Shown here: positions 1 to 64,000 of the stretch, piece by piece
Numbering within the stretch: the stretch's first letter is position 1
Layout: the number at the start of each line of letters is the position of its first letter
Assembly: GCA_937997635.1 (NCBI GenBank)
Contig: CALLFA010000050.1
Coordinates: 47,092-111,091, forward strand
DNA length: 64,000 nt
Reading direction: 5' to 3'
Source of the DNA: an uncultured Saprospiraceae bacterium
GTDB taxonomy: Bacteria; Bacteroidota; Bacteroidia; Chitinophagales; Saprospiraceae
Notes under the pieces: generated by a model
The model's input: the letters and a program-made list of their open reading frames with translations, nothing else
The model's database searches: none
Told to the model about the DNA's origin: nothing
Translations under genes and position numbers: made by a program

Positions 1-154
1 TATGTTATCTGTGTATGCCACGGCGTTATTTAAACAATCTGAATATCAGATGCAAAAATGAAGCCGCAAATATAGACGAAAAAGCAAACCGCAACTAATT
101 TTTCAAGTGTATGGTGCATGGTGACCTAACGATTGTGCTGCCACCCTTCTATGG

Positions 155-1099
155 TTATTTGGTAGTTAAGCGAAATAGTGAAGAATCACCGGCCCCTTCA
201 TTCTCAGAACTAATCCAAATTTCTCTAGACCCTCTATAAGAGATAGCCTCCGTTTGGCGTTCAATAGATAACGGAGTTCGATTGACATTCCCACTAAAAA
301 AAGCATCATTTTTCCAGTCACTAAGTATAATGATAAAGGAATAAAATTTTCTTTTGACAAAATCATTTCTGTAGCCGATAAGCGCAATTTCGTTTTGATC
401 TTCTCGGATATCAGCGCCAGTAATCAAGCCCATTGTGTCAAACTCATCAACTTTTTTGGCAATATAATCTCCAGGTGTTTTGGGCAACTTGTACACCTTA
501 GATTTTCTGTCTAACCAATTTTTGCTGAATATGTACAAATGGTCTTTGTAGCTTATTAAAGCTTCTGCATCAAAGTTGTGATTGTAGGCGTTATATAGAG
601 TTATTTGATCTTCGTAAGCGTATGTAATCGTTTGTGTAGGCACCAATTCTTCAGTTAACAAATCTTCTTTCAATCCCTTGAAAATTCTCAAGTTTTCTCT
701 TTTGCCAAGATTGTTACCAATATCCCCAACATAAAAATAAGTCTCATCAGCGGCAAGAGATTCCCAATCGACATTTGCAGGGACATCCAATTTTACTTGC
801 TTAGATATTTCACCTCTATCATCCAATTGATACAAAATTTTGCCACCACCACTATCATTATTGGTCCACAAGTGATTAGAAATTTCAATTAGACCTGAAG
901 TTTCTTTTATACGAATGTCTGTAGAAGAATTGACAGCAATAGCGGTTAACGTATCTGTCATCATCAGTTCGGCAAGGGGTGAGCTATTTGGCAATATGGC
1001 TGGAGTCTTACAAGAAGCTAAAAAGCTAATTATGACTATTAACTGAAAAAGTGGTAGGAGGAAAGAGTTTTGATTCATAGCACAAATGTAACAGAACAA
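155..1099 (-). CDS. Putative secreted lipoprotein, hypothetical
   Basis: ORF with N-terminal hydrophobic segment and lipobox-like LASC; no clear family recognised. Confidence 0.6.
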   Translation of the reverse strand: MFCYICAMNQNSFLLPLFQLIVIISFLASCKTPAILPNSSPLAELMMTDTLTAIAVNSSTDIRIKETSGLIEISNHLWTNNDSGGGKILYQLDDRGEISKQVKLDVPANVDWESLAADETYFYVGDIGNNLGKRENLRIFKGLKEDLLTEELVPTQTITYAYEDQITLYNAYNHNFDAEALISYKDHLYIFSKNWLDRKSKVYKLPKTPGDYIAKKVDEFDTMGLITGADIREDQNEIALIGYRNDFVKRKFYSFIIILSDWKNDAFFSGNVNRTPLSIERQTEAISYRGSREIWISSENEGAGDSSLFRLTTK

Positions 1100-1178
1100 A
1101 ATTCAATAATGACAGCTGTTCTAAAACTGCTGACAAATAAATTAGGATAGCCGTATAGAACACATTAATTTGTAGCAA

Positions 1179-2285
1179 ATGAAGCAATATTTATATCTAC
1201 TTATTTCTATTGTGCTCATCTCATGTGGAGGTGGTCCTGAGAAATTGTTCTCAGATGGTAATTATGAGAAAGCGTATAAGAAAGCATTGAAGGACATAAA
1301 ATCAGGAGAAAAGAACAGAACACTTGATGCGATTTTGAATAATTCAATGATGGAATTAATTGCAGAAGCCAACAATGAAACGGAAGCGTTACTGAGATCT
1401 GATGTCGTAGAAGATTGGGAAGAAGCATACCAACTGAATGAGGAATTATTATCCCTTTACTACGATGGTAAAAGATACTTGGATTCTAATTTAAACGGAG
1501 ATATTCAACAAATTGAATTCAACAACAGTCAGTTAAAAGAGGATATAGTCTCAGCATTCGTCGGATTAGGAGATCGCAGTATGGAAGAGTATGGTGTTAC
1601 TAGAAATAAACAATCTGCACAGGAAGCGTATCTTTTGTATCAATCTGCTGCAGAATACAATACAGTTTTGACTGACAATAATTTGAGGAATAAATTGGAA
1701 GAGGCTTTAATTGCAGGCACAGTTTTTATTGATGTTTCTGTTGGCGTATGGGACATAGGATACAAATATGAGATTGAGAGAAAATTTGAGGAGTTAGAAG
1801 ATAATGACGATCTTTTCTATGAAGTCACCTTTGATCAATTCAATGCAAATACAGATTGCCGATTGGACATAGAATTTGCAAGATTGAATGTAAGTACGAA
1901 CAGTCAAACACGGACAGAACGATTTAGTGAACAAGTATTAGACGGTTACGACACGAAGATAGATACAACAGGAGCAAGAGTTCGAGTTCCAAAATATACA
2001 CAGGTCACAGCAGAAGTCAGAATTACAGATGAAATAAGATTGTATACATGGAACATCAGAGTCGACGTTGATGACAGAAGCAACTATTGTGATTTCAGAG
2101 ACAATCAATTTCAAGTCTCACAAGAAGTTGTTGTTACAAATTATCAAACCCAAGGAGACGATAGGGCAATACCAGATACTTTCAGTAACAATACTGCTCA
2201 GACATTTTCAAATAATGACGAACGGAGATTGATAAATGATCTTATAGACCAATCGCTTTATGACATTGAGCGGTATTATTTTTGA
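1179..2285 (+). CDS. Putative lipoprotein, hypothetical
   Basis: MKQYLYLLISIVLISCGGG: signal peptide plus lipobox; long ORF. Confidence 0.7.
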   Translation: MKQYLYLLISIVLISCGGGPEKLFSDGNYEKAYKKALKDIKSGEKNRTLDAILNNSMMELIAEANNETEALLRSDVVEDWEEAYQLNEELLSLYYDGKRYLDSNLNGDIQQIEFNNSQLKEDIVSAFVGLGDRSMEEYGVTRNKQSAQEAYLLYQSAAEYNTVLTDNNLRNKLEEALIAGTVFIDVSVGVWDIGYKYEIERKFEELEDNDDLFYEVTFDQFNANTDCRLDIEFARLNVSTNSQTRTERFSEQVLDGYDTKIDTTGARVRVPKYTQVTAEVRITDEIRLYTWNIRVDVDDRSNYCDFRDNQFQVSQEVVVTNYQTQGDDRAIPDTFSNNTAQTFSNNDERRLINDLIDQSLYDIERYYF

Positions 2286-2339
2286 TATCAATTAGAATAC
2301 TATAATCTAAGGCTACTTATTTTCTTCTGAATCCTATAC

Positions 2340-2960
2340 TCAGTTCTTTAAATATTTTGCTACAGCTGCAGCTTTGTTATTTACATGTAAAATCTGATAA
2401 ATACGTTTGATGTGAGATCTGATGGTATCAATAGAGACATCCATTTGAGTTGCAATTTCTTTATAACTCAGTCCATCGACAAGGCCATTCATTACGTTAA
2501 GTTGTCTAGGTGTAAAGTTTGTATTCTTTTTTGTACTGCCCGATGCTAGGAATTCTGACAGCTTTCTGGCAATAGTTGGTGACATATACGAGCCGCCGTT
2601 AAACACAATTCTTACTGTTTGAAAGATATTTTCTAGAGACGTGGATTTTGCCAAATAAGAACATGCGCCTGATTGCAAAGCTGTGAATATTTTTTCATGT
2701 TCATCAAAGGCAGTCAACATGATAATATCTAATTTTGGGTATTTTTCTTTAATCAATGGTAAAGCTTCAAGACCAGAAATGCCTGGAAGGCCAATATCCA
2801 AAATCATAACATCAATGTTGGTACCACTTAGATCGCTTATCATAAAGTCCTCTACAGAAGAATAATCTGCGAGCACTTCAATTTCTTGTTGAAATCCACT
2901 AAAAGTCACCAGATTGCGTCTGATGGTTTCATCATCTTCTATTATAATCAAATTCATCAC
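2340..2960 (-). CDS. LuxR/NarL-family response regulator
   Basis: Receiver domain (IIIEDDETIRR, MILDIGLPGISGLE, MLTAFDE) plus C-terminal LuxR HTH (FTPRQLNVMNGLVDGLSYKEIATQMDVSIDTIRSHIKRIYQIL). Confidence 0.92.
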   Translation of the reverse strand: MMNLIIIEDDETIRRNLVTFSGFQQEIEVLADYSSVEDFMISDLSGTNIDVMILDIGLPGISGLEALPLIKEKYPKLDIIMLTAFDEHEKIFTALQSGACSYLAKSTSLENIFQTVRIVFNGGSYMSPTIARKLSEFLASGSTKKNTNFTPRQLNVMNGLVDGLSYKEIATQMDVSIDTIRSHIKRIYQILHVNNKAAAVAKYLKN

Positions 2961-2994
2961 AATTAAAGATATAACAACTTTAACACTTACTTGT

Positions 2995-3008
2995 CACATA
3001 AACATGTG
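2995..3008. promoter_or_regulatory. Palindromic motif CACATAAACATGTG (copy 1)
   Basis: Exact 14-mer also at 6127; CACAT/ATGTG half-sites. Confidence 0.45.
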
Positions 3009-3010
3009 GC

Positions 3011-6000
3011 TTATGTTATAGGAGAAACCAATGTTGTTTGGAATCCTAGACCGTTGTGTGTAAACCGATATTCTGCATTTATTTTTAGAGCTCGTTCTTT
3101 TAAATTCTTCAAACCTTGTCCAGAGGTTTTGATCGGTTTTTGATCTCCATAATCCTGGATGGTCAATTTAATGTGATTGTTGTGTTTAAGAAGTGAGATG
3201 TCCACCTTTGTTGTCGAAGAATGTTTGAGTATATTGTTAATAGATTCTTTAGCAATCAAATATATATTTTGCCTAACAACAGGATTGAGTTTTTGGCTAG
3301 TATTAGATTTGATGTTTGAGTCAAAAGTGTACGATAAGTCGCTTGTAGGCAAGACATCCTGAATATAGTCTAACAACCTATCTTTCAAATCCATGGAACT
3401 ATCTTTTCTTGAGTCAATTGCCCACACTGTATCTCTCATCCTATGCATTGCCTCTCTACTTCTTTTAGAAATTCCACCCGCTAATTCTTTGACCTCTCCT
3501 GTCGCTACGGTTTCAATTAATTCTGACTGCATTGCTATTCCTGTTAACATGGTACCGACATCATCATGGAGATTTTTTGAAATACTAGACCTTAATAATT
3601 CAAATTTTAAAAGCTGCTTGTAACGCAACCAAAAAAGGAGAGCGCAGAAACTAATACTAAGTAAAAATACAAACATGCGAAACAAGGTCGTCTTATACCA
3701 AGCTTGGTTAATGGTAAAACTTATAATTTTATGACCCTTAGTAATTGTTTCTGGATTGACACCACTTTTCGCATATAATGTGTATAAACCAGGATCAAGG
3801 TTGGTAAATCTGATTTCGGGAGATGATTGAATTGGAGACCACTCCTGGTCAAAACCGTCCAATAAAAAACTGTAATATGTACGTGCATCTCTGTCAAAAT
3901 TTGGCTTGACCATTTTAAAGTAGACCATTTTATCGTTGTGCTGAAAGCTTAACTTTTGGACAGCATCTATAGAAATCACTTTGGTTTCAAATTCGCTGGT
4001 ATTTCCATTTAGATATTGTACTGATAGGAGTTGAATAGAGGTATCATATGGCTTTGGTGCGTTAGTCAGTTTATCAGCATCTAAAATGTAAACGCCATTT
4101 ACTGAACCAAAATAGTAAGAACCGTCTGGATGTTTAAAGCAGGATTCTCTATTAAACTCCTCGTTAGCAATTTTGCCTGGCAAGTTTAATTTTTCAAAGC
4201 TGCCTTGATTTTTATTAAAGCGGACTAAACCATTATTTGTACCATACATAATGGTACTGTCTTCGTCTATAGCAGAAAAAAAGTGGACATCACTCGTTGT
4301 TGGTAGAGTGTGGACGACCAGTGAATCTGTTTCATTATCACCATCGAGCAGTATGTCTAACACTTTGTTTTTAGAACCAATAAGCAATCGACTATCGTTA
4401 TCAATTAAATTATAGTGATTGGCATCATTATCACTTTTGATGGAGTCTTTTGTCAGCCGATTAAATGTTTTGGTTAACAAGTCATAGGCGTAAGTACCAG
4501 CACTATTCGTGCACAAAAACAGTTTTGTAAAATCTTGGCTAAGGACTAAGTCATTGATTTGACCAGAATTTCGCAATCGTTCTGGCAAGTCAATTTGGAC
4601 CAGTGATTTTTCCTCCAGATTATATGAAAATAATCGCACTTGATTACCATTTTCAAAACAAGTTGACATCCAGATATCGTTAGGAGGCATGACAACATTA
4701 GTCACATGGCCATTCTGTTTACCAGGTATAAGTTCTTCCAAAGACTCACTTGTTACATGATAGAGAATGTCATTGACAACAATATAATCTTGTATTGTGT
4801 GCAATGAATAAATTCCATTTGATGTAACAGATTTCAATGTATCAATTGCTAGAATTGTTGTCTCTTCTTTTTCAAAAACACCTGAGTATGAAGCTAACCA
4901 CAGATTGTTATTTACATCGATATCGATGCCCCTCATACTACAATATCCTTCGCAAAACCGAGAGTCACTTCGTAGTTCTATGCCATAAGAATTATCAGAT
5001 TGATGCACCATAACAAGTCCATAGCCTGAACTAAGCCAAATGACATTATAGCTATGTTCATTTATAGATGTAAAATGACTGATCAACGGAGGAGATTCCA
5101 TTTTTTCAAAGGACTTAATCATTTCATGGAAATATTCCTTTGATTCCATGGTTTCTTTGGAGTACTCAACAAGAAGTTTGACACCAAACAACCAAAAAGA
5201 ATTTTCGACACATTTAAATTTGTGGAATTTGCCTAATGCAATATCTAATGAGTGTGGAGTCCGATTGAATTTAGAACGATGTGCATCCCATTTTTTAAAA
5301 TTACTTTCTGTCCTATCATTATTCTCAAATAACCATACGTCATCTTTATCTTTGGAGAGCAAGAGCGTAGAGCCTAATTTATTTATTTGATATGGAATGG
5401 ATACTGCAAAGCTATTTTCAATATCAAGCGTGTAAATCTTTTCGGTATCGGAAATAAAAATAGTTGAGTCATTACATACCATACTCGTGATACCCTTCAA
5501 TTTGATATCAGTAACAAAGGAGATGGATGAGCCATCTTCGGAGTGATAGAGTGCATACTCATTTCCAGTCTTCTTACGTATTAAGATGTAAAAGCCACCA
5601 TAACTATCTGGAAGAAGGTAATTCTGTAAATAAAGCGAACCTGTTTCTTCATTACTAGAAATGGGGATTAAATCTTTTTGGTCGGTAGGAAGAAGTGCAC
5701 AGACACTAATCACTTTACGTTGAACGGGATCAAATGTATAAAATTGAAACTCTTTAGTTGCAATCAACAGATGACCCTTAATATTTTTATTGTACAACTG
5801 CACATTAGAAAAAGGGATAGGGTATTCTATGGATTGATGTGAAAATGGAATGAACGTTTGTCCATCATAGGCCACTAAAGAGTTAGGTGTAGCAAACCAA
5901 ACCAAACCAGTAGAATCTTCATAAATGTTTTCTCGACAATTGATAAAGCTTCCATCTGAATAATCAATAAAGGAAAAGTCGTACTCCTGCTCTTGAGCGA

Positions 6001-6058
6001 AGACAAAAGAAATTGAAAATAAAAGAAAAATGAACGTAGGAAGAATTCGAAGATTCAA
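3011..6058 (-). CDS. Beta-propeller (Reg_prop)/Y_Y_Y sensor histidine kinase, HisKA_3 type
   Basis: Signal peptide, long propeller-like region, Y_Y_Y-like segment, TM, ISKNLHDDVGTMLTGIAMQSE H-box, HATPase (IAKESINNILKHS); adjacent to response regulator. Confidence 0.88.
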   Translation of the reverse strand: MNLRILPTFIFLLFSISFVFAQEQEYDFSFIDYSDGSFINCRENIYEDSTGLVWFATPNSLVAYDGQTFIPFSHQSIEYPIPFSNVQLYNKNIKGHLLIATKEFQFYTFDPVQRKVISVCALLPTDQKDLIPISSNEETGSLYLQNYLLPDSYGGFYILIRKKTGNEYALYHSEDGSSISFVTDIKLKGITSMVCNDSTIFISDTEKIYTLDIENSFAVSIPYQINKLGSTLLLSKDKDDVWLFENNDRTESNFKKWDAHRSKFNRTPHSLDIALGKFHKFKCVENSFWLFGVKLLVEYSKETMESKEYFHEMIKSFEKMESPPLISHFTSINEHSYNVIWLSSGYGLVMVHQSDNSYGIELRSDSRFCEGYCSMRGIDIDVNNNLWLASYSGVFEKEETTILAIDTLKSVTSNGIYSLHTIQDYIVVNDILYHVTSESLEELIPGKQNGHVTNVVMPPNDIWMSTCFENGNQVRLFSYNLEEKSLVQIDLPERLRNSGQINDLVLSQDFTKLFLCTNSAGTYAYDLLTKTFNRLTKDSIKSDNDANHYNLIDNDSRLLIGSKNKVLDILLDGDNETDSLVVHTLPTTSDVHFFSAIDEDSTIMYGTNNGLVRFNKNQGSFEKLNLPGKIANEEFNRESCFKHPDGSYYFGSVNGVYILDADKLTNAPKPYDTSIQLLSVQYLNGNTSEFETKVISIDAVQKLSFQHNDKMVYFKMVKPNFDRDARTYYSFLLDGFDQEWSPIQSSPEIRFTNLDPGLYTLYAKSGVNPETITKGHKIISFTINQAWYKTTLFRMFVFLLSISFCALLFWLRYKQLLKFELLRSSISKNLHDDVGTMLTGIAMQSELIETVATGEVKELAGGISKRSREAMHRMRDTVWAIDSRKDSSMDLKDRLLDYIQDVLPTSDLSYTFDSNIKSNTSQKLNPVVRQNIYLIAKESINNILKHSSTTKVDISLLKHNNHIKLTIQDYGDQKPIKTSGQGLKNLKERALKINAEYRFTHNGLGFQTTLVSPIT

Positions 6059-6126
6059 TTTACATGCGCTATTAGTTAATTAGATAGAATGTTATGTTAA
6101 AATTGGAAGCCAAAAGTGGCATTTAC

Positions 6127-6140
6127 CACATAAACATGTG
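6127..6140. promoter_or_regulatory. Palindromic motif CACATAAACATGTG (copy 2)
   Basis: Identical to 2995-3008; lies in the divergent intergenic region between the kinase and the HTH ORF. Confidence 0.45.
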
Positions 6141-6169
6141 ACAAGAATAGCAAAATTTAGGCTTTTTGT

Positions 6170-6183
6170 CACCCAAATATGTG
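6170..6183. promoter_or_regulatory. Variant motif CACCCAAATATGTG (copy 3)
   Basis: Matches CACnnAAAnAnGTG. Confidence 0.4.
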
Positions 6184-6256
6184 ATATGAGAAACAAAAAT
6201 CTTAAACTATATTTGTCATATTAGCTAAAAGTTCCTAATATAAAATCAGACTTCCT

Positions 6257-6472
6257 ATGTATACTTCCTTTACTAGACAATTAAAACTATCTTATCGTGA
6301 GCAAGAGGTGCTCCAGTTGATATCCTATGAATACAGCACTAAAGAAATTGCACATTTACTACACATTTGTTATGAAACGGCTCATTCTCACCGCAAAAAT
6401 TTATTGCGAAAACTGGATGCAAAAAATGCTGCTGGTATGATTAGAGTAGCTTTTGAGCGTAACATTTTATAA
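6257..6472 (+). CDS. Small stand-alone LuxR-type HTH protein (71 aa)
   Basis: LSYREQEVLQLISYEYSTKEIAHLLHICYETAHSHRKNLLRKLDAKN. Confidence 0.75.
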   Translation: MYTSFTRQLKLSYREQEVLQLISYEYSTKEIAHLLHICYETAHSHRKNLLRKLDAKNAAGMIRVAFERNIL

Positions 6473-6526
6473 AAAGGTGTGTTTAGGCTTTTTCATTTTC
6501 CATTGTCTTGCATTAGACAATGTTAT

Positions 6527-6540
6527 CACCCAAACAAGTG
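6527..6540. promoter_or_regulatory. Variant motif CACCCAAACAAGTG (copy 4)
   Basis: Matches CACnnAAAnAnGTG; upstream of the 6662/6818 ORFs. Confidence 0.4.
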
Positions 6541-6661
6541 ATCTATTTAATCAAAAACTTACTTTAGCATAACTTATAAATTCTAAAGAGAGAATGGTGA
6601 TTTGACATATAAAAAGCCAATTAATTAACAAATCCATTAAACACAAATAAACAAACTTCCA

Positions 6662-6787
6662 ATGCAAACTTCCATTTACCAACAAGCCAAGATTTCTAAG
6701 CGTGTACACGAGGCACTTCATGTAATTGCCTATGAATACAGCATCAAAAAAAATAAATATAAGGCCCTCTCACTAAAATCTCTGTGA
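6662..6787 (+). pseudogene. Truncated paralogue of the 6257 HTH ORF (41 aa)
   Basis: MQTSIYQQAKISKRVHEALHVIAYEYSIKKNKYKALSLKSL* aligns with MYTSFTRQLKLSYREQEVLQLISYEYSTKEIAHLL. Confidence 0.5.
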
Positions 6788-6817
6788 CTTTAATTTTTTT
6801 TAATCAACTTCTAAACT

Positions 6818-8062
6818 ATGATCATGCAAAAACAACAGTTTTTTATTACAAGTATTATTTTATTCTTAGCACTTACAGTATCTGCACAATCTGAATCCGA
6901 ATTGACACCTAATCAATTGTCGATTATTGATCCATCCACCCCTATGAAAGGAGCCATCTATGGATTAAATAGCTTTAGTATTCAAGATGATTTCAATTTT
7001 GTTTCAGGACAAAATGGCCAACTAACTGCGGGCTCAGATTTGATGAATACCACTATTGGCACTAATGGCTTGTTTGTCCAACAATTTGCCCAAGATCCAG
7101 CACAATCGTCTACATTCGGCGTCAATAATTTATCCTTTAATTACAATGAAATAGGCAATAATTTTTCTGACCAGTGGACCATAAGCTCTTTTGATGAGCC
7201 TACACTCACCAGTCGAAGATCCCTTGGTATTTATGAAAATTTTGGTGATGATTTTATCGTAGCTGAACCTGTCATGTACTTCAAAGCATCCGAGGTGTTG
7301 AACGGAGGTGCGAAGGTTGGTGTCGGTACAGAGACACCACAAGAAAAATTAGACGTCAATGGTAAGCTAATGGTTTCTGCAAATACGGATGATGAAATGG
7401 TAATTATCAATGATCACGTTTATGCACATCCCCAATTCAATAATCCTCAAGATTTTGGAAACGGTGGCGGCTACTTTATGATGGCATCTAAGGAAGGTAA
7501 TTTTGAATCCGCTGGAATCTTTGGAGACGGCGATGGCGTAACTATTTGGTCGCCTGGAGATGGTCAAAATGGGATGCAGGGATACCTATTTCTACTTGAT
7601 GAAGACAGATGGGGTGATGATACAAATCCGTATAATGATAATGGTGCTGCAACTTTCTCTAACGCCTTAATTGCTTACGTAGATGGAGATGGCAATTGGG
7701 TGGTCAATACGCCACCACCAGCTTTTGCTAACGATATAAACACTGAGCAAAAAACTAGGAAAACCCGATTAAGTACGATCAACACACTTGAAACAATGAG
7801 CTATATGCCGACCAGAGATCTCAAAGAAAATGAGAAAAAGAGTCAGCTTGTTGATGTCGTCGACTCACCTGTGTTAGCTATTAATCCGATGAGTTTGGAG
7901 CAAAGCATTCCATCTGCGGTAACAAAATCACCAGAAGGTGGATATTATGTGAATTATAACCAGATAACAACAGCACTTGTGGATGCGGTACAAGCATTGA
8001 CTGCCGAAAATAATGACTTGAAAGAACGTATTAATCGGTTAGAAACCAAATTGGAAAAATAA
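6818..8062 (+). CDS. Secreted protein with tail-fibre/S74-like C-terminus
   Basis: Signal peptide; C-terminal VNYNQITTALVDAVQALTAENNDLKERINRLETKLEK coiled coil. Confidence 0.55.
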   Translation: MIMQKQQFFITSIILFLALTVSAQSESELTPNQLSIIDPSTPMKGAIYGLNSFSIQDDFNFVSGQNGQLTAGSDLMNTTIGTNGLFVQQFAQDPAQSSTFGVNNLSFNYNEIGNNFSDQWTISSFDEPTLTSRRSLGIYENFGDDFIVAEPVMYFKASEVLNGGAKVGVGTETPQEKLDVNGKLMVSANTDDEMVIINDHVYAHPQFNNPQDFGNGGGYFMMASKEGNFESAGIFGDGDGVTIWSPGDGQNGMQGYLFLLDEDRWGDDTNPYNDNGAATFSNALIAYVDGDGNWVVNTPPPAFANDINTEQKTRKTRLSTINTLETMSYMPTRDLKENEKKSQLVDVVDSPVLAINPMSLEQSIPSAVTKSPEGGYYVNYNQITTALVDAVQALTAENNDLKERINRLETKLEK

Positions 8063-8094
8063 TTTGTTAACAAGAGCTTAATACGATGTTTAAG

Positions 8095-8126
8095 AAAGGG
8101 CTTTGCTTGTTGAGCAAAGCCCTTTT
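8095..8126 (+). terminator. Rho-independent terminator
   Basis: AAGGGCTTTGCT-TGTTG-AGCAAAGCCCTTTT hairpin downstream of the 6818 ORF. Confidence 0.8.
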
Positions 8127-8255
8127 CAATAAACAGTGATTGATTGACCATTCAAGCAAATAAATGCATCAGTAGATAAAAAGAAAGAAGTCTATTAATT
8201 AAACTATAATTTCAAGATTGCAACTTTTATACATGCCTGCTCGTTTTTTTGGTAT

Positions 8256-8966
8256 ATGAAGCTATTTTTACAAATATGCTTGTTGGTTTTGCCTATATGT
8301 ATCTCTGCGCAGGGACAAGATTCTATCTTGTATGAAGAACCAGACACTTCTTTTACAATCACAGACGGCATTGACAATACTTCAGGGAAATCTGATTATA
8401 CAGACTATGTCTCCATTAAAGGTAAAGTGTATCCTGTACTGATCGCCAACGGTGACACAATGGTACTTGCCAATATAGAAGATGTCAGCGTTACCTCTCC
8501 AAGAACATTTGACTCAGATGAGGATTATCGCAAGTACAGAAAATATAAATACTACGCTTCCAAAGTTTATCCGTACGCTGCTGAAGCGATTAAAATTTTC
8601 AGAAAAATGGAATATGCGACAAAGAACATGAAGAAGAGGAAGCGGAAAAAATACATCAAACAATTGTCTGAAGAATTGAAAGTTGAATTCGAACAACCAT
8701 TGACCAAGCTTTCTAAAACCCAAGGCAAGATTTTAGTAAAAATGATCGAAAGAGAGTTAGACACACCGATGTATTCCTTAATCAAAGGTTTACAAGGTAG
8801 ATTTAAAGCATTTTATTGGAATCAGTCAAGTAAGTTGTATGGTTATCGCCTCAAAGACGGGTATACAGAAGGGGATAATCCTATCTTAGATGCCGTGTTG
8901 CAAGACCTCAATATTTCCTATGAGATAGACGAGGATTATGAAGACTTTGTCAATGAAAGAAAGTAA
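8256..8966 (+). CDS. DUF4294-family protein
   Basis: Signal peptide plus YRKYKYYASKVYPYAAEAIKIFRKME...FYWNQSSKLYGYRLKDGYTEGDNPILD. Confidence 0.75.
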   Translation: MKLFLQICLLVLPICISAQGQDSILYEEPDTSFTITDGIDNTSGKSDYTDYVSIKGKVYPVLIANGDTMVLANIEDVSVTSPRTFDSDEDYRKYRKYKYYASKVYPYAAEAIKIFRKMEYATKNMKKRKRKKYIKQLSEELKVEFEQPLTKLSKTQGKILVKMIERELDTPMYSLIKGLQGRFKAFYWNQSSKLYGYRLKDGYTEGDNPILDAVLQDLNISYEIDEDYEDFVNERK

Positions 8967-10020
8967 GTTGAAGAAAGAAGCATCAAGAATAATTGGCTGG
9001 AGAAGCCCATCCAACATAGCACTCGTTAAGTATTGGGGCAAACATGGCGATCAATTGCCAAACAACCCTTCCATCAGCTTCACCTTATCTAACGCATATA
9101 CAGAGACCATTGTCCAATATGATCCACTCGAATATACTCAAGATAAAATCAGCACAAATTTTTATTTCGACGGAAAACCAAATGAAGCTTTTCAACTGCG
9201 TATTGATTCCTTTATCAATAAACACTTAGCAGAATTTGACTTCTTAAGGAAGGTGCAGCTGAGTATTGAAAGCCGCAACTCCTTCCCGCATTCTAGCGGT
9301 ATTGCTTCTAGTGCTTCATCTATGAGTGCTTTGGTATTATGTCTGTTGAGCTTGGAACAAAAAATAAAAGGAGAGACGAAAAATTTCTTACAACGGGCAT
9401 CTCGCTTGTCAAGACTTGCAAGTGGAAGTGCCTCTCGATCTGTATTTCCTCATGTCGCATTATGGGGAAATTGTTCAATTGAAGGTTCTTCTAATGACTA
9501 TGCTATTCCATTACCATCAGTAGATTCTGTATTCAAAAGCTTTCATGATGACATTTTGATTGTCAGTGCTGAAGAAAAGGCGGTGTCCTCGTCAGCTGGA
9601 CATCAATTGATGGTAGACAATCCTTATGGAAACACTAGATACGAGAGAGCCAATAGACATATAATTGAAACTGAAGCACATCTGAAAAATGGAAACATTG
9701 ATGCTCTTGGCGAAATAATAGAAAATGAAGCACTCGAATTACATGCCCTTATGATGTGTTCGAGACCATCCTATATTTTGATGGAACCGAATACTCTTGC
9801 CATCATAGCTGCGATAAGAAAATACAGAAAGCAAAATAAACAGCCGATATACTTCACTCTAGACGCAGGACCAAATGTCCATGTGTTGTATCCTGACGAA
9901 ATTAAGAACGAAGCAGAAACCTTTGTCAATGAATCATTGTTGCCTCTATGTATAGACAATAAAATTATCAGAGACAAAGTAGGAGAAGGTCCTCAAATGA
10001 TAACAGAATTTTCAATATGA
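8953..10020 (+). CDS. mvaD: Diphosphomevalonate decarboxylase
   Basis: SPSNIALVKYWGKHGDQLPNNPSISFTLS and FPHSSGIASSASSMSAL motifs; the tracked ORF begins at 8938 but ATG at 8953 is likely. Confidence 0.9.
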   Translation: MKESKLKKEASRIIGWRSPSNIALVKYWGKHGDQLPNNPSISFTLSNAYTETIVQYDPLEYTQDKISTNFYFDGKPNEAFQLRIDSFINKHLAEFDFLRKVQLSIESRNSFPHSSGIASSASSMSALVLCLLSLEQKIKGETKNFLQRASRLSRLASGSASRSVFPHVALWGNCSIEGSSNDYAIPLPSVDSVFKSFHDDILIVSAEEKAVSSSAGHQLMVDNPYGNTRYERANRHIIETEAHLKNGNIDALGEIIENEALELHALMMCSRPSYILMEPNTLAIIAAIRKYRKQNKQPIYFTLDAGPNVHVLYPDEIKNEAETFVNESLLPLCIDNKIIRDKVGEGPQMITEFSI

Positions 10021-10529
10021 AACAGATTATATTATTTCTTGCATTTGTCATTGGCAGTACTGTCACTGCACAGAATGTCAGATCAACAAACCCTACGTTT
10101 GAGAAAAGAATCGATTGGCTCTTATCAGAATCTGTTCCCTTTAAATATGTAAGTCAACTAAACGATGAATTACTAAAAGAGTTTGTTGTCTTAGACGCTC
10201 GCGAAAAAGAAGAATATGATATCAGTCACATTGAAGGTGCTCGTTACATTGGTTATGACCACCCAGAGTTTTCTTCCGTTTTTAATGTAGATAAGGATAC
10301 GCCATTACTCGTTTATTGTTCCATCGGCTATCGCAGTGAAAAAGTCGGAGAGAAGCTGAGAAAACAAGGATTCAAAAATGTATACAATTTATACGGCAGC
10401 ATTTTTGAGTGGGTGAATCAGGGTAAACCGATTGTGGACAGCAATGGAGAAAAAACAACCAACATTCACACGTACAATAAAAAATGGTCCAAATGGATGA
10501 CAAATCCAGACTATCAGAAGACGTATTGA
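10017..10529 (+). CDS. Rhodanese-like domain protein
   Basis: Active-site loop LLVYCSIGYRSEKVGEKL; signal peptide. Confidence 0.88.
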   Translation: MKQIILFLAFVIGSTVTAQNVRSTNPTFEKRIDWLLSESVPFKYVSQLNDELLKEFVVLDAREKEEYDISHIEGARYIGYDHPEFSSVFNVDKDTPLLVYCSIGYRSEKVGEKLRKQGFKNVYNLYGSIFEWVNQGKPIVDSNGEKTTNIHTYNKKWSKWMTNPDYQKTY

Positions 10530-10710
10530 AAATTCAGTGCGGCCTGCGTACCGTCGAATTTATTCGATGAACTGTTATTGTCTCTACACAATTAAAAGAA
10601 CCATCCTTTGTCGTAAAACAAACTCACGACTGCACACTTTTTGTCTTAAGTAACAAAATCTACCTCTCTTTTCAACACACCCATTAGAACAGATACGTAC
10701 CTTACATGCC

Positions 10711-11877
10711 GTGGAAAGCAAATTCAAATCATTCAAGAGAAAAGCTAAAGAGACGCTAGCCTTCAAAGCACTTGCCATAAAAGTCAAGCCTAAAAAGTCA
10801 TTCAACAATACTCCTCAACCAGACCCTCCAGAATACAACAATTTGCAACATTGGGCAGCTCATCCTGACTTTCCCAACAACAGCAATGCCATACCAGAAG
10901 GGACACCTGAGCGACGATCCGAATTACCAGCTGATGTCTTTTATATCTATCCGACAGTCTTATTTAGCAACACCACTTGGAACGCCCCATTGGATCATGT
11001 ACGGACCAATGAGTTTGTCGACCACATGCTATTGCCAGGACAGGCGTCCGTTTACAATGGTACTTGTCGAGTGTTTGCACCGCGTTATCGTCAAGCAACA
11101 TTCTATTCGTTTTTGAATGCCAGCGACAACAGCCATCAAGCTTTTGATCTTGCCTATAGCGATGTCAAAAAAGCATTCAATCATTATTTAGAGCATTGGA
11201 ATCAAGGAAGACCATTTATAATCGCATCCCATAGCCAAGGGTCATTACATGGCATTCGGTTAATAGAAGAATGTGTGGAATCATCTCCGATTGTCGACCA
11301 GTTTATTGCAGCCTATCTGATTGGGTTTCAAATACCCGCTGATAAATTTGGGCGGACACTCCAGAACATCATCCCTGCAAAATCGGCGGATGATCTGCAA
11401 TGCATCGTTGCCTTTGACAGTTTTGGAGAAAATGGTGGACCACTGCATGACAAAGACAATTGTCAACATTATTATCCAGATACGCAACAATGGGAATATC
11501 GCAAACATAAAAAAGTAGCAGCCATCAATCCACTAAATTGGACAACAGACACCACACGAGCTTCCAGCGATTTAAATATTGGCGCCTCAAGAATTCAATT
11601 AAATAAAGAAGCGCCATTTTCCGGCAAACAGTTTTTTTCTGACGAGCCAATGGGATTGGATTTTAAGAAATTATCTAAAACAATCCCCAATGAATGTTCT
11701 GCACAATTAGACGAAAACGGCATTCTCCATATTTCCAAACCAAAGACAAGAAGCTTTCGAGTCGGCCTGCTCCCAAATTGGAATTATCACATTTATGATT
11801 ATGCGTTGTTTTATATGAACTTGAGAGAGAATGTGGAAAAACGGGTTTTCCGATTTTTGGGCTCTAGAAATTCCTAA
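10711..11877 (+). CDS. DUF3089 alpha/beta-hydrolase-like protein
   Basis: DVFYIYPT..., FIIASHSQGSLHGIRL nucleophile elbow; GTG start. Confidence 0.8.
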   Translation: MESKFKSFKRKAKETLAFKALAIKVKPKKSFNNTPQPDPPEYNNLQHWAAHPDFPNNSNAIPEGTPERRSELPADVFYIYPTVLFSNTTWNAPLDHVRTNEFVDHMLLPGQASVYNGTCRVFAPRYRQATFYSFLNASDNSHQAFDLAYSDVKKAFNHYLEHWNQGRPFIIASHSQGSLHGIRLIEECVESSPIVDQFIAAYLIGFQIPADKFGRTLQNIIPAKSADDLQCIVAFDSFGENGGPLHDKDNCQHYYPDTQQWEYRKHKKVAAINPLNWTTDTTRASSDLNIGASRIQLNKEAPFSGKQFFSDEPMGLDFKKLSKTIPNECSAQLDENGILHISKPKTRSFRVGLLPNWNYHIYDYALFYMNLRENVEKRVFRFLGSRNS

Positions 11878-11961
11878 TAGACCAATTACTCTGAAAAGAA
11901 TACCGTGAGGTACAGTACCTATTTCGTTTAGTGAAGGACAGAAAGTGCGAAAGGCGATAGA

Positions 11962-11999
11962 CAAGAGTCACAGAGACGGTATTAAGACCTTTGCCTCAG
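11962..11999 (-). repeat. Dispersed 38-nt intergenic repeat, copy A
   Basis: Minus strand CTGAGGCAAAGGTCT-N6-CGTCTCTG-N3-CTCTTG, same spacing as copy at 22147-22184. Confidence 0.5.
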
Positions 12000-12066
12000 G
12001 TTTCGTACTCAAGCAATCCTTGGTTTAGTTAGCGTAATACTGACCCTGAAGGGGCCCATAGCATAT

Positions 12067-12089
12067 AGCCCGGGGTGAAACCCTGGGTG
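12067..12089. repeat. REP-like palindrome
   Basis: AGCCCGGGGTGAAACCCTGGGTG imperfect palindrome in a non-coding stretch. Confidence 0.4.
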
Positions 12090-12227
12090 TGAATCGGAAT
12101 GAGAATTCCATTGGCGCGCGTTTTTGAATCAAAACCCGTGACAATGGTCTAATTAATTATTAGGACTATCAATATGTTGCGCGTGGCTTATTGTAAAACT
12201 CACAACCTGTCTATAATCTCTAGACTC

Positions 12228-12782
12228 TCATAAATAATGATCATACTGATCCAAATCAAACTGCTTAATCTTCTTGATCAACAACTGAGCATATTTCGGA
12301 TTCGTCGCATACCCACATTTTTTCAATCCATGTGCCCAATTGGTATAATCTGTTTTGTCGTAAGAAAACAACTCTTTATACCAAGGCGTATTCATCAGAA
12401 AATAAGAGTGGTCGACATAGGAATCGACAGCATTGTGGTAAGATCTAAAGCATGAATCAATGAGCTTGCCAGCTTTATTGTAGTCATCATCCTTGTGGTA
12501 GTAAGTCATCCCTTTCCAATAGGATTTGCACTTTATACCAAAGTGATTATTGGCTTGAGTAGCAAGATCACTGGTACCGTATCGAGATTCAACCAATGCT
12601 TGTGCAAGGATGATGCTTGCAGGGATGCCACTTCTGTGCATCTCTATCACCGCTAAATCACGATACTGCTCTATGTATTGCAGAGAAAGCTCAGTCGAAT
12701 TATCTTCAGCGTGAGATGAAAAAAGAAAAAAACACAAAATTGCTCCAAAAGTCCAGTATACTTGTCTCATAGTCTTAAACAA
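12228..12782 (-). CDS. Glucosaminidase (GH73-like) domain protein
   Basis: IPASIILAQALVESRYGTSDLATQANNHFGIKC; SCFRSYHNAVDSYVDHSYFL. Confidence 0.9.
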   Translation of the reverse strand: MFKTMRQVYWTFGAILCFFLFSSHAEDNSTELSLQYIEQYRDLAVIEMHRSGIPASIILAQALVESRYGTSDLATQANNHFGIKCKSYWKGMTYYHKDDDYNKAGKLIDSCFRSYHNAVDSYVDHSYFLMNTPWYKELFSYDKTDYTNWAHGLKKCGYATNPKYAQLLIKKIKQFDLDQYDHYL

Positions 12783-12814
12783 CTTACAGTTGCTAAAATT
12801 ATGCCATTAGCTCT

Positions 12815-13423
12815 ATGAATTCAAATACAAAAGCATTAAAACATCTTAAAAAAGATATAAAGTTGAAAAGGCTGATAGAAGCCACTTCTGCATACAAGTC
12901 CATTAAGTCCAATTCATGCTATGAAGCACTGGTAAAATCGATCGTATCCCAACAGCTATCAGTCAAGGCGGCAGCAAGTATCTATGGGCGCTTGACAACT
13001 CTGACTAAGAAGCCCATAACGAAACCAGCGATCTTGCGCTTGTCACATGATGCCTTGAGATCTGTTGGCCTATCCAATTCCAAAGCCAATTATGTGAAAA
13101 ACGTAGCTCAATTTTTTACAGACAAAAACATAACGGATAAGCAATTGATGGCACTTACAGATGAAGGGATCATTTCATTGTTGACACAGATCAAAGGTGT
13201 TGGCGTTTGGACAGTGCAGATGATGTTGATGTTTCAGCTAGACCGCCCAGATGTATTTCCTGTTGGAGATTTAGAAATCAGAAAACAAGTCATTCGATTA
13301 TACGACATCAAAGCAGAAGGCAAAAAACTCTATCCAGCCATCGAAGCAGCTGTCGAATCTTGGAGACCGTATCGAACAATTGCATGTAAATACCTATGGG
13401 CGTATTCTAATCAACCAACATGA
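12815..13423 (+). CDS. DNA-3-methyladenine glycosylase (AlkA/HhH-GPD type)
   Basis: IVSQQLSVKAAASIYGRL...LTQIKGVGVWTVQMMLMF...PVGDLEIRK...WRPYRTIACKYLW. Confidence 0.9.
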   Translation: MNSNTKALKHLKKDIKLKRLIEATSAYKSIKSNSCYEALVKSIVSQQLSVKAAASIYGRLTTLTKKPITKPAILRLSHDALRSVGLSNSKANYVKNVAQFFTDKNITDKQLMALTDEGIISLLTQIKGVGVWTVQMMLMFQLDRPDVFPVGDLEIRKQVIRLYDIKAEGKKLYPAIEAAVESWRPYRTIACKYLWAYSNQPT

Positions 13424-13476
13424 TATATCCATGAGTGATGATTCCTGATCTTAGCTGAAATTGAATGCTGCTAAAT

Positions 13477-14070
13477 TTAAATAGCTGCTATTTGGTCATA
13501 CGCTGCTTTTAAACTAGCCTCTCCATCTGGTAAGGTTAGTCTTCCAGCTCCTACAATTTCTATATCAGTGACTCCGATAAATGAAAAGATGGTATGCATG
13601 TATTTGGAAGCCGTATCGTAATCTGAGCCAACTGGTACGCCACCTGTCGTGACAACAACGTAAGCTTTTTTACCTGGTGGAACGATACCTTTATAGCCAT
13701 TTTCATCTTGTGAGAATGTGACACCCGCTCTGACACTAAGATCTACCCATGCTTTTACTGTTGCAGGAACATGAAAATTCCACATTGGAACACCGATGAT
13801 AATGGTATCAGCGTCTATCAGCTCTTTAGTAGTTTGATCCGAATGTGCAACGGCTTTCTTTATTTCTTCTGAATGCTCAGCCGCTGGAGTCCAAAACCCT
13901 GCCAACACTTGGGCGTCAACAAAAGGGACTCCAGTAGAAAGATCTCTATAAGTAACTGTAGAATCTGGTTGTTTTGATTTTAATTGTTCAACGATTTTAG
14001 CCGTTAATTTTTTGCTCACAGAGTCTTCACCTCTTGGGCTGCTATCAATGTGTAATATGTGGTTTGACAT
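13477..14070 (-). CDS. azoR: FMN-dependent NADH-azoreductase
   Basis: HIDSSPRGEDSVSKKL...IIIGVPMWNFHVPATVKAWVDLSVRAGVTFSQDENGYKGI. Confidence 0.9.
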   Translation of the reverse strand: MSNHILHIDSSPRGEDSVSKKLTAKIVEQLKSKQPDSTVTYRDLSTGVPFVDAQVLAGFWTPAAEHSEEIKKAVAHSDQTTKELIDADTIIIGVPMWNFHVPATVKAWVDLSVRAGVTFSQDENGYKGIVPPGKKAYVVVTTGGVPVGSDYDTASKYMHTIFSFIGVTDIEIVGAGRLTLPDGEASLKAAYDQIAAI

Positions 14071-14437
14071 GTATATTGTTTAGGAAGCCAAGATACCTCA
14101 AACTCTTCAAACAAATCAGATATCAAATATTCTTGTTGTCATAAAATATACGTGTCGTCGTCTAGACTATACAAATCATGTCGTGATTCCAATTGAATAC
14201 ATTGGGCTATTTCCTTTCAGAGAATGATAAATCTGATAGCAAAACCATTTATGACTAAGGAAGTTGCTTCTGAATGGAGAAAAGCTCGACACTTAAGAGA
14301 AGGTTTTAATAAAGGCACATAGTGTAGATGTTACATTTACTTCCAAAAGTGTTGCTTTCTTTTTTTTATTGTGTAAATTAACTGTTGAAACAAAACCAAA
14401 AACTAGCCCTTCATGGGCTTTTTAAATTAATTGACAC

Positions 14438-15658
14438 ATGGAAAACGCTATCAACAAAAAGGCACTCTTTTATGGGAGTTGCTTTGCACTCATCACTACA
14501 GCATTGTCTTTTAGCCTAAGAGCTGGAATATTGCCTCAACTTGAAGAGCAATTAGGTTTATCGGCAACACAGCTTGGACATATTAATTCCATGTGGTTCT
14601 TTGGCTTCCCAATCTCTATGGTCATAGGCGGGTTAATCTATCATTCAGTAGGAGGAAAAAGGATCATGCAATTTGCTTTTTTCGCTCATGCGATCGGGAT
14701 TATTATGACTATCTATGCTGACAGTTATATGGGCCTTATGATCTCAACCTTTTTGATCGGTCTTGGTAACGGTTGTACTGAAGCCGCTTGTAATCCAATG
14801 ATTGCAGATGCGTATGAAGGCAATATGATGAGCAAAATGATGAATCGATTCCATATGTGGTTTCCAGGAGGAATCGTGATCGGTGCATTGGTTTCTTATT
14901 TTATGACAGGTGCTGGTATGAGCTGGCAATCACAGATTTGGTTGATCATGATTCCAACTATCATTTACGCCTATCTTTTTTGGGGTAAGGAGTGGCCAGT
15001 GGCGAAGGTTGCAGAAGGTGGGACCTTGTCTGGAAACCTCGCAGCTATGATTTCGCCGCTGTTTATTTTTATGATGGTGTGTATGTGGTTTACAGCTCAG
15101 ACAGAATTTGGGCCGACCCAATGGGTAGAGTTAATCTTAAAAAGTAGCGGTGCTCAACCAATGTTGGTATTAGCCCTCATTACTGGTACTATGGCTGTAG
15201 CCAGATATTTTGGAGGAGAAGTGGTGCATCGATTCAACACGACAGGTGTGTTGTTAGGTTCAGCTATACTTGCTTCATTAGGATTGTTTTTATTTACCCA
15301 GATTACAGGACCTGCCGTTTATGGTATTGCGATTATTTTTGCTTTGGGTGTCGCCTATTTCTGGCCAAATATGATTGGATTTGTCGCAGATTATATTCCA
15401 AAAAGTGGTGCATTGGGAATGTCCATTGTTGGTGCAGTTGGCATGTTATCATCCTATTTTATGCAACCCATCATCGGTGGCTGGATTGATAGCAACAGAG
15501 TAAAAGGTACAGCGCAAAATCTTACAGGCATGGATCTCGAATTATTCACAGGACAGCAGACACTGTCAACAATCATGTTCTTTCCAATTTTACTGATCGT
15601 GCTTTTTGCAATTTTGTATGTCTGGATGAGAGGCAGAACGCCAGCCTCACATGCTTAA
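14438..15658 (+). CDS. MFS transporter
   Basis: 12-TM-like hydrophobic profile; GLGNGCTEAACNPMIADAYEGN. Confidence 0.88.
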   Translation: MENAINKKALFYGSCFALITTALSFSLRAGILPQLEEQLGLSATQLGHINSMWFFGFPISMVIGGLIYHSVGGKRIMQFAFFAHAIGIIMTIYADSYMGLMISTFLIGLGNGCTEAACNPMIADAYEGNMMSKMMNRFHMWFPGGIVIGALVSYFMTGAGMSWQSQIWLIMIPTIIYAYLFWGKEWPVAKVAEGGTLSGNLAAMISPLFIFMMVCMWFTAQTEFGPTQWVELILKSSGAQPMLVLALITGTMAVARYFGGEVVHRFNTTGVLLGSAILASLGLFLFTQITGPAVYGIAIIFALGVAYFWPNMIGFVADYIPKSGALGMSIVGAVGMLSSYFMQPIIGGWIDSNRVKGTAQNLTGMDLELFTGQQTLSTIMFFPILLIVLFAILYVWMRGRTPASHA

Positions 15659-15690
15659 AATTAAAAACTGAAAACATTCTATTCGCGATT

Positions 15691-15728
15691 AAGTAGTCCC
15701 TTTTCACCGCAAGAGGGCTACTTTTTTT
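15691..15728 (+). terminator. Rho-independent terminator
   Basis: AAGTAGTCCCTTTTCACCGCAAGAGGGCTACTTTTTTT imperfect hairpin plus T-tract. Confidence 0.7.
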
Positions 15729-15894
15729 GTGTAATTAAAATCAGTTTTTCAACTTGCTTTTTTAAGCTTAATACGGTTTTAAGAAAGCATAAAAGTTGAG
15801 TTTGAATTCAGCTCCTAATTTTAAAGCAATTTGCTTCGTGATTTCAAAGATAACTATCCAATTCACACTCAGCGAATTCTTATCTTAGCACATC

Positions 15895-16806
15895 ATGAAT
15901 AGAATCATCTGCGATTACAAAGGAGAAGAGGGACCACTATTAATCGTCTTTGGTGCCATGCATGGGAATGAACCTGCTGGTGTAGAGGCATTAAAAATGG
16001 TTCAGAAAATGCTTGATGTCGAACCGATAACCAATCTGGAATTTCATTTCAAAGGAAGACTTGTAGGCCTTATTGGCAATCTAAAAGCATACGAACAAAA
16101 GCAACGGTACATTGATAGAGACCTCAATCGTTGCTGGATACCTGAGTTAATCGAATCAACAGACAACAGCTTTTACGAGCAACACGAACTAAGAGAAAAC
16201 CTGGCATGTGTACACAATCTGATAGAAGAGTATCAACCAACAGAAGTCATCATGCTTGACTTACATACCACTTCTTCTTACGGAGGCATTTTTACTATTG
16301 TCACTAATGATCAAAAAAGTATCAACATTGCTAAAGCATTTCATGCGCCAGTCATCACAGGATTCATGGAGATATTGAAAGGCACAACCTTACACTATTT
16401 TTCAGATGTGACAATGAAGGTTCCTACAACAGCACTGACATTTGAATCTGGTCAGCATGATGAAACCTTATCCATCAACAGAGCCATTGCTGGTATTGTC
16501 AATTGCTTGAAAGTCGTAGGCATGGTCGAAGAAAAACATGTGGAAAATATTCACGATAAAATTCTCATTGATTACGCCAAAGATCTGCCGAAAGTTGTAC
16601 ACCTCATCGAATGTCACAGCATCGAACCTGCCGATCAGTTTGTTATGAAAGAGGGATATGTCAATTTTCAAAAAGTGCAAGAAGGAGAACATTTAGCCGA
16701 TGACAAAAATGGTCCAATTCATACAAAAGAAGATGCCTTAATCTTGATGCCCTTGTATCAGAAACAAGGGGAAGATGGTTTTTTTCTAGTGCGCGAAACG
16801 CGTTAA
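15895..16806 (+). CDS. Succinylglutamate desuccinylase/aspartoacylase family protein
   Basis: FGAMHGNEPAGVEAL, DRDLNRCW, LDLHTTSS zinc-carboxypeptidase-like motifs. Confidence 0.88.
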   Translation: MNRIICDYKGEEGPLLIVFGAMHGNEPAGVEALKMVQKMLDVEPITNLEFHFKGRLVGLIGNLKAYEQKQRYIDRDLNRCWIPELIESTDNSFYEQHELRENLACVHNLIEEYQPTEVIMLDLHTTSSYGGIFTIVTNDQKSINIAKAFHAPVITGFMEILKGTTLHYFSDVTMKVPTTALTFESGQHDETLSINRAIAGIVNCLKVVGMVEEKHVENIHDKILIDYAKDLPKVVHLIECHSIEPADQFVMKEGYVNFQKVQEGEHLADDKNGPIHTKEDALILMPLYQKQGEDGFFLVRETR

Positions 16807-16970
16807 TTATTGCTTTTCAGAAAACGCTTATGAAAAAGTGTTAATTTTTGTCCTATTTAAAGTAGGTGACAATTCGTTTAATAATACGCATGGGCTCATA
16901 CGATTGAGACGTAAAATGTGTATTTTGATTACATAGACAATGAGAGAACCAACGACATAACATACTTTAA

Positions 16971-18074
16971 GTGGAAAAGACAACTGAGTTTATATTTTAT
17001 TGGCTTCGAATATGCAGCATCATTTGTTTTTTCTTTTTCTCTACAAATGGCTTTGGACAAATTGACATAGCTGTACAATCTGAATCATTTAGCAATTACT
17101 GTGAAGAATTTACTTACCTCATAGAGCTTGAGAAAACATCGAGTGTAGACCAAGGAGACATTATTTTGGAAATACAGTTTTCTGAATCCGTATCCTACAT
17201 ATCAAATACTTTGGGATTAGAACCAATAGAAATCAATCCTAGGCTAATGACATTTACTGTAAATGATATATCAGACTGTGTCATTATCAACGGTGCAATC
17301 AATATCCTACCAGAGTGCTATGATATTTTCACCACGATTGAAACAACATTCTCTCTTAAGTCTGCAAGTGATTGCATTAGTGAAACTTCAGTAGACATTG
17401 TCATAAAAAATCCATTTATGGATATAGCGTTTTCAGATTACGTCTATGATCCAGAAAATGAAACATTGACAAAGAATCTAACTTTATTTAATGCAGGATC
17501 AATTGTTATTCAGTCGTTTTATCTATTGCCTACCATTAATCAAGATTTTGCAAGGTTGACATCTACTTCTCTAGGGTCTATTCGAAATGACACACTCTTC
17601 GTAGATGAAGCAGATTTAAATAACGCTGTTATACCTAGTGGTAATGAAATAATCATAGAATTAATCTACTCGATTAACAGATGCGACATTCGTTCTATAA
17701 ACTATGAATTAGGCTATCGCTGTGCATCTGCAAATTGTCAAACAACTCAATTATTTGTAGATGAGAATGACATTTATCAAAATGATGTGCAAGCGTTTTT
17801 GCAAAGCGAATTAATCAACTTTTCTAAACAATTGAATTATGGCATTTGTGAGGCGCCTAGAAATACAATAACATTTAGAAATTCCATTTTGATGCAAGAA
17901 ACGAGCATAGGTGATATTTATAGTATTGGCTATCTCATAGAAATCGAAGATCGTTTTTCCAGAAGATTTAATGAATGCATAACGCTCACAGCTTCTATTG
18001 GTGGTCAATCACTTCTTGTCACACAAGTTACAGACGGTCAACTGGCATTATCTTTTGACAACATCCTTCCGTAG
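16971..18074 (+). CDS. N-terminal part of a large T9SS-secreted protein (frameshifted)
   Basis: Signal peptide; ORF stops at TAGTAG while homologous-looking coding continues in the -1 frame to 19357. Confidence 0.6.
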   Translation: MEKTTEFIFYWLRICSIICFFFFSTNGFGQIDIAVQSESFSNYCEEFTYLIELEKTSSVDQGDIILEIQFSESVSYISNTLGLEPIEINPRLMTFTVNDISDCVIINGAINILPECYDIFTTIETTFSLKSASDCISETSVDIVIKNPFMDIAFSDYVYDPENETLTKNLTLFNAGSIVIQSFYLLPTINQDFARLTSTSLGSIRNDTLFVDEADLNNAVIPSGNEIIIELIYSINRCDIRSINYELGYRCASANCQTTQLFVDENDIYQNDVQAFLQSELINFSKQLNYGICEAPRNTITFRNSILMQETSIGDIYSIGYLIEIEDRFSRRFNECITLTASIGGQSLLVTQVTDGQLALSFDNILP

Positions 18075-18130
18075 TAGCGGATACCATCAATGTCTTTAGC
18101 ACGTGTATTGGATGCCAAATTACAGAAAGA

Positions 18131-19357
18131 GTGATTGTCCTCAATGATCCTCCCGAGATAAGCATTGCATTAGATTCTCCCTCAGACTGTTCTGTATCTG
18201 CACAAGTGACATTCAATGGCTCCGCCTCAATTCCAGAACAATTTGATGTAGAATGGAGCACTGGTGAACGTTCTCCACGAATTGAAAATGTACAAAATGG
18301 CGAACTGGTCGTCATGCTTGTTGATGAGCATTCATGTCTTTACAGTGATACCACACTTATCGAAAACATGAGCACCCTTAGTTATCAACTTGACACAATG
18401 TCTGGTTCGTGTTCAGGGGATATTCCTAGTTCAGCAAACATTTTTGTTATCAATGACCCATCTGCAACTGTATTGTGGAATGATGGATCAACTGAGCTTT
18501 CAAGACCAGAGTTAGAGCCTGGTCATTATCAATTTACATTGACCAATGATCTTGGCTGCAGCCAAATAGATAGTTTGACTGTGAGTCCAATTGGCAATCT
18601 CGATTTTGATGTTTCTGTCACAAATGCGAATTGCAACACTCAAACGTCAGGAAGCTTAGAGATATTCACCGATGATCCAGATTTGTTATTTTCAATCGAC
18701 GGAGTATCCTTTACAGACCAGCGAACTTTTGAATCGCTAGACACAGGACCTCTCACTGTTTATGTTCAGAATCAACAAGCTTGTCTAGACAGTATGGCCA
18801 TCAATATTCAACATGACGATACATTTGATTCTGGTCTTAGCACTACCATCACTGGACAACTAAATCAAGCACTTGTCATCAATCCTGAACCCATACAGGA
18901 AGACATCAGATGGACCTGGAGTTCTGAGGACTTTGAATTGAGTTGCAATGATTGCCCATCACCGAGTCTGCTCGTTGATAAAGAAGGCACTGTGTTGGTT
19001 GACTTGACCAATGGCATTTGTTCAACTCAGGAGATTATACGCATTCGTATTTCTTTAGGCGATGAGATCTACATTCCGAATGTATTTCATCCAAATTCAA
19101 CATCTGGTAATGATAAGTTTCTGGTGTATCCAAATGCTTCTTTTGATGAATTGGATATTTCCATTTACGACAGATGGGGAAATGCCGTATACAATCTGAA
19201 CAATATTCCTGTGGAAGACGTATCTGAATTAGGTTGGGATGGCACCTTTAATGGAAATGAATCTATGACAGGAGTCTATGTATTTAAAGCAAAAGTTAGA
19301 AGATTTGTCGACAACACTGAAATAGAAATATTGGGGGATTTCATGTTGTTGCGGTAA
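18131..19357 (+). CDS. C-terminal part of the same protein, CHU_C/T9SS type B sorting domain
   Basis: IYIPNVFHPNSTSGNDKFLVYPNASFDELDISIYDRWGNAVYN...WDGTFNGNESMTGVYVFKAKV; in-frame coding extends upstream (VVADTINVFSTCIGCQITERVIV). Confidence 0.85.
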   Translation: MIVLNDPPEISIALDSPSDCSVSAQVTFNGSASIPEQFDVEWSTGERSPRIENVQNGELVVMLVDEHSCLYSDTTLIENMSTLSYQLDTMSGSCSGDIPSSANIFVINDPSATVLWNDGSTELSRPELEPGHYQFTLTNDLGCSQIDSLTVSPIGNLDFDVSVTNANCNTQTSGSLEIFTDDPDLLFSIDGVSFTDQRTFESLDTGPLTVYVQNQQACLDSMAINIQHDDTFDSGLSTTITGQLNQALVINPEPIQEDIRWTWSSEDFELSCNDCPSPSLLVDKEGTVLVDLTNGICSTQEIIRIRISLGDEIYIPNVFHPNSTSGNDKFLVYPNASFDELDISIYDRWGNAVYNLNNIPVEDVSELGWDGTFNGNESMTGVYVFKAKVRRFVDNTEIEILGDFMLLR

Positions 19358-19496
19358 TCTTTTGATGTGTCACCTGTGTAAACTTCCATTGACTGACAAT
19401 CGATATTTCAAAGAAAATGTAGAGAAGAAATAAAAAGAATTACCTAATATAAGTTTATCCATAATTCTTCGTTTACATAATTATCTTTGAGGTGCT

Positions 19497-20723
19497 ATGA
19501 ATCGAGAGCTAGTCTTGTTGGAAAAATTGGAAAAGGAACTTAATCTGAAGGAATTACAGATTAAGAGTCTGCTGACAATTACACAAGCCATCAATGAGAA
19601 TGTCAAAGCCGAAGGATTGTATAACATGTACAAGTCATTTCTCAGTTGGGAAATGGGCATCAACAAAATGGGATTATTCATTCCAGAAGAGGGCGCTTGG
19701 GAATGTGCTGCTGAAATCAATCTAGATCCAGAGCATGCTGCTGAAATCATACCGCTGCTTGCGGATTACAAACGATTGCATACCGTTAAAGATGATGAAA
19801 GTCTAGCGCTCAAGGAATTTGACATCATCATTCCAGTATTTCACAAAAAAGAGCCTATTGCATTTTCTGTTATTGGAGGCATAAAAGACAGAGAAGATTT
19901 GTACAATAAGATTCAGTTCATTACAACAATCACAAACATCATCGCTGTTGCAATTGAAAACAAACGCCTGTTCAATCAACAGATAGAGCAAGAAGCTTTG
20001 CGCAAAGAAATGGAAGTAGCAAGTAATGTCCAAAAGATGTTGATTCCAGATACGCTTCCAGTAACTGAAGAATATGAATTAAGTAGTATTTATCGGCCAC
20101 ACTCCAATGTAGGTGGAGATTATTTTGACTATATCAAATTCAGTGAGCGACGGTTTGCTTTCTGCATTGCAGATATCTCTGGCAAGGGTGTCGCTGCTGC
20201 ATTATTGATGGCAAACTTTCAGGCGATTATCCAAAGTTTGATTTATCAGTATCGCGATTTAGAGACGTTTGTCTTTGCGCTCAATCAGTCTGTCGTACGA
20301 ATTACGAAAAGTGATAAGTTTATTACATTTTTCATCGCAGAAGTTGATCTTGACGAGAAAACCATAAAATACATTAATGCTGGTCACTATCCTCCTGTTT
20401 TGAAAATGGGAAATGAACTCAAAGAACTCGATAAAGGTTGTACTGTTATTGGAGCCTTTGATCAATTACCTGACATTCAAGAAGAAAGCATACCGATTAC
20501 TGATGAATGCATGATTCTTGCGTTTACAGATGGCCTCGCTGAATTGAGAGATAAAGATGGGGTTTTCTTCGAATCAGACAGGATCAAAGACTTCATTACA
20601 AAGAATGCACCTAAGTCTGCAGATGAATTTAATGAATGCCTTTTAACAGAAATTAATAACTTTAAAGGTGAGCAAGAATATTCAGATGATATTGCAGTTA
20701 TTACATGTAAAATATATAATTGA
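19497..20723 (+). CDS. GAF + SpoIIE/PP2C-type serine phosphatase (RsbU-like)
   Basis: EVASNVQKMLIPDTLP..., VGGDYFDYI, ADISGKGVAAALLMA. Confidence 0.9.
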   Translation: MNRELVLLEKLEKELNLKELQIKSLLTITQAINENVKAEGLYNMYKSFLSWEMGINKMGLFIPEEGAWECAAEINLDPEHAAEIIPLLADYKRLHTVKDDESLALKEFDIIIPVFHKKEPIAFSVIGGIKDREDLYNKIQFITTITNIIAVAIENKRLFNQQIEQEALRKEMEVASNVQKMLIPDTLPVTEEYELSSIYRPHSNVGGDYFDYIKFSERRFAFCIADISGKGVAAALLMANFQAIIQSLIYQYRDLETFVFALNQSVVRITKSDKFITFFIAEVDLDEKTIKYINAGHYPPVLKMGNELKELDKGCTVIGAFDQLPDIQEESIPITDECMILAFTDGLAELRDKDGVFFESDRIKDFITKNAPKSADEFNECLLTEINNFKGEQEYSDDIAVITCKIYN

Positions 20724-20727
20724 GTAA

Positions 20728-21432
20728 ATGGCTAATCGTAGAAATAGTAATACATCCATTGCACCGGCTATAATCTTTTTTCTGTTGGCCATCTTTGCTA
20801 AACAGGGATTGTTCTTCATATTTGCCCTCTTCTTTTTTGCACGATATATTATGACCAATCAGTCAAATAGCCAAAGAAGAAATAATCAAAGAGGTAGACA
20901 GCAACAGCGAAACCCGAATCGACGCCAAGAATACCAGCAACGTCAAAGACGACCGGAGCCAATCCCGCAACGGCAATACAGAGCAAAATCAAATCCATTT
21001 AAAAAGACTGGCATACAGAAATATAAAGATTTTGACATGGATGGGGCAATTGCAGATTTTGAACAAGGTCTAACCATAGACCCAAAAGATGTTGCTTTAC
21101 ATTTCAATATTGCAGCGGCATATTCTTTGACAGAGCAAAAAGACAAAGCTTTTCATCATTTGACGGAAGCTGTAAAGCTAGGCTTCAAAGATTTTGAGCG
21201 AATCAATACACATGATGATCTTGCCTTTTTACGCATCCAGCCAGAATTTGAAGAATTTAAAGAAAATGGTTATCAGATAACTCAACAAAAGCGGACCACA
21301 CCAGTTAAAGAGGAAGAGATTACAGATGATGTCCTTCTATCTCAATTAAACAAATTAGCGGAGATGAGAAAAAAGGGTCTGTTATCCAATGATGAATTTC
21401 AAATGGAAAAAGAGAAGCTACTAAGACAATGA
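20728..21432 (+). CDS. TPR protein with C-terminal SHOCT-like motif
   Basis: TPR segment DFEQGLTIDPKDVALHFNIAAAYSL; C-terminal LLSQLNKLAEMRKKGLLSNDEFQMEKEKLL. Confidence 0.7.
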   Translation: MANRRNSNTSIAPAIIFFLLAIFAKQGLFFIFALFFFARYIMTNQSNSQRRNNQRGRQQQRNPNRRQEYQQRQRRPEPIPQRQYRAKSNPFKKTGIQKYKDFDMDGAIADFEQGLTIDPKDVALHFNIAAAYSLTEQKDKAFHHLTEAVKLGFKDFERINTHDDLAFLRIQPEFEEFKENGYQITQQKRTTPVKEEEITDDVLLSQLNKLAEMRKKGLLSNDEFQMEKEKLLRQ

Positions 21433-22088
21433 TTGCATCAAAAATCATTTCACAGATCATATCACCTTTGAGAACTTCTGATACAGGAGAAGAAGCATTG
21501 ACAATTATGAATGTGTATCAAGTCAAACATTTGCCAATAGTCAACAATGAGTCTTTTCTAGGCATCATTTCAGAAGACGATATTTTGGATAACGATATGA
21601 ATGAGCCGATTGGATCATACAGACTGTCGTTGATCAATCCATTTGTGTATGAGTCGGACCATGTCTTTGATGTCATGAAAAAAATTGCTCAAAGTAATCT
21701 GACGACTATCCCTGTCATAGATGAAAATGAGAACTATACTGGATTGATCACCTTAGAAGATGTGGTTAAGTTTTATGCCAACAGTTTTTCGTTTAATGAA
21801 AGCGGTGGTATCATCGTGATCAAAGTCCACCGGAACAATTATTCCATGGCAGAAATCGCTCGAATTGTTGAATCCAGCAATGCATTAGTCATCAATAGTT
21901 TTATTACCAATAGCTTTGACTCCAATGAGCTCCTCGTGTCACTCAAGTTAAATACAAATGACTTGGTAGCCGTGAAAGGATCATTTCAGCGGTTCGATTA
22001 TACGATCCATTCTTCTTACACCGAGACAGAAGAATTCGACAATCTGAAGGAACGTTACGACTCGTTAATGAAATATCTTAGTATTTAA
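21429..22088 (+). CDS. CBS-domain protein
   Basis: Two CBS repeats (VKHLPIVNNESFLGIISEDDIL; TTIPVIDENENYTGLITLEDVVKF). Confidence 0.88.
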   Translation: MIASKIISQIISPLRTSDTGEEALTIMNVYQVKHLPIVNNESFLGIISEDDILDNDMNEPIGSYRLSLINPFVYESDHVFDVMKKIAQSNLTTIPVIDENENYTGLITLEDVVKFYANSFSFNESGGIIVIKVHRNNYSMAEIARIVESSNALVINSFITNSFDSNELLVSLKLNTNDLVAVKGSFQRFDYTIHSSYTETEEFDNLKERYDSLMKYLSI

Positions 22089-22146
22089 GTTAGTCAAACA
22101 TTAGTTGAATTGTTGTGGCTCAAATCTTTATTTGCTCTTCTCAGGA

Positions 22147-22184
22147 CTGAGGCAAAGGTCTCTGTGGCGTCTCTGCACCTCTTG
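22147..22184 (+). repeat. Dispersed 38-nt intergenic repeat, copy B
   Basis: CTGAGGCAAAGGTCTCTGTGGCGTCTCTGCACCTCTTG; see copy A. Confidence 0.5.
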
Positions 22185-22272
22185 CCGTATTTATTAGCAA
22201 TTCCACCAAATAGTCGGGAATACAATGTTTACCACATGAATACTTATTCTTTATTATTCGTATTTTTAAACA

Positions 22273-23934
22273 ATGAAAATCTTACTTATTTGTTTCATTT
22301 CACTTTCTCTTAATGGGTTCATACTTTGTCAATCCACACTCTCCTTTACTGATGTCAGCCACCTCATTGGCGGCAATCAAGGAATACTGACAGAATCCTG
22401 TGCATGGGGAGATTATGACAATGACAGTGATTTGGATTTATACTTAACCGCCAATGGCCCAAATAGATTATTGAGAAATAATGGTAATGGGACATTTACT
22501 GATGTCACAGCCGCAGCAGGCGTTGGAAACGCTGGATTTGGTGTGGGTGTCGGTTTTGCTGATTTGGACAATGATGGTTACCTAGACCTGTATGTGGTAA
22601 ATTTTGGCAGTGGACCAGATGTGCTTTATCACAATCAAGGCCCAGATCAAAATGGTGTGTTTCAATATAGAGACATTACCCTAGCTGCAGGGACTCTTGA
22701 AGAATCGAGCAGCAGAGGTATGGCATTCATTGATTTTGATAGAGATGGATATATAGATATTTATGTCAATGCCATAGGAGCAGATATTTTATATAAAAAC
22801 TTGGGTTGTATGGTATTCGAAAATGTAGCGAGTGATATGGGAATCGTCAATGCTAATGGCCAAGGAGTTGGTGTAGTCGCTACTGATATAAATAACGACG
22901 GATGGGTTGATCTGTATAATGGAAATCGAAGTGGTCAATTGAGCAATCTCTTTATCAATAATCTAGGTAATTCATTCACAGATGTTGCTGGTCAATTAGG
23001 GTTGACTGATACAGGCCTGGGTATGGGTGTACTTGCATTTGATTATGATAATGATGCCGATATAGATTTGTATTGGACCACATGGCCAGGTAACGGAGAG
23101 CCTACAAAAAATCAGTTGTATACAAACATGTTGATGGAACAAGGCACATTGGCATTTACGAAATCAAACGATATTTCAGGAACAGCAGATCCATTGGGTT
23201 GGGGCATAAGCTGCAATACTGGCGATTTAAATAATGATATGTATGAAGACTTTGTCATTACCAATGGATTTAGTGATGCATCAACAGCGAATGTCATTTT
23301 TATGAATGAACATAATGGCACCTTTGTTGATTCGACGAATATGATTGGTGGAGGCTTGTTTGATGGTAGAGGTGTCTCCTTAGCAGATTATGACGCTGAT
23401 GGAGATCTCGATTTACTCTTTACAGGGGATTTGGATGTTGGGAATCGGTTGTACCGAAATGATTCTGCACCTTCTAATTCCATCACATTTAGATTAACAG
23501 GTAAAGAAAGCAACAGAAGTGCAATTGGGTCGAGAATAACTGTTCAAGCTGGACCTACGACAATGATCAAGGAATTGAGTGGTGGTGCCGGCAGAGGATC
23601 TTTCAACAGTTTAGATCTAGAGTTTGGTTTAGCTAACCATACGCAAGCAGACAGAGTCATGATTAATTGGACTAATGGCTCCACAACTGAATTATTTAAT
23701 GTGCCAACAGGCATACATGACATAAGTGAATCAGATTGCGCAATTGCTACCAATAGGATAAATGACAAAGATATAAGTGGTGATCATTCCTCATTGGATC
23801 ATATTGTTTCTTCAGGCTGTACGCAAGTCAATACAGCGACTTCTTTTACTGCACCCGACCATATTTTATTAACCAAAGAATTTTCTGTACCCTTAGGGTC
23901 TGTCTTCGAAGCAAACATTGGAGCTTGTCAGTAA
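22273..23934 (+). CDS. FG-GAP/VCBS repeat CRTAC1-like protein with ASPIC/UnbV domain
   Basis: Repeated D-x-D-x-D FG-GAP calcium loops; RSAIGSRITVQAG...GGAGRGSFNSLDLEFGL. Confidence 0.85.
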   Translation: MKILLICFISLSLNGFILCQSTLSFTDVSHLIGGNQGILTESCAWGDYDNDSDLDLYLTANGPNRLLRNNGNGTFTDVTAAAGVGNAGFGVGVGFADLDNDGYLDLYVVNFGSGPDVLYHNQGPDQNGVFQYRDITLAAGTLEESSSRGMAFIDFDRDGYIDIYVNAIGADILYKNLGCMVFENVASDMGIVNANGQGVGVVATDINNDGWVDLYNGNRSGQLSNLFINNLGNSFTDVAGQLGLTDTGLGMGVLAFDYDNDADIDLYWTTWPGNGEPTKNQLYTNMLMEQGTLAFTKSNDISGTADPLGWGISCNTGDLNNDMYEDFVITNGFSDASTANVIFMNEHNGTFVDSTNMIGGGLFDGRGVSLADYDADGDLDLLFTGDLDVGNRLYRNDSAPSNSITFRLTGKESNRSAIGSRITVQAGPTTMIKELSGGAGRGSFNSLDLEFGLANHTQADRVMINWTNGSTTELFNVPTGIHDISESDCAIATNRINDKDISGDHSSLDHIVSSGCTQVNTATSFTAPDHILLTKEFSVPLGSVFEANIGACQ

Positions 23935-24080
23935 AATGAATCCTCAAATCTCTTTGCCAATAGACTAATTGGTAAGCTTTCGGGTTGTTTGTAATGTAGT
24001 CAGTATATAATTCCAACAACCTTCCAGTCATGAGTGTAGCACTATTTGAAATTAACTGACTCTCGAATGAATGTCTATCA

Positions 24081-24446
24081 ATGAACTATGATTTATTCTT
24101 ATCGGAACAATCCGAAACACAAGTAGCAATAATCGAATACCTAAATGACTTTCTGCTTTCCTATCCTGAGGTTCAACGAAAAATAAGATTTAAAATTCCT
24201 TTCTATTTTAGAAAATCATGGATCACTTATATCAACCCAGTAAAACCGAAAGCCATAGAATTAGCATTTCTTAGAGCAAATGAAATTCCTGAAATTCAAC
24301 CTTATCTGGATTTTAAAAAACGTAAACAAGTTGCAGGGTTAACAATTGCTTCTGTTGACGATATAGACGAAGAGATTATACATCTTTTATTTTCCTGTGC
24401 CTATGAGCATGATGATCTAGTGCCTTATCGATCTAAGAGGAAATAA
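24081..24446 (+). CDS. DUF1801-family protein
   Basis: RFKIPFYFRKSWITYINP...KKRKQVAGLTIASVDDID. Confidence 0.75.
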   Translation: MNYDLFLSEQSETQVAIIEYLNDFLLSYPEVQRKIRFKIPFYFRKSWITYINPVKPKAIELAFLRANEIPEIQPYLDFKKRKQVAGLTIASVDDIDEEIIHLLFSCAYEHDDLVPYRSKRK

Positions 24447-24453
24447 TAAATAG

Positions 24454-24966
24454 TTAGTAGTCTAAAAAATCATCCACTTGCTTTTCACGCTCAATTTGAT
24501 CATCCTTTAAAATGGTAAATGGCCAATCCAGATCATATAATTCATTTTTGAAAATATCAAACAATTCGCTGCGGTTATCTTTGTTTTCTCTTAACGGATC
24601 GTAGGACCATGGGACATTTGATGTGGTAAGAAAAACATGGTCTATTTTGATAGAATTTAGGGTGTCTGATATCCACGGATCACAATGCCCAAATGTATAC
24701 TCAGACCAAATTTTGATGTTCAACAAATAGGTGTCAAGTACTAGTTTGTTTTCCTCTTGGGTGTTGTCTAAAACTATCTCGTGATGTTTCTTTGCGATGT
24801 GTAATAGATCCTCTTTTGTATACACATGTCCGTTCAATTCTAAATATTCACGAGCATACTCTTTTACCAATGTGTACTTCCACTTATCGGCGATATAAGA
24901 CGCAATCGTGGTTTTACCTGTCGACTCTGGACCTGTGATTAACAACTTAAATGGTTTGTGCATCAT
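24454..24966 (-). CDS. NadR-like/AAA_28 ATPase
   Basis: ITGPESTGKTTIASYIA; VKEYAREYLELNG. Confidence 0.85.
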   Translation of the reverse strand: MMHKPFKLLITGPESTGKTTIASYIADKWKYTLVKEYAREYLELNGHVYTKEDLLHIAKKHHEIVLDNTQEENKLVLDTYLLNIKIWSEYTFGHCDPWISDTLNSIKIDHVFLTTSNVPWSYDPLRENKDNRSELFDIFKNELYDLDWPFTILKDDQIEREKQVDDFLDY

Positions 24967-25033
24967 AAGATTTTTTCAAACTTATGTAGTTTATAATTCA
25001 CAAATAGATAGGAGAAAATAAATGAGTCATGAT

Positions 25034-26443
25034 TTAAGCTATTGTTTTTTCTGCTTCTTGTAACAGCAATACAAGCTGATCCAATTCATTTTCATTTGTT
25101 GCATAATTCGTGATGCAGGCCCGGAGGCTGAGTTTTTCGTTTATAGGATACGTAGAAATCCAAGCCTTTTTGCTTTGAACGACATGTGTGCATATTTTTT
25201 TAATGTCATCATCAGTATAGTTTTCTTTAGAAAAACAAACAATTGGCAGTGGTGTATGATTCAATATTTTCCAATCGTGGTTTTTCAGCTTTTCCTTTAA
25301 AGCTTTTCCCATATCCATATGGTGATTCAATGTTTTTTCGAAACCGGCCCAACCATAAAACAATAAGCTCATATAAAATCGCAGGCCTAAACTTCTTCTT
25401 GACCATTGTATGGAGTGCACATATGGGTCTACTGCATTATTTTGGCTGCCTTCAGTTGGCATGTATTCTGCGGTAATCCTAAATGTAGATTCTAGAATTG
25501 ATGGATGGCTAGTGATAAAACATCCGGTACCCATTGGGGCTGCCAACCATTTGTGTATGTCCACCGTTATGCTGTCTGCATGTTCAATACCAGATAAGAC
25601 AGATTTATGTTTCGGTGATAAACAAAGAGCTCCAGCAAATGCGGCATCAACATGAAACCACAAGGAATGTTTTTTTGCCAACGCTTGAATTTCAGTTATA
25701 TGATCAATACTGCCTGGACCAGTTGTACCAGCTGTGGCGACAATCATAAACGGTAACAATCCTGCTGTGAGATCATCCTGAATACATCGGCTAAGGTGAT
25801 CGACATCCATTTCCAAATTATCATTTGTTGGTACTTGCCTCACCGATTCCAATCCTATCCCACACATTCTTGCCGCCTTTGCAATCGAGTGATGAGTTTG
25901 TCCCGAACAATATAATACAGGTCTTGCTGACAAACTTTGCACCCCTTTTGTCAAATAAGAAGGGAAATGTTTGTTAAGAGCACAAAGGACAGCCGTTTGA
26001 TTTGCTTCTGCGCCACCAGAACAAAATGTACCATCAACATGCTCTAGGCCAAAACGCTTGCCCAATTCTTGTATGCTGTATTCTTCAACGGCATAACAGA
26101 ATGGGTTGTGGCTCCACGCGGCCATTTGTGGATTCGTAGTTGCAGTAAATAAATCAGATATGATTCCTGAAAAGGCAGGCCTGGGGTTAAATAATCCAAA
26201 GTATGATGGATGTGCGATTTGTACAGCAAAAGATTCCAATCCTTTAAATACATATTTGATTTTCTCTTTATACGAATTCTTGGATGGAGATATCCCATTT
26301 TCCACATAACGGCGCACAAAATTCAGATCAAGATCAGGAGTCACGTGTCTATTCTTCGTATTGGTGTAATAATCGTGCACCAGCTCAATTGCTTCATTTA
26401 AAATGTCATGTCGTTCGTCCTCTACAAGATCAAATAAGGCCAT
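25034..26443 (-). CDS. PLP-dependent group II decarboxylase
   Basis: ATAGTTGPGSID, WFHVDAAFAGAL, ADSITVDIHKWLAAPMGTGCF PLP-Lys. Confidence 0.92.
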   Translation of the reverse strand: MALFDLVEDERHDILNEAIELVHDYYTNTKNRHVTPDLDLNFVRRYVENGISPSKNSYKEKIKYVFKGLESFAVQIAHPSYFGLFNPRPAFSGIISDLFTATTNPQMAAWSHNPFCYAVEEYSIQELGKRFGLEHVDGTFCSGGAEANQTAVLCALNKHFPSYLTKGVQSLSARPVLYCSGQTHHSIAKAARMCGIGLESVRQVPTNDNLEMDVDHLSRCIQDDLTAGLLPFMIVATAGTTGPGSIDHITEIQALAKKHSLWFHVDAAFAGALCLSPKHKSVLSGIEHADSITVDIHKWLAAPMGTGCFITSHPSILESTFRITAEYMPTEGSQNNAVDPYVHSIQWSRRSLGLRFYMSLLFYGWAGFEKTLNHHMDMGKALKEKLKNHDWKILNHTPLPIVCFSKENYTDDDIKKICTHVVQSKKAWISTYPINEKLSLRACITNYATNENELDQLVLLLQEAEKTIA

Positions 26444-27936
26444 TATCTTAGTTTGTTGTTTTCCTCGCGATTTATCATCATTCGCTTAACTCGTCTTTCT
26501 GTGAATGCCTGAGATTTTAAGTTTGATACAGCATACCAATCAACGAATGCTTGATCTTTTTCCAACCGTAAAATCACATACCCATGGTTTCGTCCATCAA
26601 CATATTTAAGATGTGGATTACTTACTTTCAAAATGCGCTCTGCGACGATAACATCTTCTGAAGGAGACCTTTCATTTAAATTAGAAGAACTGATGCTGGG
26701 TGTTCCAATTTCAACAGCAACTGATTCGTCTGTATATGGATAGGAATCAGCATGATATGGCACTTCAACGCCCCAAGACATATGCGTATCTCCAGAGACT
26801 ATGACAACATCTTGAATATCATTTGTCGCTATATAGTTAATGATTTCATTTCGCTCTTCAGCATAACCATCCCAAGCATCCATGTTGTGTGTTTGTTGAT
26901 AAATACGGGACAAATCCATAGGTGAGAAGATCACTTGATTACCAAGTATTTTCCATTTAGCCTTGGATGCTGATAGTTGATTTTTCATCCATTGAAGTTG
27001 TTCTTTTCCCAACATTGATTGGTTAGCTGTAGACTCCCCATTTTCTACTGGTTCTGTTCGCCCTTCTAGCCTACCATCAAGCATAACCAAACTTGCAAAG
27101 TCGCCAAATGAAAAACTTCTGTATAACGGATCTTCCAGATTCATGTCTATAGGCATCCATTCAGCATATGCTTGTTTGGCTGCTGCAGCTCGAACATCAT
27201 AAGCACCTTCATCATCTTGATGATTTTGAGCCCCACTTTTATAGGCGTTATTTGAGATTTCGTGGTCGTCCCAAATATTGATAAACGGATGATTTTGATG
27301 TACCCGTTGCAAGGACTTATCTTTTCTATATTGTGCATATCGAAGTCTGTAATCTTCTAACGTTATAATCTCTTTGGCAGGAATGTGCTTTCGTTGCAAT
27401 GTTGTATCTCCATACGTGCCAGGACCATATTCATAAATATAGTCGCCTAAATGAAGAATCACATCAACATCTTTTTTAGCAAGTGATTCATAAGCATTAA
27501 AGTAGCCAGCTTCAAAATTTGAGCAACTGACAACGCCAATATTGAGTTGATCTGTAGCACCTATAGTTTTCGTTTTTCCAATTGGAGAACGATGTTTTTT
27601 ATATTCAAATTGATAATAATAGTTCGTATTGGATTTGAGTCCAAATGCTTTAACTTTAAAATATGGCGCGCCTTCTGTTATTCTAACCATCTTACCACTC
27701 GAAACAACATTTTTCATGTTTTCGGTGCTACTTATTGTCCACTCGACTTCTGGATTTGAGCCTAAATCGGCCTCAATAGCAGTCCATAAAATGACACTAG
27801 ATTCACTTGGGTCACCAGAGGCAACACCATATGGAAAATACGCTGAATCGCCAGAAACGTTTGGATTCAAGGTTTTGCTGCATGAAAAAGCAAAAATTGT
27901 TGAAAAAAAATAAAATAAATAGATTTTCTTGTACAT
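26443..27936 (-). CDS. PhoD-like alkaline phosphatase
   Basis: FPYGVASGDPSESSVILWT, HLGDYIYEYG, WDDHEISNN, VIVSGDTHMSW. Confidence 0.92.
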   Translation of the reverse strand: MYKKIYLFYFFSTIFAFSCSKTLNPNVSGDSAYFPYGVASGDPSESSVILWTAIEADLGSNPEVEWTISSTENMKNVVSSGKMVRITEGAPYFKVKAFGLKSNTNYYYQFEYKKHRSPIGKTKTIGATDQLNIGVVSCSNFEAGYFNAYESLAKKDVDVILHLGDYIYEYGPGTYGDTTLQRKHIPAKEIITLEDYRLRYAQYRKDKSLQRVHQNHPFINIWDDHEISNNAYKSGAQNHQDDEGAYDVRAAAAKQAYAEWMPIDMNLEDPLYRSFSFGDFASLVMLDGRLEGRTEPVENGESTANQSMLGKEQLQWMKNQLSASKAKWKILGNQVIFSPMDLSRIYQQTHNMDAWDGYAEERNEIINYIATNDIQDVVIVSGDTHMSWGVEVPYHADSYPYTDESVAVEIGTPSISSSNLNERSPSEDVIVAERILKVSNPHLKYVDGRNHGYVILRLEKDQAFVDWYAVSNLKSQAFTERRVKRMMINREENNKLR

Positions 27937-28176
27937 AGTTATTTTGTATTAATAAGCACCTGAATATCAAGCAAATATCCACTATTTTCTGTGAAAAATA
28001 TACATAATTCTATCGTCTTCTAGACTTAACTTTTGATAAAGTTTTATAAAAAAACCTCTTGACTATTGGAAAGATGGAAAATCTTGCATAAAATTGTCCT
28101 ATCGTTATAAAGAATCAACGAGACAAACAAAATTTTCTAGACATCGACTAAAGACGTAAAGTTGTTCTTTTAAATT

Positions 28177-28216
28177 GGGGGATTATGTACCTGCCAGGGT
28201 ACAGATCCCCTTTTTT
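28177..28216 (+). terminator. Terminator-like hairpin in the leader immediately upstream of pepT
   Basis: GGGGATTATGTACCTGCCAGGGTACAGATCCCCTTTTTT; two-part stem (GGGGAT/ATCCCC, TGTACC/GGGTACA) plus T6. Confidence 0.65.
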
Positions 28217-28232
28217 GTTTTATATTTCTAAA

Positions 28233-29483
28233 ATGAAACTCGATCATACGCTCAAAGAACGATTCCTTCGTTATGTTCAGATTGATACCGAAGCTGACCC
28301 TTTTTCGACAACAAGCCCATCATCAGAAAAACAAAAAGATTTATCTAAGCTCTTAGTAGCTGAACTAGAAGCAATTGGTGTAACTGATATATACAGCGAT
28401 TCTCATGGCTATGTGTACGCCAAAATAAAAGGGAATACGAGTCATGAGATTCCTGCTATTTGCTTTTGTGCACATATTGACACGGCACCAGATGTCACAG
28501 GTAAAGATGTTAAGCCAATTGTGCATGAAAATTACCAAGGTACCGATATCGTACTTCCTGATGATCCCAGTCAAGTTGTAAGTCCTAAAAAATATGCTGA
28601 ATTAAGCAATAAAATTGGCCATGATATAATCACAGCAAGCGGCAAAACCTTATTGGGTTCTGATGATAAATCTGGTGTTGCCGTGATTATGGATGTCGCT
28701 TATCAACTTATTAACTCTTGTTCTGACAAAGAAAGAGGCCCTGTAACGCTTTTATTTACGACTGACGAAGAGATAGGCAGAGGAGTGGAGCACGTTGATC
28801 TAAAAAGAATTAACGCCGCTTACGGCTTCACATTAGACGGTGGCGATATTGGGGAATATTCTGATGAAAATTTTTCTGCTGATGGATTAAAAATCATTAT
28901 TGATGGTCTGAGTGCACATCCGGGATACGCCAAAGGAAAAATGGAACATTCTATGAAAATAGCAGCTAAGATTCTAGCGGCTCTTCCTGAAGACACACTA
29001 TGTCCAGAGGCTACTGATGCAAAACAAGGATTTGTACACCCGTCGGATATCGAAGGTGGCTTAGAACAAACAACGATTGAATTTATCATCCGTGATTTTG
29101 AAACAGCCAAACTCGATGATCATGTTGCATTAATCGAAAACACAGTCCAAGAGGTTTTAAAACAATATCCGAGATCTTCATATACACTTGAACGGCAAAC
29201 TCAATATCGCAATATGAATGATGTGGTAAGTCAACATTCCTACATTAAAGATATTGTCATAGATGCCATGAACATTGCTCAAATAGAACCTAACATCGTA
29301 CCTATTAGAGGTGGCACTGATGGAGCGGGAATGAGTATGCTTGGACTTCCTTGTCCCAATTTGTTTACGGGAGAACATGGCGTACATTCTCGCACAGAAT
29401 GGACAAGTGTCCAAGACATGGAAAAGGCTGTGGAGACAGTACTGAACATCATCTTTCTTCATGCTGAAAAACATCTAGCATGA
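28233..29483 (+). CDS. pepT: Peptidase T
   Basis: FCAHIDTAPD, LLGSDDKSGVAVIMD, TTDEEIGRGVEH, IRGGTDGAGMSMLGLPCPNLFTGEHGVHSRTEW; start moved from 28185 to ATG 28233 because the longer N-terminus would translate the hairpin. Confidence 0.92.
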   Translation: MKLDHTLKERFLRYVQIDTEADPFSTTSPSSEKQKDLSKLLVAELEAIGVTDIYSDSHGYVYAKIKGNTSHEIPAICFCAHIDTAPDVTGKDVKPIVHENYQGTDIVLPDDPSQVVSPKKYAELSNKIGHDIITASGKTLLGSDDKSGVAVIMDVAYQLINSCSDKERGPVTLLFTTDEEIGRGVEHVDLKRINAAYGFTLDGGDIGEYSDENFSADGLKIIIDGLSAHPGYAKGKMEHSMKIAAKILAALPEDTLCPEATDAKQGFVHPSDIEGGLEQTTIEFIIRDFETAKLDDHVALIENTVQEVLKQYPRSSYTLERQTQYRNMNDVVSQHSYIKDIVIDAMNIAQIEPNIVPIRGGTDGAGMSMLGLPCPNLFTGEHGVHSRTEWTSVQDMEKAVETVLNIIFLHAEKHLA

Positions 29484-29542
29484 TTTGTGTTGCTGACATT
29501 TCAATTAAATTTCAATTTCATCAATTTTATAAGCTTTAAGAA

Positions 29543-30082
29543 TTGAGTATTTCTGATGATATACAAGCCTTTCTTGACGATGGGCACAGCAAAGAATTAC
29601 GTGATCAGCTTGTGGCATATGTCGGCAGTTCAAAGTCGAAAATGAAACAATTGATGACTTATTTTTTTCATGACGAATGGCGTTATAATCAACGGGCTTC
29701 TTGGGCTGTTGCACGTATCGCATCAATCAATCCTACCTTAGTAGATCCCTACCTTGCTCAAATGGTAAACGAATTAGATTCACCAAAGCACGATGCCGTA
29801 AAACGAAATACTTTACGCATTTTTGAAGACATTGATATCCCTAAACACATTGAAGGAGAATTGTTAGATAAGTGCATGGACTATCTTGTAGACACAAAAC
29901 AAGCCATTGCCATCCGATGTTTTTCTATAACAGTCATTGATAAAATTGTCCAAGGTTTTCCAGAGTTAGCTCCAGAGATTATTGAAATACTCAATGATCA
30001 ATTGGACTATCCGCAGAGTGCAGGTTTTAAGGTGCGAGCCAAACGAACATTACAATCATTACATAAGCTAGCTTCACAATAA
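29543..30082 (+). CDS. HEAT-repeat-like protein
   Basis: Helical-repeat-like ORF, TTG start; RASWAVARIASINPTLVDPYLAQMVN. Confidence 0.6.
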   Translation: MSISDDIQAFLDDGHSKELRDQLVAYVGSSKSKMKQLMTYFFHDEWRYNQRASWAVARIASINPTLVDPYLAQMVNELDSPKHDAVKRNTLRIFEDIDIPKHIEGELLDKCMDYLVDTKQAIAIRCFSITVIDKIVQGFPELAPEIIEILNDQLDYPQSAGFKVRAKRTLQSLHKLASQ

Positions 30083-30083
30083 C

Positions 30084-31226
30084 ATGATGTATGATTTTGC
30101 AATCATAGGATTAGGAGCGGCAGGTGCCCAATTGGCCCTTGCAATGTGTGAGGACCCATATTTTAACAATAAGCAGATTCTAATTCTTGAAAAAGAAGAG
30201 ACGGTTACAAACGATAAGCGTTGGTCGTATTGGCAAAAGGGAGATAGTAAATTCGATCCTTTAGTTACACAACAATGGCACCAAGGAGCGTTTATTGGCC
30301 CTACTGGCAGTCATCAAGAATTAAAGCTTGCGCCTTACAGTTATAAATCGATAAACAGCAAAGACTTTTTCGAGTATGCCTATGAGAAATTAAATAAACA
30401 GCCATCTGTGACAATTATTTACGATAGCGTGGAACAAGTGATAAAGGATACTCACACGCATTTGCTTAAAGGAATACATAATGAATATAAAAGTCGCGTT
30501 TGTTTTGACAGTCGAATAGATAATCCAATTCCAACACAAATGGAAAAGTCTGTAATGCTTTGGCAGCATTTTAAAGGGTGGCACATCAAGTGCACAAAAG
30601 AAGTTTTCCATCCTGACCGATTTATCATGATGGATTTTAGTTATCGACATACTGATACAAGTTTCATCTATGTGCTACCATATTCCAAAAATGAAGCTTT
30701 GATTGAGTGCACTGCTTTCACATCTGAAGTGTATAAAGATGACAAACAGTATGAGTCCTTGATAAAAAAGTACCTCGCAGATCTTGCTGTTTCTGACTAC
30801 GAAATTGTAGCCGTTGAAAAAGGTAAGATACCGATGAGCGATTACCCTTTCCATAAACACACTGCAGGTAATTATGTCAAAATAGGCACTGCAGGTTCTT
30901 GGGTGCGCCCTTCTACTGGCTATTCCTTTTATTATATCTCAAAATATGTCCATCGACTAATCGAGGCAATTAAAACAGATTCCTTGTCGCAATTACATTT
31001 GCTGAGTAAAAAAACACGTTGGCTGGATTCTATATTCTTGGAAGTGTTAGACAAAGAGAACGCAAAAGGTCCTCTGATTTTTGAAGACATGTATACCAAA
31101 AACGCCATTCAACAAATCTTTGCTTTTCTTGATGGCGAGACTTCAATTTGGGAAGATATGAATATCATCATGTCTTTCAAGAAGATGCCATTCTTGAAGG
31201 GTTTGATGAGGTATGTGCTTAGGTAA
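30084..31226 (+). CDS. Lycopene cyclase-family FAD protein
   Basis: DFAIIGLGAAGAQLALAM, RWSYWQKGD, TSFIYVLPYSKNEALIECTAF, GTAGSWVRPSTGYSF. Confidence 0.85.
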   Translation: MMYDFAIIGLGAAGAQLALAMCEDPYFNNKQILILEKEETVTNDKRWSYWQKGDSKFDPLVTQQWHQGAFIGPTGSHQELKLAPYSYKSINSKDFFEYAYEKLNKQPSVTIIYDSVEQVIKDTHTHLLKGIHNEYKSRVCFDSRIDNPIPTQMEKSVMLWQHFKGWHIKCTKEVFHPDRFIMMDFSYRHTDTSFIYVLPYSKNEALIECTAFTSEVYKDDKQYESLIKKYLADLAVSDYEIVAVEKGKIPMSDYPFHKHTAGNYVKIGTAGSWVRPSTGYSFYYISKYVHRLIEAIKTDSLSQLHLLSKKTRWLDSIFLEVLDKENAKGPLIFEDMYTKNAIQQIFAFLDGETSIWEDMNIIMSFKKMPFLKGLMRYVLR

Positions 31227-31237
31227 TGTTTTGATAT

Positions 31238-31272
31238 AAAAAAGGGCTTCCAAAAATTGAAAGCCCTTTTTA
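31238..31272. terminator. Bidirectional terminator between convergent genes
   Basis: AAAAAGGGCTTCCAAAAATTGAAAGCCCTTTTT. Confidence 0.85.
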
Positions 31273-31298
31273 ACGCAGAGTTAAGGTATATGAGAAGC

Positions 31299-34160
31299 CT
31301 AGTTTCTTAAAATATTAGTATCATCACCTTGCAACATAGAACCTCCACAACCGTCAATAAAAGCGTGGAATGTGACGCCTTGTGTGATTTCAAAATTCTC
31401 TTCCAGTAAAATAGAAATTCTAGAGTCGTAATCTACAGTCGCATTGCTGTTAATTAATTGATCAGACACGATTGTACCATCAGTTTCAAAATCATCTGAA
31501 GTTGATTGTACCCCTGTCAAAACATAGTTAGGTGGACAGTCTGTATTTGTAGGAATTATGGTACAAAGTTCTAGATTCCAGGATTCTATTGATCCCCCGT
31601 CTTGAAATGCATCATCTTCTACCGTCAGTGTCCATGTTCCTGCCAGAGATTCTCCATCAAAAATAGAAAATGGTTCTTCTGGTGCATAATTTCCACCATT
31701 TGGAGGACAAGGTAAAGCTCCACCAGTATCATCAAAACTTCCAATTACATTATCTTCTTCACGACATGGAGTAGTAAACAAGATTGCTGATGTACTTGTC
31801 TCTACGTGAGTTAATGTTACTGTTAAATCTGCTATCCATGTATGTTGAATATTCAAATTTGTGATTTTCAAATCAGCTATGTTCCCACTCGCAGCCACCA
31901 TGATTGAACTTATTTGAGTATTTGGATCTCCATCTGAAATCTCAATCGGTACATCAGTAGCAGTAAAATCTTGGCACATAATATTCACTGTCTGAAAAGT
32001 AAATACCATACTTGTTTCTGTACCACATGAATTTTCAGTAATTACTCTCCAATAATATTGTGTAGCACTGTTTAAAACCATTCCATCATAACTTGTATTT
32101 GTGATCACTGCAGTCTCAATTATATTGGTAAATGCTATATCTGTAGCTATTTCTATAGTATACGCAGAAGCTCCTTGGACAGCAGACCATGAATATGATG
32201 GGGTTATAGGTTGATCAATTGAGTTATCAACAGGAGTCAATAAATTTATTGGGCTACCTAAATCTGTTTCTACTGTAAGTTCTACATTTATATCATCGCT
32301 TTCAGTACCATCAGTGGCCAGAATATTTATTGTATAAGTACCTGGAGTAACAGCACCTGTGCCAGTTATTGTCATATTATATGTTCCTGGACTATTCGTT
32401 GAGTTAGTATCGAAACTTGCCGTTGCTCCTGCTGGTATTCCTGTAGCAGTAAATGTTGCATTCCCACTAAAACCTCCTAAAAATGCTAACTCGAAATCAT
32501 AAGAAGCATCATCCGGCTGACATACAGTCTGGTCTGAATCAATAGCGCTTAAATCAATTCCAAAACAATTAAATTCTATTTCGAAATTAACCACTCGAGT
32601 TGACCATGCCGCCGTTCTATTATATTGGCCTGTAAACCAAAAAGACCCGTCTGTTGGGTCTACAGAAAGAGTATTGTAATCACCATATCGATTGCTGCTA
32701 TTTGACATTGTTCCTTCAACAATTGTTGTTTCTGGGAATGTCATTTCACCTAGTGGATCACATTCAAGTCTGCCAGTATATCGTAAACCTGGAAACACAG
32801 CTGTAGCGTCAGATACATTGTACGCCAAACCAATTGTACCATCATTGTTTATTCCAATTGATGCCATCCATCTACTCGTATTATCTGGTGAATATGTTCC
32901 TTGTTGATGAATTACCCACGGGCTAGTGATTCCACCTACTCTTCGAAGTTCATACCATCTTACACCAGCGTCATCGTTACCAGTAACATCAGTCACATGA
33001 TTACAAACGAGTACCTCATGGGTCCCAAAATTTCTATAAATAATTTTATTCATGAGTAATTCTCGTAATGGATCAAGTTCTAAATTAGTGCCAGGCTGTG
33101 GAATTGCGGCAAAGGCTTGAAACCCATTTAATTCGGTATCGAAGGGGTCTGTGGGTAAGAATGTTGGTCCGAAAACTGATGAATTTGCTGGATTATTAAA
33201 ATCAACTGTTAATTCAAACATTTCTAATCGATCCTCAGTCACTCCTGCCCAACCATCATCTGCCATCCTCATAAATATACCTGGGGCACCACTTGGTGGC
33301 AAAGTCAAGCCATCTAAATTGACAGGTGTTGCCGCTTGGAATCCAATTGTTCCTAACGAAGATATATCGAACTGTTGTGACGTTGCCGTCTGGTCACCAG
33401 CAAGCATTTTAATTCGATCCAAAGCGTATATTCTTGGATTGTTTTCATTTGTCGTCACGATATATGAATCGTTCCAAATCGAATATTTTGGATAATCTGG
33501 GAAGTCTGGTGTGTTAAATGTGTAAATAAAATAAGATCCCGTTGGATCTGGGCTCGTAGATATGGCAACAACCAATACATTTCCATTTGCAGCAAATTCA
33601 CTTAGCAACCAACGATCTGCTAATTGATCGTAGATGACAATAGGGTCTCCTAATCCTTCTATAGTCGTAACTCCTTCAAAAATAAAATTGGTTAATACAG
33701 CGCCTGCTTTGTCTCGTATTTCAACATTAGACCCACCCAAACCGTTCACCATTTGTACCACATGGTTAGGACCGACATCGAGTGCTGGGTCTCCAGGGTC
33801 AAAGTTGCCATCTGGTCCTAAGCCTTCATAGTCTAGTGATATTGTTCTTCGTCTATTTGGTGGAGCGTAATTTTTTTGCCACGCAGGATCTGCTCCAATT
33901 GGCAAGGCATTGGGATTTACTTTGTCGTGCAGTGGCCAGTCTCCTTTAGGGTGATAGCCTGTTTTTGGAAATTTTACAACTATACCATCATGAACTGTTT
34001 CTATGTCCCTAACTGGTAGTGTTGTTTTTATAAAATTAAGCGGTTTAACTTCGGCATTATAAAGCTTTTGGGGATTTTGAGCATTGAGATACGTTATCCC
34101 TAAAGTAAATAGTACAACGAGTAAAACCTGTTGTATGAGAAGTAGTTTTTTCATCGACAT
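31299..34160 (-). CDS. Large secreted protein with P-domain-like and coat-hanger-stack-like C-terminus
   Basis: Signal peptide; DLTVTLTHVETSTSAILFTTPC...GTWTLTVEDDAFQDGGSIESWNLELC (proprotein convertase P-like); NATVDYDSRISILLEENFEITQGVTFHAFIDGC. Confidence 0.75.
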   Translation of the reverse strand: MSMKKLLLIQQVLLVVLFTLGITYLNAQNPQKLYNAEVKPLNFIKTTLPVRDIETVHDGIVVKFPKTGYHPKGDWPLHDKVNPNALPIGADPAWQKNYAPPNRRRTISLDYEGLGPDGNFDPGDPALDVGPNHVVQMVNGLGGSNVEIRDKAGAVLTNFIFEGVTTIEGLGDPIVIYDQLADRWLLSEFAANGNVLVVAISTSPDPTGSYFIYTFNTPDFPDYPKYSIWNDSYIVTTNENNPRIYALDRIKMLAGDQTATSQQFDISSLGTIGFQAATPVNLDGLTLPPSGAPGIFMRMADDGWAGVTEDRLEMFELTVDFNNPANSSVFGPTFLPTDPFDTELNGFQAFAAIPQPGTNLELDPLRELLMNKIIYRNFGTHEVLVCNHVTDVTGNDDAGVRWYELRRVGGITSPWVIHQQGTYSPDNTSRWMASIGINNDGTIGLAYNVSDATAVFPGLRYTGRLECDPLGEMTFPETTIVEGTMSNSSNRYGDYNTLSVDPTDGSFWFTGQYNRTAAWSTRVVNFEIEFNCFGIDLSAIDSDQTVCQPDDASYDFELAFLGGFSGNATFTATGIPAGATASFDTNSTNSPGTYNMTITGTGAVTPGTYTINILATDGTESDDINVELTVETDLGSPINLLTPVDNSIDQPITPSYSWSAVQGASAYTIEIATDIAFTNIIETAVITNTSYDGMVLNSATQYYWRVITENSCGTETSMVFTFQTVNIMCQDFTATDVPIEISDGDPNTQISSIMVAASGNIADLKITNLNIQHTWIADLTVTLTHVETSTSAILFTTPCREEDNVIGSFDDTGGALPCPPNGGNYAPEEPFSIFDGESLAGTWTLTVEDDAFQDGGSIESWNLELCTIIPTNTDCPPNYVLTGVQSTSDDFETDGTIVSDQLINSNATVDYDSRISILLEENFEITQGVTFHAFIDGCGGSMLQGDDTNILRN

Positions 34161-34242
34161 TTATATTTGTTTAAATTTTAAATGTGATGAAAATAGCTAT
34201 TTTTTTCAGTTTAATATGATCAAGTCATTTATATATCTTCAT

Positions 34243-34821
34243 TCAAAGAATAAATTTTTCAATTTCCGTAACATGGCCTAACTCTAATTCTCCAAGACAC
34301 ACATTGCCAATTCTGGCCCGGATCAACCGCAACGTAGGAAATCCCACTACAGCTGTCATTTTGCGAACCTGTCTAAATTTTCCTTCTCTGATTGTCATCG
34401 TTATCCAACTTGTCGGACCGTGGCGTTCATCTCTGATTTTCTTACTCCTTTCTTTTACTAAAGGAGCTGCATTTAGAATACTGGCAGTACATGTTTGCGT
34501 CCTATAGATTCCATTATCCAAACTTATGTCCACGCCATTTTTTAATGAACTTATGGCCTTATCATTAATGATACCATCCAGCCGTACAAGGTATTCTTTC
34601 TCAACCTTTTTGCTTCTCACTAACTCACTTACTTTACCATCTGTTGTTAATAGCAACAGTCCTTCTGAATCTTGATCTAGTCTACCAATTGCCATCGTAC
34701 CTTCTGGAAAATCATAGAGCTCGCCTAGAAGTTTTTTATTTCGTCTTCTGTTTTGATTATTGACGAATTGGGAAAGATAGCCGTAGGGTTTGTGTATGAT
34801 GAAGTGGCGGTGTTTTGACAT
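34243..34821 (-). CDS. Pseudouridine synthase (RsuA/RluB/E/F family)
   Basis: IIHKPYGYLSQF, AIGRLDQDSEGLLLLTTDG, GKFRQVRKM. Confidence 0.92.
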   Translation of the reverse strand: MSKHRHFIIHKPYGYLSQFVNNQNRRRNKKLLGELYDFPEGTMAIGRLDQDSEGLLLLTTDGKVSELVRSKKVEKEYLVRLDGIINDKAISSLKNGVDISLDNGIYRTQTCTASILNAAPLVKERSKKIRDERHGPTSWITMTIREGKFRQVRKMTAVVGFPTLRLIRARIGNVCLGELELGHVTEIEKFIL

Positions 34822-34853
34822 TATATGATAAGCGTTTCATTCATCAGAATTTT

Positions 34854-36038
34854 TTAATGTGTCACAATATCATGTTTACTTGCCCAACGTGATAGGTTTT
34901 CCTTTTTAATGGCAGCAGTAATGAGGTCAGGAAATAAATCTGGCGTACAAGCAAATACTGGAATGCCGATATCATTAAATCGCTGTGCGTTCGTTTTGTC
35001 ATAAGCAGGACTGCCTTGATCATTAAGGGCCAAAAGGCAGATAATTTGAACTCCCTTTGATACTAGCTCTCCTGCTTTTTTATGCATTTCCTCCACGTTA
35101 CCGCCCTCATAAAGATCCGTGATAAGTACCAAAATAGTATCTGTAGGTTTGGTAATGACATCATCGCATTTGCGTAGTGCTAGATTAATGTCTGTGCCGC
35201 CTCCCAGCTGAACGCCAAATAGCAAATCAACTGGATCCTGTAGTTCTTCTGTCAAGTCCGCTACTTGCGTATCAAAGACGAGCATTTTGGTTTTCACATT
35301 GGGAATGGAAGCCATGACAGAACCAAAAATACCTGAGTATACGACGGAGGTTCCCATAGAACCACTTTGATCAATACATAGAACAATGTCTTTCAGAGAT
35401 TTTCTCGACTTCCGTCCGTAGCCAATGAGGGTTTCTGGTATGATCGTTTTGTATTCTGGTTGGTAATGCTTCAGATTTTTACGTATGGTCGCATTCCAAT
35501 TGATCTCTTTGTACTTCGGGCGTCGATTAATGCTAGATCTGTCAATGGCGCCATTTATCGCAGAAATTGTTTTTTGTTCTAGTCGTTGTAAAATTTCATC
35601 GACCACTTTTTTGACCACCTTCTTGGCAGTTGCTTTTGTCTTACTGGGAATGAGCTTACCTAGTTCCATCAATGTGGCGACAAGATGAATATCTGCATCA
35701 GCTTTCTCTAGAATCTCAGGCTCAAACATCATTTTCCTTTTCAGCTCTTCGTGCTTCATCGCATCGTTTTGCATGACGTGGACAACTTGCTGAGGAAAGT
35801 ACTTGCGTATATCGCCTAACCAACGAGATATTTTTGGACTAGATTTACCTTTACCTCCTTGTTTTTGGTCATTGTAGTTGTCACCAAATTCATCTCCAGG
35901 TGCGTATTCGTACAATGCCGTTAAAGAATCGTCCATGCCAGAAAGCATTTCATCTAGGGACACACCGGTTCCATCAGCTTCATTGCCGCCAAGAATGAGT
36001 CTCCATTTTTCTAAATCTGTTATTGGTCTATTAAGCAT
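34854..36038 (-). CDS. VWA-domain protein (YehP-like)
   Basis: MIDAS: VLCIDQSGSMG, GGGTDIN, VLITDLYEGG. Confidence 0.85.
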   Translation of the reverse strand: MLNRPITDLEKWRLILGGNEADGTGVSLDEMLSGMDDSLTALYEYAPGDEFGDNYNDQKQGGKGKSSPKISRWLGDIRKYFPQQVVHVMQNDAMKHEELKRKMMFEPEILEKADADIHLVATLMELGKLIPSKTKATAKKVVKKVVDEILQRLEQKTISAINGAIDRSSINRRPKYKEINWNATIRKNLKHYQPEYKTIIPETLIGYGRKSRKSLKDIVLCIDQSGSMGTSVVYSGIFGSVMASIPNVKTKMLVFDTQVADLTEELQDPVDLLFGVQLGGGTDINLALRKCDDVITKPTDTILVLITDLYEGGNVEEMHKKAGELVSKGVQIICLLALNDQGSPAYDKTNAQRFNDIGIPVFACTPDLFPDLITAAIKKENLSRWASKHDIVTH

Positions 36039-38304
36039 TATTTCCGATTAAGAATTTTTGAATAAATGGGAGGATAGCTACGCCTCTCTCGTGATCAAAT
36101 TCTTGCACGCTTGTTTGACTTTGTGCGGTTTCTAACAATGCAAGACCTTGTTTTGATTTTTCTCCAATCTGCCTTCTTTCTCCGAAAGGAAACTTAGAGA
36201 AAGCTCTTCTGAGTACTGGCAATAATTCAATAAACTGCTCAGATGGTACACTGGATACCCATTCATAAATCAAGTTCCAAATTCTATTGTCATAAATGAG
36301 TATTAATCCACTTCCTCTTAAAAACCCTTCGATCCAATTGGCAACATCTATGGCATCATTATTAGGCGATAGATGATAAGATAGTAAGGTTGATAATTCT
36401 TTCTCGTCAATTTGTTGTTGATCGAAAAGCAATCGAATCGTACAACCTTTGATGACCATATGTATGCCATCTTTTGCCACGATTTCTTCTAAAGTTTGTA
36501 TCCATCGAGCAGCCACATCTTTATCTTCAATCAACTTAAGACTTCTGTCTAGGTCAGCTATCAAATTAAACAAGATATTGGAGTTATCTTCATCAAGGCC
36601 ATAGCAACTGTTCGCGAGAGTTACACTTACTTTATTGAATAACCGCAGAATGATGTGGTCGATTTGTTCAATATCTGTTTTTCGTACATCTCCGTACCTG
36701 CTGATATTGATCAATCTCGGTAGACTTCGCATGATGTCTTCCGTATCTCTAGAAATACTCGTCAGCTGACTAATCTTCGCTAGGACTTCATCCATTGATG
36801 AAAATAGCTGGGCTGGAATACAGAGGTCTATGAGTTTGACAAAAGCACTGATCTCAGATTTTTGATCCAATGAATGTCTAATCACACCTTGAGTAGCAAA
36901 CTCTATTGTTGTACCAAAACTAGACTTGTCGATGAGCAACACCACCATTTTAGGATCCCAGGTCAACTCCCAAGCTTCTTTAAAGCTTCCTTTTTTTCTC
37001 ACTACTTTACTTTCAGCCCATTCTAAACCTAGAATTTTAAGTCTATTAAAAAAGATGCTTCGTTTGAGATCAAGCGGTTTTCTAAGATCAAGATTGTGAA
37101 GCTTAGGCATCGCAGATAATTTGAGTCTCAATGTTTTCACTTGTGCTTCAAAATCTTGTTGCAAAGGAACTTTGGGAATATCCTCTGGCAGAGAGCCAAT
37201 TTTTTCATCTATTAAAAGATGTTTGCGTATTAGTTCATAGATGATTTCATCTCCTTGACAAATAACTGTTTTGATGGCGTCATGTAAATCTTGTGCACTG
37301 ATCACAGGATGGTCTCTCAGCATTGCTAAAGAATGTGCCAATCGATACGCTTCCATGACATGAGCTGTAGAAACATCAATGCCTTCTTTTCTCAATAAAG
37401 TTGCCACCTTGGTGAGCCAGCTTATTTCTAGATCTTCTTTTTGAGTCCAGCGATGTTCGTACCATCCTGGAGCAGTAATGCCTGCACCATAACCGGAGTA
37501 TCTTGACAACCTACTATTGGTCCAGGGAATCCAAGAACACTGCATCTTGATTTTTGATTTAGGCAAGGATTTGAGCAATTTACTGTCTGCTTTATCTTTG
37601 GCATCAATGTCTACTAATTCTGGACCATGCCATGCACCACATATCACGACAATTTGCTGATACATTTCATTGATCGTGGCTCTGATAATGTGTCGCATGT
37701 AGACTTCGCGCAAGACATTTTCCTGATCTAAACTACTCGTTATGCCTTCTTCACGTAAAGACTTCATGACTAGTGTAATACTCTCAAAGTGTTCTTTAGC
37801 TTCGCGATTCTGCACAAGCTCAAACTGTTCGTCCCACCAAGCTTCACCTGTTGGGTAACCAGCAATGTCCGCAAGGTAAGAGATTGGATCACGTGCAAGT
37901 TGTTTTTGTTCTTCTCCATTGAGAGCGCTCTCTTTTTGTTCTTCGTCATCCTGAACGGTTTCTTTCTGTTCTGCTTCTTTATCTGATAAAACATAGGAAA
38001 TTTTAGCTGGTAAATCTATCGCTTTAATTGGGATCTGATGAGCATTGGCATATTCGCAGGCCACCCATTCTGGGGAGTACTCTGCGAATGGATAAAAAGA
38101 ATATCGGTCAAGATTCTTTTCATCGTAAACAATGATGGCTACTGGTGGTTTCAGGTCTTTATGTCCAATCAGCTTCAGTTGCTCTTCAATCTCTGGAGGC
38201 CCTTCGACGAGAATAATGTCTGGCTTTAACTCCTCTAATCTGGTCTTGATCATTTCTGATGATCCTACACCATGATGCCTTATGCCTAAAATGTGTACGG
38301 ACAT
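36031..38304 (-). CDS. DUF5682-family protein (YehM-like)
   Basis: HILGIRHHGVGSSEMIKTRLEELKPDIILVEGPPE; VVICGAWHGPEL; location next to VWA and MoxR genes. Confidence 0.8.
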   Translation of the reverse strand: MSVHILGIRHHGVGSSEMIKTRLEELKPDIILVEGPPEIEEQLKLIGHKDLKPPVAIIVYDEKNLDRYSFYPFAEYSPEWVACEYANAHQIPIKAIDLPAKISYVLSDKEAEQKETVQDDEEQKESALNGEEQKQLARDPISYLADIAGYPTGEAWWDEQFELVQNREAKEHFESITLVMKSLREEGITSSLDQENVLREVYMRHIIRATINEMYQQIVVICGAWHGPELVDIDAKDKADSKLLKSLPKSKIKMQCSWIPWTNSRLSRYSGYGAGITAPGWYEHRWTQKEDLEISWLTKVATLLRKEGIDVSTAHVMEAYRLAHSLAMLRDHPVISAQDLHDAIKTVICQGDEIIYELIRKHLLIDEKIGSLPEDIPKVPLQQDFEAQVKTLRLKLSAMPKLHNLDLRKPLDLKRSIFFNRLKILGLEWAESKVVRKKGSFKEAWELTWDPKMVVLLIDKSSFGTTIEFATQGVIRHSLDQKSEISAFVKLIDLCIPAQLFSSMDEVLAKISQLTSISRDTEDIMRSLPRLINISRYGDVRKTDIEQIDHIILRLFNKVSVTLANSCYGLDEDNSNILFNLIADLDRSLKLIEDKDVAARWIQTLEEIVAKDGIHMVIKGCTIRLLFDQQQIDEKELSTLLSYHLSPNNDAIDVANWIEGFLRGSGLILIYDNRIWNLIYEWVSSVPSEQFIELLPVLRRAFSKFPFGERRQIGEKSKQGLALLETAQSQTSVQEFDHERGVAILPFIQKFLIGNNA

Positions 38305-38307
38305 CTT

Positions 38308-40305
38308 TTATGCGTTTATAAGAGCTTTTAAATCTGCAATCACTTCTGAGAAAAATACGTTTGGCACGTCTTTAAGCTTAATCTTTTCTCTGTCCTTATA
38401 ATTAGTAAAGCTTATGCGATAAATTATTGCTTGTACATTGCCTCCTTGATAATAGGCCATTGGTCCTTCAATGTTTGCAGATGCATTGATGTTTCCTTTT
38501 TCATTTATCTTATTAAACCACAAAGACCCTCCATCTCCTGCAGATTTTATCCAACCTTTTCTGACTAAAAATCCAGCGACATAGTCAGCACCTTTGGGGA
38601 TTTCCTGCCTGTTTAGCAAATTGGTAAAATTTTGATCTGATTCGTCTTCTGGTACATGTGTTACAGTACGATTGATAATCTCAAATTCAAACTCTTTATC
38701 CATATCATAGACTTTATCCTTCCACTTAGTGAGCAGTTTATCATCCATATGTAACGGGTGAAGAATCTTAATATACGTACCCTCTTCTATATCCACCTCT
38801 TCGTCTTCAACATCGTACAATTCGATATCGTCATCACAATAGAATGCTGTCATCAATGTATGCTTGTCGTCATAAACACCCCACAACAATCGTTGGACAT
38901 AGATTAACATAATTGGATTAGACATATAATAGTCCATCCATTCGCTGACTGCCCATGTTCGCTCAGTAGTCAGATAATTTTCTAGTCTTCCTTTTTGAGT
39001 TTTGACAACTTCTTTTATTTCTTTTTCAATGGCTTTAAGATCTGCTTTTGTTTCACGAGAGACTTCCTTAGGCATGGATTTGCGCAGCTTATTATCTTCA
39101 TTAAAATAATTGAGTTTAAATTCTTTGTTGATGAATGCTCGATATGAATCCTCACCAGCTTCAAAAGAATAATAATGATCTTCAAAGCCAAGGTTGGGAA
39201 TAATCCTATCTGCCAATTGGTCCATCGTAATGTCCAATTCACTTGCTGCTGCATTTAAGGCTTCTTTTGCTGCTTCTCCTATTTGCCTTCGCTTATTCGC
39301 AAATTTTCTTGCAATCATATCCACGATCCTCAAAGCCTTATCAGATCCTACCATAGCAATGGAACCAACCATCATTGCAGCCATTCGGTATCGTTTGTTG
39401 GTAAGCATCTGTTTAAACACGGTATGTAATTTTGTCAACACAGCGTCTTTGCCAATTAAGCCAGCCATCACCAAGTAGAATTTCAACTTAGAATCTGCAT
39501 TAGAATCTTGGAACGCTTTAATCAAAGCGAGAGCAAATTTTTCTGACTTTTTATGGTCTAATAATTCAATAAGCTGCTTGGCCTCTATATCAGACCCGAT
39601 GCCTTTTACTCGTTTGCTTCGATAAAAGAGAAAGCGTATTTCCTTTTCATCTAAAGTACTCCCATCATTCCAATACAGCTTAGGGAGTGATTCTTCTTCT
39701 ATCCATTTCTCACCCCACTTATCTAATTTCTTTCTTGCTTCAGCTTTTACAATCAGATCATTTAGCTCTGAGCGACTCATCGGATTACTAAACTTAATGT
39801 CTCTCAAAGCTTCTAACATGATGTCTCTGGTATCATCATTCCTCTCTGTATCGATCAAGGTCATCAATTGCTCTCTAATCGCCGGATCGGTAGAATGTTG
39901 TAAAATCATGGCACCAAAAATGCGGTCATTTACTTTTCCCTTAAGTAGCTCCTGACCTCTGACTGTTACAGTATCAATGTATTTTTCTAATGCATTGGAA
40001 GCTAGTATTCTATTTTTCTTTTGAGTTTTATTTAAGCCGAATGTTACAATCTCTTCTGTGTGATTGGTCAGATCATATTCTTCTAGTATTTTAAATATTC
40101 TAGAAAAGAATCCATAGTATGACTTATCAACAATACTATTTTCTTTATACAAACAATTAAATAATAAAGGCAAAGCTACTTCTTTGTATTCTTCTTCAAT
40201 GAAGGTTGGGAAAGTATAATTTATATAGTGAGAATCTCTCGTGTATTCGGTTAGCCTAATTAATGCTTGTTGTTTATCTTTTGATATTAAGTATTTCGCA
40301 TAGGT
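38308..40305 (-). CDS. Downstream part of a DUF4132-like (YehI/MolR-like) protein
   Basis: Tracked ORF 38308-40173 starts with TTG; the frame is open for 44 further codons up to the in-frame TAG at 40306-40308. Confidence 0.7.
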   Translation of the reverse strand, partial: TYAKYLISKDKQQALIRLTEYTRDSHYINYTFPTFIEEEYKEVALPLLFNCLYKENSIVDKSYYGFFSRIFKILEEYDLTNHTEEIVTFGLNKTQKKNRILASNALEKYIDTVTVRGQELLKGKVNDRIFGAMILQHSTDPAIREQLMTLIDTERNDDTRDIMLEALRDIKFSNPMSRSELNDLIVKAEARKKLDKWGEKWIEEESLPKLYWNDGSTLDEKEIRFLFYRSKRVKGIGSDIEAKQLIELLDHKKSEKFALALIKAFQDSNADSKLKFYLVMAGLIGKDAVLTKLHTVFKQMLTNKRYRMAAMMVGSIAMVGSDKALRIVDMIARKFANKRRQIGEAAKEALNAAASELDITMDQLADRIIPNLGFEDHYYSFEAGEDSYRAFINKEFKLNYFNEDNKLRKSMPKEVSRETKADLKAIEKEIKEVVKTQKGRLENYLTTERTWAVSEWMDYYMSNPIMLIYVQRLLWGVYDDKHTLMTAFYCDDDIELYDVEDEEVDIEEGTYIKILHPLHMDDKLLTKWKDKVYDMDKEFEFEIINRTVTHVPEDESDQNFTNLLNRQEIPKGADYVAGFLVRKGWIKSAGDGGSLWFNKINEKGNINASANIEGPMAYYQGGNVQAIIYRISFTNYKDREKIKLKDVPNVFFSEVIADLKALINA

Positions 40306-41283
40306 CTATTCTAAACTTCCCTTTCTTGTACGTTCATAATGACAATATTCATTTTTATTAGGTTTTTTGCCACAATACTTATGTAAGGTTTCTTCTCCGA
40401 TTTCTCTCAGTTGATCGTGATAATTTCCAGGATGTTTTTCTTCAAGTATAGCATAGATAAGATATTTATCTGTAAGCTTACTAAATGTTGGTACCAAGTC
40501 AAAGATTTCATTTTCATACTTTTCGAGATCGTGATTCAGTAGCACGTTTATACTTTCTATTTTTGGACTAATCCAGCTGTTTTGATAGTCACTATAATTA
40601 TAGACAAGGTATTTATTCAAATTTGTTATGGAGTTTGGACTATTTTCCAATAAAAATTTAAGTATAACGTGTGCATTATTTGATCTTTCATTATCAACAG
40701 ACCCATCAAGAACACTGCCAAGTCCTTGTCCTTTCTTTAATCCTAATAAAGAAGATTTTCCTTTTAGTTTTGGTTTGATATAAGTAGCAAAGCACGTGTC
40801 TTCATAAGTTTGGTCCGCTGTCTTTGTATAAAAAGCTCCCTCTGGATATCTGGCCATTCTTGCAGTTAACTCCTCATCTGTAAGGTCTAACTGTTTATAG
40901 TATTCAAGAAAATCATCAACTGTTGGATGTCCTGTTGGTAATTGAAATTTTCTTTTAATGTATCCCCATTGTAACCTGTTATTTGCACTGTTGATTGTGT
41001 TCTTATTTAAAAACCCTTTTACAAATTCACTTTTTTCTGTCCAATTAAACTGGTCGTATTTCCAAATTAATAATTCACTTAAAAACCTTTGTGCTGCATG
41101 ATAGTTATTTATATAAATTTCAGAAATTAGCGACGATCTGTATTTTTTTTCTCCTTTGGCAATTAATGCAATTTCTTTTAAAATGGTATGTTCCACTTCT
41201 GGATTATTTCTTCGTGAAGACTCATCCCGATACTTAGCTTCTAGCTGTTCTATTAATTCAATTTTTTCTTCTTGTGTTATCAT
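40306..41283 (-). CDS. Upstream part of the same DUF4132-like protein, ending in TAG
   Basis: Same reading frame as 38308-40305, separated only by one TAG codon. Confidence 0.65.
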   Translation of the reverse strand: MITQEEKIELIEQLEAKYRDESSRRNNPEVEHTILKEIALIAKGEKKYRSSLISEIYINNYHAAQRFLSELLIWKYDQFNWTEKSEFVKGFLNKNTINSANNRLQWGYIKRKFQLPTGHPTVDDFLEYYKQLDLTDEELTARMARYPEGAFYTKTADQTYEDTCFATYIKPKLKGKSSLLGLKKGQGLGSVLDGSVDNERSNNAHVILKFLLENSPNSITNLNKYLVYNYSDYQNSWISPKIESINVLLNHDLEKYENEIFDLVPTFSKLTDKYLIYAILEEKHPGNYHDQLREIGEETLHKYCGKKPNKNEYCHYERTRKGSLE

Positions 41284-41302
41284 CGTTCACTTCGTTCTTA
41301 AA

Positions 41303-42382
41303 TTATACAGACACTTCTTTACATGAGCGATACAAATCTTTCCAGTCAGAACGAGTCTTGACAATAGACTCTAAATATTCGTCCCAAACTTCTTTGTCGT
41401 GAATTGGATCTTTGACAATGGCACCAATCAAACCAGATGCGATGTCCATGCTAGACAAATGACCATCTCCAAAATGTGCGGCAAGTGCGAGGCCATTATT
41501 CACAACGCCTATAGCTTCCGCAGAAGATAATGTGCCTGAAGGAGATTTGACTTTGGTCCTTCCATCAGCAGTGATGCCCGATCTCAATTCTCTAAAAATG
41601 GTGACGATGCGTTGGATTTCTTTGAGTGGTGGTTTTTCTGCTGGCAATTGACTATTCATCATCATTTTTTCCACTCTCGTTTTCACAATGTTTATTTCTT
41701 CATCTGCCGTTTCTGGTGTAGGTAATATCACTGTATTGAATCTTCGTTTGAGTGCAGAAGACAGCTCATTGACACCCTTATCTCTATTATTGGCAGTCGC
41801 GATCACATTGAACCCAGAAATGGCTTGCACCTCTGTGTTGAGTTCTGGAATTGGCAATAATTTTTCTGATAAGATGGTAATCAAATTGTCTTGGACATCA
41901 GCAGAAATTCTGGTCAACTCTTCTATTCTTGCTATCTTACCTGTCTGCATGGCATTCATTAATGGCGTGACAACCAGCGCTTCTTCGGTAGGACCATCAA
42001 CGAGAAGTTTGGCATAGTTCCACCCATATCTGATGGCTTCTTCTCCGGTACCAGATGTTCCTTGTATCAGGAGTTTAGAGTTACCCGTAATGGCAGCTGA
42101 CAGGTGTTCGGACACCCAAGATTTTCCTGTTCCAGGGATGCCATACAAAAGCAAGGCTCTGTCGGTAGTTAATGTAGCTACGGCTATTTCCATCAACCGC
42201 CTTTGTCCAATATATTTTGGAGAAATGACTTTCCCATTTTTCAATTTTGTTCCCATGAGATAATCGACAACGGCCTTAGGTGACAGTTGCCAATTTTCAG
42301 GTTGGACTCCTTTATCCTGTTTTTGTAATTCTTCCAATTCTTCTTTGAATTCATCTTCAGCGTGTTGTCGTAATACTGCCAT
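41303..42382 (-). CDS. MoxR-type AAA+ ATPase (YehL-like)
   Basis: LLYGIPGTGKSWVSEHL Walker A; ARIEELTRISADVQDNLITILSEK; NVIATANNRDKGVNELSSALKRRFN. Confidence 0.9.
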   Translation of the reverse strand: MAVLRQHAEDEFKEELEELQKQDKGVQPENWQLSPKAVVDYLMGTKLKNGKVISPKYIGQRRLMEIAVATLTTDRALLLYGIPGTGKSWVSEHLSAAITGNSKLLIQGTSGTGEEAIRYGWNYAKLLVDGPTEEALVVTPLMNAMQTGKIARIEELTRISADVQDNLITILSEKLLPIPELNTEVQAISGFNVIATANNRDKGVNELSSALKRRFNTVILPTPETADEEINIVKTRVEKMMMNSQLPAEKPPLKEIQRIVTIFRELRSGITADGRTKVKSPSGTLSSAEAIGVVNNGLALAAHFGDGHLSSMDIASGLIGAIVKDPIHDKEVWDEYLESIVKTRSDWKDLYRSCKEVSV

Positions 42383-42394
42383 GTCTTTTTATGT

Positions 42395-43975
42395 TTATAG
42401 ATTTTGGATTTGATTTTTAATGGTAATTGTTTGATATATAGGGTCAAAAATATGCGTCTTCCAATAATGATAATGATCCGATTTTTGAGCATCATCATCA
42501 TTTAATTTTATCAGATGATTGATTGCATCAGTATGTACATATTCTGATAAAGTGAGACCGATCGTGTAATCATATCGATATGATAAGGTATCCGTTAATA
42601 TTGCTTTAGAAAATGTCAAGCCCCACATGTCTTCTTCACCGTGTGGGCATTCATTTAGAATGGAATGATCTATGAGATTAAGGTTTTCTGAGAGATAATT
42701 TTCCCAGGCACTTGCACTCAAGTTTGTCAATAAATGTCTAGCTATCTCTTTGTCTTTTTCTTGGTCTAGACACATGACCGTTAACGCATCATTCGACTGA
42801 TAAGATGCCAACTTTACTAGCGCGTTCTTAAGCCCTGATACTTTACGTTTATTTACCGTTATCACATATTCATCTGACTTTAGAAATGCCTGTAAGACGT
42901 CCTTTGGCTTTTTGCCTGTCAGCTTTGTCCACACGTCGAATGGGATAGCCCCACACAATTCACTAAACCAATATATCTGATCAGTTTTATATTCTGAGGC
43001 GATCGTAGATTGAGGATCGATTCCAAAATTTTCCAGCATGTGTTCGCCATTAAAAAATGCGTCTTCTGTTTCTGGAATATGGATAACCTCTGATTGACTT
43101 TTAAATACTTTTGATAGAATCCCTTTGTTTTGTTTTGGAATATAATTGCTCAGATGGCTTATTGTCGTTTTATGTAACGAGCTTTCTGAATGGAGGAGAA
43201 GAATCTGGGCAATTATTTTTCTACATTCCCTTTGGGTAACGGTTTCTTTTTGCTGAAAGCTAAATTCTTCGTCGTACAAACGTTGGATAAAGTCTAAATG
43301 ATCGGGATGTGTATGCTCCAAAAACAACTGGAGATGTTTTCTTTTTTCTCTAGCGGTTTCTGTTGGCCAACTTTCTTCTACAAGCTGCAATGCTTTGGTC
43401 GGATCAGATTGTAAGAGTCTGGATAAAAATAAATGTCGTTGTTTCGTTTTGCCGAAACTCCACACATCTTCCAGTGCTTCACTATGCAGTTCTTGATATT
43501 TTAGATTTTGTTGGATTAACCAAGCACCTTTTTTACCAAGTGTCGGAGCTGCTAATTCTTTTACGTGTTTAGTTGTATCCAACAATGCATTGAGATATTT
43601 GACCAAATACATCGGATGAACAATTGCATTTGATTCAATCAATTTTCTTATCCAAAGGACAAGTAAGCTCTGCTGCAAACGTTGCTTATCAATAAAGAAT
43701 ATCTGTTTTAGGATCTTGTAATATTCTTCTGATGCATATTCAGATTCTTCTATAATGGGATTTATCTCGACTAACTTATCTACACTAGGCAGTTCGTTTC
43801 CCGCTAATCGATAATAATGATCGAGCGCTAAAGCATGGAGTACTTTTTCAGCAGGCTCTGATTCCTCGAGTTGCTGCATCATCTCATTTAACGGTTCACT
43901 CAGTTTAAGCTCTTCTAACTGTTGCCGATCTGAACCTAATAGACAAATGGTCTTTATGTATGTTTGATTATTCAT
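42395..43975 (-). CDS. DUF5691-like protein
   Basis: Position between SWIM and MoxR genes; WLIQQNLKYQEL...VWSFGKTKQRHLFLSRLLQSDPTKALQLVEESWPTETAREKRKHL. Confidence 0.7.
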   Translation of the reverse strand: MNNQTYIKTICLLGSDRQQLEELKLSEPLNEMMQQLEESEPAEKVLHALALDHYYRLAGNELPSVDKLVEINPIIEESEYASEEYYKILKQIFFIDKQRLQQSLLVLWIRKLIESNAIVHPMYLVKYLNALLDTTKHVKELAAPTLGKKGAWLIQQNLKYQELHSEALEDVWSFGKTKQRHLFLSRLLQSDPTKALQLVEESWPTETAREKRKHLQLFLEHTHPDHLDFIQRLYDEEFSFQQKETVTQRECRKIIAQILLLHSESSLHKTTISHLSNYIPKQNKGILSKVFKSQSEVIHIPETEDAFFNGEHMLENFGIDPQSTIASEYKTDQIYWFSELCGAIPFDVWTKLTGKKPKDVLQAFLKSDEYVITVNKRKVSGLKNALVKLASYQSNDALTVMCLDQEKDKEIARHLLTNLSASAWENYLSENLNLIDHSILNECPHGEEDMWGLTFSKAILTDTLSYRYDYTIGLTLSEYVHTDAINHLIKLNDDDAQKSDHYHYWKTHIFDPIYQTITIKNQIQNL

Positions 43976-45315
43976 AGGACTTGGTATTTTTCGTCTATGA
44001 ATAGGCCTAGAGGTAATATACCATTTTGTCTATGTGTAAAAGCCATTTTGACAGGTTGTCCGATTGTATTGAGCAGTAGCGTGCTTACTTTATCCTGATC
44101 CAATTCGGGTGATAGCTTAAGATAGTTTCTATTGCTATCTACAGCTATTAATGATTTGGACTGTTTTATAATCTTAATCTGCTCAATGATGGAAGCTTTG
44201 TTATTAACCCAAGGATCTTTTTGAGTTGCTTCTATTCTTTTGCCTTGGTACTCTTTCCATGTTCCGATTGCAGCAGGTTGTGCATCTAGCGATTGATGTA
44301 CCTCTTTTTGTTTTTTTATAAATGCGCGATGTGGTTCAAGACCAGGATAAAACGTCAGCTCTGCTTCTATGACTGTTCCTTCAACAATAGGCTCTTGTTG
44401 CGCTATGGAGAATTTATTCTGAAAACGAATGATGAGTGCATCCTTCCCTGTATCTAATCCGACCAGCCAATATCTATCGATTGTCAAATCATCTTGAACT
44501 TCTGAATGCGAGCCCAAAACCAACCACCTGTCTTTGAGAGAAACACTGTTTGGATCAGAAGACATGTCTTTTTGATTGTATGTCCAGCCCAAAAGTCCTT
44601 TGATTGCTTTTTGTTCTGACTCTTGATATTTATCCAAGTTCTCGGCAGCTTTGATTAACAAAAATAATTTTGCGATAATGTCTAATGCCTGATCTTGCCA
44701 GAGGTCCTTTTCTTTATACGGTAATTTCTTTAATGCTTTGATCCAACCTGCCAATGCAGGAATTTTTGAATCCACCATTCTTTCCATTATGGTATCAAAG
44801 TAGGAGGCTGGACGATTTGGTAATTCCAATATCCCTATACGTATTAAGTCTTTGAGCCAAAGTTTGAGTTCTGCAACTCCAGTCATTGACACGTTTAGTT
44901 TGTCACCTAGGCGTTTAGCCTTAGCATTTGACCTCTTTTCTTTTTCTTCTTCGGTAAGTTCTTTCTCTTCCTTATCAACTTTTTGAGCTCTTTTTGCTCT
45001 TTTATCTATCCAATCTTCTACGTAATCTGGTTCTGCTTTTTCTACAAAAGATGACTTGTGGTTACTTAACACAAGTAGAAGTCCTAAGGCATGTTTGCAA
45101 GGAAATTGTCGAGATGGGCATGTACATTTATAGGCAATATTGTTTGTATCGATTTGGACGAGATATGGGTTTTTACCTGATCCTTTAATGCTGCCCCAGA
45201 TGGCTCTTTTGCTTTGTTCTAATGCCGTCCATTTACTAACTACTGCAAGTTTTTTACCCGCTTTGAAAGCGCTTGGTTTGGGTGCTAATTTTTCTATTTG
45301 TTGATCTGTAAACAA
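43972..45315 (-). CDS. SWIM zinc-finger protein (YehQ-like)
   Basis: YKCTCPSRQFPCKHALGLLLVL = CxCxnCxH; TTG start codon. Confidence 0.88.
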   Translation of the reverse strand: MFTDQQIEKLAPKPSAFKAGKKLAVVSKWTALEQSKRAIWGSIKGSGKNPYLVQIDTNNIAYKCTCPSRQFPCKHALGLLLVLSNHKSSFVEKAEPDYVEDWIDKRAKRAQKVDKEEKELTEEEKEKRSNAKAKRLGDKLNVSMTGVAELKLWLKDLIRIGILELPNRPASYFDTIMERMVDSKIPALAGWIKALKKLPYKEKDLWQDQALDIIAKLFLLIKAAENLDKYQESEQKAIKGLLGWTYNQKDMSSDPNSVSLKDRWLVLGSHSEVQDDLTIDRYWLVGLDTGKDALIIRFQNKFSIAQQEPIVEGTVIEAELTFYPGLEPHRAFIKKQKEVHQSLDAQPAAIGTWKEYQGKRIEATQKDPWVNNKASIIEQIKIIKQSKSLIAVDSNRNYLKLSPELDQDKVSTLLLNTIGQPVKMAFTHRQNGILPLGLFIDEKYQVL

Positions 45316-45328
45316 GTGGTTTGGTGTT
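45277..45328. repeat. Left copy of perfect 52-bp direct repeat flanking the accessory segment
   Basis: TTTGGGTGCTAATTTTTCTATTTGTTGATCTGTAAACAAGTGGTTTGGTGTT identical to 63147-63198. Confidence 0.97.
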
Positions 45329-45877
45329 CGAGTAATTTATTGGTTGTTATCTATTGTTAAAAAGAGAATGTACAAAACTTCTACGTAATAAATCAGTCAA
45401 ACCATTCTCCTTTAGTATATATTGTAGTTATTCACTATGTCTTCTCATTTTGTCTATTTTTTTTACTCATAATTATTGGTTTTCAAAGCAAAATTAAATT
45501 GGATACAAACCCTAAAATACATTCGTTTGAGTATAAAGTCAAAGATGTCTATAAGAATAAATGACCTAACAGCAATAACCAGCGCTATTAATGGATTAAT
45601 CAAAATGGATTTTTTCCATTCTTAGAGTAAAACCTACAATTGGCAAATCCAGCTAATGAAATAAACAATCACAATAGCGCCAAATGCAATTGTTACACCC
45701 ATTCTAAATTTTGGGCAAATTTGATGATTCCAGTTTGGTAAATATCAAGCATTGACAACATTGTTCCCATCTGAGCTCACTGCATGAAAATGATGCTACC
45801 GATTAAAAGGCCGGCCTTTCAGTATCGCATAAATTGGAACTGTAATCGAAGCTAAGGGGAAGGAGAGAGAAAGATAT

Positions 45878-46955
45878 TTAGATTCTTATTTCATCAGGAA
45901 AGTATATGAGTGGTTTTTTATTTTGGCTAAAAGCGTGTAGTCTCAGAAACCATAATCCAATACCGGCTGATCCTTGCATCAGTCCTGTTTGAGCTGCGAC
46001 TTCGCTAGGTCTGCGCCGATGCTCGGCATGTACCCACTTCATTATTCCATCTTGGTGATCTGCATTATTTATAATGGTATTTGTAATCTTTTCAACATAA
46101 TTCAAAATACCCTTTTTCATTAGATAATTGATCTAACAAATGTGCTGTTTTGAGTGAAGCATCAAGGAATTTTTTCTGACCTGTTCTGTGATAAGTTTGT
46201 GATAAAAAGAAAGCAACTCCAGAGGCACCGTGAGAGAAGTTATCAGTGTAGTTTTTATAACTCGGATCGAATTTCCATCGAAGTCCATTCATAGTATCTA
46301 TTGCAGAATCCAGTAACCCTTCTGCAATTTGGACGGATAGATTTTCTGCTTTTTCAGATTCGAGTTCATCAGATATATAATGCATAAACAGTCCGATTCC
46401 AGCACTTCCGTAAAGCATTTCGGATATCTGTCCCCAATGGATACCATTCTTAGATTTTTCAGCAGATTGTTCAATCAGGTCTATAGAACGGAGTACTGAC
46501 TGTTTATATCGCTCGTCGTTCGTTACTTTGTACATCTCGTAAACAGTAAATGCATGACCAGCCACACCAACATATAGTCCTACTTCGTAAGGATTTGAAA
46601 TGGTATCTGGAATTGTTTCAATCAAATATTCAGTTCCGGCTATTGCCTCATCCAAATATTTAGATTCTTTGGTAGCATTGTATAACTCTATGTAGAAGAG
46701 AATGATTCCTGGAGATCCATGATATAGCGTTTGATTGCCTTTGGAGTCAATGCTATCTGGCATCATTTGCCATGTTGTACCATTTGGAGTTTCATATTTG
46801 GATTGAGCTATATATTTTTCTGTTTCGATTGCTAGGGATAACCAGTTCTCTTTTGTAGCTACATTTGTCTTTGTATCAGTACAATTTGAATATAATATGC
46901 TACAAACTGCTATGAGTAAAAGCAATCTTATTTTGTATCCTTTCATAGTAATCAT
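45878..46955 (-). pseudogene. LanC-like-fold lipoprotein, frameshifted into ORFs 46092-46955 and 45878-46120
   Basis: Lipobox LYSNC; repeated G-x-x-G motifs (HGSPGIILF, GVAGHAF, YGSAGIGLF, SHGASGVAF, QGSAGIGLW); the reading frame changes at the GAAAAAGGG run near 46110. Confidence 0.75.
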
Positions 46956-47409
46956 TGGCTAGTTTGGAGTCATGGCCTATTACAGCAATGGAAGCATAAC
47001 GGAAGATGGTGGGATGTCGTTGTATAAAAGTGAGGGGATTCGTGTGTAGGACATTGATCAAAAGAATTATAGAAAAGGTGATTGCTTTAAGTACAAAGAT
47101 AACAGTTGTTAATTTTTGCTTTAGCAACTGTCGTATTTGAAATCTCAAAAGTTTAAAAAATCAAAATACTGCCATTTTTTAAGAATTTATAAGTATAATA
47201 GCTTCTTATTATCTTAACACTACAACTTGAGATGCTTAGAACAAGAGCTTTAGACCCTTCAACTCGGTTTCATTAGTTACCAAAATAATATTGGCAATTA
47301 ATCCAAGCACGCTTTTTTCACTCAACAATGGGCATAACATTTATAATTGAAATACCGAAAATGAAAACATTATAAACTTTGGCAATGGCCAAGGATAAAT
47401 TGATCTCAT

Positions 47410-47418
47410 ATTTACATT
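47410..47418. repeat. Target-site duplication of IS element (left), ATTTACATT
   Basis: Same 9-mer at 48757-48765. Confidence 0.9.
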
Positions 47419-48756
47419 CACATCTGTCCAAAATAAAATTTAGAGCATAAAACACCACCTATAAAGTCTACAAAAAGCTTTATAAAATTGATTAATTAAA
47501 ATCCAACCCTATATTCTTAAAATAAAGTATTAATTGGAGGAGGATTTGCTTTTTTAATAATGGGATTATCTAGCCAAAGCCAAAGGCTGATTTTGACAAA
47601 TAAATTGATCCTTAGAAAAGTAACCAAGTTGGATAAATTCCACTTGTATTTAGCCTTACTTTTTAGATAGCTAAATAGCAAAATGGCGATCATCGAACAC
47701 CACATTTGTATTCTTACTGCATTTTCAGAAGTACCGACAAATGTTTTGATTCTAAAAAGTTGTTTGAGGTGTTTGAAAAAGACCTCTACATCCCATCTAG
47801 CCTTATAAAGTTGGGAAATGGTGTCTGCTGTCCAAGATAAGTTATTAGTCAAAAGAACTAATGTTTGATCATTTTCTTTATCATATATCTTGACGATACG
47901 AAGCCTTTTTGGGTAGTTTTGAGAGCTGTAAAAGCCTGTAAGCCTTATGTCTTGGTCACTGAGAATATGGTCTTGTTTTTCATGTGTCAAGAATGTTTGC
48001 ACAATTTGTATATCAGCATTTGACTTTAGCCTTGTTACAAAGAATACGCCATTGCTGTCCAAATTATATAACCATTGGTAATCTACATAGGCTCTATCCA
48101 CGACAAGTACGGAATCTTTAGGAAACACAGTATGTTTGGCCACATTTACATCGTGTTTCTTTCCATCGGTAATAGCTGCATAGCTTGGTAATCCTGTATC
48201 ATAGTCTAGTACTGCATGTAATTTGACTGCTCCTTTCTTAGTTCTAAATTTAGCCCAATCGAATAGCGACAGGCATAGAGGTATGAGACTAGAATCCATG
48301 ATGAATATCTTACGTCTTAGCTTAAGCGCATATTTACGTCGTTTAGCTAAACTAGGCTCCAGTTGATCTAATAAAGCAAAATAAAGATCCTCAAAGATTA
48401 TTGCTTTGCGATGTATATTGAGGTAGCTTACTGATGATTTACTCGGGGCTTTCTCTACTCCTAGATGGGAAAGATTACCTGTAGCACTTTTTAGACCATT
48501 ACTGATATCCCGAAGCGAATCAACTTTAGAAAGTTGCATGAATAGCATCGCAACAAAATGAGTCCAAGTATTAATTCCCTTACTATGTTTATCTGAATCA
48601 TGTTTCTTTACAATACGATTGAATATTCTTCTATCAATTTGCTGTAAGACTTGGCTAAAAAGAGATACTTTTATGGCAGACATGGAATATGGTTTTGATG
48701 CACCCTAAGTATAGGGAAAAACCTCCATGTCTTTTTATTTATTTTGGACAGGTGTG
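47419..48756 (-). mobile_element. Complete IS4-type insertion sequence (1338 bp)
   Basis: Terminal inverted repeats CACATCTGTCCAAAATAAA / CACACCTGTCCAAAATAAA (18/19) and 9-bp direct repeats ATTTACATT; encloses transposase. Confidence 0.93.
47517..48683 (-). CDS. IS4-family (DUF4372-type N-terminus) transposase
   Basis: KKHDSDKHSKGINTWTHFVAMLFMQL...IMDSSLIPLCLSLFDWAKFR...LVVDRAYVDY...YKARWDVEVFFKHLKQ (YREK-like). Confidence 0.93.
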   Translation of the reverse strand: MSAIKVSLFSQVLQQIDRRIFNRIVKKHDSDKHSKGINTWTHFVAMLFMQLSKVDSLRDISNGLKSATGNLSHLGVEKAPSKSSVSYLNIHRKAIIFEDLYFALLDQLEPSLAKRRKYALKLRRKIFIMDSSLIPLCLSLFDWAKFRTKKGAVKLHAVLDYDTGLPSYAAITDGKKHDVNVAKHTVFPKDSVLVVDRAYVDYQWLYNLDSNGVFFVTRLKSNADIQIVQTFLTHEKQDHILSDQDIRLTGFYSSQNYPKRLRIVKIYDKENDQTLVLLTNNLSWTADTISQLYKARWDVEVFFKHLKQLFRIKTFVGTSENAVRIQMWCSMIAILLFSYLKSKAKYKWNLSNLVTFLRINLFVKISLWLWLDNPIIKKANPPPINTLF

Positions 48757-48765
48757 ATTTACATT
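48757..48765. repeat. Target-site duplication of IS element (right), ATTTACATT
   Basis: See left copy. Confidence 0.9.
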
Positions 48766-48789
48766 AACAATTAACACACAATTTTACTC

Positions 48790-49431
48790 ATGGAGAATTT
48801 AAATACACATATCGACATCCACTCAACAACAATCTTGTCTGATATCGCTTCGAAAATTCAAAAGCCCTTAGCAGAAATAAAAAGAATACAAGAATATAAA
48901 CAAGCAAACCGCTCAACAGATTACGCTAATCTAGACGAAGTGCTATTAGAAAATAGTGAAGTAATAGAAAAGCTAATAGCTGAAATGGTTAAAATAGAGA
49001 AGGAGAAAAAAGTAGAAATTAAAATAAATGACAGTCTACAGTTTCCTGAATTAATTAATAAATACAGAGACAGATCTGTTGTTTTATTTAAAGAAGATGT
49101 GGAATGGTTGATCGAATTAGAAACATTATTTATTGACAACATTTCTTTGAAGAAGTTTGATCTACATTTATTTCTTTCCAAGCTGTATATGAGTGAGCGA
49201 ACATTTTTTAGGAAGGTGAAAGCATTGACTGGTATAACGCCTAAGAAGTATTATTCTTTGTTGAAACTTTATTATGCGAAGAGATTACTGGTGAATAAGG
49301 AAATTAAAAATATTAATCAAGTAGCTTATAAAGTAGGTGTAGAAGACCAATCTTATTTTACTAATAAATTTTATATGGAATTTGATAAAACACCAAGAAT
49401 GTTTTTGTCAAACAAAAAAATAAATATTTAA
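48790..49431 (+). CDS. AraC-family HTH regulator
   Basis: HLFLSKLYMSERTFFRKVKALTGITPKKYYSLLKLYYAKRLLVNKEIKNINQVAYKVGVEDQSYFTNKFYMEFDKTPRMF. Confidence 0.88.
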   Translation: MENLNTHIDIHSTTILSDIASKIQKPLAEIKRIQEYKQANRSTDYANLDEVLLENSEVIEKLIAEMVKIEKEKKVEIKINDSLQFPELINKYRDRSVVLFKEDVEWLIELETLFIDNISLKKFDLHLFLSKLYMSERTFFRKVKALTGITPKKYYSLLKLYYAKRLLVNKEIKNINQVAYKVGVEDQSYFTNKFYMEFDKTPRMFLSNKKINI

Positions 49432-49476
49432 GAAAGTAAACATTAACTAATTATAAAATAATCAAAATTAATTATT

Positions 49477-50046
49477 ATGAATAACAAAATGAATAGACTA
49501 ATAGGACTTCTATTAGTATGTATTGCCGCATTCTCACTATCCTCATGTGAGGAAGAATTTAGTGAACCCGTACTTATAAATTATGACGGTGAAAATTTAA
49601 CTGGGCCTACATTTCCTGCAGGTACATATGTTACTGCAGCAAGATTTCCTTCAATGATGACATCAGAATATGAAGGCCAAGAATTACAAGCTGTTGATGT
49701 TTATGTTTTACAACAACCAAGCAGCGCCAGAATAGTGGTTTATAGGGGCGGTGACTCTAATACAAACCCTGGAAATGTAATAAGTAGTCAATCAATAGAA
49801 TCACTTGAGTTGAATAGTTGGAATAGAATAAATCTTAATAATGCAGTTAATATTGATGGGTCTGAAATATGGATCGGACTTGAATTTAGTGTCGATGCAA
49901 ATTCCCAAATTATAGGTTGTGATGCTGGTCCCCGCGACGAAAATGGAGATTACTTATTTATTGGGAGTAACAATCTTTGGGCAACATTCAATCAATTAGC
50001 CCCTGATGTAAGTGTCAATTGGAACATCAGAGGCGTAGTAAATTAA
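49477..50046 (+). CDS. Small lipoprotein, hypothetical
   Basis: LLVCIAAFSLSSCEEEF lipobox. Confidence 0.7.
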   Translation: MNNKMNRLIGLLLVCIAAFSLSSCEEEFSEPVLINYDGENLTGPTFPAGTYVTAARFPSMMTSEYEGQELQAVDVYVLQQPSSARIVVYRGGDSNTNPGNVISSQSIESLELNSWNRINLNNAVNIDGSEIWIGLEFSVDANSQIIGCDAGPRDENGDYLFIGSNNLWATFNQLAPDVSVNWNIRGVVN

Positions 50047-50088
50047 AATGTTTTAAACGATTTAATTAACAAATTTAAATATGAAATT

Positions 50089-50454
50089 ATGAATAATGCA
50101 AATTTACACCTACAAATGGTGCAAGAATTAGTCAGTAGATCCTGGAAAGATTTACAATTTAAGAAAGAAGCAATCGCAAATCCTGCGACTGCTATTGAAA
50201 AACTCGGTTATGAATTAAACCCAGCTGCTGTGAGTTCAATTATAGTTGTAGATCAAACCGATCCATCAACAATATTTTTTAATATTCCAAGAAATATTGA
50301 TAAGGAACTTAGTGAGCAACAACTAGATACTGTTGTCGGAGGTGTTGGAAATGCTTGTCATGACATAGCTCAGTGGGCTACAAATATGGTTCAAGATGCA
50401 GTTGAAAATGTTGCTGTATTTACTTGGAACAATTTACACTTACTTATTGCATAA
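50089..50454 (+). CDS. NHLP-leader RiPP-like precursor peptide 1
   Basis: Nitrile-hydratase-alpha-like leader (WKDLQFKKEAIANPATAIEKLGYELNP...IIVVDQTDPSTIFFNIP) ending in LSEQQLDTVVGG. Confidence 0.85.
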   Translation: MNNANLHLQMVQELVSRSWKDLQFKKEAIANPATAIEKLGYELNPAAVSSIIVVDQTDPSTIFFNIPRNIDKELSEQQLDTVVGGVGNACHDIAQWATNMVQDAVENVAVFTWNNLHLLIA

Positions 50455-50488
50455 GTTTAAAATATAGTAAAAATTTAAATACAAAATT

Positions 50489-50860
50489 ATGAATAATACA
50501 AATTTACACCTAAAAATGGTGCAAGAATTAGTCAGTAGGTCTTGGAAAGATTTGCAATTTAAGAAGGAAGCTATAGCGAATCCTGCGACAGCTATTGAAA
50601 AACTCGGTTATGAATTAAACCCAGCTGCTGTGAGTTCAATTATAGTTGTAGATCAAACTGATCCATCAACAATATTTTTTAATATTCCAAAAAACATTGA
50701 TAGGGAACTAAGTGAGCAACAACTAGATACTGTTGTCGGAGGTGTTGGAAATGCTTGCCATGACATAGCTCAGTGGGCTACGAATATGGTTCAAGACGCA
50801 GTTGAACATGTTGTGGATAGTATAGCACTAATTATTTCTCAAACTAGCCATAAATTTTAA
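50489..50860 (+). CDS. NHLP-leader RiPP-like precursor peptide 2 (tandem duplicate of 1)
   Basis: Leader and first part of core near-identical to peptide 1; last ~20 aa unrelated. Confidence 0.85.
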   Translation: MNNTNLHLKMVQELVSRSWKDLQFKKEAIANPATAIEKLGYELNPAAVSSIIVVDQTDPSTIFFNIPKNIDRELSEQQLDTVVGGVGNACHDIAQWATNMVQDAVEHVVDSIALIISQTSHKF

Positions 50861-50895
50861 TCAAAAAATTAATTATTAAACTATAAATTTTAACA

Positions 50896-51327
50896 ATGAA
50901 TACTTTTACAGAAAAAATCCAACTTAGCAGTCAAGTATATAGTGAGATTGTGTCACGATGCCATACTGATACTAAATTTAAAAAGAATTTTATTGAAGAC
51001 CCGAAATCTACTTTAGAGTCATTTCTTGGGTCTAGTTTTAATCTTCCATCTGGTATGAGAATACAAGTTATTGATCAATCGAATGATGGCGAAGTATATA
51101 TTAATATTCCAAACCAACAAAATGTAATAAGCATCAATAATAAAATTAGAGAAAACTCTTCTCTGTCTGAGGAAGAATTGGATCAAGTTGTTGGAGGTGG
51201 TATATTTGCTATTGATTGTCCAGCATGGGCAATAGGTGCTATTGGAGTTGCCGTTGGAGGTTTAGCATTGAATGCAGCAATTAATATTGCAGATGGAATA
51301 TGGGATGGTTTAACGGATGGTCAATAA
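50896..51327 (+). CDS. NHLP-leader RiPP/bacteriocin-like precursor peptide 3
   Basis: RCHTDTKFKKNFIEDPKSTLESFLG...IQVIDQSNDGEVYINIP...LSEEELDQVVGG then Gly/Ala-rich hydrophobic core. Confidence 0.82.
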   Translation: MNTFTEKIQLSSQVYSEIVSRCHTDTKFKKNFIEDPKSTLESFLGSSFNLPSGMRIQVIDQSNDGEVYINIPNQQNVISINNKIRENSSLSEEELDQVVGGGIFAIDCPAWAIGAIGVAVGGLALNAAINIADGIWDGLTDGQ

Positions 51328-51336
51328 TATATAATA

Positions 51337-51537
51337 TTATTTCTTGGACCATCTCTTTATAAGATAGCTAGCTAAAACCGCTGCTAAAAGCGCATAAAGT
51401 ATATTTACAACCACTAAGGAAATACCTGAAAATTTGTTTTCTAGTATTAATACATTCGCTTTATCTCCTAATATTAAGTGTAGAAAAAGCCCAGTAATAC
51501 TTAGACCTATAAAGATCGGTATTGTATTTTTTATCAT
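51337..51537 (-). CDS. Small two-TM protein (66 aa), hypothetical
   Basis: Two hydrophobic segments and basic C-terminus (LIKRWSKK); fills a gap within the peptide-gene array. Confidence 0.5.
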   Translation of the reverse strand: MIKNTIPIFIGLSITGLFLHLILGDKANVLILENKFSGISLVVVNILYALLAAVLASYLIKRWSKK

Positions 51538-51708
51538 AACACATTTTAATATTTCATCTCAAGATATAATATATAATTTACTTTTCTATTATAATTTTGG
51601 TAAAAGTAGATTTCTTGTAGATTAAAATATTCCTACTAATGATATTAATATTAAACTATGATTCAGATTAGGCAATACGCTCTAATATTTATATAGCTAG
51701 CATCATTC

Positions 51709-51762
51709 TAAGTTATAAGTTCGTAAGTAAATTTGACTATGATGCGACGAACTTATAACTTA
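51709..51762. repeat. Perfect 16-bp inverted repeat with 22-nt spacer
   Basis: TAAGTTATAAGTTCGT ... ACGAACTTATAACTTA, 83 bp upstream of NHLP peptide 4. Confidence 0.9.
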
Positions 51763-51844
51763 AAAAGTTAAAACTAAGTACAATAATTGTTTGATGCTAA
51801 TAGCAATATCTTACTAACATTTTTAATAATTTAAAATAAACATT

Positions 51845-52252
51845 ATGAATTTACAAGAAGTATTATCACAAGTCATCAGCGAATGTTGGAGCAACCCAAA
51901 TTTTAAAGCTGAATTTATTGCTAACCCAGAAGAAGCAATTAAAACATTAACTGGGAAAACAGTTGTCTTACCAGAAGGCATGGATTCTATTCAAGTAGTA
52001 GATGAATCTAATCCTACGACTATTTATGTAAACATTCCTGCAGAGCCTAATTTAGATAATGTTGAATTATCGGAGCAAGAATTAGAAATGGTATCTGGTG
52101 GATCTGTGGAAGCTTTTAATGCTATAAAAATCATTAGATGTGGAACTAATATTTTGCCAAGAACTGGTGGTCCAGTAATATCTCTTCCTGAAAAGCCACA
52201 GGGATATCCAGGAGGTACGCCTATTTTTATACCAACAACTCATGAAAGGTAA
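51845..52252 (+). CDS. NHLP-leader RiPP-like precursor peptide 4
   Basis: ECWSNPNFKAEFIANPEEAIKTLTGKTVVLPEGMDSIQVVDESNPTTIYVNIP...LSEQELEMVSGG. Confidence 0.85.
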   Translation: MNLQEVLSQVISECWSNPNFKAEFIANPEEAIKTLTGKTVVLPEGMDSIQVVDESNPTTIYVNIPAEPNLDNVELSEQELEMVSGGSVEAFNAIKIIRCGTNILPRTGGPVISLPEKPQGYPGGTPIFIPTTHER

Positions 52253-52296
52253 CTAAGAGAGGGTCCAACTTTATAAGCTTACAAATATATTTTACT

Positions 52297-52824
52297 ATGA
52301 AACGAGTACTCTTCGTCCTGGGACAACTCAGCGACAATGACATCGAATGGATGATCGATAGCGGCACAAAACAACAATACCTTGCTGGTGAGCATTTGGT
52401 AAAACAAGGTGAGACAATCGATCATATATACATTGTTCTCTCTGGAGAATTCAAAATTTACAATGAAGAGAGATCAGCTCTTGATATTGCAAAGATTGGA
52501 TCCGGAGAATTGGTAGGAGAAATGTCTTTTCTTGACGAGAGACCTCCTTCTGTATCCGTACAAGCAACACGAGACTCCAATGTCTATGCAATCTCACTTG
52601 ATGTTGTCAAGCGTCGCATGGAAGTGGATACGCGTTTTGCTGCAAGCTTTTATTACTCAATCGCTTTATTCTTATCAAATCGATTGAGATCGACGACTAG
52701 TAAACTGGGTTATGGGATCCCAGAAGATGAAGTAGATGAATTAAACATGAACGTGTTAAATGAAGTGGGTAAAGCTGGAGCAAGATTCAGTCGAATTTTG
52801 AATAAATTTTCTGAAATCAACTGA
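52297..52824 (+). CDS. Cyclic nucleotide-binding-fold protein without HTH
   Basis: LVKQGETIDHIYIVLSGEFKIYNE...GELVGEMSFLDERPPSVSVQA; too short for a Crp DNA-binding domain. Confidence 0.82.
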   Translation: MKRVLFVLGQLSDNDIEWMIDSGTKQQYLAGEHLVKQGETIDHIYIVLSGEFKIYNEERSALDIAKIGSGELVGEMSFLDERPPSVSVQATRDSNVYAISLDVVKRRMEVDTRFAASFYYSIALFLSNRLRSTTSKLGYGIPEDEVDELNMNVLNEVGKAGARFSRILNKFSEIN

Positions 52825-52825
52825 T

Positions 52826-54394
52826 ATGAAATCATCTTTTTTTGCTTCTTTTTTCGCGTTCTGTTTTATAACAATGAATGCGCAGATGGACGAGATGCAA
52901 TCTTCGGATTGCACTCTTGTATCCATCTGTGAACTGGCCGGTCATGTTAATCCTAGTATTGCGGCACAACAATTAAGTGTAGATCGTACAGAATATGCTA
53001 TCGATGTTTTGAATAGTGACTTTGATCCATTGTTTTTTGCTTCAGCAAATGCAAATCGTTCAGGAGTTAATTTAAATTCCTTAGATCCGCGTGTTGATTT
53101 GATTGGCAACATGCTCAATACGAATCGTTATGCATTGAGTGGTGGAGTGCAGAAACGTATGTTGAATGGAATGACTGTGAATTCTTCGCTTGAGTTCAAC
53201 CGGGTTTCTGATAACATTCCTATTAACGTATATACCGAGATCGTTGGTAGCCATATAGGTGATAATGCGACAGCGTTAAATCTTTCTCTTGTTCAACCGT
53301 TATTAAGAGGTAAAGGGAAAAAGTATAATGCAGCACCGATAGAAATAGCGAAGCTCGATGCAAAAACCGAACAGTCTGGATTGACGTTTAGTACCTCCGA
53401 GCAAATGCAAAATGTGGTTCTGGCTTACTGGCAGTATTATAGTGATTACCAACGGCTTAAAATTTTTAAAACAAATGAGCGTAGGGTAAGAAGCGTTCTT
53501 GAAATGACAACAGAACTGGTAAATGCAAACAGGCAACCAGCCAGTGATTTGTTGCAAATTCAGGCTGATCTGTTAGATAAAGAAAGACAAGTTATTACAG
53601 CCAAACAAAATGTCTATGCTGCCCGTCAAAATCTTGGCAGATTTATAGGCTTGTCAGAAGAAGACAGCCACCGAATTGGCAAACCAACAGATATTTTTCC
53701 GGAAGTAGTATTGGATGAGGCTGTGTCGGCACAGAAACTGATTGATATTGCACTTAGTAATCGCATGGATTTAGATATGCTTGACAAGCAAAAATCCAGA
53801 TCAGAAATATTACTTGATTTAGCGAAAAATGATCTGCAGCCTAATCTCAATTTGACTGGGACAGCTCGCTATGGTGGTACTGATTTTGGGAATGGCCTAC
53901 ATCGGATTGTCACACCTTTAGCGACAGACGATGGCAGGAACTATACTATAGGTATTGGTCTAAGTTATGATATCCCTATTGGAAACAAACGTGCCGAGTC
54001 AACTGTGCTGATTAACCAAACGAATGTTTCCAATCAGGAACTCCTGTATGATAATCAGAAACGAAATATAGAAATCAATGTATCTATTGAGTATAACAAC
54101 TTAGTGAATTCTGTAGACGCAGTAAACAAGTCGCGACAGACGCTTGAATATTATGAAGAAGTATTTGATAATGAACAACTTAAATTTCAAAATGGTCTGT
54201 CGACGATTCTTAATTTGATTCTCTTTCAAGAGAGACTCACGTTTGCACAACTAGAATACATTTTTAATCAACAACAAATGGCAAGCGCTATCGTGCGACT
54301 TCGTCATCAAACAGGTACGTTGGTAGAATCTGCATATAATGAATTGACTATTCAGAATAAGCATGTTTTTTATCAATTGCCAATCATCAAATAA
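52826..54394 (+). CDS. TolC-family outer membrane efflux protein
   Basis: Signal peptide; ALNLSLVQPLLRGKG..., paired helical repeats, YEEVFDNEQLKFQNGLSTILNLILFQERL. Confidence 0.85.
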   Translation: MKSSFFASFFAFCFITMNAQMDEMQSSDCTLVSICELAGHVNPSIAAQQLSVDRTEYAIDVLNSDFDPLFFASANANRSGVNLNSLDPRVDLIGNMLNTNRYALSGGVQKRMLNGMTVNSSLEFNRVSDNIPINVYTEIVGSHIGDNATALNLSLVQPLLRGKGKKYNAAPIEIAKLDAKTEQSGLTFSTSEQMQNVVLAYWQYYSDYQRLKIFKTNERRVRSVLEMTTELVNANRQPASDLLQIQADLLDKERQVITAKQNVYAARQNLGRFIGLSEEDSHRIGKPTDIFPEVVLDEAVSAQKLIDIALSNRMDLDMLDKQKSRSEILLDLAKNDLQPNLNLTGTARYGGTDFGNGLHRIVTPLATDDGRNYTIGIGLSYDIPIGNKRAESTVLINQTNVSNQELLYDNQKRNIEINVSIEYNNLVNSVDAVNKSRQTLEYYEEVFDNEQLKFQNGLSTILNLILFQERLTFAQLEYIFNQQQMASAIVRLRHQTGTLVESAYNELTIQNKHVFYQLPIIK

Positions 54395-54416
54395 CAAATA
54401 AATAAAATATACATTT

Positions 54417-55679
54417 ATGTCAGCTCCTGGATTTTTTAGAAAGGCAGCCTTAGAAAAGCTGTCCACACCCGAAAAATTAGACCAATTAATTCGCATTACA
54501 AGCCTTAGCGCTTGGTTGGTATTAAGTATGGTGTTTATCGCTATTAGTGGTGCTTTGTTATGGGGATTTCAAGGCAAAGTAAAAACGAAAATAAATGCCA
54601 TGGGCGTTTTGCTTGGTGGAGAAGTTTATGATGTCGTATCCACTTCAAGAGGGCAGCTGGTAAAGCTACATGTCGAAAATGGAGACATTGTTACTGCTGG
54701 TGATGTCATCGCAGAGGTAGAGCAACCAGAATTAATGATGCAAATAGAATCTGTCAAATCAACCCTTTCGGAAAAAGAATATGAGCTGGCGCAGATGGAT
54801 GCATTTGGAAGCGAAGATTCTCGTATCCAGGAAGAATTAATGGAAAAACAGAAGTCAAATATTGAATCTGAAATAGTTGCACTTAACAAAAATCTGGAAT
54901 TCTTAAATCAAGAATTGATTGTTAATAAAAATCTTTTAGAGAAAGGATTGATTACAAAGCCTCAGGTAATAGCTACAGAAAGGCAGATAGATGATATTAA
55001 GAATAATATTCAAAGATTAAACGCTTCTGTTGTCCAGATTAATTCTCAAGAACTCAATAACGATTTTAATCTACAAAGTAGAAAGGCCTTAATCCGTCAA
55101 AGGATTACCCAGGATAAGTTGAGATTAAAACAACTAGAGGAACAGTATGAGAAAAATACAAATATCACAAGTCCACACACTGGAGAAGTAATTGAATTAT
55201 TGACAAGCTCTGGAATCGTTGTTGGAGCTGGATCTCCATTATTTAAAATAAAAAGCAATACGACTTCTGAAGGAAACCTTAGAGGAGTTCTTTATGTACC
55301 TGCGCAAGAAGGGAAAAAGATCACCGTTGGTATGCAAGCACTGGTTGTCCCTTCTACAGTTAAACCACAAGAACATGGCTATATAAAAGCAACGGTTAAG
55401 CGTGTTTCTGAATTTCCCGTCACTCAACAAGGTATGATGGCCTCTATGCAGAATGATCAATTGGTGAACAGTATGCTACGATTAGGAGCTCCGTTTGAAG
55501 TCGTTGTTGAAATTGAAAAAAACGCAGATACACCCAGTGGGTTTAGTTGGACATCTGCTGAGGGACCAGATATTTCTATAAACACTGGCACATCATGTAT
55601 GGGAAAAATTACGGTGAAAGAAGAAGCGCCTATTGCTATGATTGTCCCAGCATTTAAAGAGTTTTTTGACCTGTACTAA
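54417..55679 (+). CDS. HlyD-type membrane fusion protein (NHLM secretion protein type)
   Basis: N-terminal FRKAALEKLSTPEKLDQLIRITS, single TM, coiled coil, biotinyl-lipoyl-like NGDIVTAGDVIAEVEQPEL and TSPHTGEVIELLTSSGIVVGAGSPLF. Confidence 0.88.
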   Translation: MSAPGFFRKAALEKLSTPEKLDQLIRITSLSAWLVLSMVFIAISGALLWGFQGKVKTKINAMGVLLGGEVYDVVSTSRGQLVKLHVENGDIVTAGDVIAEVEQPELMMQIESVKSTLSEKEYELAQMDAFGSEDSRIQEELMEKQKSNIESEIVALNKNLEFLNQELIVNKNLLEKGLITKPQVIATERQIDDIKNNIQRLNASVVQINSQELNNDFNLQSRKALIRQRITQDKLRLKQLEEQYEKNTNITSPHTGEVIELLTSSGIVVGAGSPLFKIKSNTTSEGNLRGVLYVPAQEGKKITVGMQALVVPSTVKPQEHGYIKATVKRVSEFPVTQQGMMASMQNDQLVNSMLRLGAPFEVVVEIEKNADTPSGFSWTSAEGPDISINTGTSCMGKITVKEEAPIAMIVPAFKEFFDLY

Positions 55680-55692
55680 AAGACATATTTAA

Positions 55693-55770
55693 ATGGAAAT
55701 TATTCTTGCTTTTGCTGGTCTTTGTGTGTTTATGTGTTTGCATTTGAAAACAAAAAATTCAAATCAGTAG
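55693..55770 (+). CDS. Possible 25-aa single-TM peptide
   Basis: MEIILAFAGLCVFMCLHLKTKNSNQ* between HlyD and C39-ABC genes; below the ORF-track length threshold. Confidence 0.3.
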   Translation: MEIILAFAGLCVFMCLHLKTKNSNQ

Positions 55771-55785
55771 AACTGAATAAAATAG

Positions 55786-58026
55786 TTGAAGAATTATAAA
55801 TTGAAAAAGAAGATGAACTTTATTTCTACAATAAAAGAAAAATTCAAAAAGTCTCCGCCTAAAAAGAAACTAGTGGCAACACCCGTCAAGACGCCAACAG
55901 TGTTACAGATGGAGGCAGTGGAGTGTGGAGCTGCAGCGCTTGCCATTATTTTAGGCTATCATGGCAGACATGTGCCTCTTGAAAAATTGAGAGTGGCATG
56001 TGGTGTTTCTAGAGATGGATTAAAAGCAACCAACTTGATGAAAGGAGCGAGATCATATGGTCTCGAAGCAAAGGGATACGCCAAGTCTGTTGAAAAACTG
56101 AAAGAGATGCAAATGCCATGCATCATCTTCTGGAACTTTAACCACTTTTTAGTCTTAGAAGGATTCGGTAAGGATAAAGTCTATCTCAGCGATCCTGCTC
56201 AAGGACGATATACCGTAGACCAAAAAGAATTTGATGAATCATTTACAGGGGTAGTGATTAGTCTGAAGCCAGGTCCGGATTTCGTACAGAAGAATGAAAA
56301 ACGAGGATTAATTCCTTCTCTTAAACCTCGTATTTCAAATTCGAAATTGAGTTTGTCGTTTATTTTATTGGCTAGTTTATTTCTAGTCATTCCCGGATTA
56401 ATTATTCCTTCATTTACTCAGATTTTTATTGATAAGTTTTTGATTAATAACTTATCCAGTTTTGTCATGCCTCTTTTATTAGGTATGGTTGGAGTGTTGA
56501 TAATCAATGCCATCTTGGTTTTTGTGCAACAATATTATCTGTTGCGACTGGAAACTAAATTAGCATTAACAATGTCGAGCCAATTTTTATGGCATACTTT
56601 CCATTTACCAATTACATTTTTTACCCAACGATTTGCTGGTGACATCAGTAACAGAGTTTCCCTTAATGACAAAGTTGCAAGATTATTAAGTGGAGATTTG
56701 GCTAATTCATTACTCAATGTGATTGTCGTGCTTTTTTACGCGATTCTGATGTTTAGCTATGATGTCATGTTGACTTTAATAGGCATCACTACTTCTATAT
56801 TAAATGTGATAGCATTAAAAATGGTGTCGAGGGCAAGGACTGATGGCAACAGACGATTGACTAATGAGTCAAACAAACTAATGGGTAACACGATGTCTGG
56901 AATCAGCATGATTGAAACACTAAAGGCGTCCGGACGTGAAAGTGACTTCTTCACATCTTGGTCAGGATACTTGGCTAAAGTCTTAAATGGACAACAAGAA
57001 TTGGGTTATATCACCTTGAAGTTTAATGTCATTCCTCCACTACTTATGTCTTTAACCAACACGATGGTACTTGGTGTTGGAGCGATGAAAGTGATGAATG
57101 GTGATTTGACCATAGGTATGTTGGTGGCCTTTATTTTTCTGATGAATAGTTTTATTCGACCGGTTAATCAATTGGTAGCGACTGGTAGTTTGTTGCAGGA
57201 GACAGAGGGTGATATGAATGTGATTGATGATGTATTAAACTATGAAGTGTCAGAAGAATTTAATGATGAAAATAAGATTGCATTCTCAAAAACAGATAGT
57301 GCTAAGCTTGTGGGAAGTTTAGAATTAAAAGATATCACTTTCGGTTATTCGACTGCATTGGATCCTCTGATCGAAGGATTTAGTATGCACTTAACACCTG
57401 GAAGTAGAGTGGCGCTTGTTGGCGGTTCTGGTAGTGGTAAATCAACAGTCGCGAGATTGGTTTCTGGCTTATATAGTCCATGGAAAGGGGAGATTTTACT
57501 TGACGGCAAACCTAAGCAAGATATTCCTCGAGAGGTTATCAATAATTCTTTGGCTGTCATCGATCAGGATATTTTAATGTTTAAAGGTTCCATCAAGGAC
57601 AACATCTCTTTTTGGGACGATACAATGGAAGAAGCAAACGTCATTCGCTCAGCAAAGGACGCGAACATCCATGAAATGATTGCTTCAAGAGTTGGCTCTT
57701 ACGATAGTGAAGTCGCTGAGAGAGGAACAAACTTTAGTGGTGGACAAAAACAGCGGATTGAAATAGCTCGTGCATTAGCACTCAACCCATCCATTTTGGT
57801 AATGGACGAAGCAACAAGTGCACTCGATCCAAAGTCTGAAAAAATAGTCATGGATAACATTCGAAGAAGAGGCTGTACTTGTCTTGTTGTTGCTCATAGA
57901 CTTAGCACGATTAGAGATTGCGATGAAATTATCGTGATGAATTTTGGAAAGGTTGCCGAAAGAGGCACACATGAAGAATTGTTAGAAAAAAATGGCCTTT
58001 ACGCCAAATTAATAAGCTCAAAGTAA
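55786..58026 (+). CDS. NHLM-type peptidase C39/ABC exporter
   Basis: C39: VLQMEAVECGAAALAIIL, NHFLVLEGF, LSDPAQG; ABC: VGGSGSGKSTVARL, FSGGQKQRIEIARAL, LVMDEATSALD. Confidence 0.93.
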   Translation: MKNYKLKKKMNFISTIKEKFKKSPPKKKLVATPVKTPTVLQMEAVECGAAALAIILGYHGRHVPLEKLRVACGVSRDGLKATNLMKGARSYGLEAKGYAKSVEKLKEMQMPCIIFWNFNHFLVLEGFGKDKVYLSDPAQGRYTVDQKEFDESFTGVVISLKPGPDFVQKNEKRGLIPSLKPRISNSKLSLSFILLASLFLVIPGLIIPSFTQIFIDKFLINNLSSFVMPLLLGMVGVLIINAILVFVQQYYLLRLETKLALTMSSQFLWHTFHLPITFFTQRFAGDISNRVSLNDKVARLLSGDLANSLLNVIVVLFYAILMFSYDVMLTLIGITTSILNVIALKMVSRARTDGNRRLTNESNKLMGNTMSGISMIETLKASGRESDFFTSWSGYLAKVLNGQQELGYITLKFNVIPPLLMSLTNTMVLGVGAMKVMNGDLTIGMLVAFIFLMNSFIRPVNQLVATGSLLQETEGDMNVIDDVLNYEVSEEFNDENKIAFSKTDSAKLVGSLELKDITFGYSTALDPLIEGFSMHLTPGSRVALVGGSGSGKSTVARLVSGLYSPWKGEILLDGKPKQDIPREVINNSLAVIDQDILMFKGSIKDNISFWDDTMEEANVIRSAKDANIHEMIASRVGSYDSEVAERGTNFSGGQKQRIEIARALALNPSILVMDEATSALDPKSEKIVMDNIRRRGCTCLVVAHRLSTIRDCDEIIVMNFGKVAERGTHEELLEKNGLYAKLISSK

Positions 58027-58032
58027 TTAACG

Positions 58033-60327
58033 ATGAAACTTAGTGTTACAGATACATATTTGAAGCAAAACAGACCATTTTATTTAGATCAACACGATCA
58101 TTTTTGGTTAATTGTCAGTGGTGAGGTCGAAGTCTTTTACATTGAAAAAGATGATGGCGGCAATTTAATTGGTGCGAGACAATACATGTACACTGCATCA
58201 AAGGGTGAAATGTTATTCAGTATGCGACATACTGAAACGAAAAGTAATATTTCATTATTTGCAATAAGTGAAAACGCAAAATTGCTTCAAATAAATAAAT
58301 CCAGTATTAAAAATGTCGAGTCCTCAGACTTGTCAGTGCGCATCGAAAAATGGATCAATAAATGCAGCTCTTATTGCTCTGAAATAAATTACCCAAGAGA
58401 CTACATTAATTTGGCTGATAAAACGGAATGCCAATTAAAAAAGGGACAGATTGCCTATCCTGCTGAAGGCCTTTCTTGGGTAGAATGTAAAGAAGGGGAT
58501 TTAAATATTTATGGTCAATCGATACGATTAGAAGAACAAAAAATAAAAAATAATTTGGTGCCAGTTATTGGTAACTTATTTATTCAAGCAAATCAAAAAT
58601 CAGACCTTAATATTTATTCGACATCGGATGTTGTTGAAGATGAAATTACATTAATGTTTGCTGTTGAGCATTTACAAGCTCACTTTCTTGAGTGTCTATC
58701 AAACAAGTTGGCAGAGAATAAAGCCAGATATGAATCTGGATTTCAAAAGAAAAACTCTAATGACACAGAATTATTAGAATCGAGTCTTCATGGTCTGAAG
58801 TCAATTGTAACTGATGATCCTAATAAGAAGGTTTTTCAGGATATTTCAAATAGTAATGATGTACTAGCTGCTTGTCAAGTTATTGGCAATTTGGTTGGAT
58901 TTACATTTAAGGAACCAAAATATATTGATGATAATCATAAAGGCTTAACAAGTCAACTGCATGAAATAGCTAAAGTATCTAATGTCCGATTACGTAAAGT
59001 TATTCTGAGAGGCAAGTGGTGGAATGAAGAAAATGGTCATTTATTTGCATTCATTAAAGAAAGTCAGAAAGCTGTAGCGTTAGTACAGAAAAGAGGAGGC
59101 GGATATTTGCTCAAAGATCCAGAGACAAAAGAAATAGTAGAAGTGGATGAAGAGGTTTCTGCTACACTTGATCCCGTATCCTACATGTTTCTATATTCCT
59201 TTGATCAAAAAATGACAACCGTAGCAAAGTTGTGGAATTTTGCAATCAAAGGGCTTAAAAAGGACGCTATCTGGATTTTAGTTGCTTCTCTTGCTGGTAG
59301 TTTGATTGGTTTGATTATTCCTATTGTTACTGGAATCATGTATGACGATGTTATTCCTCAAGCAGATGAATCATTTTTATTTGAGGTAATCGGCATTTTG
59401 GTTTTAATTGCAATTGTAAATTCATTTCTAGGATTTATAAAAGGAATATTATTATTAAGAGTGGAGACTCAATCTAATTTGACCATACAGGCGGGGCTCA
59501 TGGATCACCTGTTACGGTTACCAGTTAATTTTTTCAAGCAATATACAGCCGGTGATTTAACGATGCGTGCTCTGGGAATAAATACAATTAGACAAATAGT
59601 TTCTGGTGTTGTCATGACAGCCGTATTGAGCGGTGCTTTTTCTATTGTCAATCTTGGATTACTCTTTTATTACGATGTTAAATTGGCTTTAGTTGGCGTA
59701 GCCTTATCTGCTATTGCAGTTATATTTATAGTTTCCATGGGACTTTTGAAATTGAAATATGATAGACAAATTTCAGATCAACATGGAGAAATCCAGGGTT
59801 TGTTATATGAGTTTTTAAGTGGTATTTCGAAAGTACGAATTGCAGGAACTGAAAAGCGCTTTTTTGCCCTATGGGCGTCCAAGTTTGGACAATTTAAACT
59901 TCTTGGATTTAAATCTGGTAACCTTCAAAATTTCGTAGAAGTATTTAATGGCACGTTCCCATTAGTGACCAATATTTTATTTTTTGGATTTATATATTAT
60001 GCATTGACCACTGCAGGTGCAGCTGGTGCTGGTGTCATATCTGTTGGTATTTTTATGGCCTTCATTTCTGCTTTTAGTCAGTTTTTACGTGACTGCTTAA
60101 GTATGAGTCATGCAGTTATATCTTCACTGAATATGGTGCCCCTTTATGAAAGAGTAAAGCCAATATTAGAAGAAGAACCTGAAACACACTTGGATAGCAT
60201 CGATCCAGGCGAATTAACAGGAGATATTGAAATGAATTCTGTTTCCTTTAGATATAATGAAGATCAGCCATTAGTACTGGAAGACGTTTCATTCAAAATA
60301 AATGCAGGTGAATGGTTGCATTTGTAG
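58033..60327 (+). CDS. NHLM-type second ABC exporter subunit, N-terminal and TM part (frameshifted)
   Basis: Divergent N-terminus, TM region, NBD start EDVSFKINAGEW; frame ends just before Walker A. Confidence 0.82.
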   Translation: MKLSVTDTYLKQNRPFYLDQHDHFWLIVSGEVEVFYIEKDDGGNLIGARQYMYTASKGEMLFSMRHTETKSNISLFAISENAKLLQINKSSIKNVESSDLSVRIEKWINKCSSYCSEINYPRDYINLADKTECQLKKGQIAYPAEGLSWVECKEGDLNIYGQSIRLEEQKIKNNLVPVIGNLFIQANQKSDLNIYSTSDVVEDEITLMFAVEHLQAHFLECLSNKLAENKARYESGFQKKNSNDTELLESSLHGLKSIVTDDPNKKVFQDISNSNDVLAACQVIGNLVGFTFKEPKYIDDNHKGLTSQLHEIAKVSNVRLRKVILRGKWWNEENGHLFAFIKESQKAVALVQKRGGGYLLKDPETKEIVEVDEEVSATLDPVSYMFLYSFDQKMTTVAKLWNFAIKGLKKDAIWILVASLAGSLIGLIIPIVTGIMYDDVIPQADESFLFEVIGILVLIAIVNSFLGFIKGILLLRVETQSNLTIQAGLMDHLLRLPVNFFKQYTAGDLTMRALGINTIRQIVSGVVMTAVLSGAFSIVNLGLLFYYDVKLALVGVALSAIAVIFIVSMGLLKLKYDRQISDQHGEIQGLLYEFLSGISKVRIAGTEKRFFALWASKFGQFKLLGFKSGNLQNFVEVFNGTFPLVTNILFFGFIYYALTTAGAAGAGVISVGIFMAFISAFSQFLRDCLSMSHAVISSLNMVPLYERVKPILEEEPETHLDSIDPGELTGDIEMNSVSFRYNEDQPLVLEDVSFKINAGEWLHL

Positions 60328-60935
60328 GACCATCCGGTTCAGGAAAATCTACTGTCATGAGATTGTTGCTAGGCTTCGAAGAGCCAGAAGCTGGGTCTAT
60401 CTTTTTTGATGGTCAAAGTTTTGAGACATTGAATAAGGAGATGGTGCGAAGACAAACAGGTGTTGTGTTACAGAATGGATCGCTGATGTCAGGTTCAATA
60501 TTTAATAATATAGTTGGCAATTCAGAATTAACTTTAGAACAAGCAACACAAGCAGCCAATATGGCAGGTCTCGAAGAAGACATTAAGCAGATGCCTATGG
60601 GTATGCATACAGTCATCAGTGATGGTGCTAGTACATTTTCAGGTGGTCAAAGACAGCGATTGATGATTGCGAGAGCAATTGTCCACAAACCAAGGATGCT
60701 CTTGATGGATGAAGCTACTAGTGCCTTGGATAACAGGACGCAAACAATCGTTTCACAAAGTTTGGATAAGTTGCAAGCGACAAGAATTATTATCGCACAT
60801 AGATTGAGTACTGTTATGAATGCTGACAGAATTTATGTGATGGATCAAGGTAAAATAGTAGAACATGGTAGTTATAATGAATTAATGCAAAGAGATGGGC
60901 TGTTTTCAACACTAGCAAAAAGGCAGATAGCGTAA
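60312..60935 (+). CDS. NHLM-type second ABC exporter subunit, nucleotide-binding domain
   Basis: VAFVGPSGSGKSTVMRLLLG; FSGGQRQRLMIARAI; LLMDEATSALD; continues 58033 in the -1 frame. Confidence 0.88.
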   Translation: MVAFVGPSGSGKSTVMRLLLGFEEPEAGSIFFDGQSFETLNKEMVRRQTGVVLQNGSLMSGSIFNNIVGNSELTLEQATQAANMAGLEEDIKQMPMGMHTVISDGASTFSGGQRQRLMIARAIVHKPRMLLMDEATSALDNRTQTIVSQSLDKLQATRIIIAHRLSTVMNADRIYVMDQGKIVEHGSYNELMQRDGLFSTLAKRQIA

Positions 60936-60965
60936 GAGATAAAATCAGAGATTTGATTTCTGAAA

Positions 60966-63122
60966 ATGAAAAGACAAAATTCGCGGGATTTCATGGATAT
61001 GAGAGAGGTGCTATTTACACAAATATCAAAAATATCAGGTGCCATTTCGACGGCAATTAATTCTGATCGAACGACAATATTTGTTTCGAATATTGAAAAA
61101 AATATACTGGAGTGCTTATATGCTGAAGGTATAAATGATAAAAAACTCTTGACAATTCCTATAGGAAGAGGTATCGCTGGATATGTTGCAAACTCAAAGA
61201 AGAGTTATCTAACTAATGATGTTTCTAAGAGTTCTATATTTGATCCATACTACGACAAAATAACAGGGTACCGAACAAAAAGAATAATTTGTTGTCCTAT
61301 TCTTAATGAATTAAATGAGTGTGTAGGAGTTATACAAACATTAAATAAAAATGATGAATTATTTACAAGTCAGGATGTAAAAATACTGGAAGGTTTTGCT
61401 TCGACTGCAGGTATATTAATTCAAAATTATAATATGTATGCTATAACCAGTCAAATGAAGAATGGTGTAGACACGCTACTTAATGTTTCATCTATCATAA
61501 ATTCTGAACTAGAACTAGAAAAAGTAATTGAACTAATTATTAATAAATCCTCAGAAATAACTAATTCTGACCGAAGTACTTTCTTTCTTTTTGACCATAT
61601 AAATGATGAGCTTACTACTTACTTTGGTCAAGGCTTGAACAATATAAAAATAAAGACAAATAAAGGAATCGTTGGTGAAATAGCAAAAACCAAAAAACCA
61701 ATTATTGAAAATAATCCTTATCAGAATCCTTATTTTGATCAGACTGTGGACCAGTCCACTAAATATTTGACAAAGTCAATTCTCGGCGTTCCTGTCTTAG
61801 ACACTAATAATGAGTTAATTGGAGTTATTGAAGTCATTAATAAAAGAGATGGAAATTTTACGGAACAAGATTTATTAATCCTTAAAGGATTTGCTTCCCA
61901 TATTGCAATAGCAATTCAAAATGCAAAGTTGTTTGGTGAGGTGTATAGCATGAAAAATTATTTCAATTTACTATTTGAAAATTTAGATAATGGAATTATA
62001 ACTTTTGACAAAGACGGCTATGTTAAAACCATTAATTCGAAATTCTGTAACTTATTTGACATACAGAAAGATACTTATCTAAATAGGCATTTTGTAGATT
62101 TAGAGGCAGATTTTAAACACATATATCAAAACACTAAACGCATATTTGAGTCAGGAATTCGACAAAAACTAACTGGTCTAGAAGTATTAAAAAGTGATGA
62201 TAAGAAATCAATTTACAATTTGAGTTCTCTCCCTATGAATAATATAGAAGGTGGAAATATAGGAGCCATAAATGTAATTCAAGATATAACAACCGAGACC
62301 AGAGTTCAGCAAAATTTAAGAAGATATTTACCAAATCATTTAGTCAATGAAATTTTTAATAAAGACGATTTGTCATTATTAGATGGTAAGTACAGAAGAT
62401 GCAGTATTTTATTTTCAGATTTAAGAAACTTTACTACTATTACTGAAAAAATGGGTGCTATCGAAGTAGTTAAATTCCTAAATGGCTATTTCAGCACGAT
62501 GGTAGATTCTGTAATTAAGAACAATGGCATTTTGGATAAATTTATTGGAGATGCTATTATGGCCGTCTTTGGAATCCCTTATCCAGACATAGATGATGTG
62601 AAAAATTCAGTGCTTTGTGCTCTAAATATGTTAGAAAAATTAAAAGAATTTAATAAGAGTAATTCTAAAGGTGTAACATTAGATGTTGGTATTGGTATTG
62701 CAACCGGGAATGTTATTTCAGGAAATGTTGGTTCGAGTAAAAGATTTGAATATACGGTTATTGGAGATTCTGTAAACTTAGCCTCTAGACTTGAAGGATT
62801 GTCAAAATTATACAATTTAAACATTATAATTTGTTCTTCTACGTATAACAAAATATCTGAAGACTTTCACTGTAGAGAAATTGACACCGTATTCGTTAAA
62901 GGCAAAAATATGTCTACTAAAATTTATAATGTCATTGAGAGTAAATCAAAAACACTAAGTGATTCTGTACTAGAATTTAATCAGCGATATTCCAGTGGTC
63001 TACAATACTTAAAACAGAAAGATTTTCAAAGAGCAAATGAATATTTTCTAAAAGCAAATTACATTGATCCTAATGATCAAGCAACTGTGATACAATTGAA
63101 AAAACTAGCGGATAAATTATAA
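60966..63122 (+). CDS. GAF-GAF-PAS class III nucleotidyl (adenylate-type) cyclase
   Basis: Two GAF units, PAS (LLFENLDNGIITFDKDGYV), cyclase CSILFSDLRNFTTITE, LDKFIGDAIMAVFG, YTVIGDSVNLASRLE. Confidence 0.93.
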   Translation: MKRQNSRDFMDMREVLFTQISKISGAISTAINSDRTTIFVSNIEKNILECLYAEGINDKKLLTIPIGRGIAGYVANSKKSYLTNDVSKSSIFDPYYDKITGYRTKRIICCPILNELNECVGVIQTLNKNDELFTSQDVKILEGFASTAGILIQNYNMYAITSQMKNGVDTLLNVSSIINSELELEKVIELIINKSSEITNSDRSTFFLFDHINDELTTYFGQGLNNIKIKTNKGIVGEIAKTKKPIIENNPYQNPYFDQTVDQSTKYLTKSILGVPVLDTNNELIGVIEVINKRDGNFTEQDLLILKGFASHIAIAIQNAKLFGEVYSMKNYFNLLFENLDNGIITFDKDGYVKTINSKFCNLFDIQKDTYLNRHFVDLEADFKHIYQNTKRIFESGIRQKLTGLEVLKSDDKKSIYNLSSLPMNNIEGGNIGAINVIQDITTETRVQQNLRRYLPNHLVNEIFNKDDLSLLDGKYRRCSILFSDLRNFTTITEKMGAIEVVKFLNGYFSTMVDSVIKNNGILDKFIGDAIMAVFGIPYPDIDDVKNSVLCALNMLEKLKEFNKSNSKGVTLDVGIGIATGNVISGNVGSSKRFEYTVIGDSVNLASRLEGLSKLYNLNIIICSSTYNKISEDFHCREIDTVFVKGKNMSTKIYNVIESKSKTLSDSVLEFNQRYSSGLQYLKQKDFQRANEYFLKANYIDPNDQATVIQLKKLADKL

Positions 63123-63146
63123 AAAATACATCTTAATAAACAGATT

Positions 63147-63198
63147 TTTGGGTGCTAATTTTTCTATTTGTTGATCTGTAAACAAGTGGTTTGGTGTT
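63147..63198. repeat. Right copy of perfect 52-bp direct repeat
   Basis: Identical to 45277-45328. Confidence 0.97.
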
Positions 63199-63240
63199 GG
63201 TATATCATTTATTTTCTAATCCCGATTCACTAAGTACATA

Positions 63241-63660
63241 TTATCTATTAATAGAAATAGAATTTGTCATTATTATTTCTTTCAGTCTTTGTATGTCTGC
63301 ATCAAAAAATGCACCCATCTCAAGTTTTATGTTGCCACCATTCCTTTTTGAAATCATCAATATCTTTTCTTTTTGTTCAATTGTTTTTATTTCTTCGAAT
63401 TTCAATGTTTTATAATTCGTATAAGAATTATTTCTAATAACAATTCCTTTCTTGTTCCAATGGACATAATTTTTGTGCCGCATCGATTTTAAAAAATATA
63501 GTGCTATCAAGAAATAACCTACAGCATTTACTCCACCATTGTATCTTGTGTTCTCAAATGTGAAAAAGTCGAAGATGCCAACAAGAATAAATATAAGCGA
63601 AAGACCTAATAACATTAACCACGGCCATTGAATAGATTCTTCAAAATGTATTCTTTCCAT
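63241..63660 (-). CDS. Small membrane protein, hypothetical
   Basis: Two hydrophobic N-terminal segments plus PH-like C-terminal half (WNKKGIVIRNNSYTNYKTLKFEEIKTIEQ). Confidence 0.6.
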   Translation of the reverse strand: MERIHFEESIQWPWLMLLGLSLIFILVGIFDFFTFENTRYNGGVNAVGYFLIALYFLKSMRHKNYVHWNKKGIVIRNNSYTNYKTLKFEEIKTIEQKEKILMISKRNGGNIKLEMGAFFDADIQRLKEIIMTNSISINR

Positions 63661-64000
63661 AAATTGAACTTTTAATTCTGATAAAACTATGCAATGTGTC
63701 TTTCATTCTTAGCCCCTTGTCCATGAGAAAGGTAGGTAAATAATCTTATTTAGCCAATCAACATAATAAGGTGTTTGAAAAGTTTTGTTTGGAAAAGATA
63801 GGCAATGGAGTGTCACTTTTGATTGTATGTGCCTCTGATAGGTAAAAGCTTTAAAAGCCCATTTTATATTTGAAAGAATATTTTCACCTTTTTGATTGAA
63901 TTACTAAAGGCATTCGTAGAAATACTGTGAGCGTTGGTATAGACTACATGTCATTCGGTCAATATTTATCTATCTTTAGGATGAAAGAAATTCTCAACTG

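Follow-up and report, generated by a model that had tools for sequence, protein, structure and literature searches.

To our knowledge, it is not settled how the NHLP and Nif11 families of peptide precursors come to carry hypervariable cores on conserved leaders. The array described here puts the origin of new tails in a testable form, because two of its precursors make up a young pair that breaks within the core and not at the Gly-Gly site. A visible break of this kind points to a route that can be tested, a duplication joint, unlike point diversification or cassette exchange. The array lies in a window of 64,000 nucleotides, which is the whole stretch of DNA that was analysed. This AT-rich window belongs to a 5.36 Mb assembly of 252 contigs from an uncultured Saprospiraceae bacterium, with an estimated completeness of 88.8%. 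In the NHLP paralogues described by Haft, Basu and Mitchell (2010), the leader is conserved, a Gly-Gly site is present and the cores are hypervariable. The precursor families adjoin TIGR03794/03796/03797 exporters, and intragenic recombination has been invoked for the relationships among leader families; published conservation stops at Gly-Gly (PMC2887384).

A young tandem pair in an NHLP precursor array

The four NHLP precursors of the window are the only ones that a protein search found in the assembly (Table 1). ORFs 1, 2 and 4 scored 51.8, 52.2 and 55.7 bits against TIGR03793, all above the cut-off of 50.9, and ORF 3 scored just under it, at 50.0 bits. Like the published TIGR03793 families, they carry a long nitrile-hydratase-alpha-like leader that runs to Gly-Gly, form a paralogous array and have a three-gene NHLM exporter nearby. 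The linked TIGR03794/03796/03797 exporter is present beside the array, and the cassette is an ordinary Bacteroidota NHLP export locus. Among ORFs 1/2, 3 and 4 the hypervariable region starts directly after Gly-Gly. Within the pair 1/2, in contrast, and unlike in the published families, the two sequences continue to match for approximately 22 residues into the core before the break.

Table 1. Features of the precursor array and the exporter cassette (positions within the window)
Feature	Position	Strand	Remarks
3' end of lipoprotein-like gene (49477-50046)	50000..50046	+	Proposed source of tail 1; suggestive only
NHLP precursor 1	50089..50454	+	121 aa; leader up to VVGG (residue 85); core start VGNACHDIAQWATNMVQDAVE shared with precursor 2; separate tail NVAVFTWNNLHLLIA
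Break and divergent tail in copy 1; proposed joint of the duplication	50410..50454	+	Microhomology ATGT
Spacer between precursors 1 and 2	50455..50488	+	Homologous to spacer 50047-50088 upstream of copy 1
NHLP precursor 2	50489..50860	+	123 aa; leader and core start as in precursor 1; tail HVVDSIALIISQTSHKF
NHLP precursor 3	50896..51327	+	143 aa; unrelated hydrophobic Gly/Ala-rich core
NHLP precursor 4	51845..52252	+	135 aa; Pro/Gly-rich core
Cyclic-nucleotide-binding domain protein	52297..52824	+	Best NCBIfam match TIGR03896, 133.1 bits (cut-off 161)
TolC-type outer membrane protein	52826..54394	+	
HlyD-type adaptor	54417..55679	+	TIGR03794, NHLP bacteriocin secretion protein; 303 bits
C39 peptidase/permease/ATPase exporter	55786..58026	+	TIGR03796; 1066 bits
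Second ABC exporter (ABC2)	58033..60935	+	TIGR03797; split in two ORFs, one base missing near 60310-60316
GAF/PAS class III nucleotide cyclase	60966..63122	+	End of conserved cassette

Precursors 1 and 2 are adjacent, lie on the same strand and are 94% identical. Over codons 1-107 (321 bases) the ungapped alignment shows 19 differences, 14 of them synonymous and 5 nonsynonymous (dS 0.246, dN 0.020), and the VVGG cleavage motif occupies residues 82-85 in both. When the alignment was divided into segments, dS was 0.23 for codons 1-86 and 0.30 for codons 87-107, which form the core start, and dN was 0.02 in each. These rates are much the same in the leader and in the initial 21 residues of the core, so constraint on the core start resembles that on the leader, and both are under purifying selection (dN/dS ~0.08). 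The approximately 36 bases 5' of each ATG are also alike, and the spacer between the two genes matches the spacer upstream of copy 1 in register, with none of 150 shuffles as good (p<0.007). These results bear out the original prediction that near-identical leaders are followed by abruptly divergent tails. The recent tandem duplication that it proposed is supported by adjacency, strand and identity, and by the inclusion of the upstream spacer. The other explanation that had been offered, strong diversification, is not supported in the form of point changes, since purifying selection reaches up to the break and the tail breaks off sharply instead of diverging by degrees.

The two halves of the split second ABC exporter scored 469.8 and 394.5 bits against TIGR03797, each alone below the 709-bit cut-off. 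Within 60305-60325, their ORFs overlap at 60312-60324, and the missing base (GGTGAATGG) lies just 5' of the Walker A motif. The split is either a sequencing error or a pseudogene, and it raises the possibility of a decaying cassette.

The break in the core and the origin of tail 1

Identity between the two genes was 17-20 of every 20 bases up to base 320, then dropped to 8 and 6 of 20. The edge of similarity is sharp and falls at GTTG (50410-50413 in copy 1 and 50810-50813 in copy 2), the last common residue being the V of NV/HV at codon 108, which has no base differences. Thus, the similarity ends as abruptly as had been predicted, but it extends two codons further than was thought. Beyond this edge, the final 15 or so residues are entirely different, and global and local alignments of tail 1 with tail 2 were no better than those of dinucleotide-shuffled sequence (p 0.19-0.82), and the same was true of a pair-HMM (p 0.37).

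We considered whether an indel or frameshift could reconcile the two tails. The whole gene could have been duplicated and then have acquired a 1-base indel near the break, after which the frameshifted tail drifted or was quickly selected. The best ungapped register of the tails is indeed offset -1, with 24 of 49 identities, and tail 1 read in frame +1 ends in HKF, as tail 2 does. However, at the measured dS ~79% identity is expected under neutral drift, compared to the 49% observed at this offset (P = 3e-6), and gapped tail alignments were no better than shuffles. Thus, a simple indel is insufficient to account for the two tails and was rejected as the sole cause of their difference; duplication followed by such an indel is the least probable of the readings that we weighed. 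A frameshift in much older paralogues may lie behind the two tails.

The reading that we favor, and to which we give close to an even chance, is a single tandem duplication whose joint fell within the core, in precursors of secreted, bacteriocin-type peptides exported by the linked C39/HlyD/TolC system. The duplicated segment would have run from approximately 50005, at the 3' end of the lipoprotein gene that lies upstream, into the core of a single ancestral gene. Copy 2 would have kept the original tail, which we take HVVDSIALIISQTSHKF to be, and copy 1 would have been joined at the ATGT microhomology to the copied 3' end of the lipoprotein gene, giving it the new tail 1. If the end of a tandem duplication falls within a gene, the upstream copy has to acquire its tail from a copy of the upstream flanking sequence. 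A joint within the gene is suggested as the simplest cause, because no second event is required.

The likeness between tail 1 and the 3' end of the lipoprotein gene is suggestive of such an origin. TTGGAACA at 50019-50026 is in register with 50424-50431 and in the same reading frame. The match gave p values of 0.0005-0.004 against coding-tail shuffles, 0.007 by pair-HMM and 0.006-0.02 against all window positions, and of 0.07-0.12 against window segments that end in TAA, 7-12% of which score as well. For the coding tail alone, the best pair-HMM log-odds score was negative (-3.7), and the match fits best at 40% divergence, compared to the 22% expected. Tail 2 did not match the 3' end of the lipoprotein gene (p 0.27). 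We also tried other parts of the cluster, on either strand, as a source of the tails, and rejected them: of 16 tests, a single one gave a hit (p 0.037), which is at chance level. No close relative of the locus showing the pre-duplication state was found. Pattern scans of genome_contigs recovered no relatives of the precursor or exporter, and a search of 100 related genomes for the precursor yielded only distant paralogues, in 2 of them.

A sharp edge could also be left by gene conversion, if older paralogues with already different cores were homogenised over a tract from approximately 36 bases 5' of the ATG as far as codon 109. Lying outside this tract, the tails would have retained their old divergence. 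Arrays of related genomes do hold many neighbours with diverged cores, and there is a faint tail-to-tail similarity at offset -1, which ends in CATAARTTT. Yet that similarity is not significant (p 0.09-0.37), the differences are spread over the block with no clear mosaic (longest identical run 68 bases, p 0.19), and the match of spacer plus tail 1 to the upstream flank is not predicted by conversion. On balance we find homogenisation of older genes, with retention of their old tails, less probable than the duplication joint, but still a serious rival to it. Tail replacement, as first suggested for this pair, holds as a description, but no separate donor was found. Import of either tail from a different gene or genome, as in cassette-like tail shuffling, would suit the non-homologous tails, the sharp edge and the presence of an IS-type transposase ~1.4 kb upstream. 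However, the search for tail donors elsewhere in the genome returned no credible candidate for either tail, the best hits being AT-rich background (E at least 0.005). Likewise, no near-identical core was found in genome_contigs, viral contigs or plasmids, and no precursor in viral contigs. Separate recombination is accordingly improbable.

Tandem copying and export cassettes in related arrays

We compared the pair with other arrays, using 90 leader-positive ORFs, collected at 19 loci in the window's genome and in related ones, which form 53 neighbouring pairs. Leader identity across these pairs ranged from 59 to 96%, and the cores of most pairs were near background. The window pair (94%) was the second youngest of the 53, and the youngest was a pair in genome G719 (96%; locus L079, 12915-13667, minus strand). 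The G719 cores differ only in their last 6-8 codons (GASVGF versus DASVSVSK), so this pair too breaks inside the core. Its spacer is homologous to the upstream spacer, but its short coding tail alone gave no match to the upstream flank (p 0.64-0.76) and is too uninformative for the pair to serve as independent proof of the joint model. In G049 (L013, 5934-6760) the reverse of the window pair was seen, with a diverged mid-core and a conserved C-terminus (NQKR..KGKKHW). NHLP arrays thus grow through tandem copying, with cores diverging in several ways. The window pair is a further case of the already known variability of NHLP peptides, and perhaps a duplication caught while making a new tail. 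We raise, as a tentative generalization, that new RiPP or bacteriocin precursor tails could arise in one step, when a duplication joint falls inside the core and the upstream copy reads into copied upstream sequence. If so, each duplication in a precursor array would generate new peptides.

Nif11/prochlorosin-type precursors (TIGR03798) resemble those of the window in joining one conserved leader to many different cores, but their leader belongs to a different family. Moreover, prochlorosins are LanM-dependent, whereas a search of the window's genome, at an assembly completeness of ~89%, recovered no LanM dehydratase domain (PF13575). NHLP-bearing genomes exist in the same class, and the named plasmid hit is from Spirosoma (Bacteroidota). 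Like the window, the Spirosoma oryzicola plasmid (NZ_CP089546.1) and genomes G719, G751, G1142 and G157 carry tandem NHLP precursors with exporter genes. Common to these arrays are genes for a cNMP-binding protein, TolC, HlyD and C39-ABC, with cyclase genes near. The S. oryzicola array is adjoined by LanM and a lantibiotic dehydratase and G333 has a LanM-type protein, whereas the window has none of these.

A cNMP-binding protein and a GAF/PAS class III cyclase flank TolC-HlyD-ABC1-ABC2 in the same order in the window (52297-63122) and at loci L015 and L109, and the cyclases of these three cassettes are 46-48% identical. This conserved arrangement around the exporter suggests that cyclic nucleotides may control NHLP peptide export in Bacteroidota. 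A second, TPR-type cyclase is found in many arrays. Locus L112 was also covered in this comparison.

Export and predicted activity of the peptides

C39-ABC/HlyD/TolC systems have known roles in cleaving and secreting peptides. Given these roles, the exporter and the Gly-Gly leader suggest that the cores are cleaved and secreted (PMC2887384). Cleavage would occur after VVGG, through the C39 peptidase, with export of the core via HlyD and TolC, and by homology the exported core would have an antibacterial role. The shared core start forms a strongly amphipathic helix, whose value was reached by none of 5000 shuffles, and contains one Cys. The amphipathicity of tail 1 was not significant. We also asked whether the tail helices extend the hydrophobic face of the core start, and rejected this, as their phase is ~90 degrees off. 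The cognate cyclodehydratase or lanthionine synthetase that would place the peptides among TOMMs or lanthipeptides was not found: no cyclodehydratase was seen in the cluster, which sets the window apart from the NHLP families, and the only related feature was a LANC_like fragment with a signal peptide. Because the genome also lacks a detectable LanM dehydratase domain, the product is most likely an unmodified, membrane-active peptide of the bacteriocin type.

Two genes upstream of the array were also noted. The transposase gene (47517-48683, minus strand), ~1.4 kb before the first precursor, encodes DUF4372 and DDE_Tnp_1 domains. Farther upstream, a LANC_like protein (45878-46955, minus strand) has a lipoprotein-type signal peptide, an unusual location for a LanC fold, and a one-base indel near 46110, within a run of A and G, interrupts its gene, with a fragment at 46092-46955.
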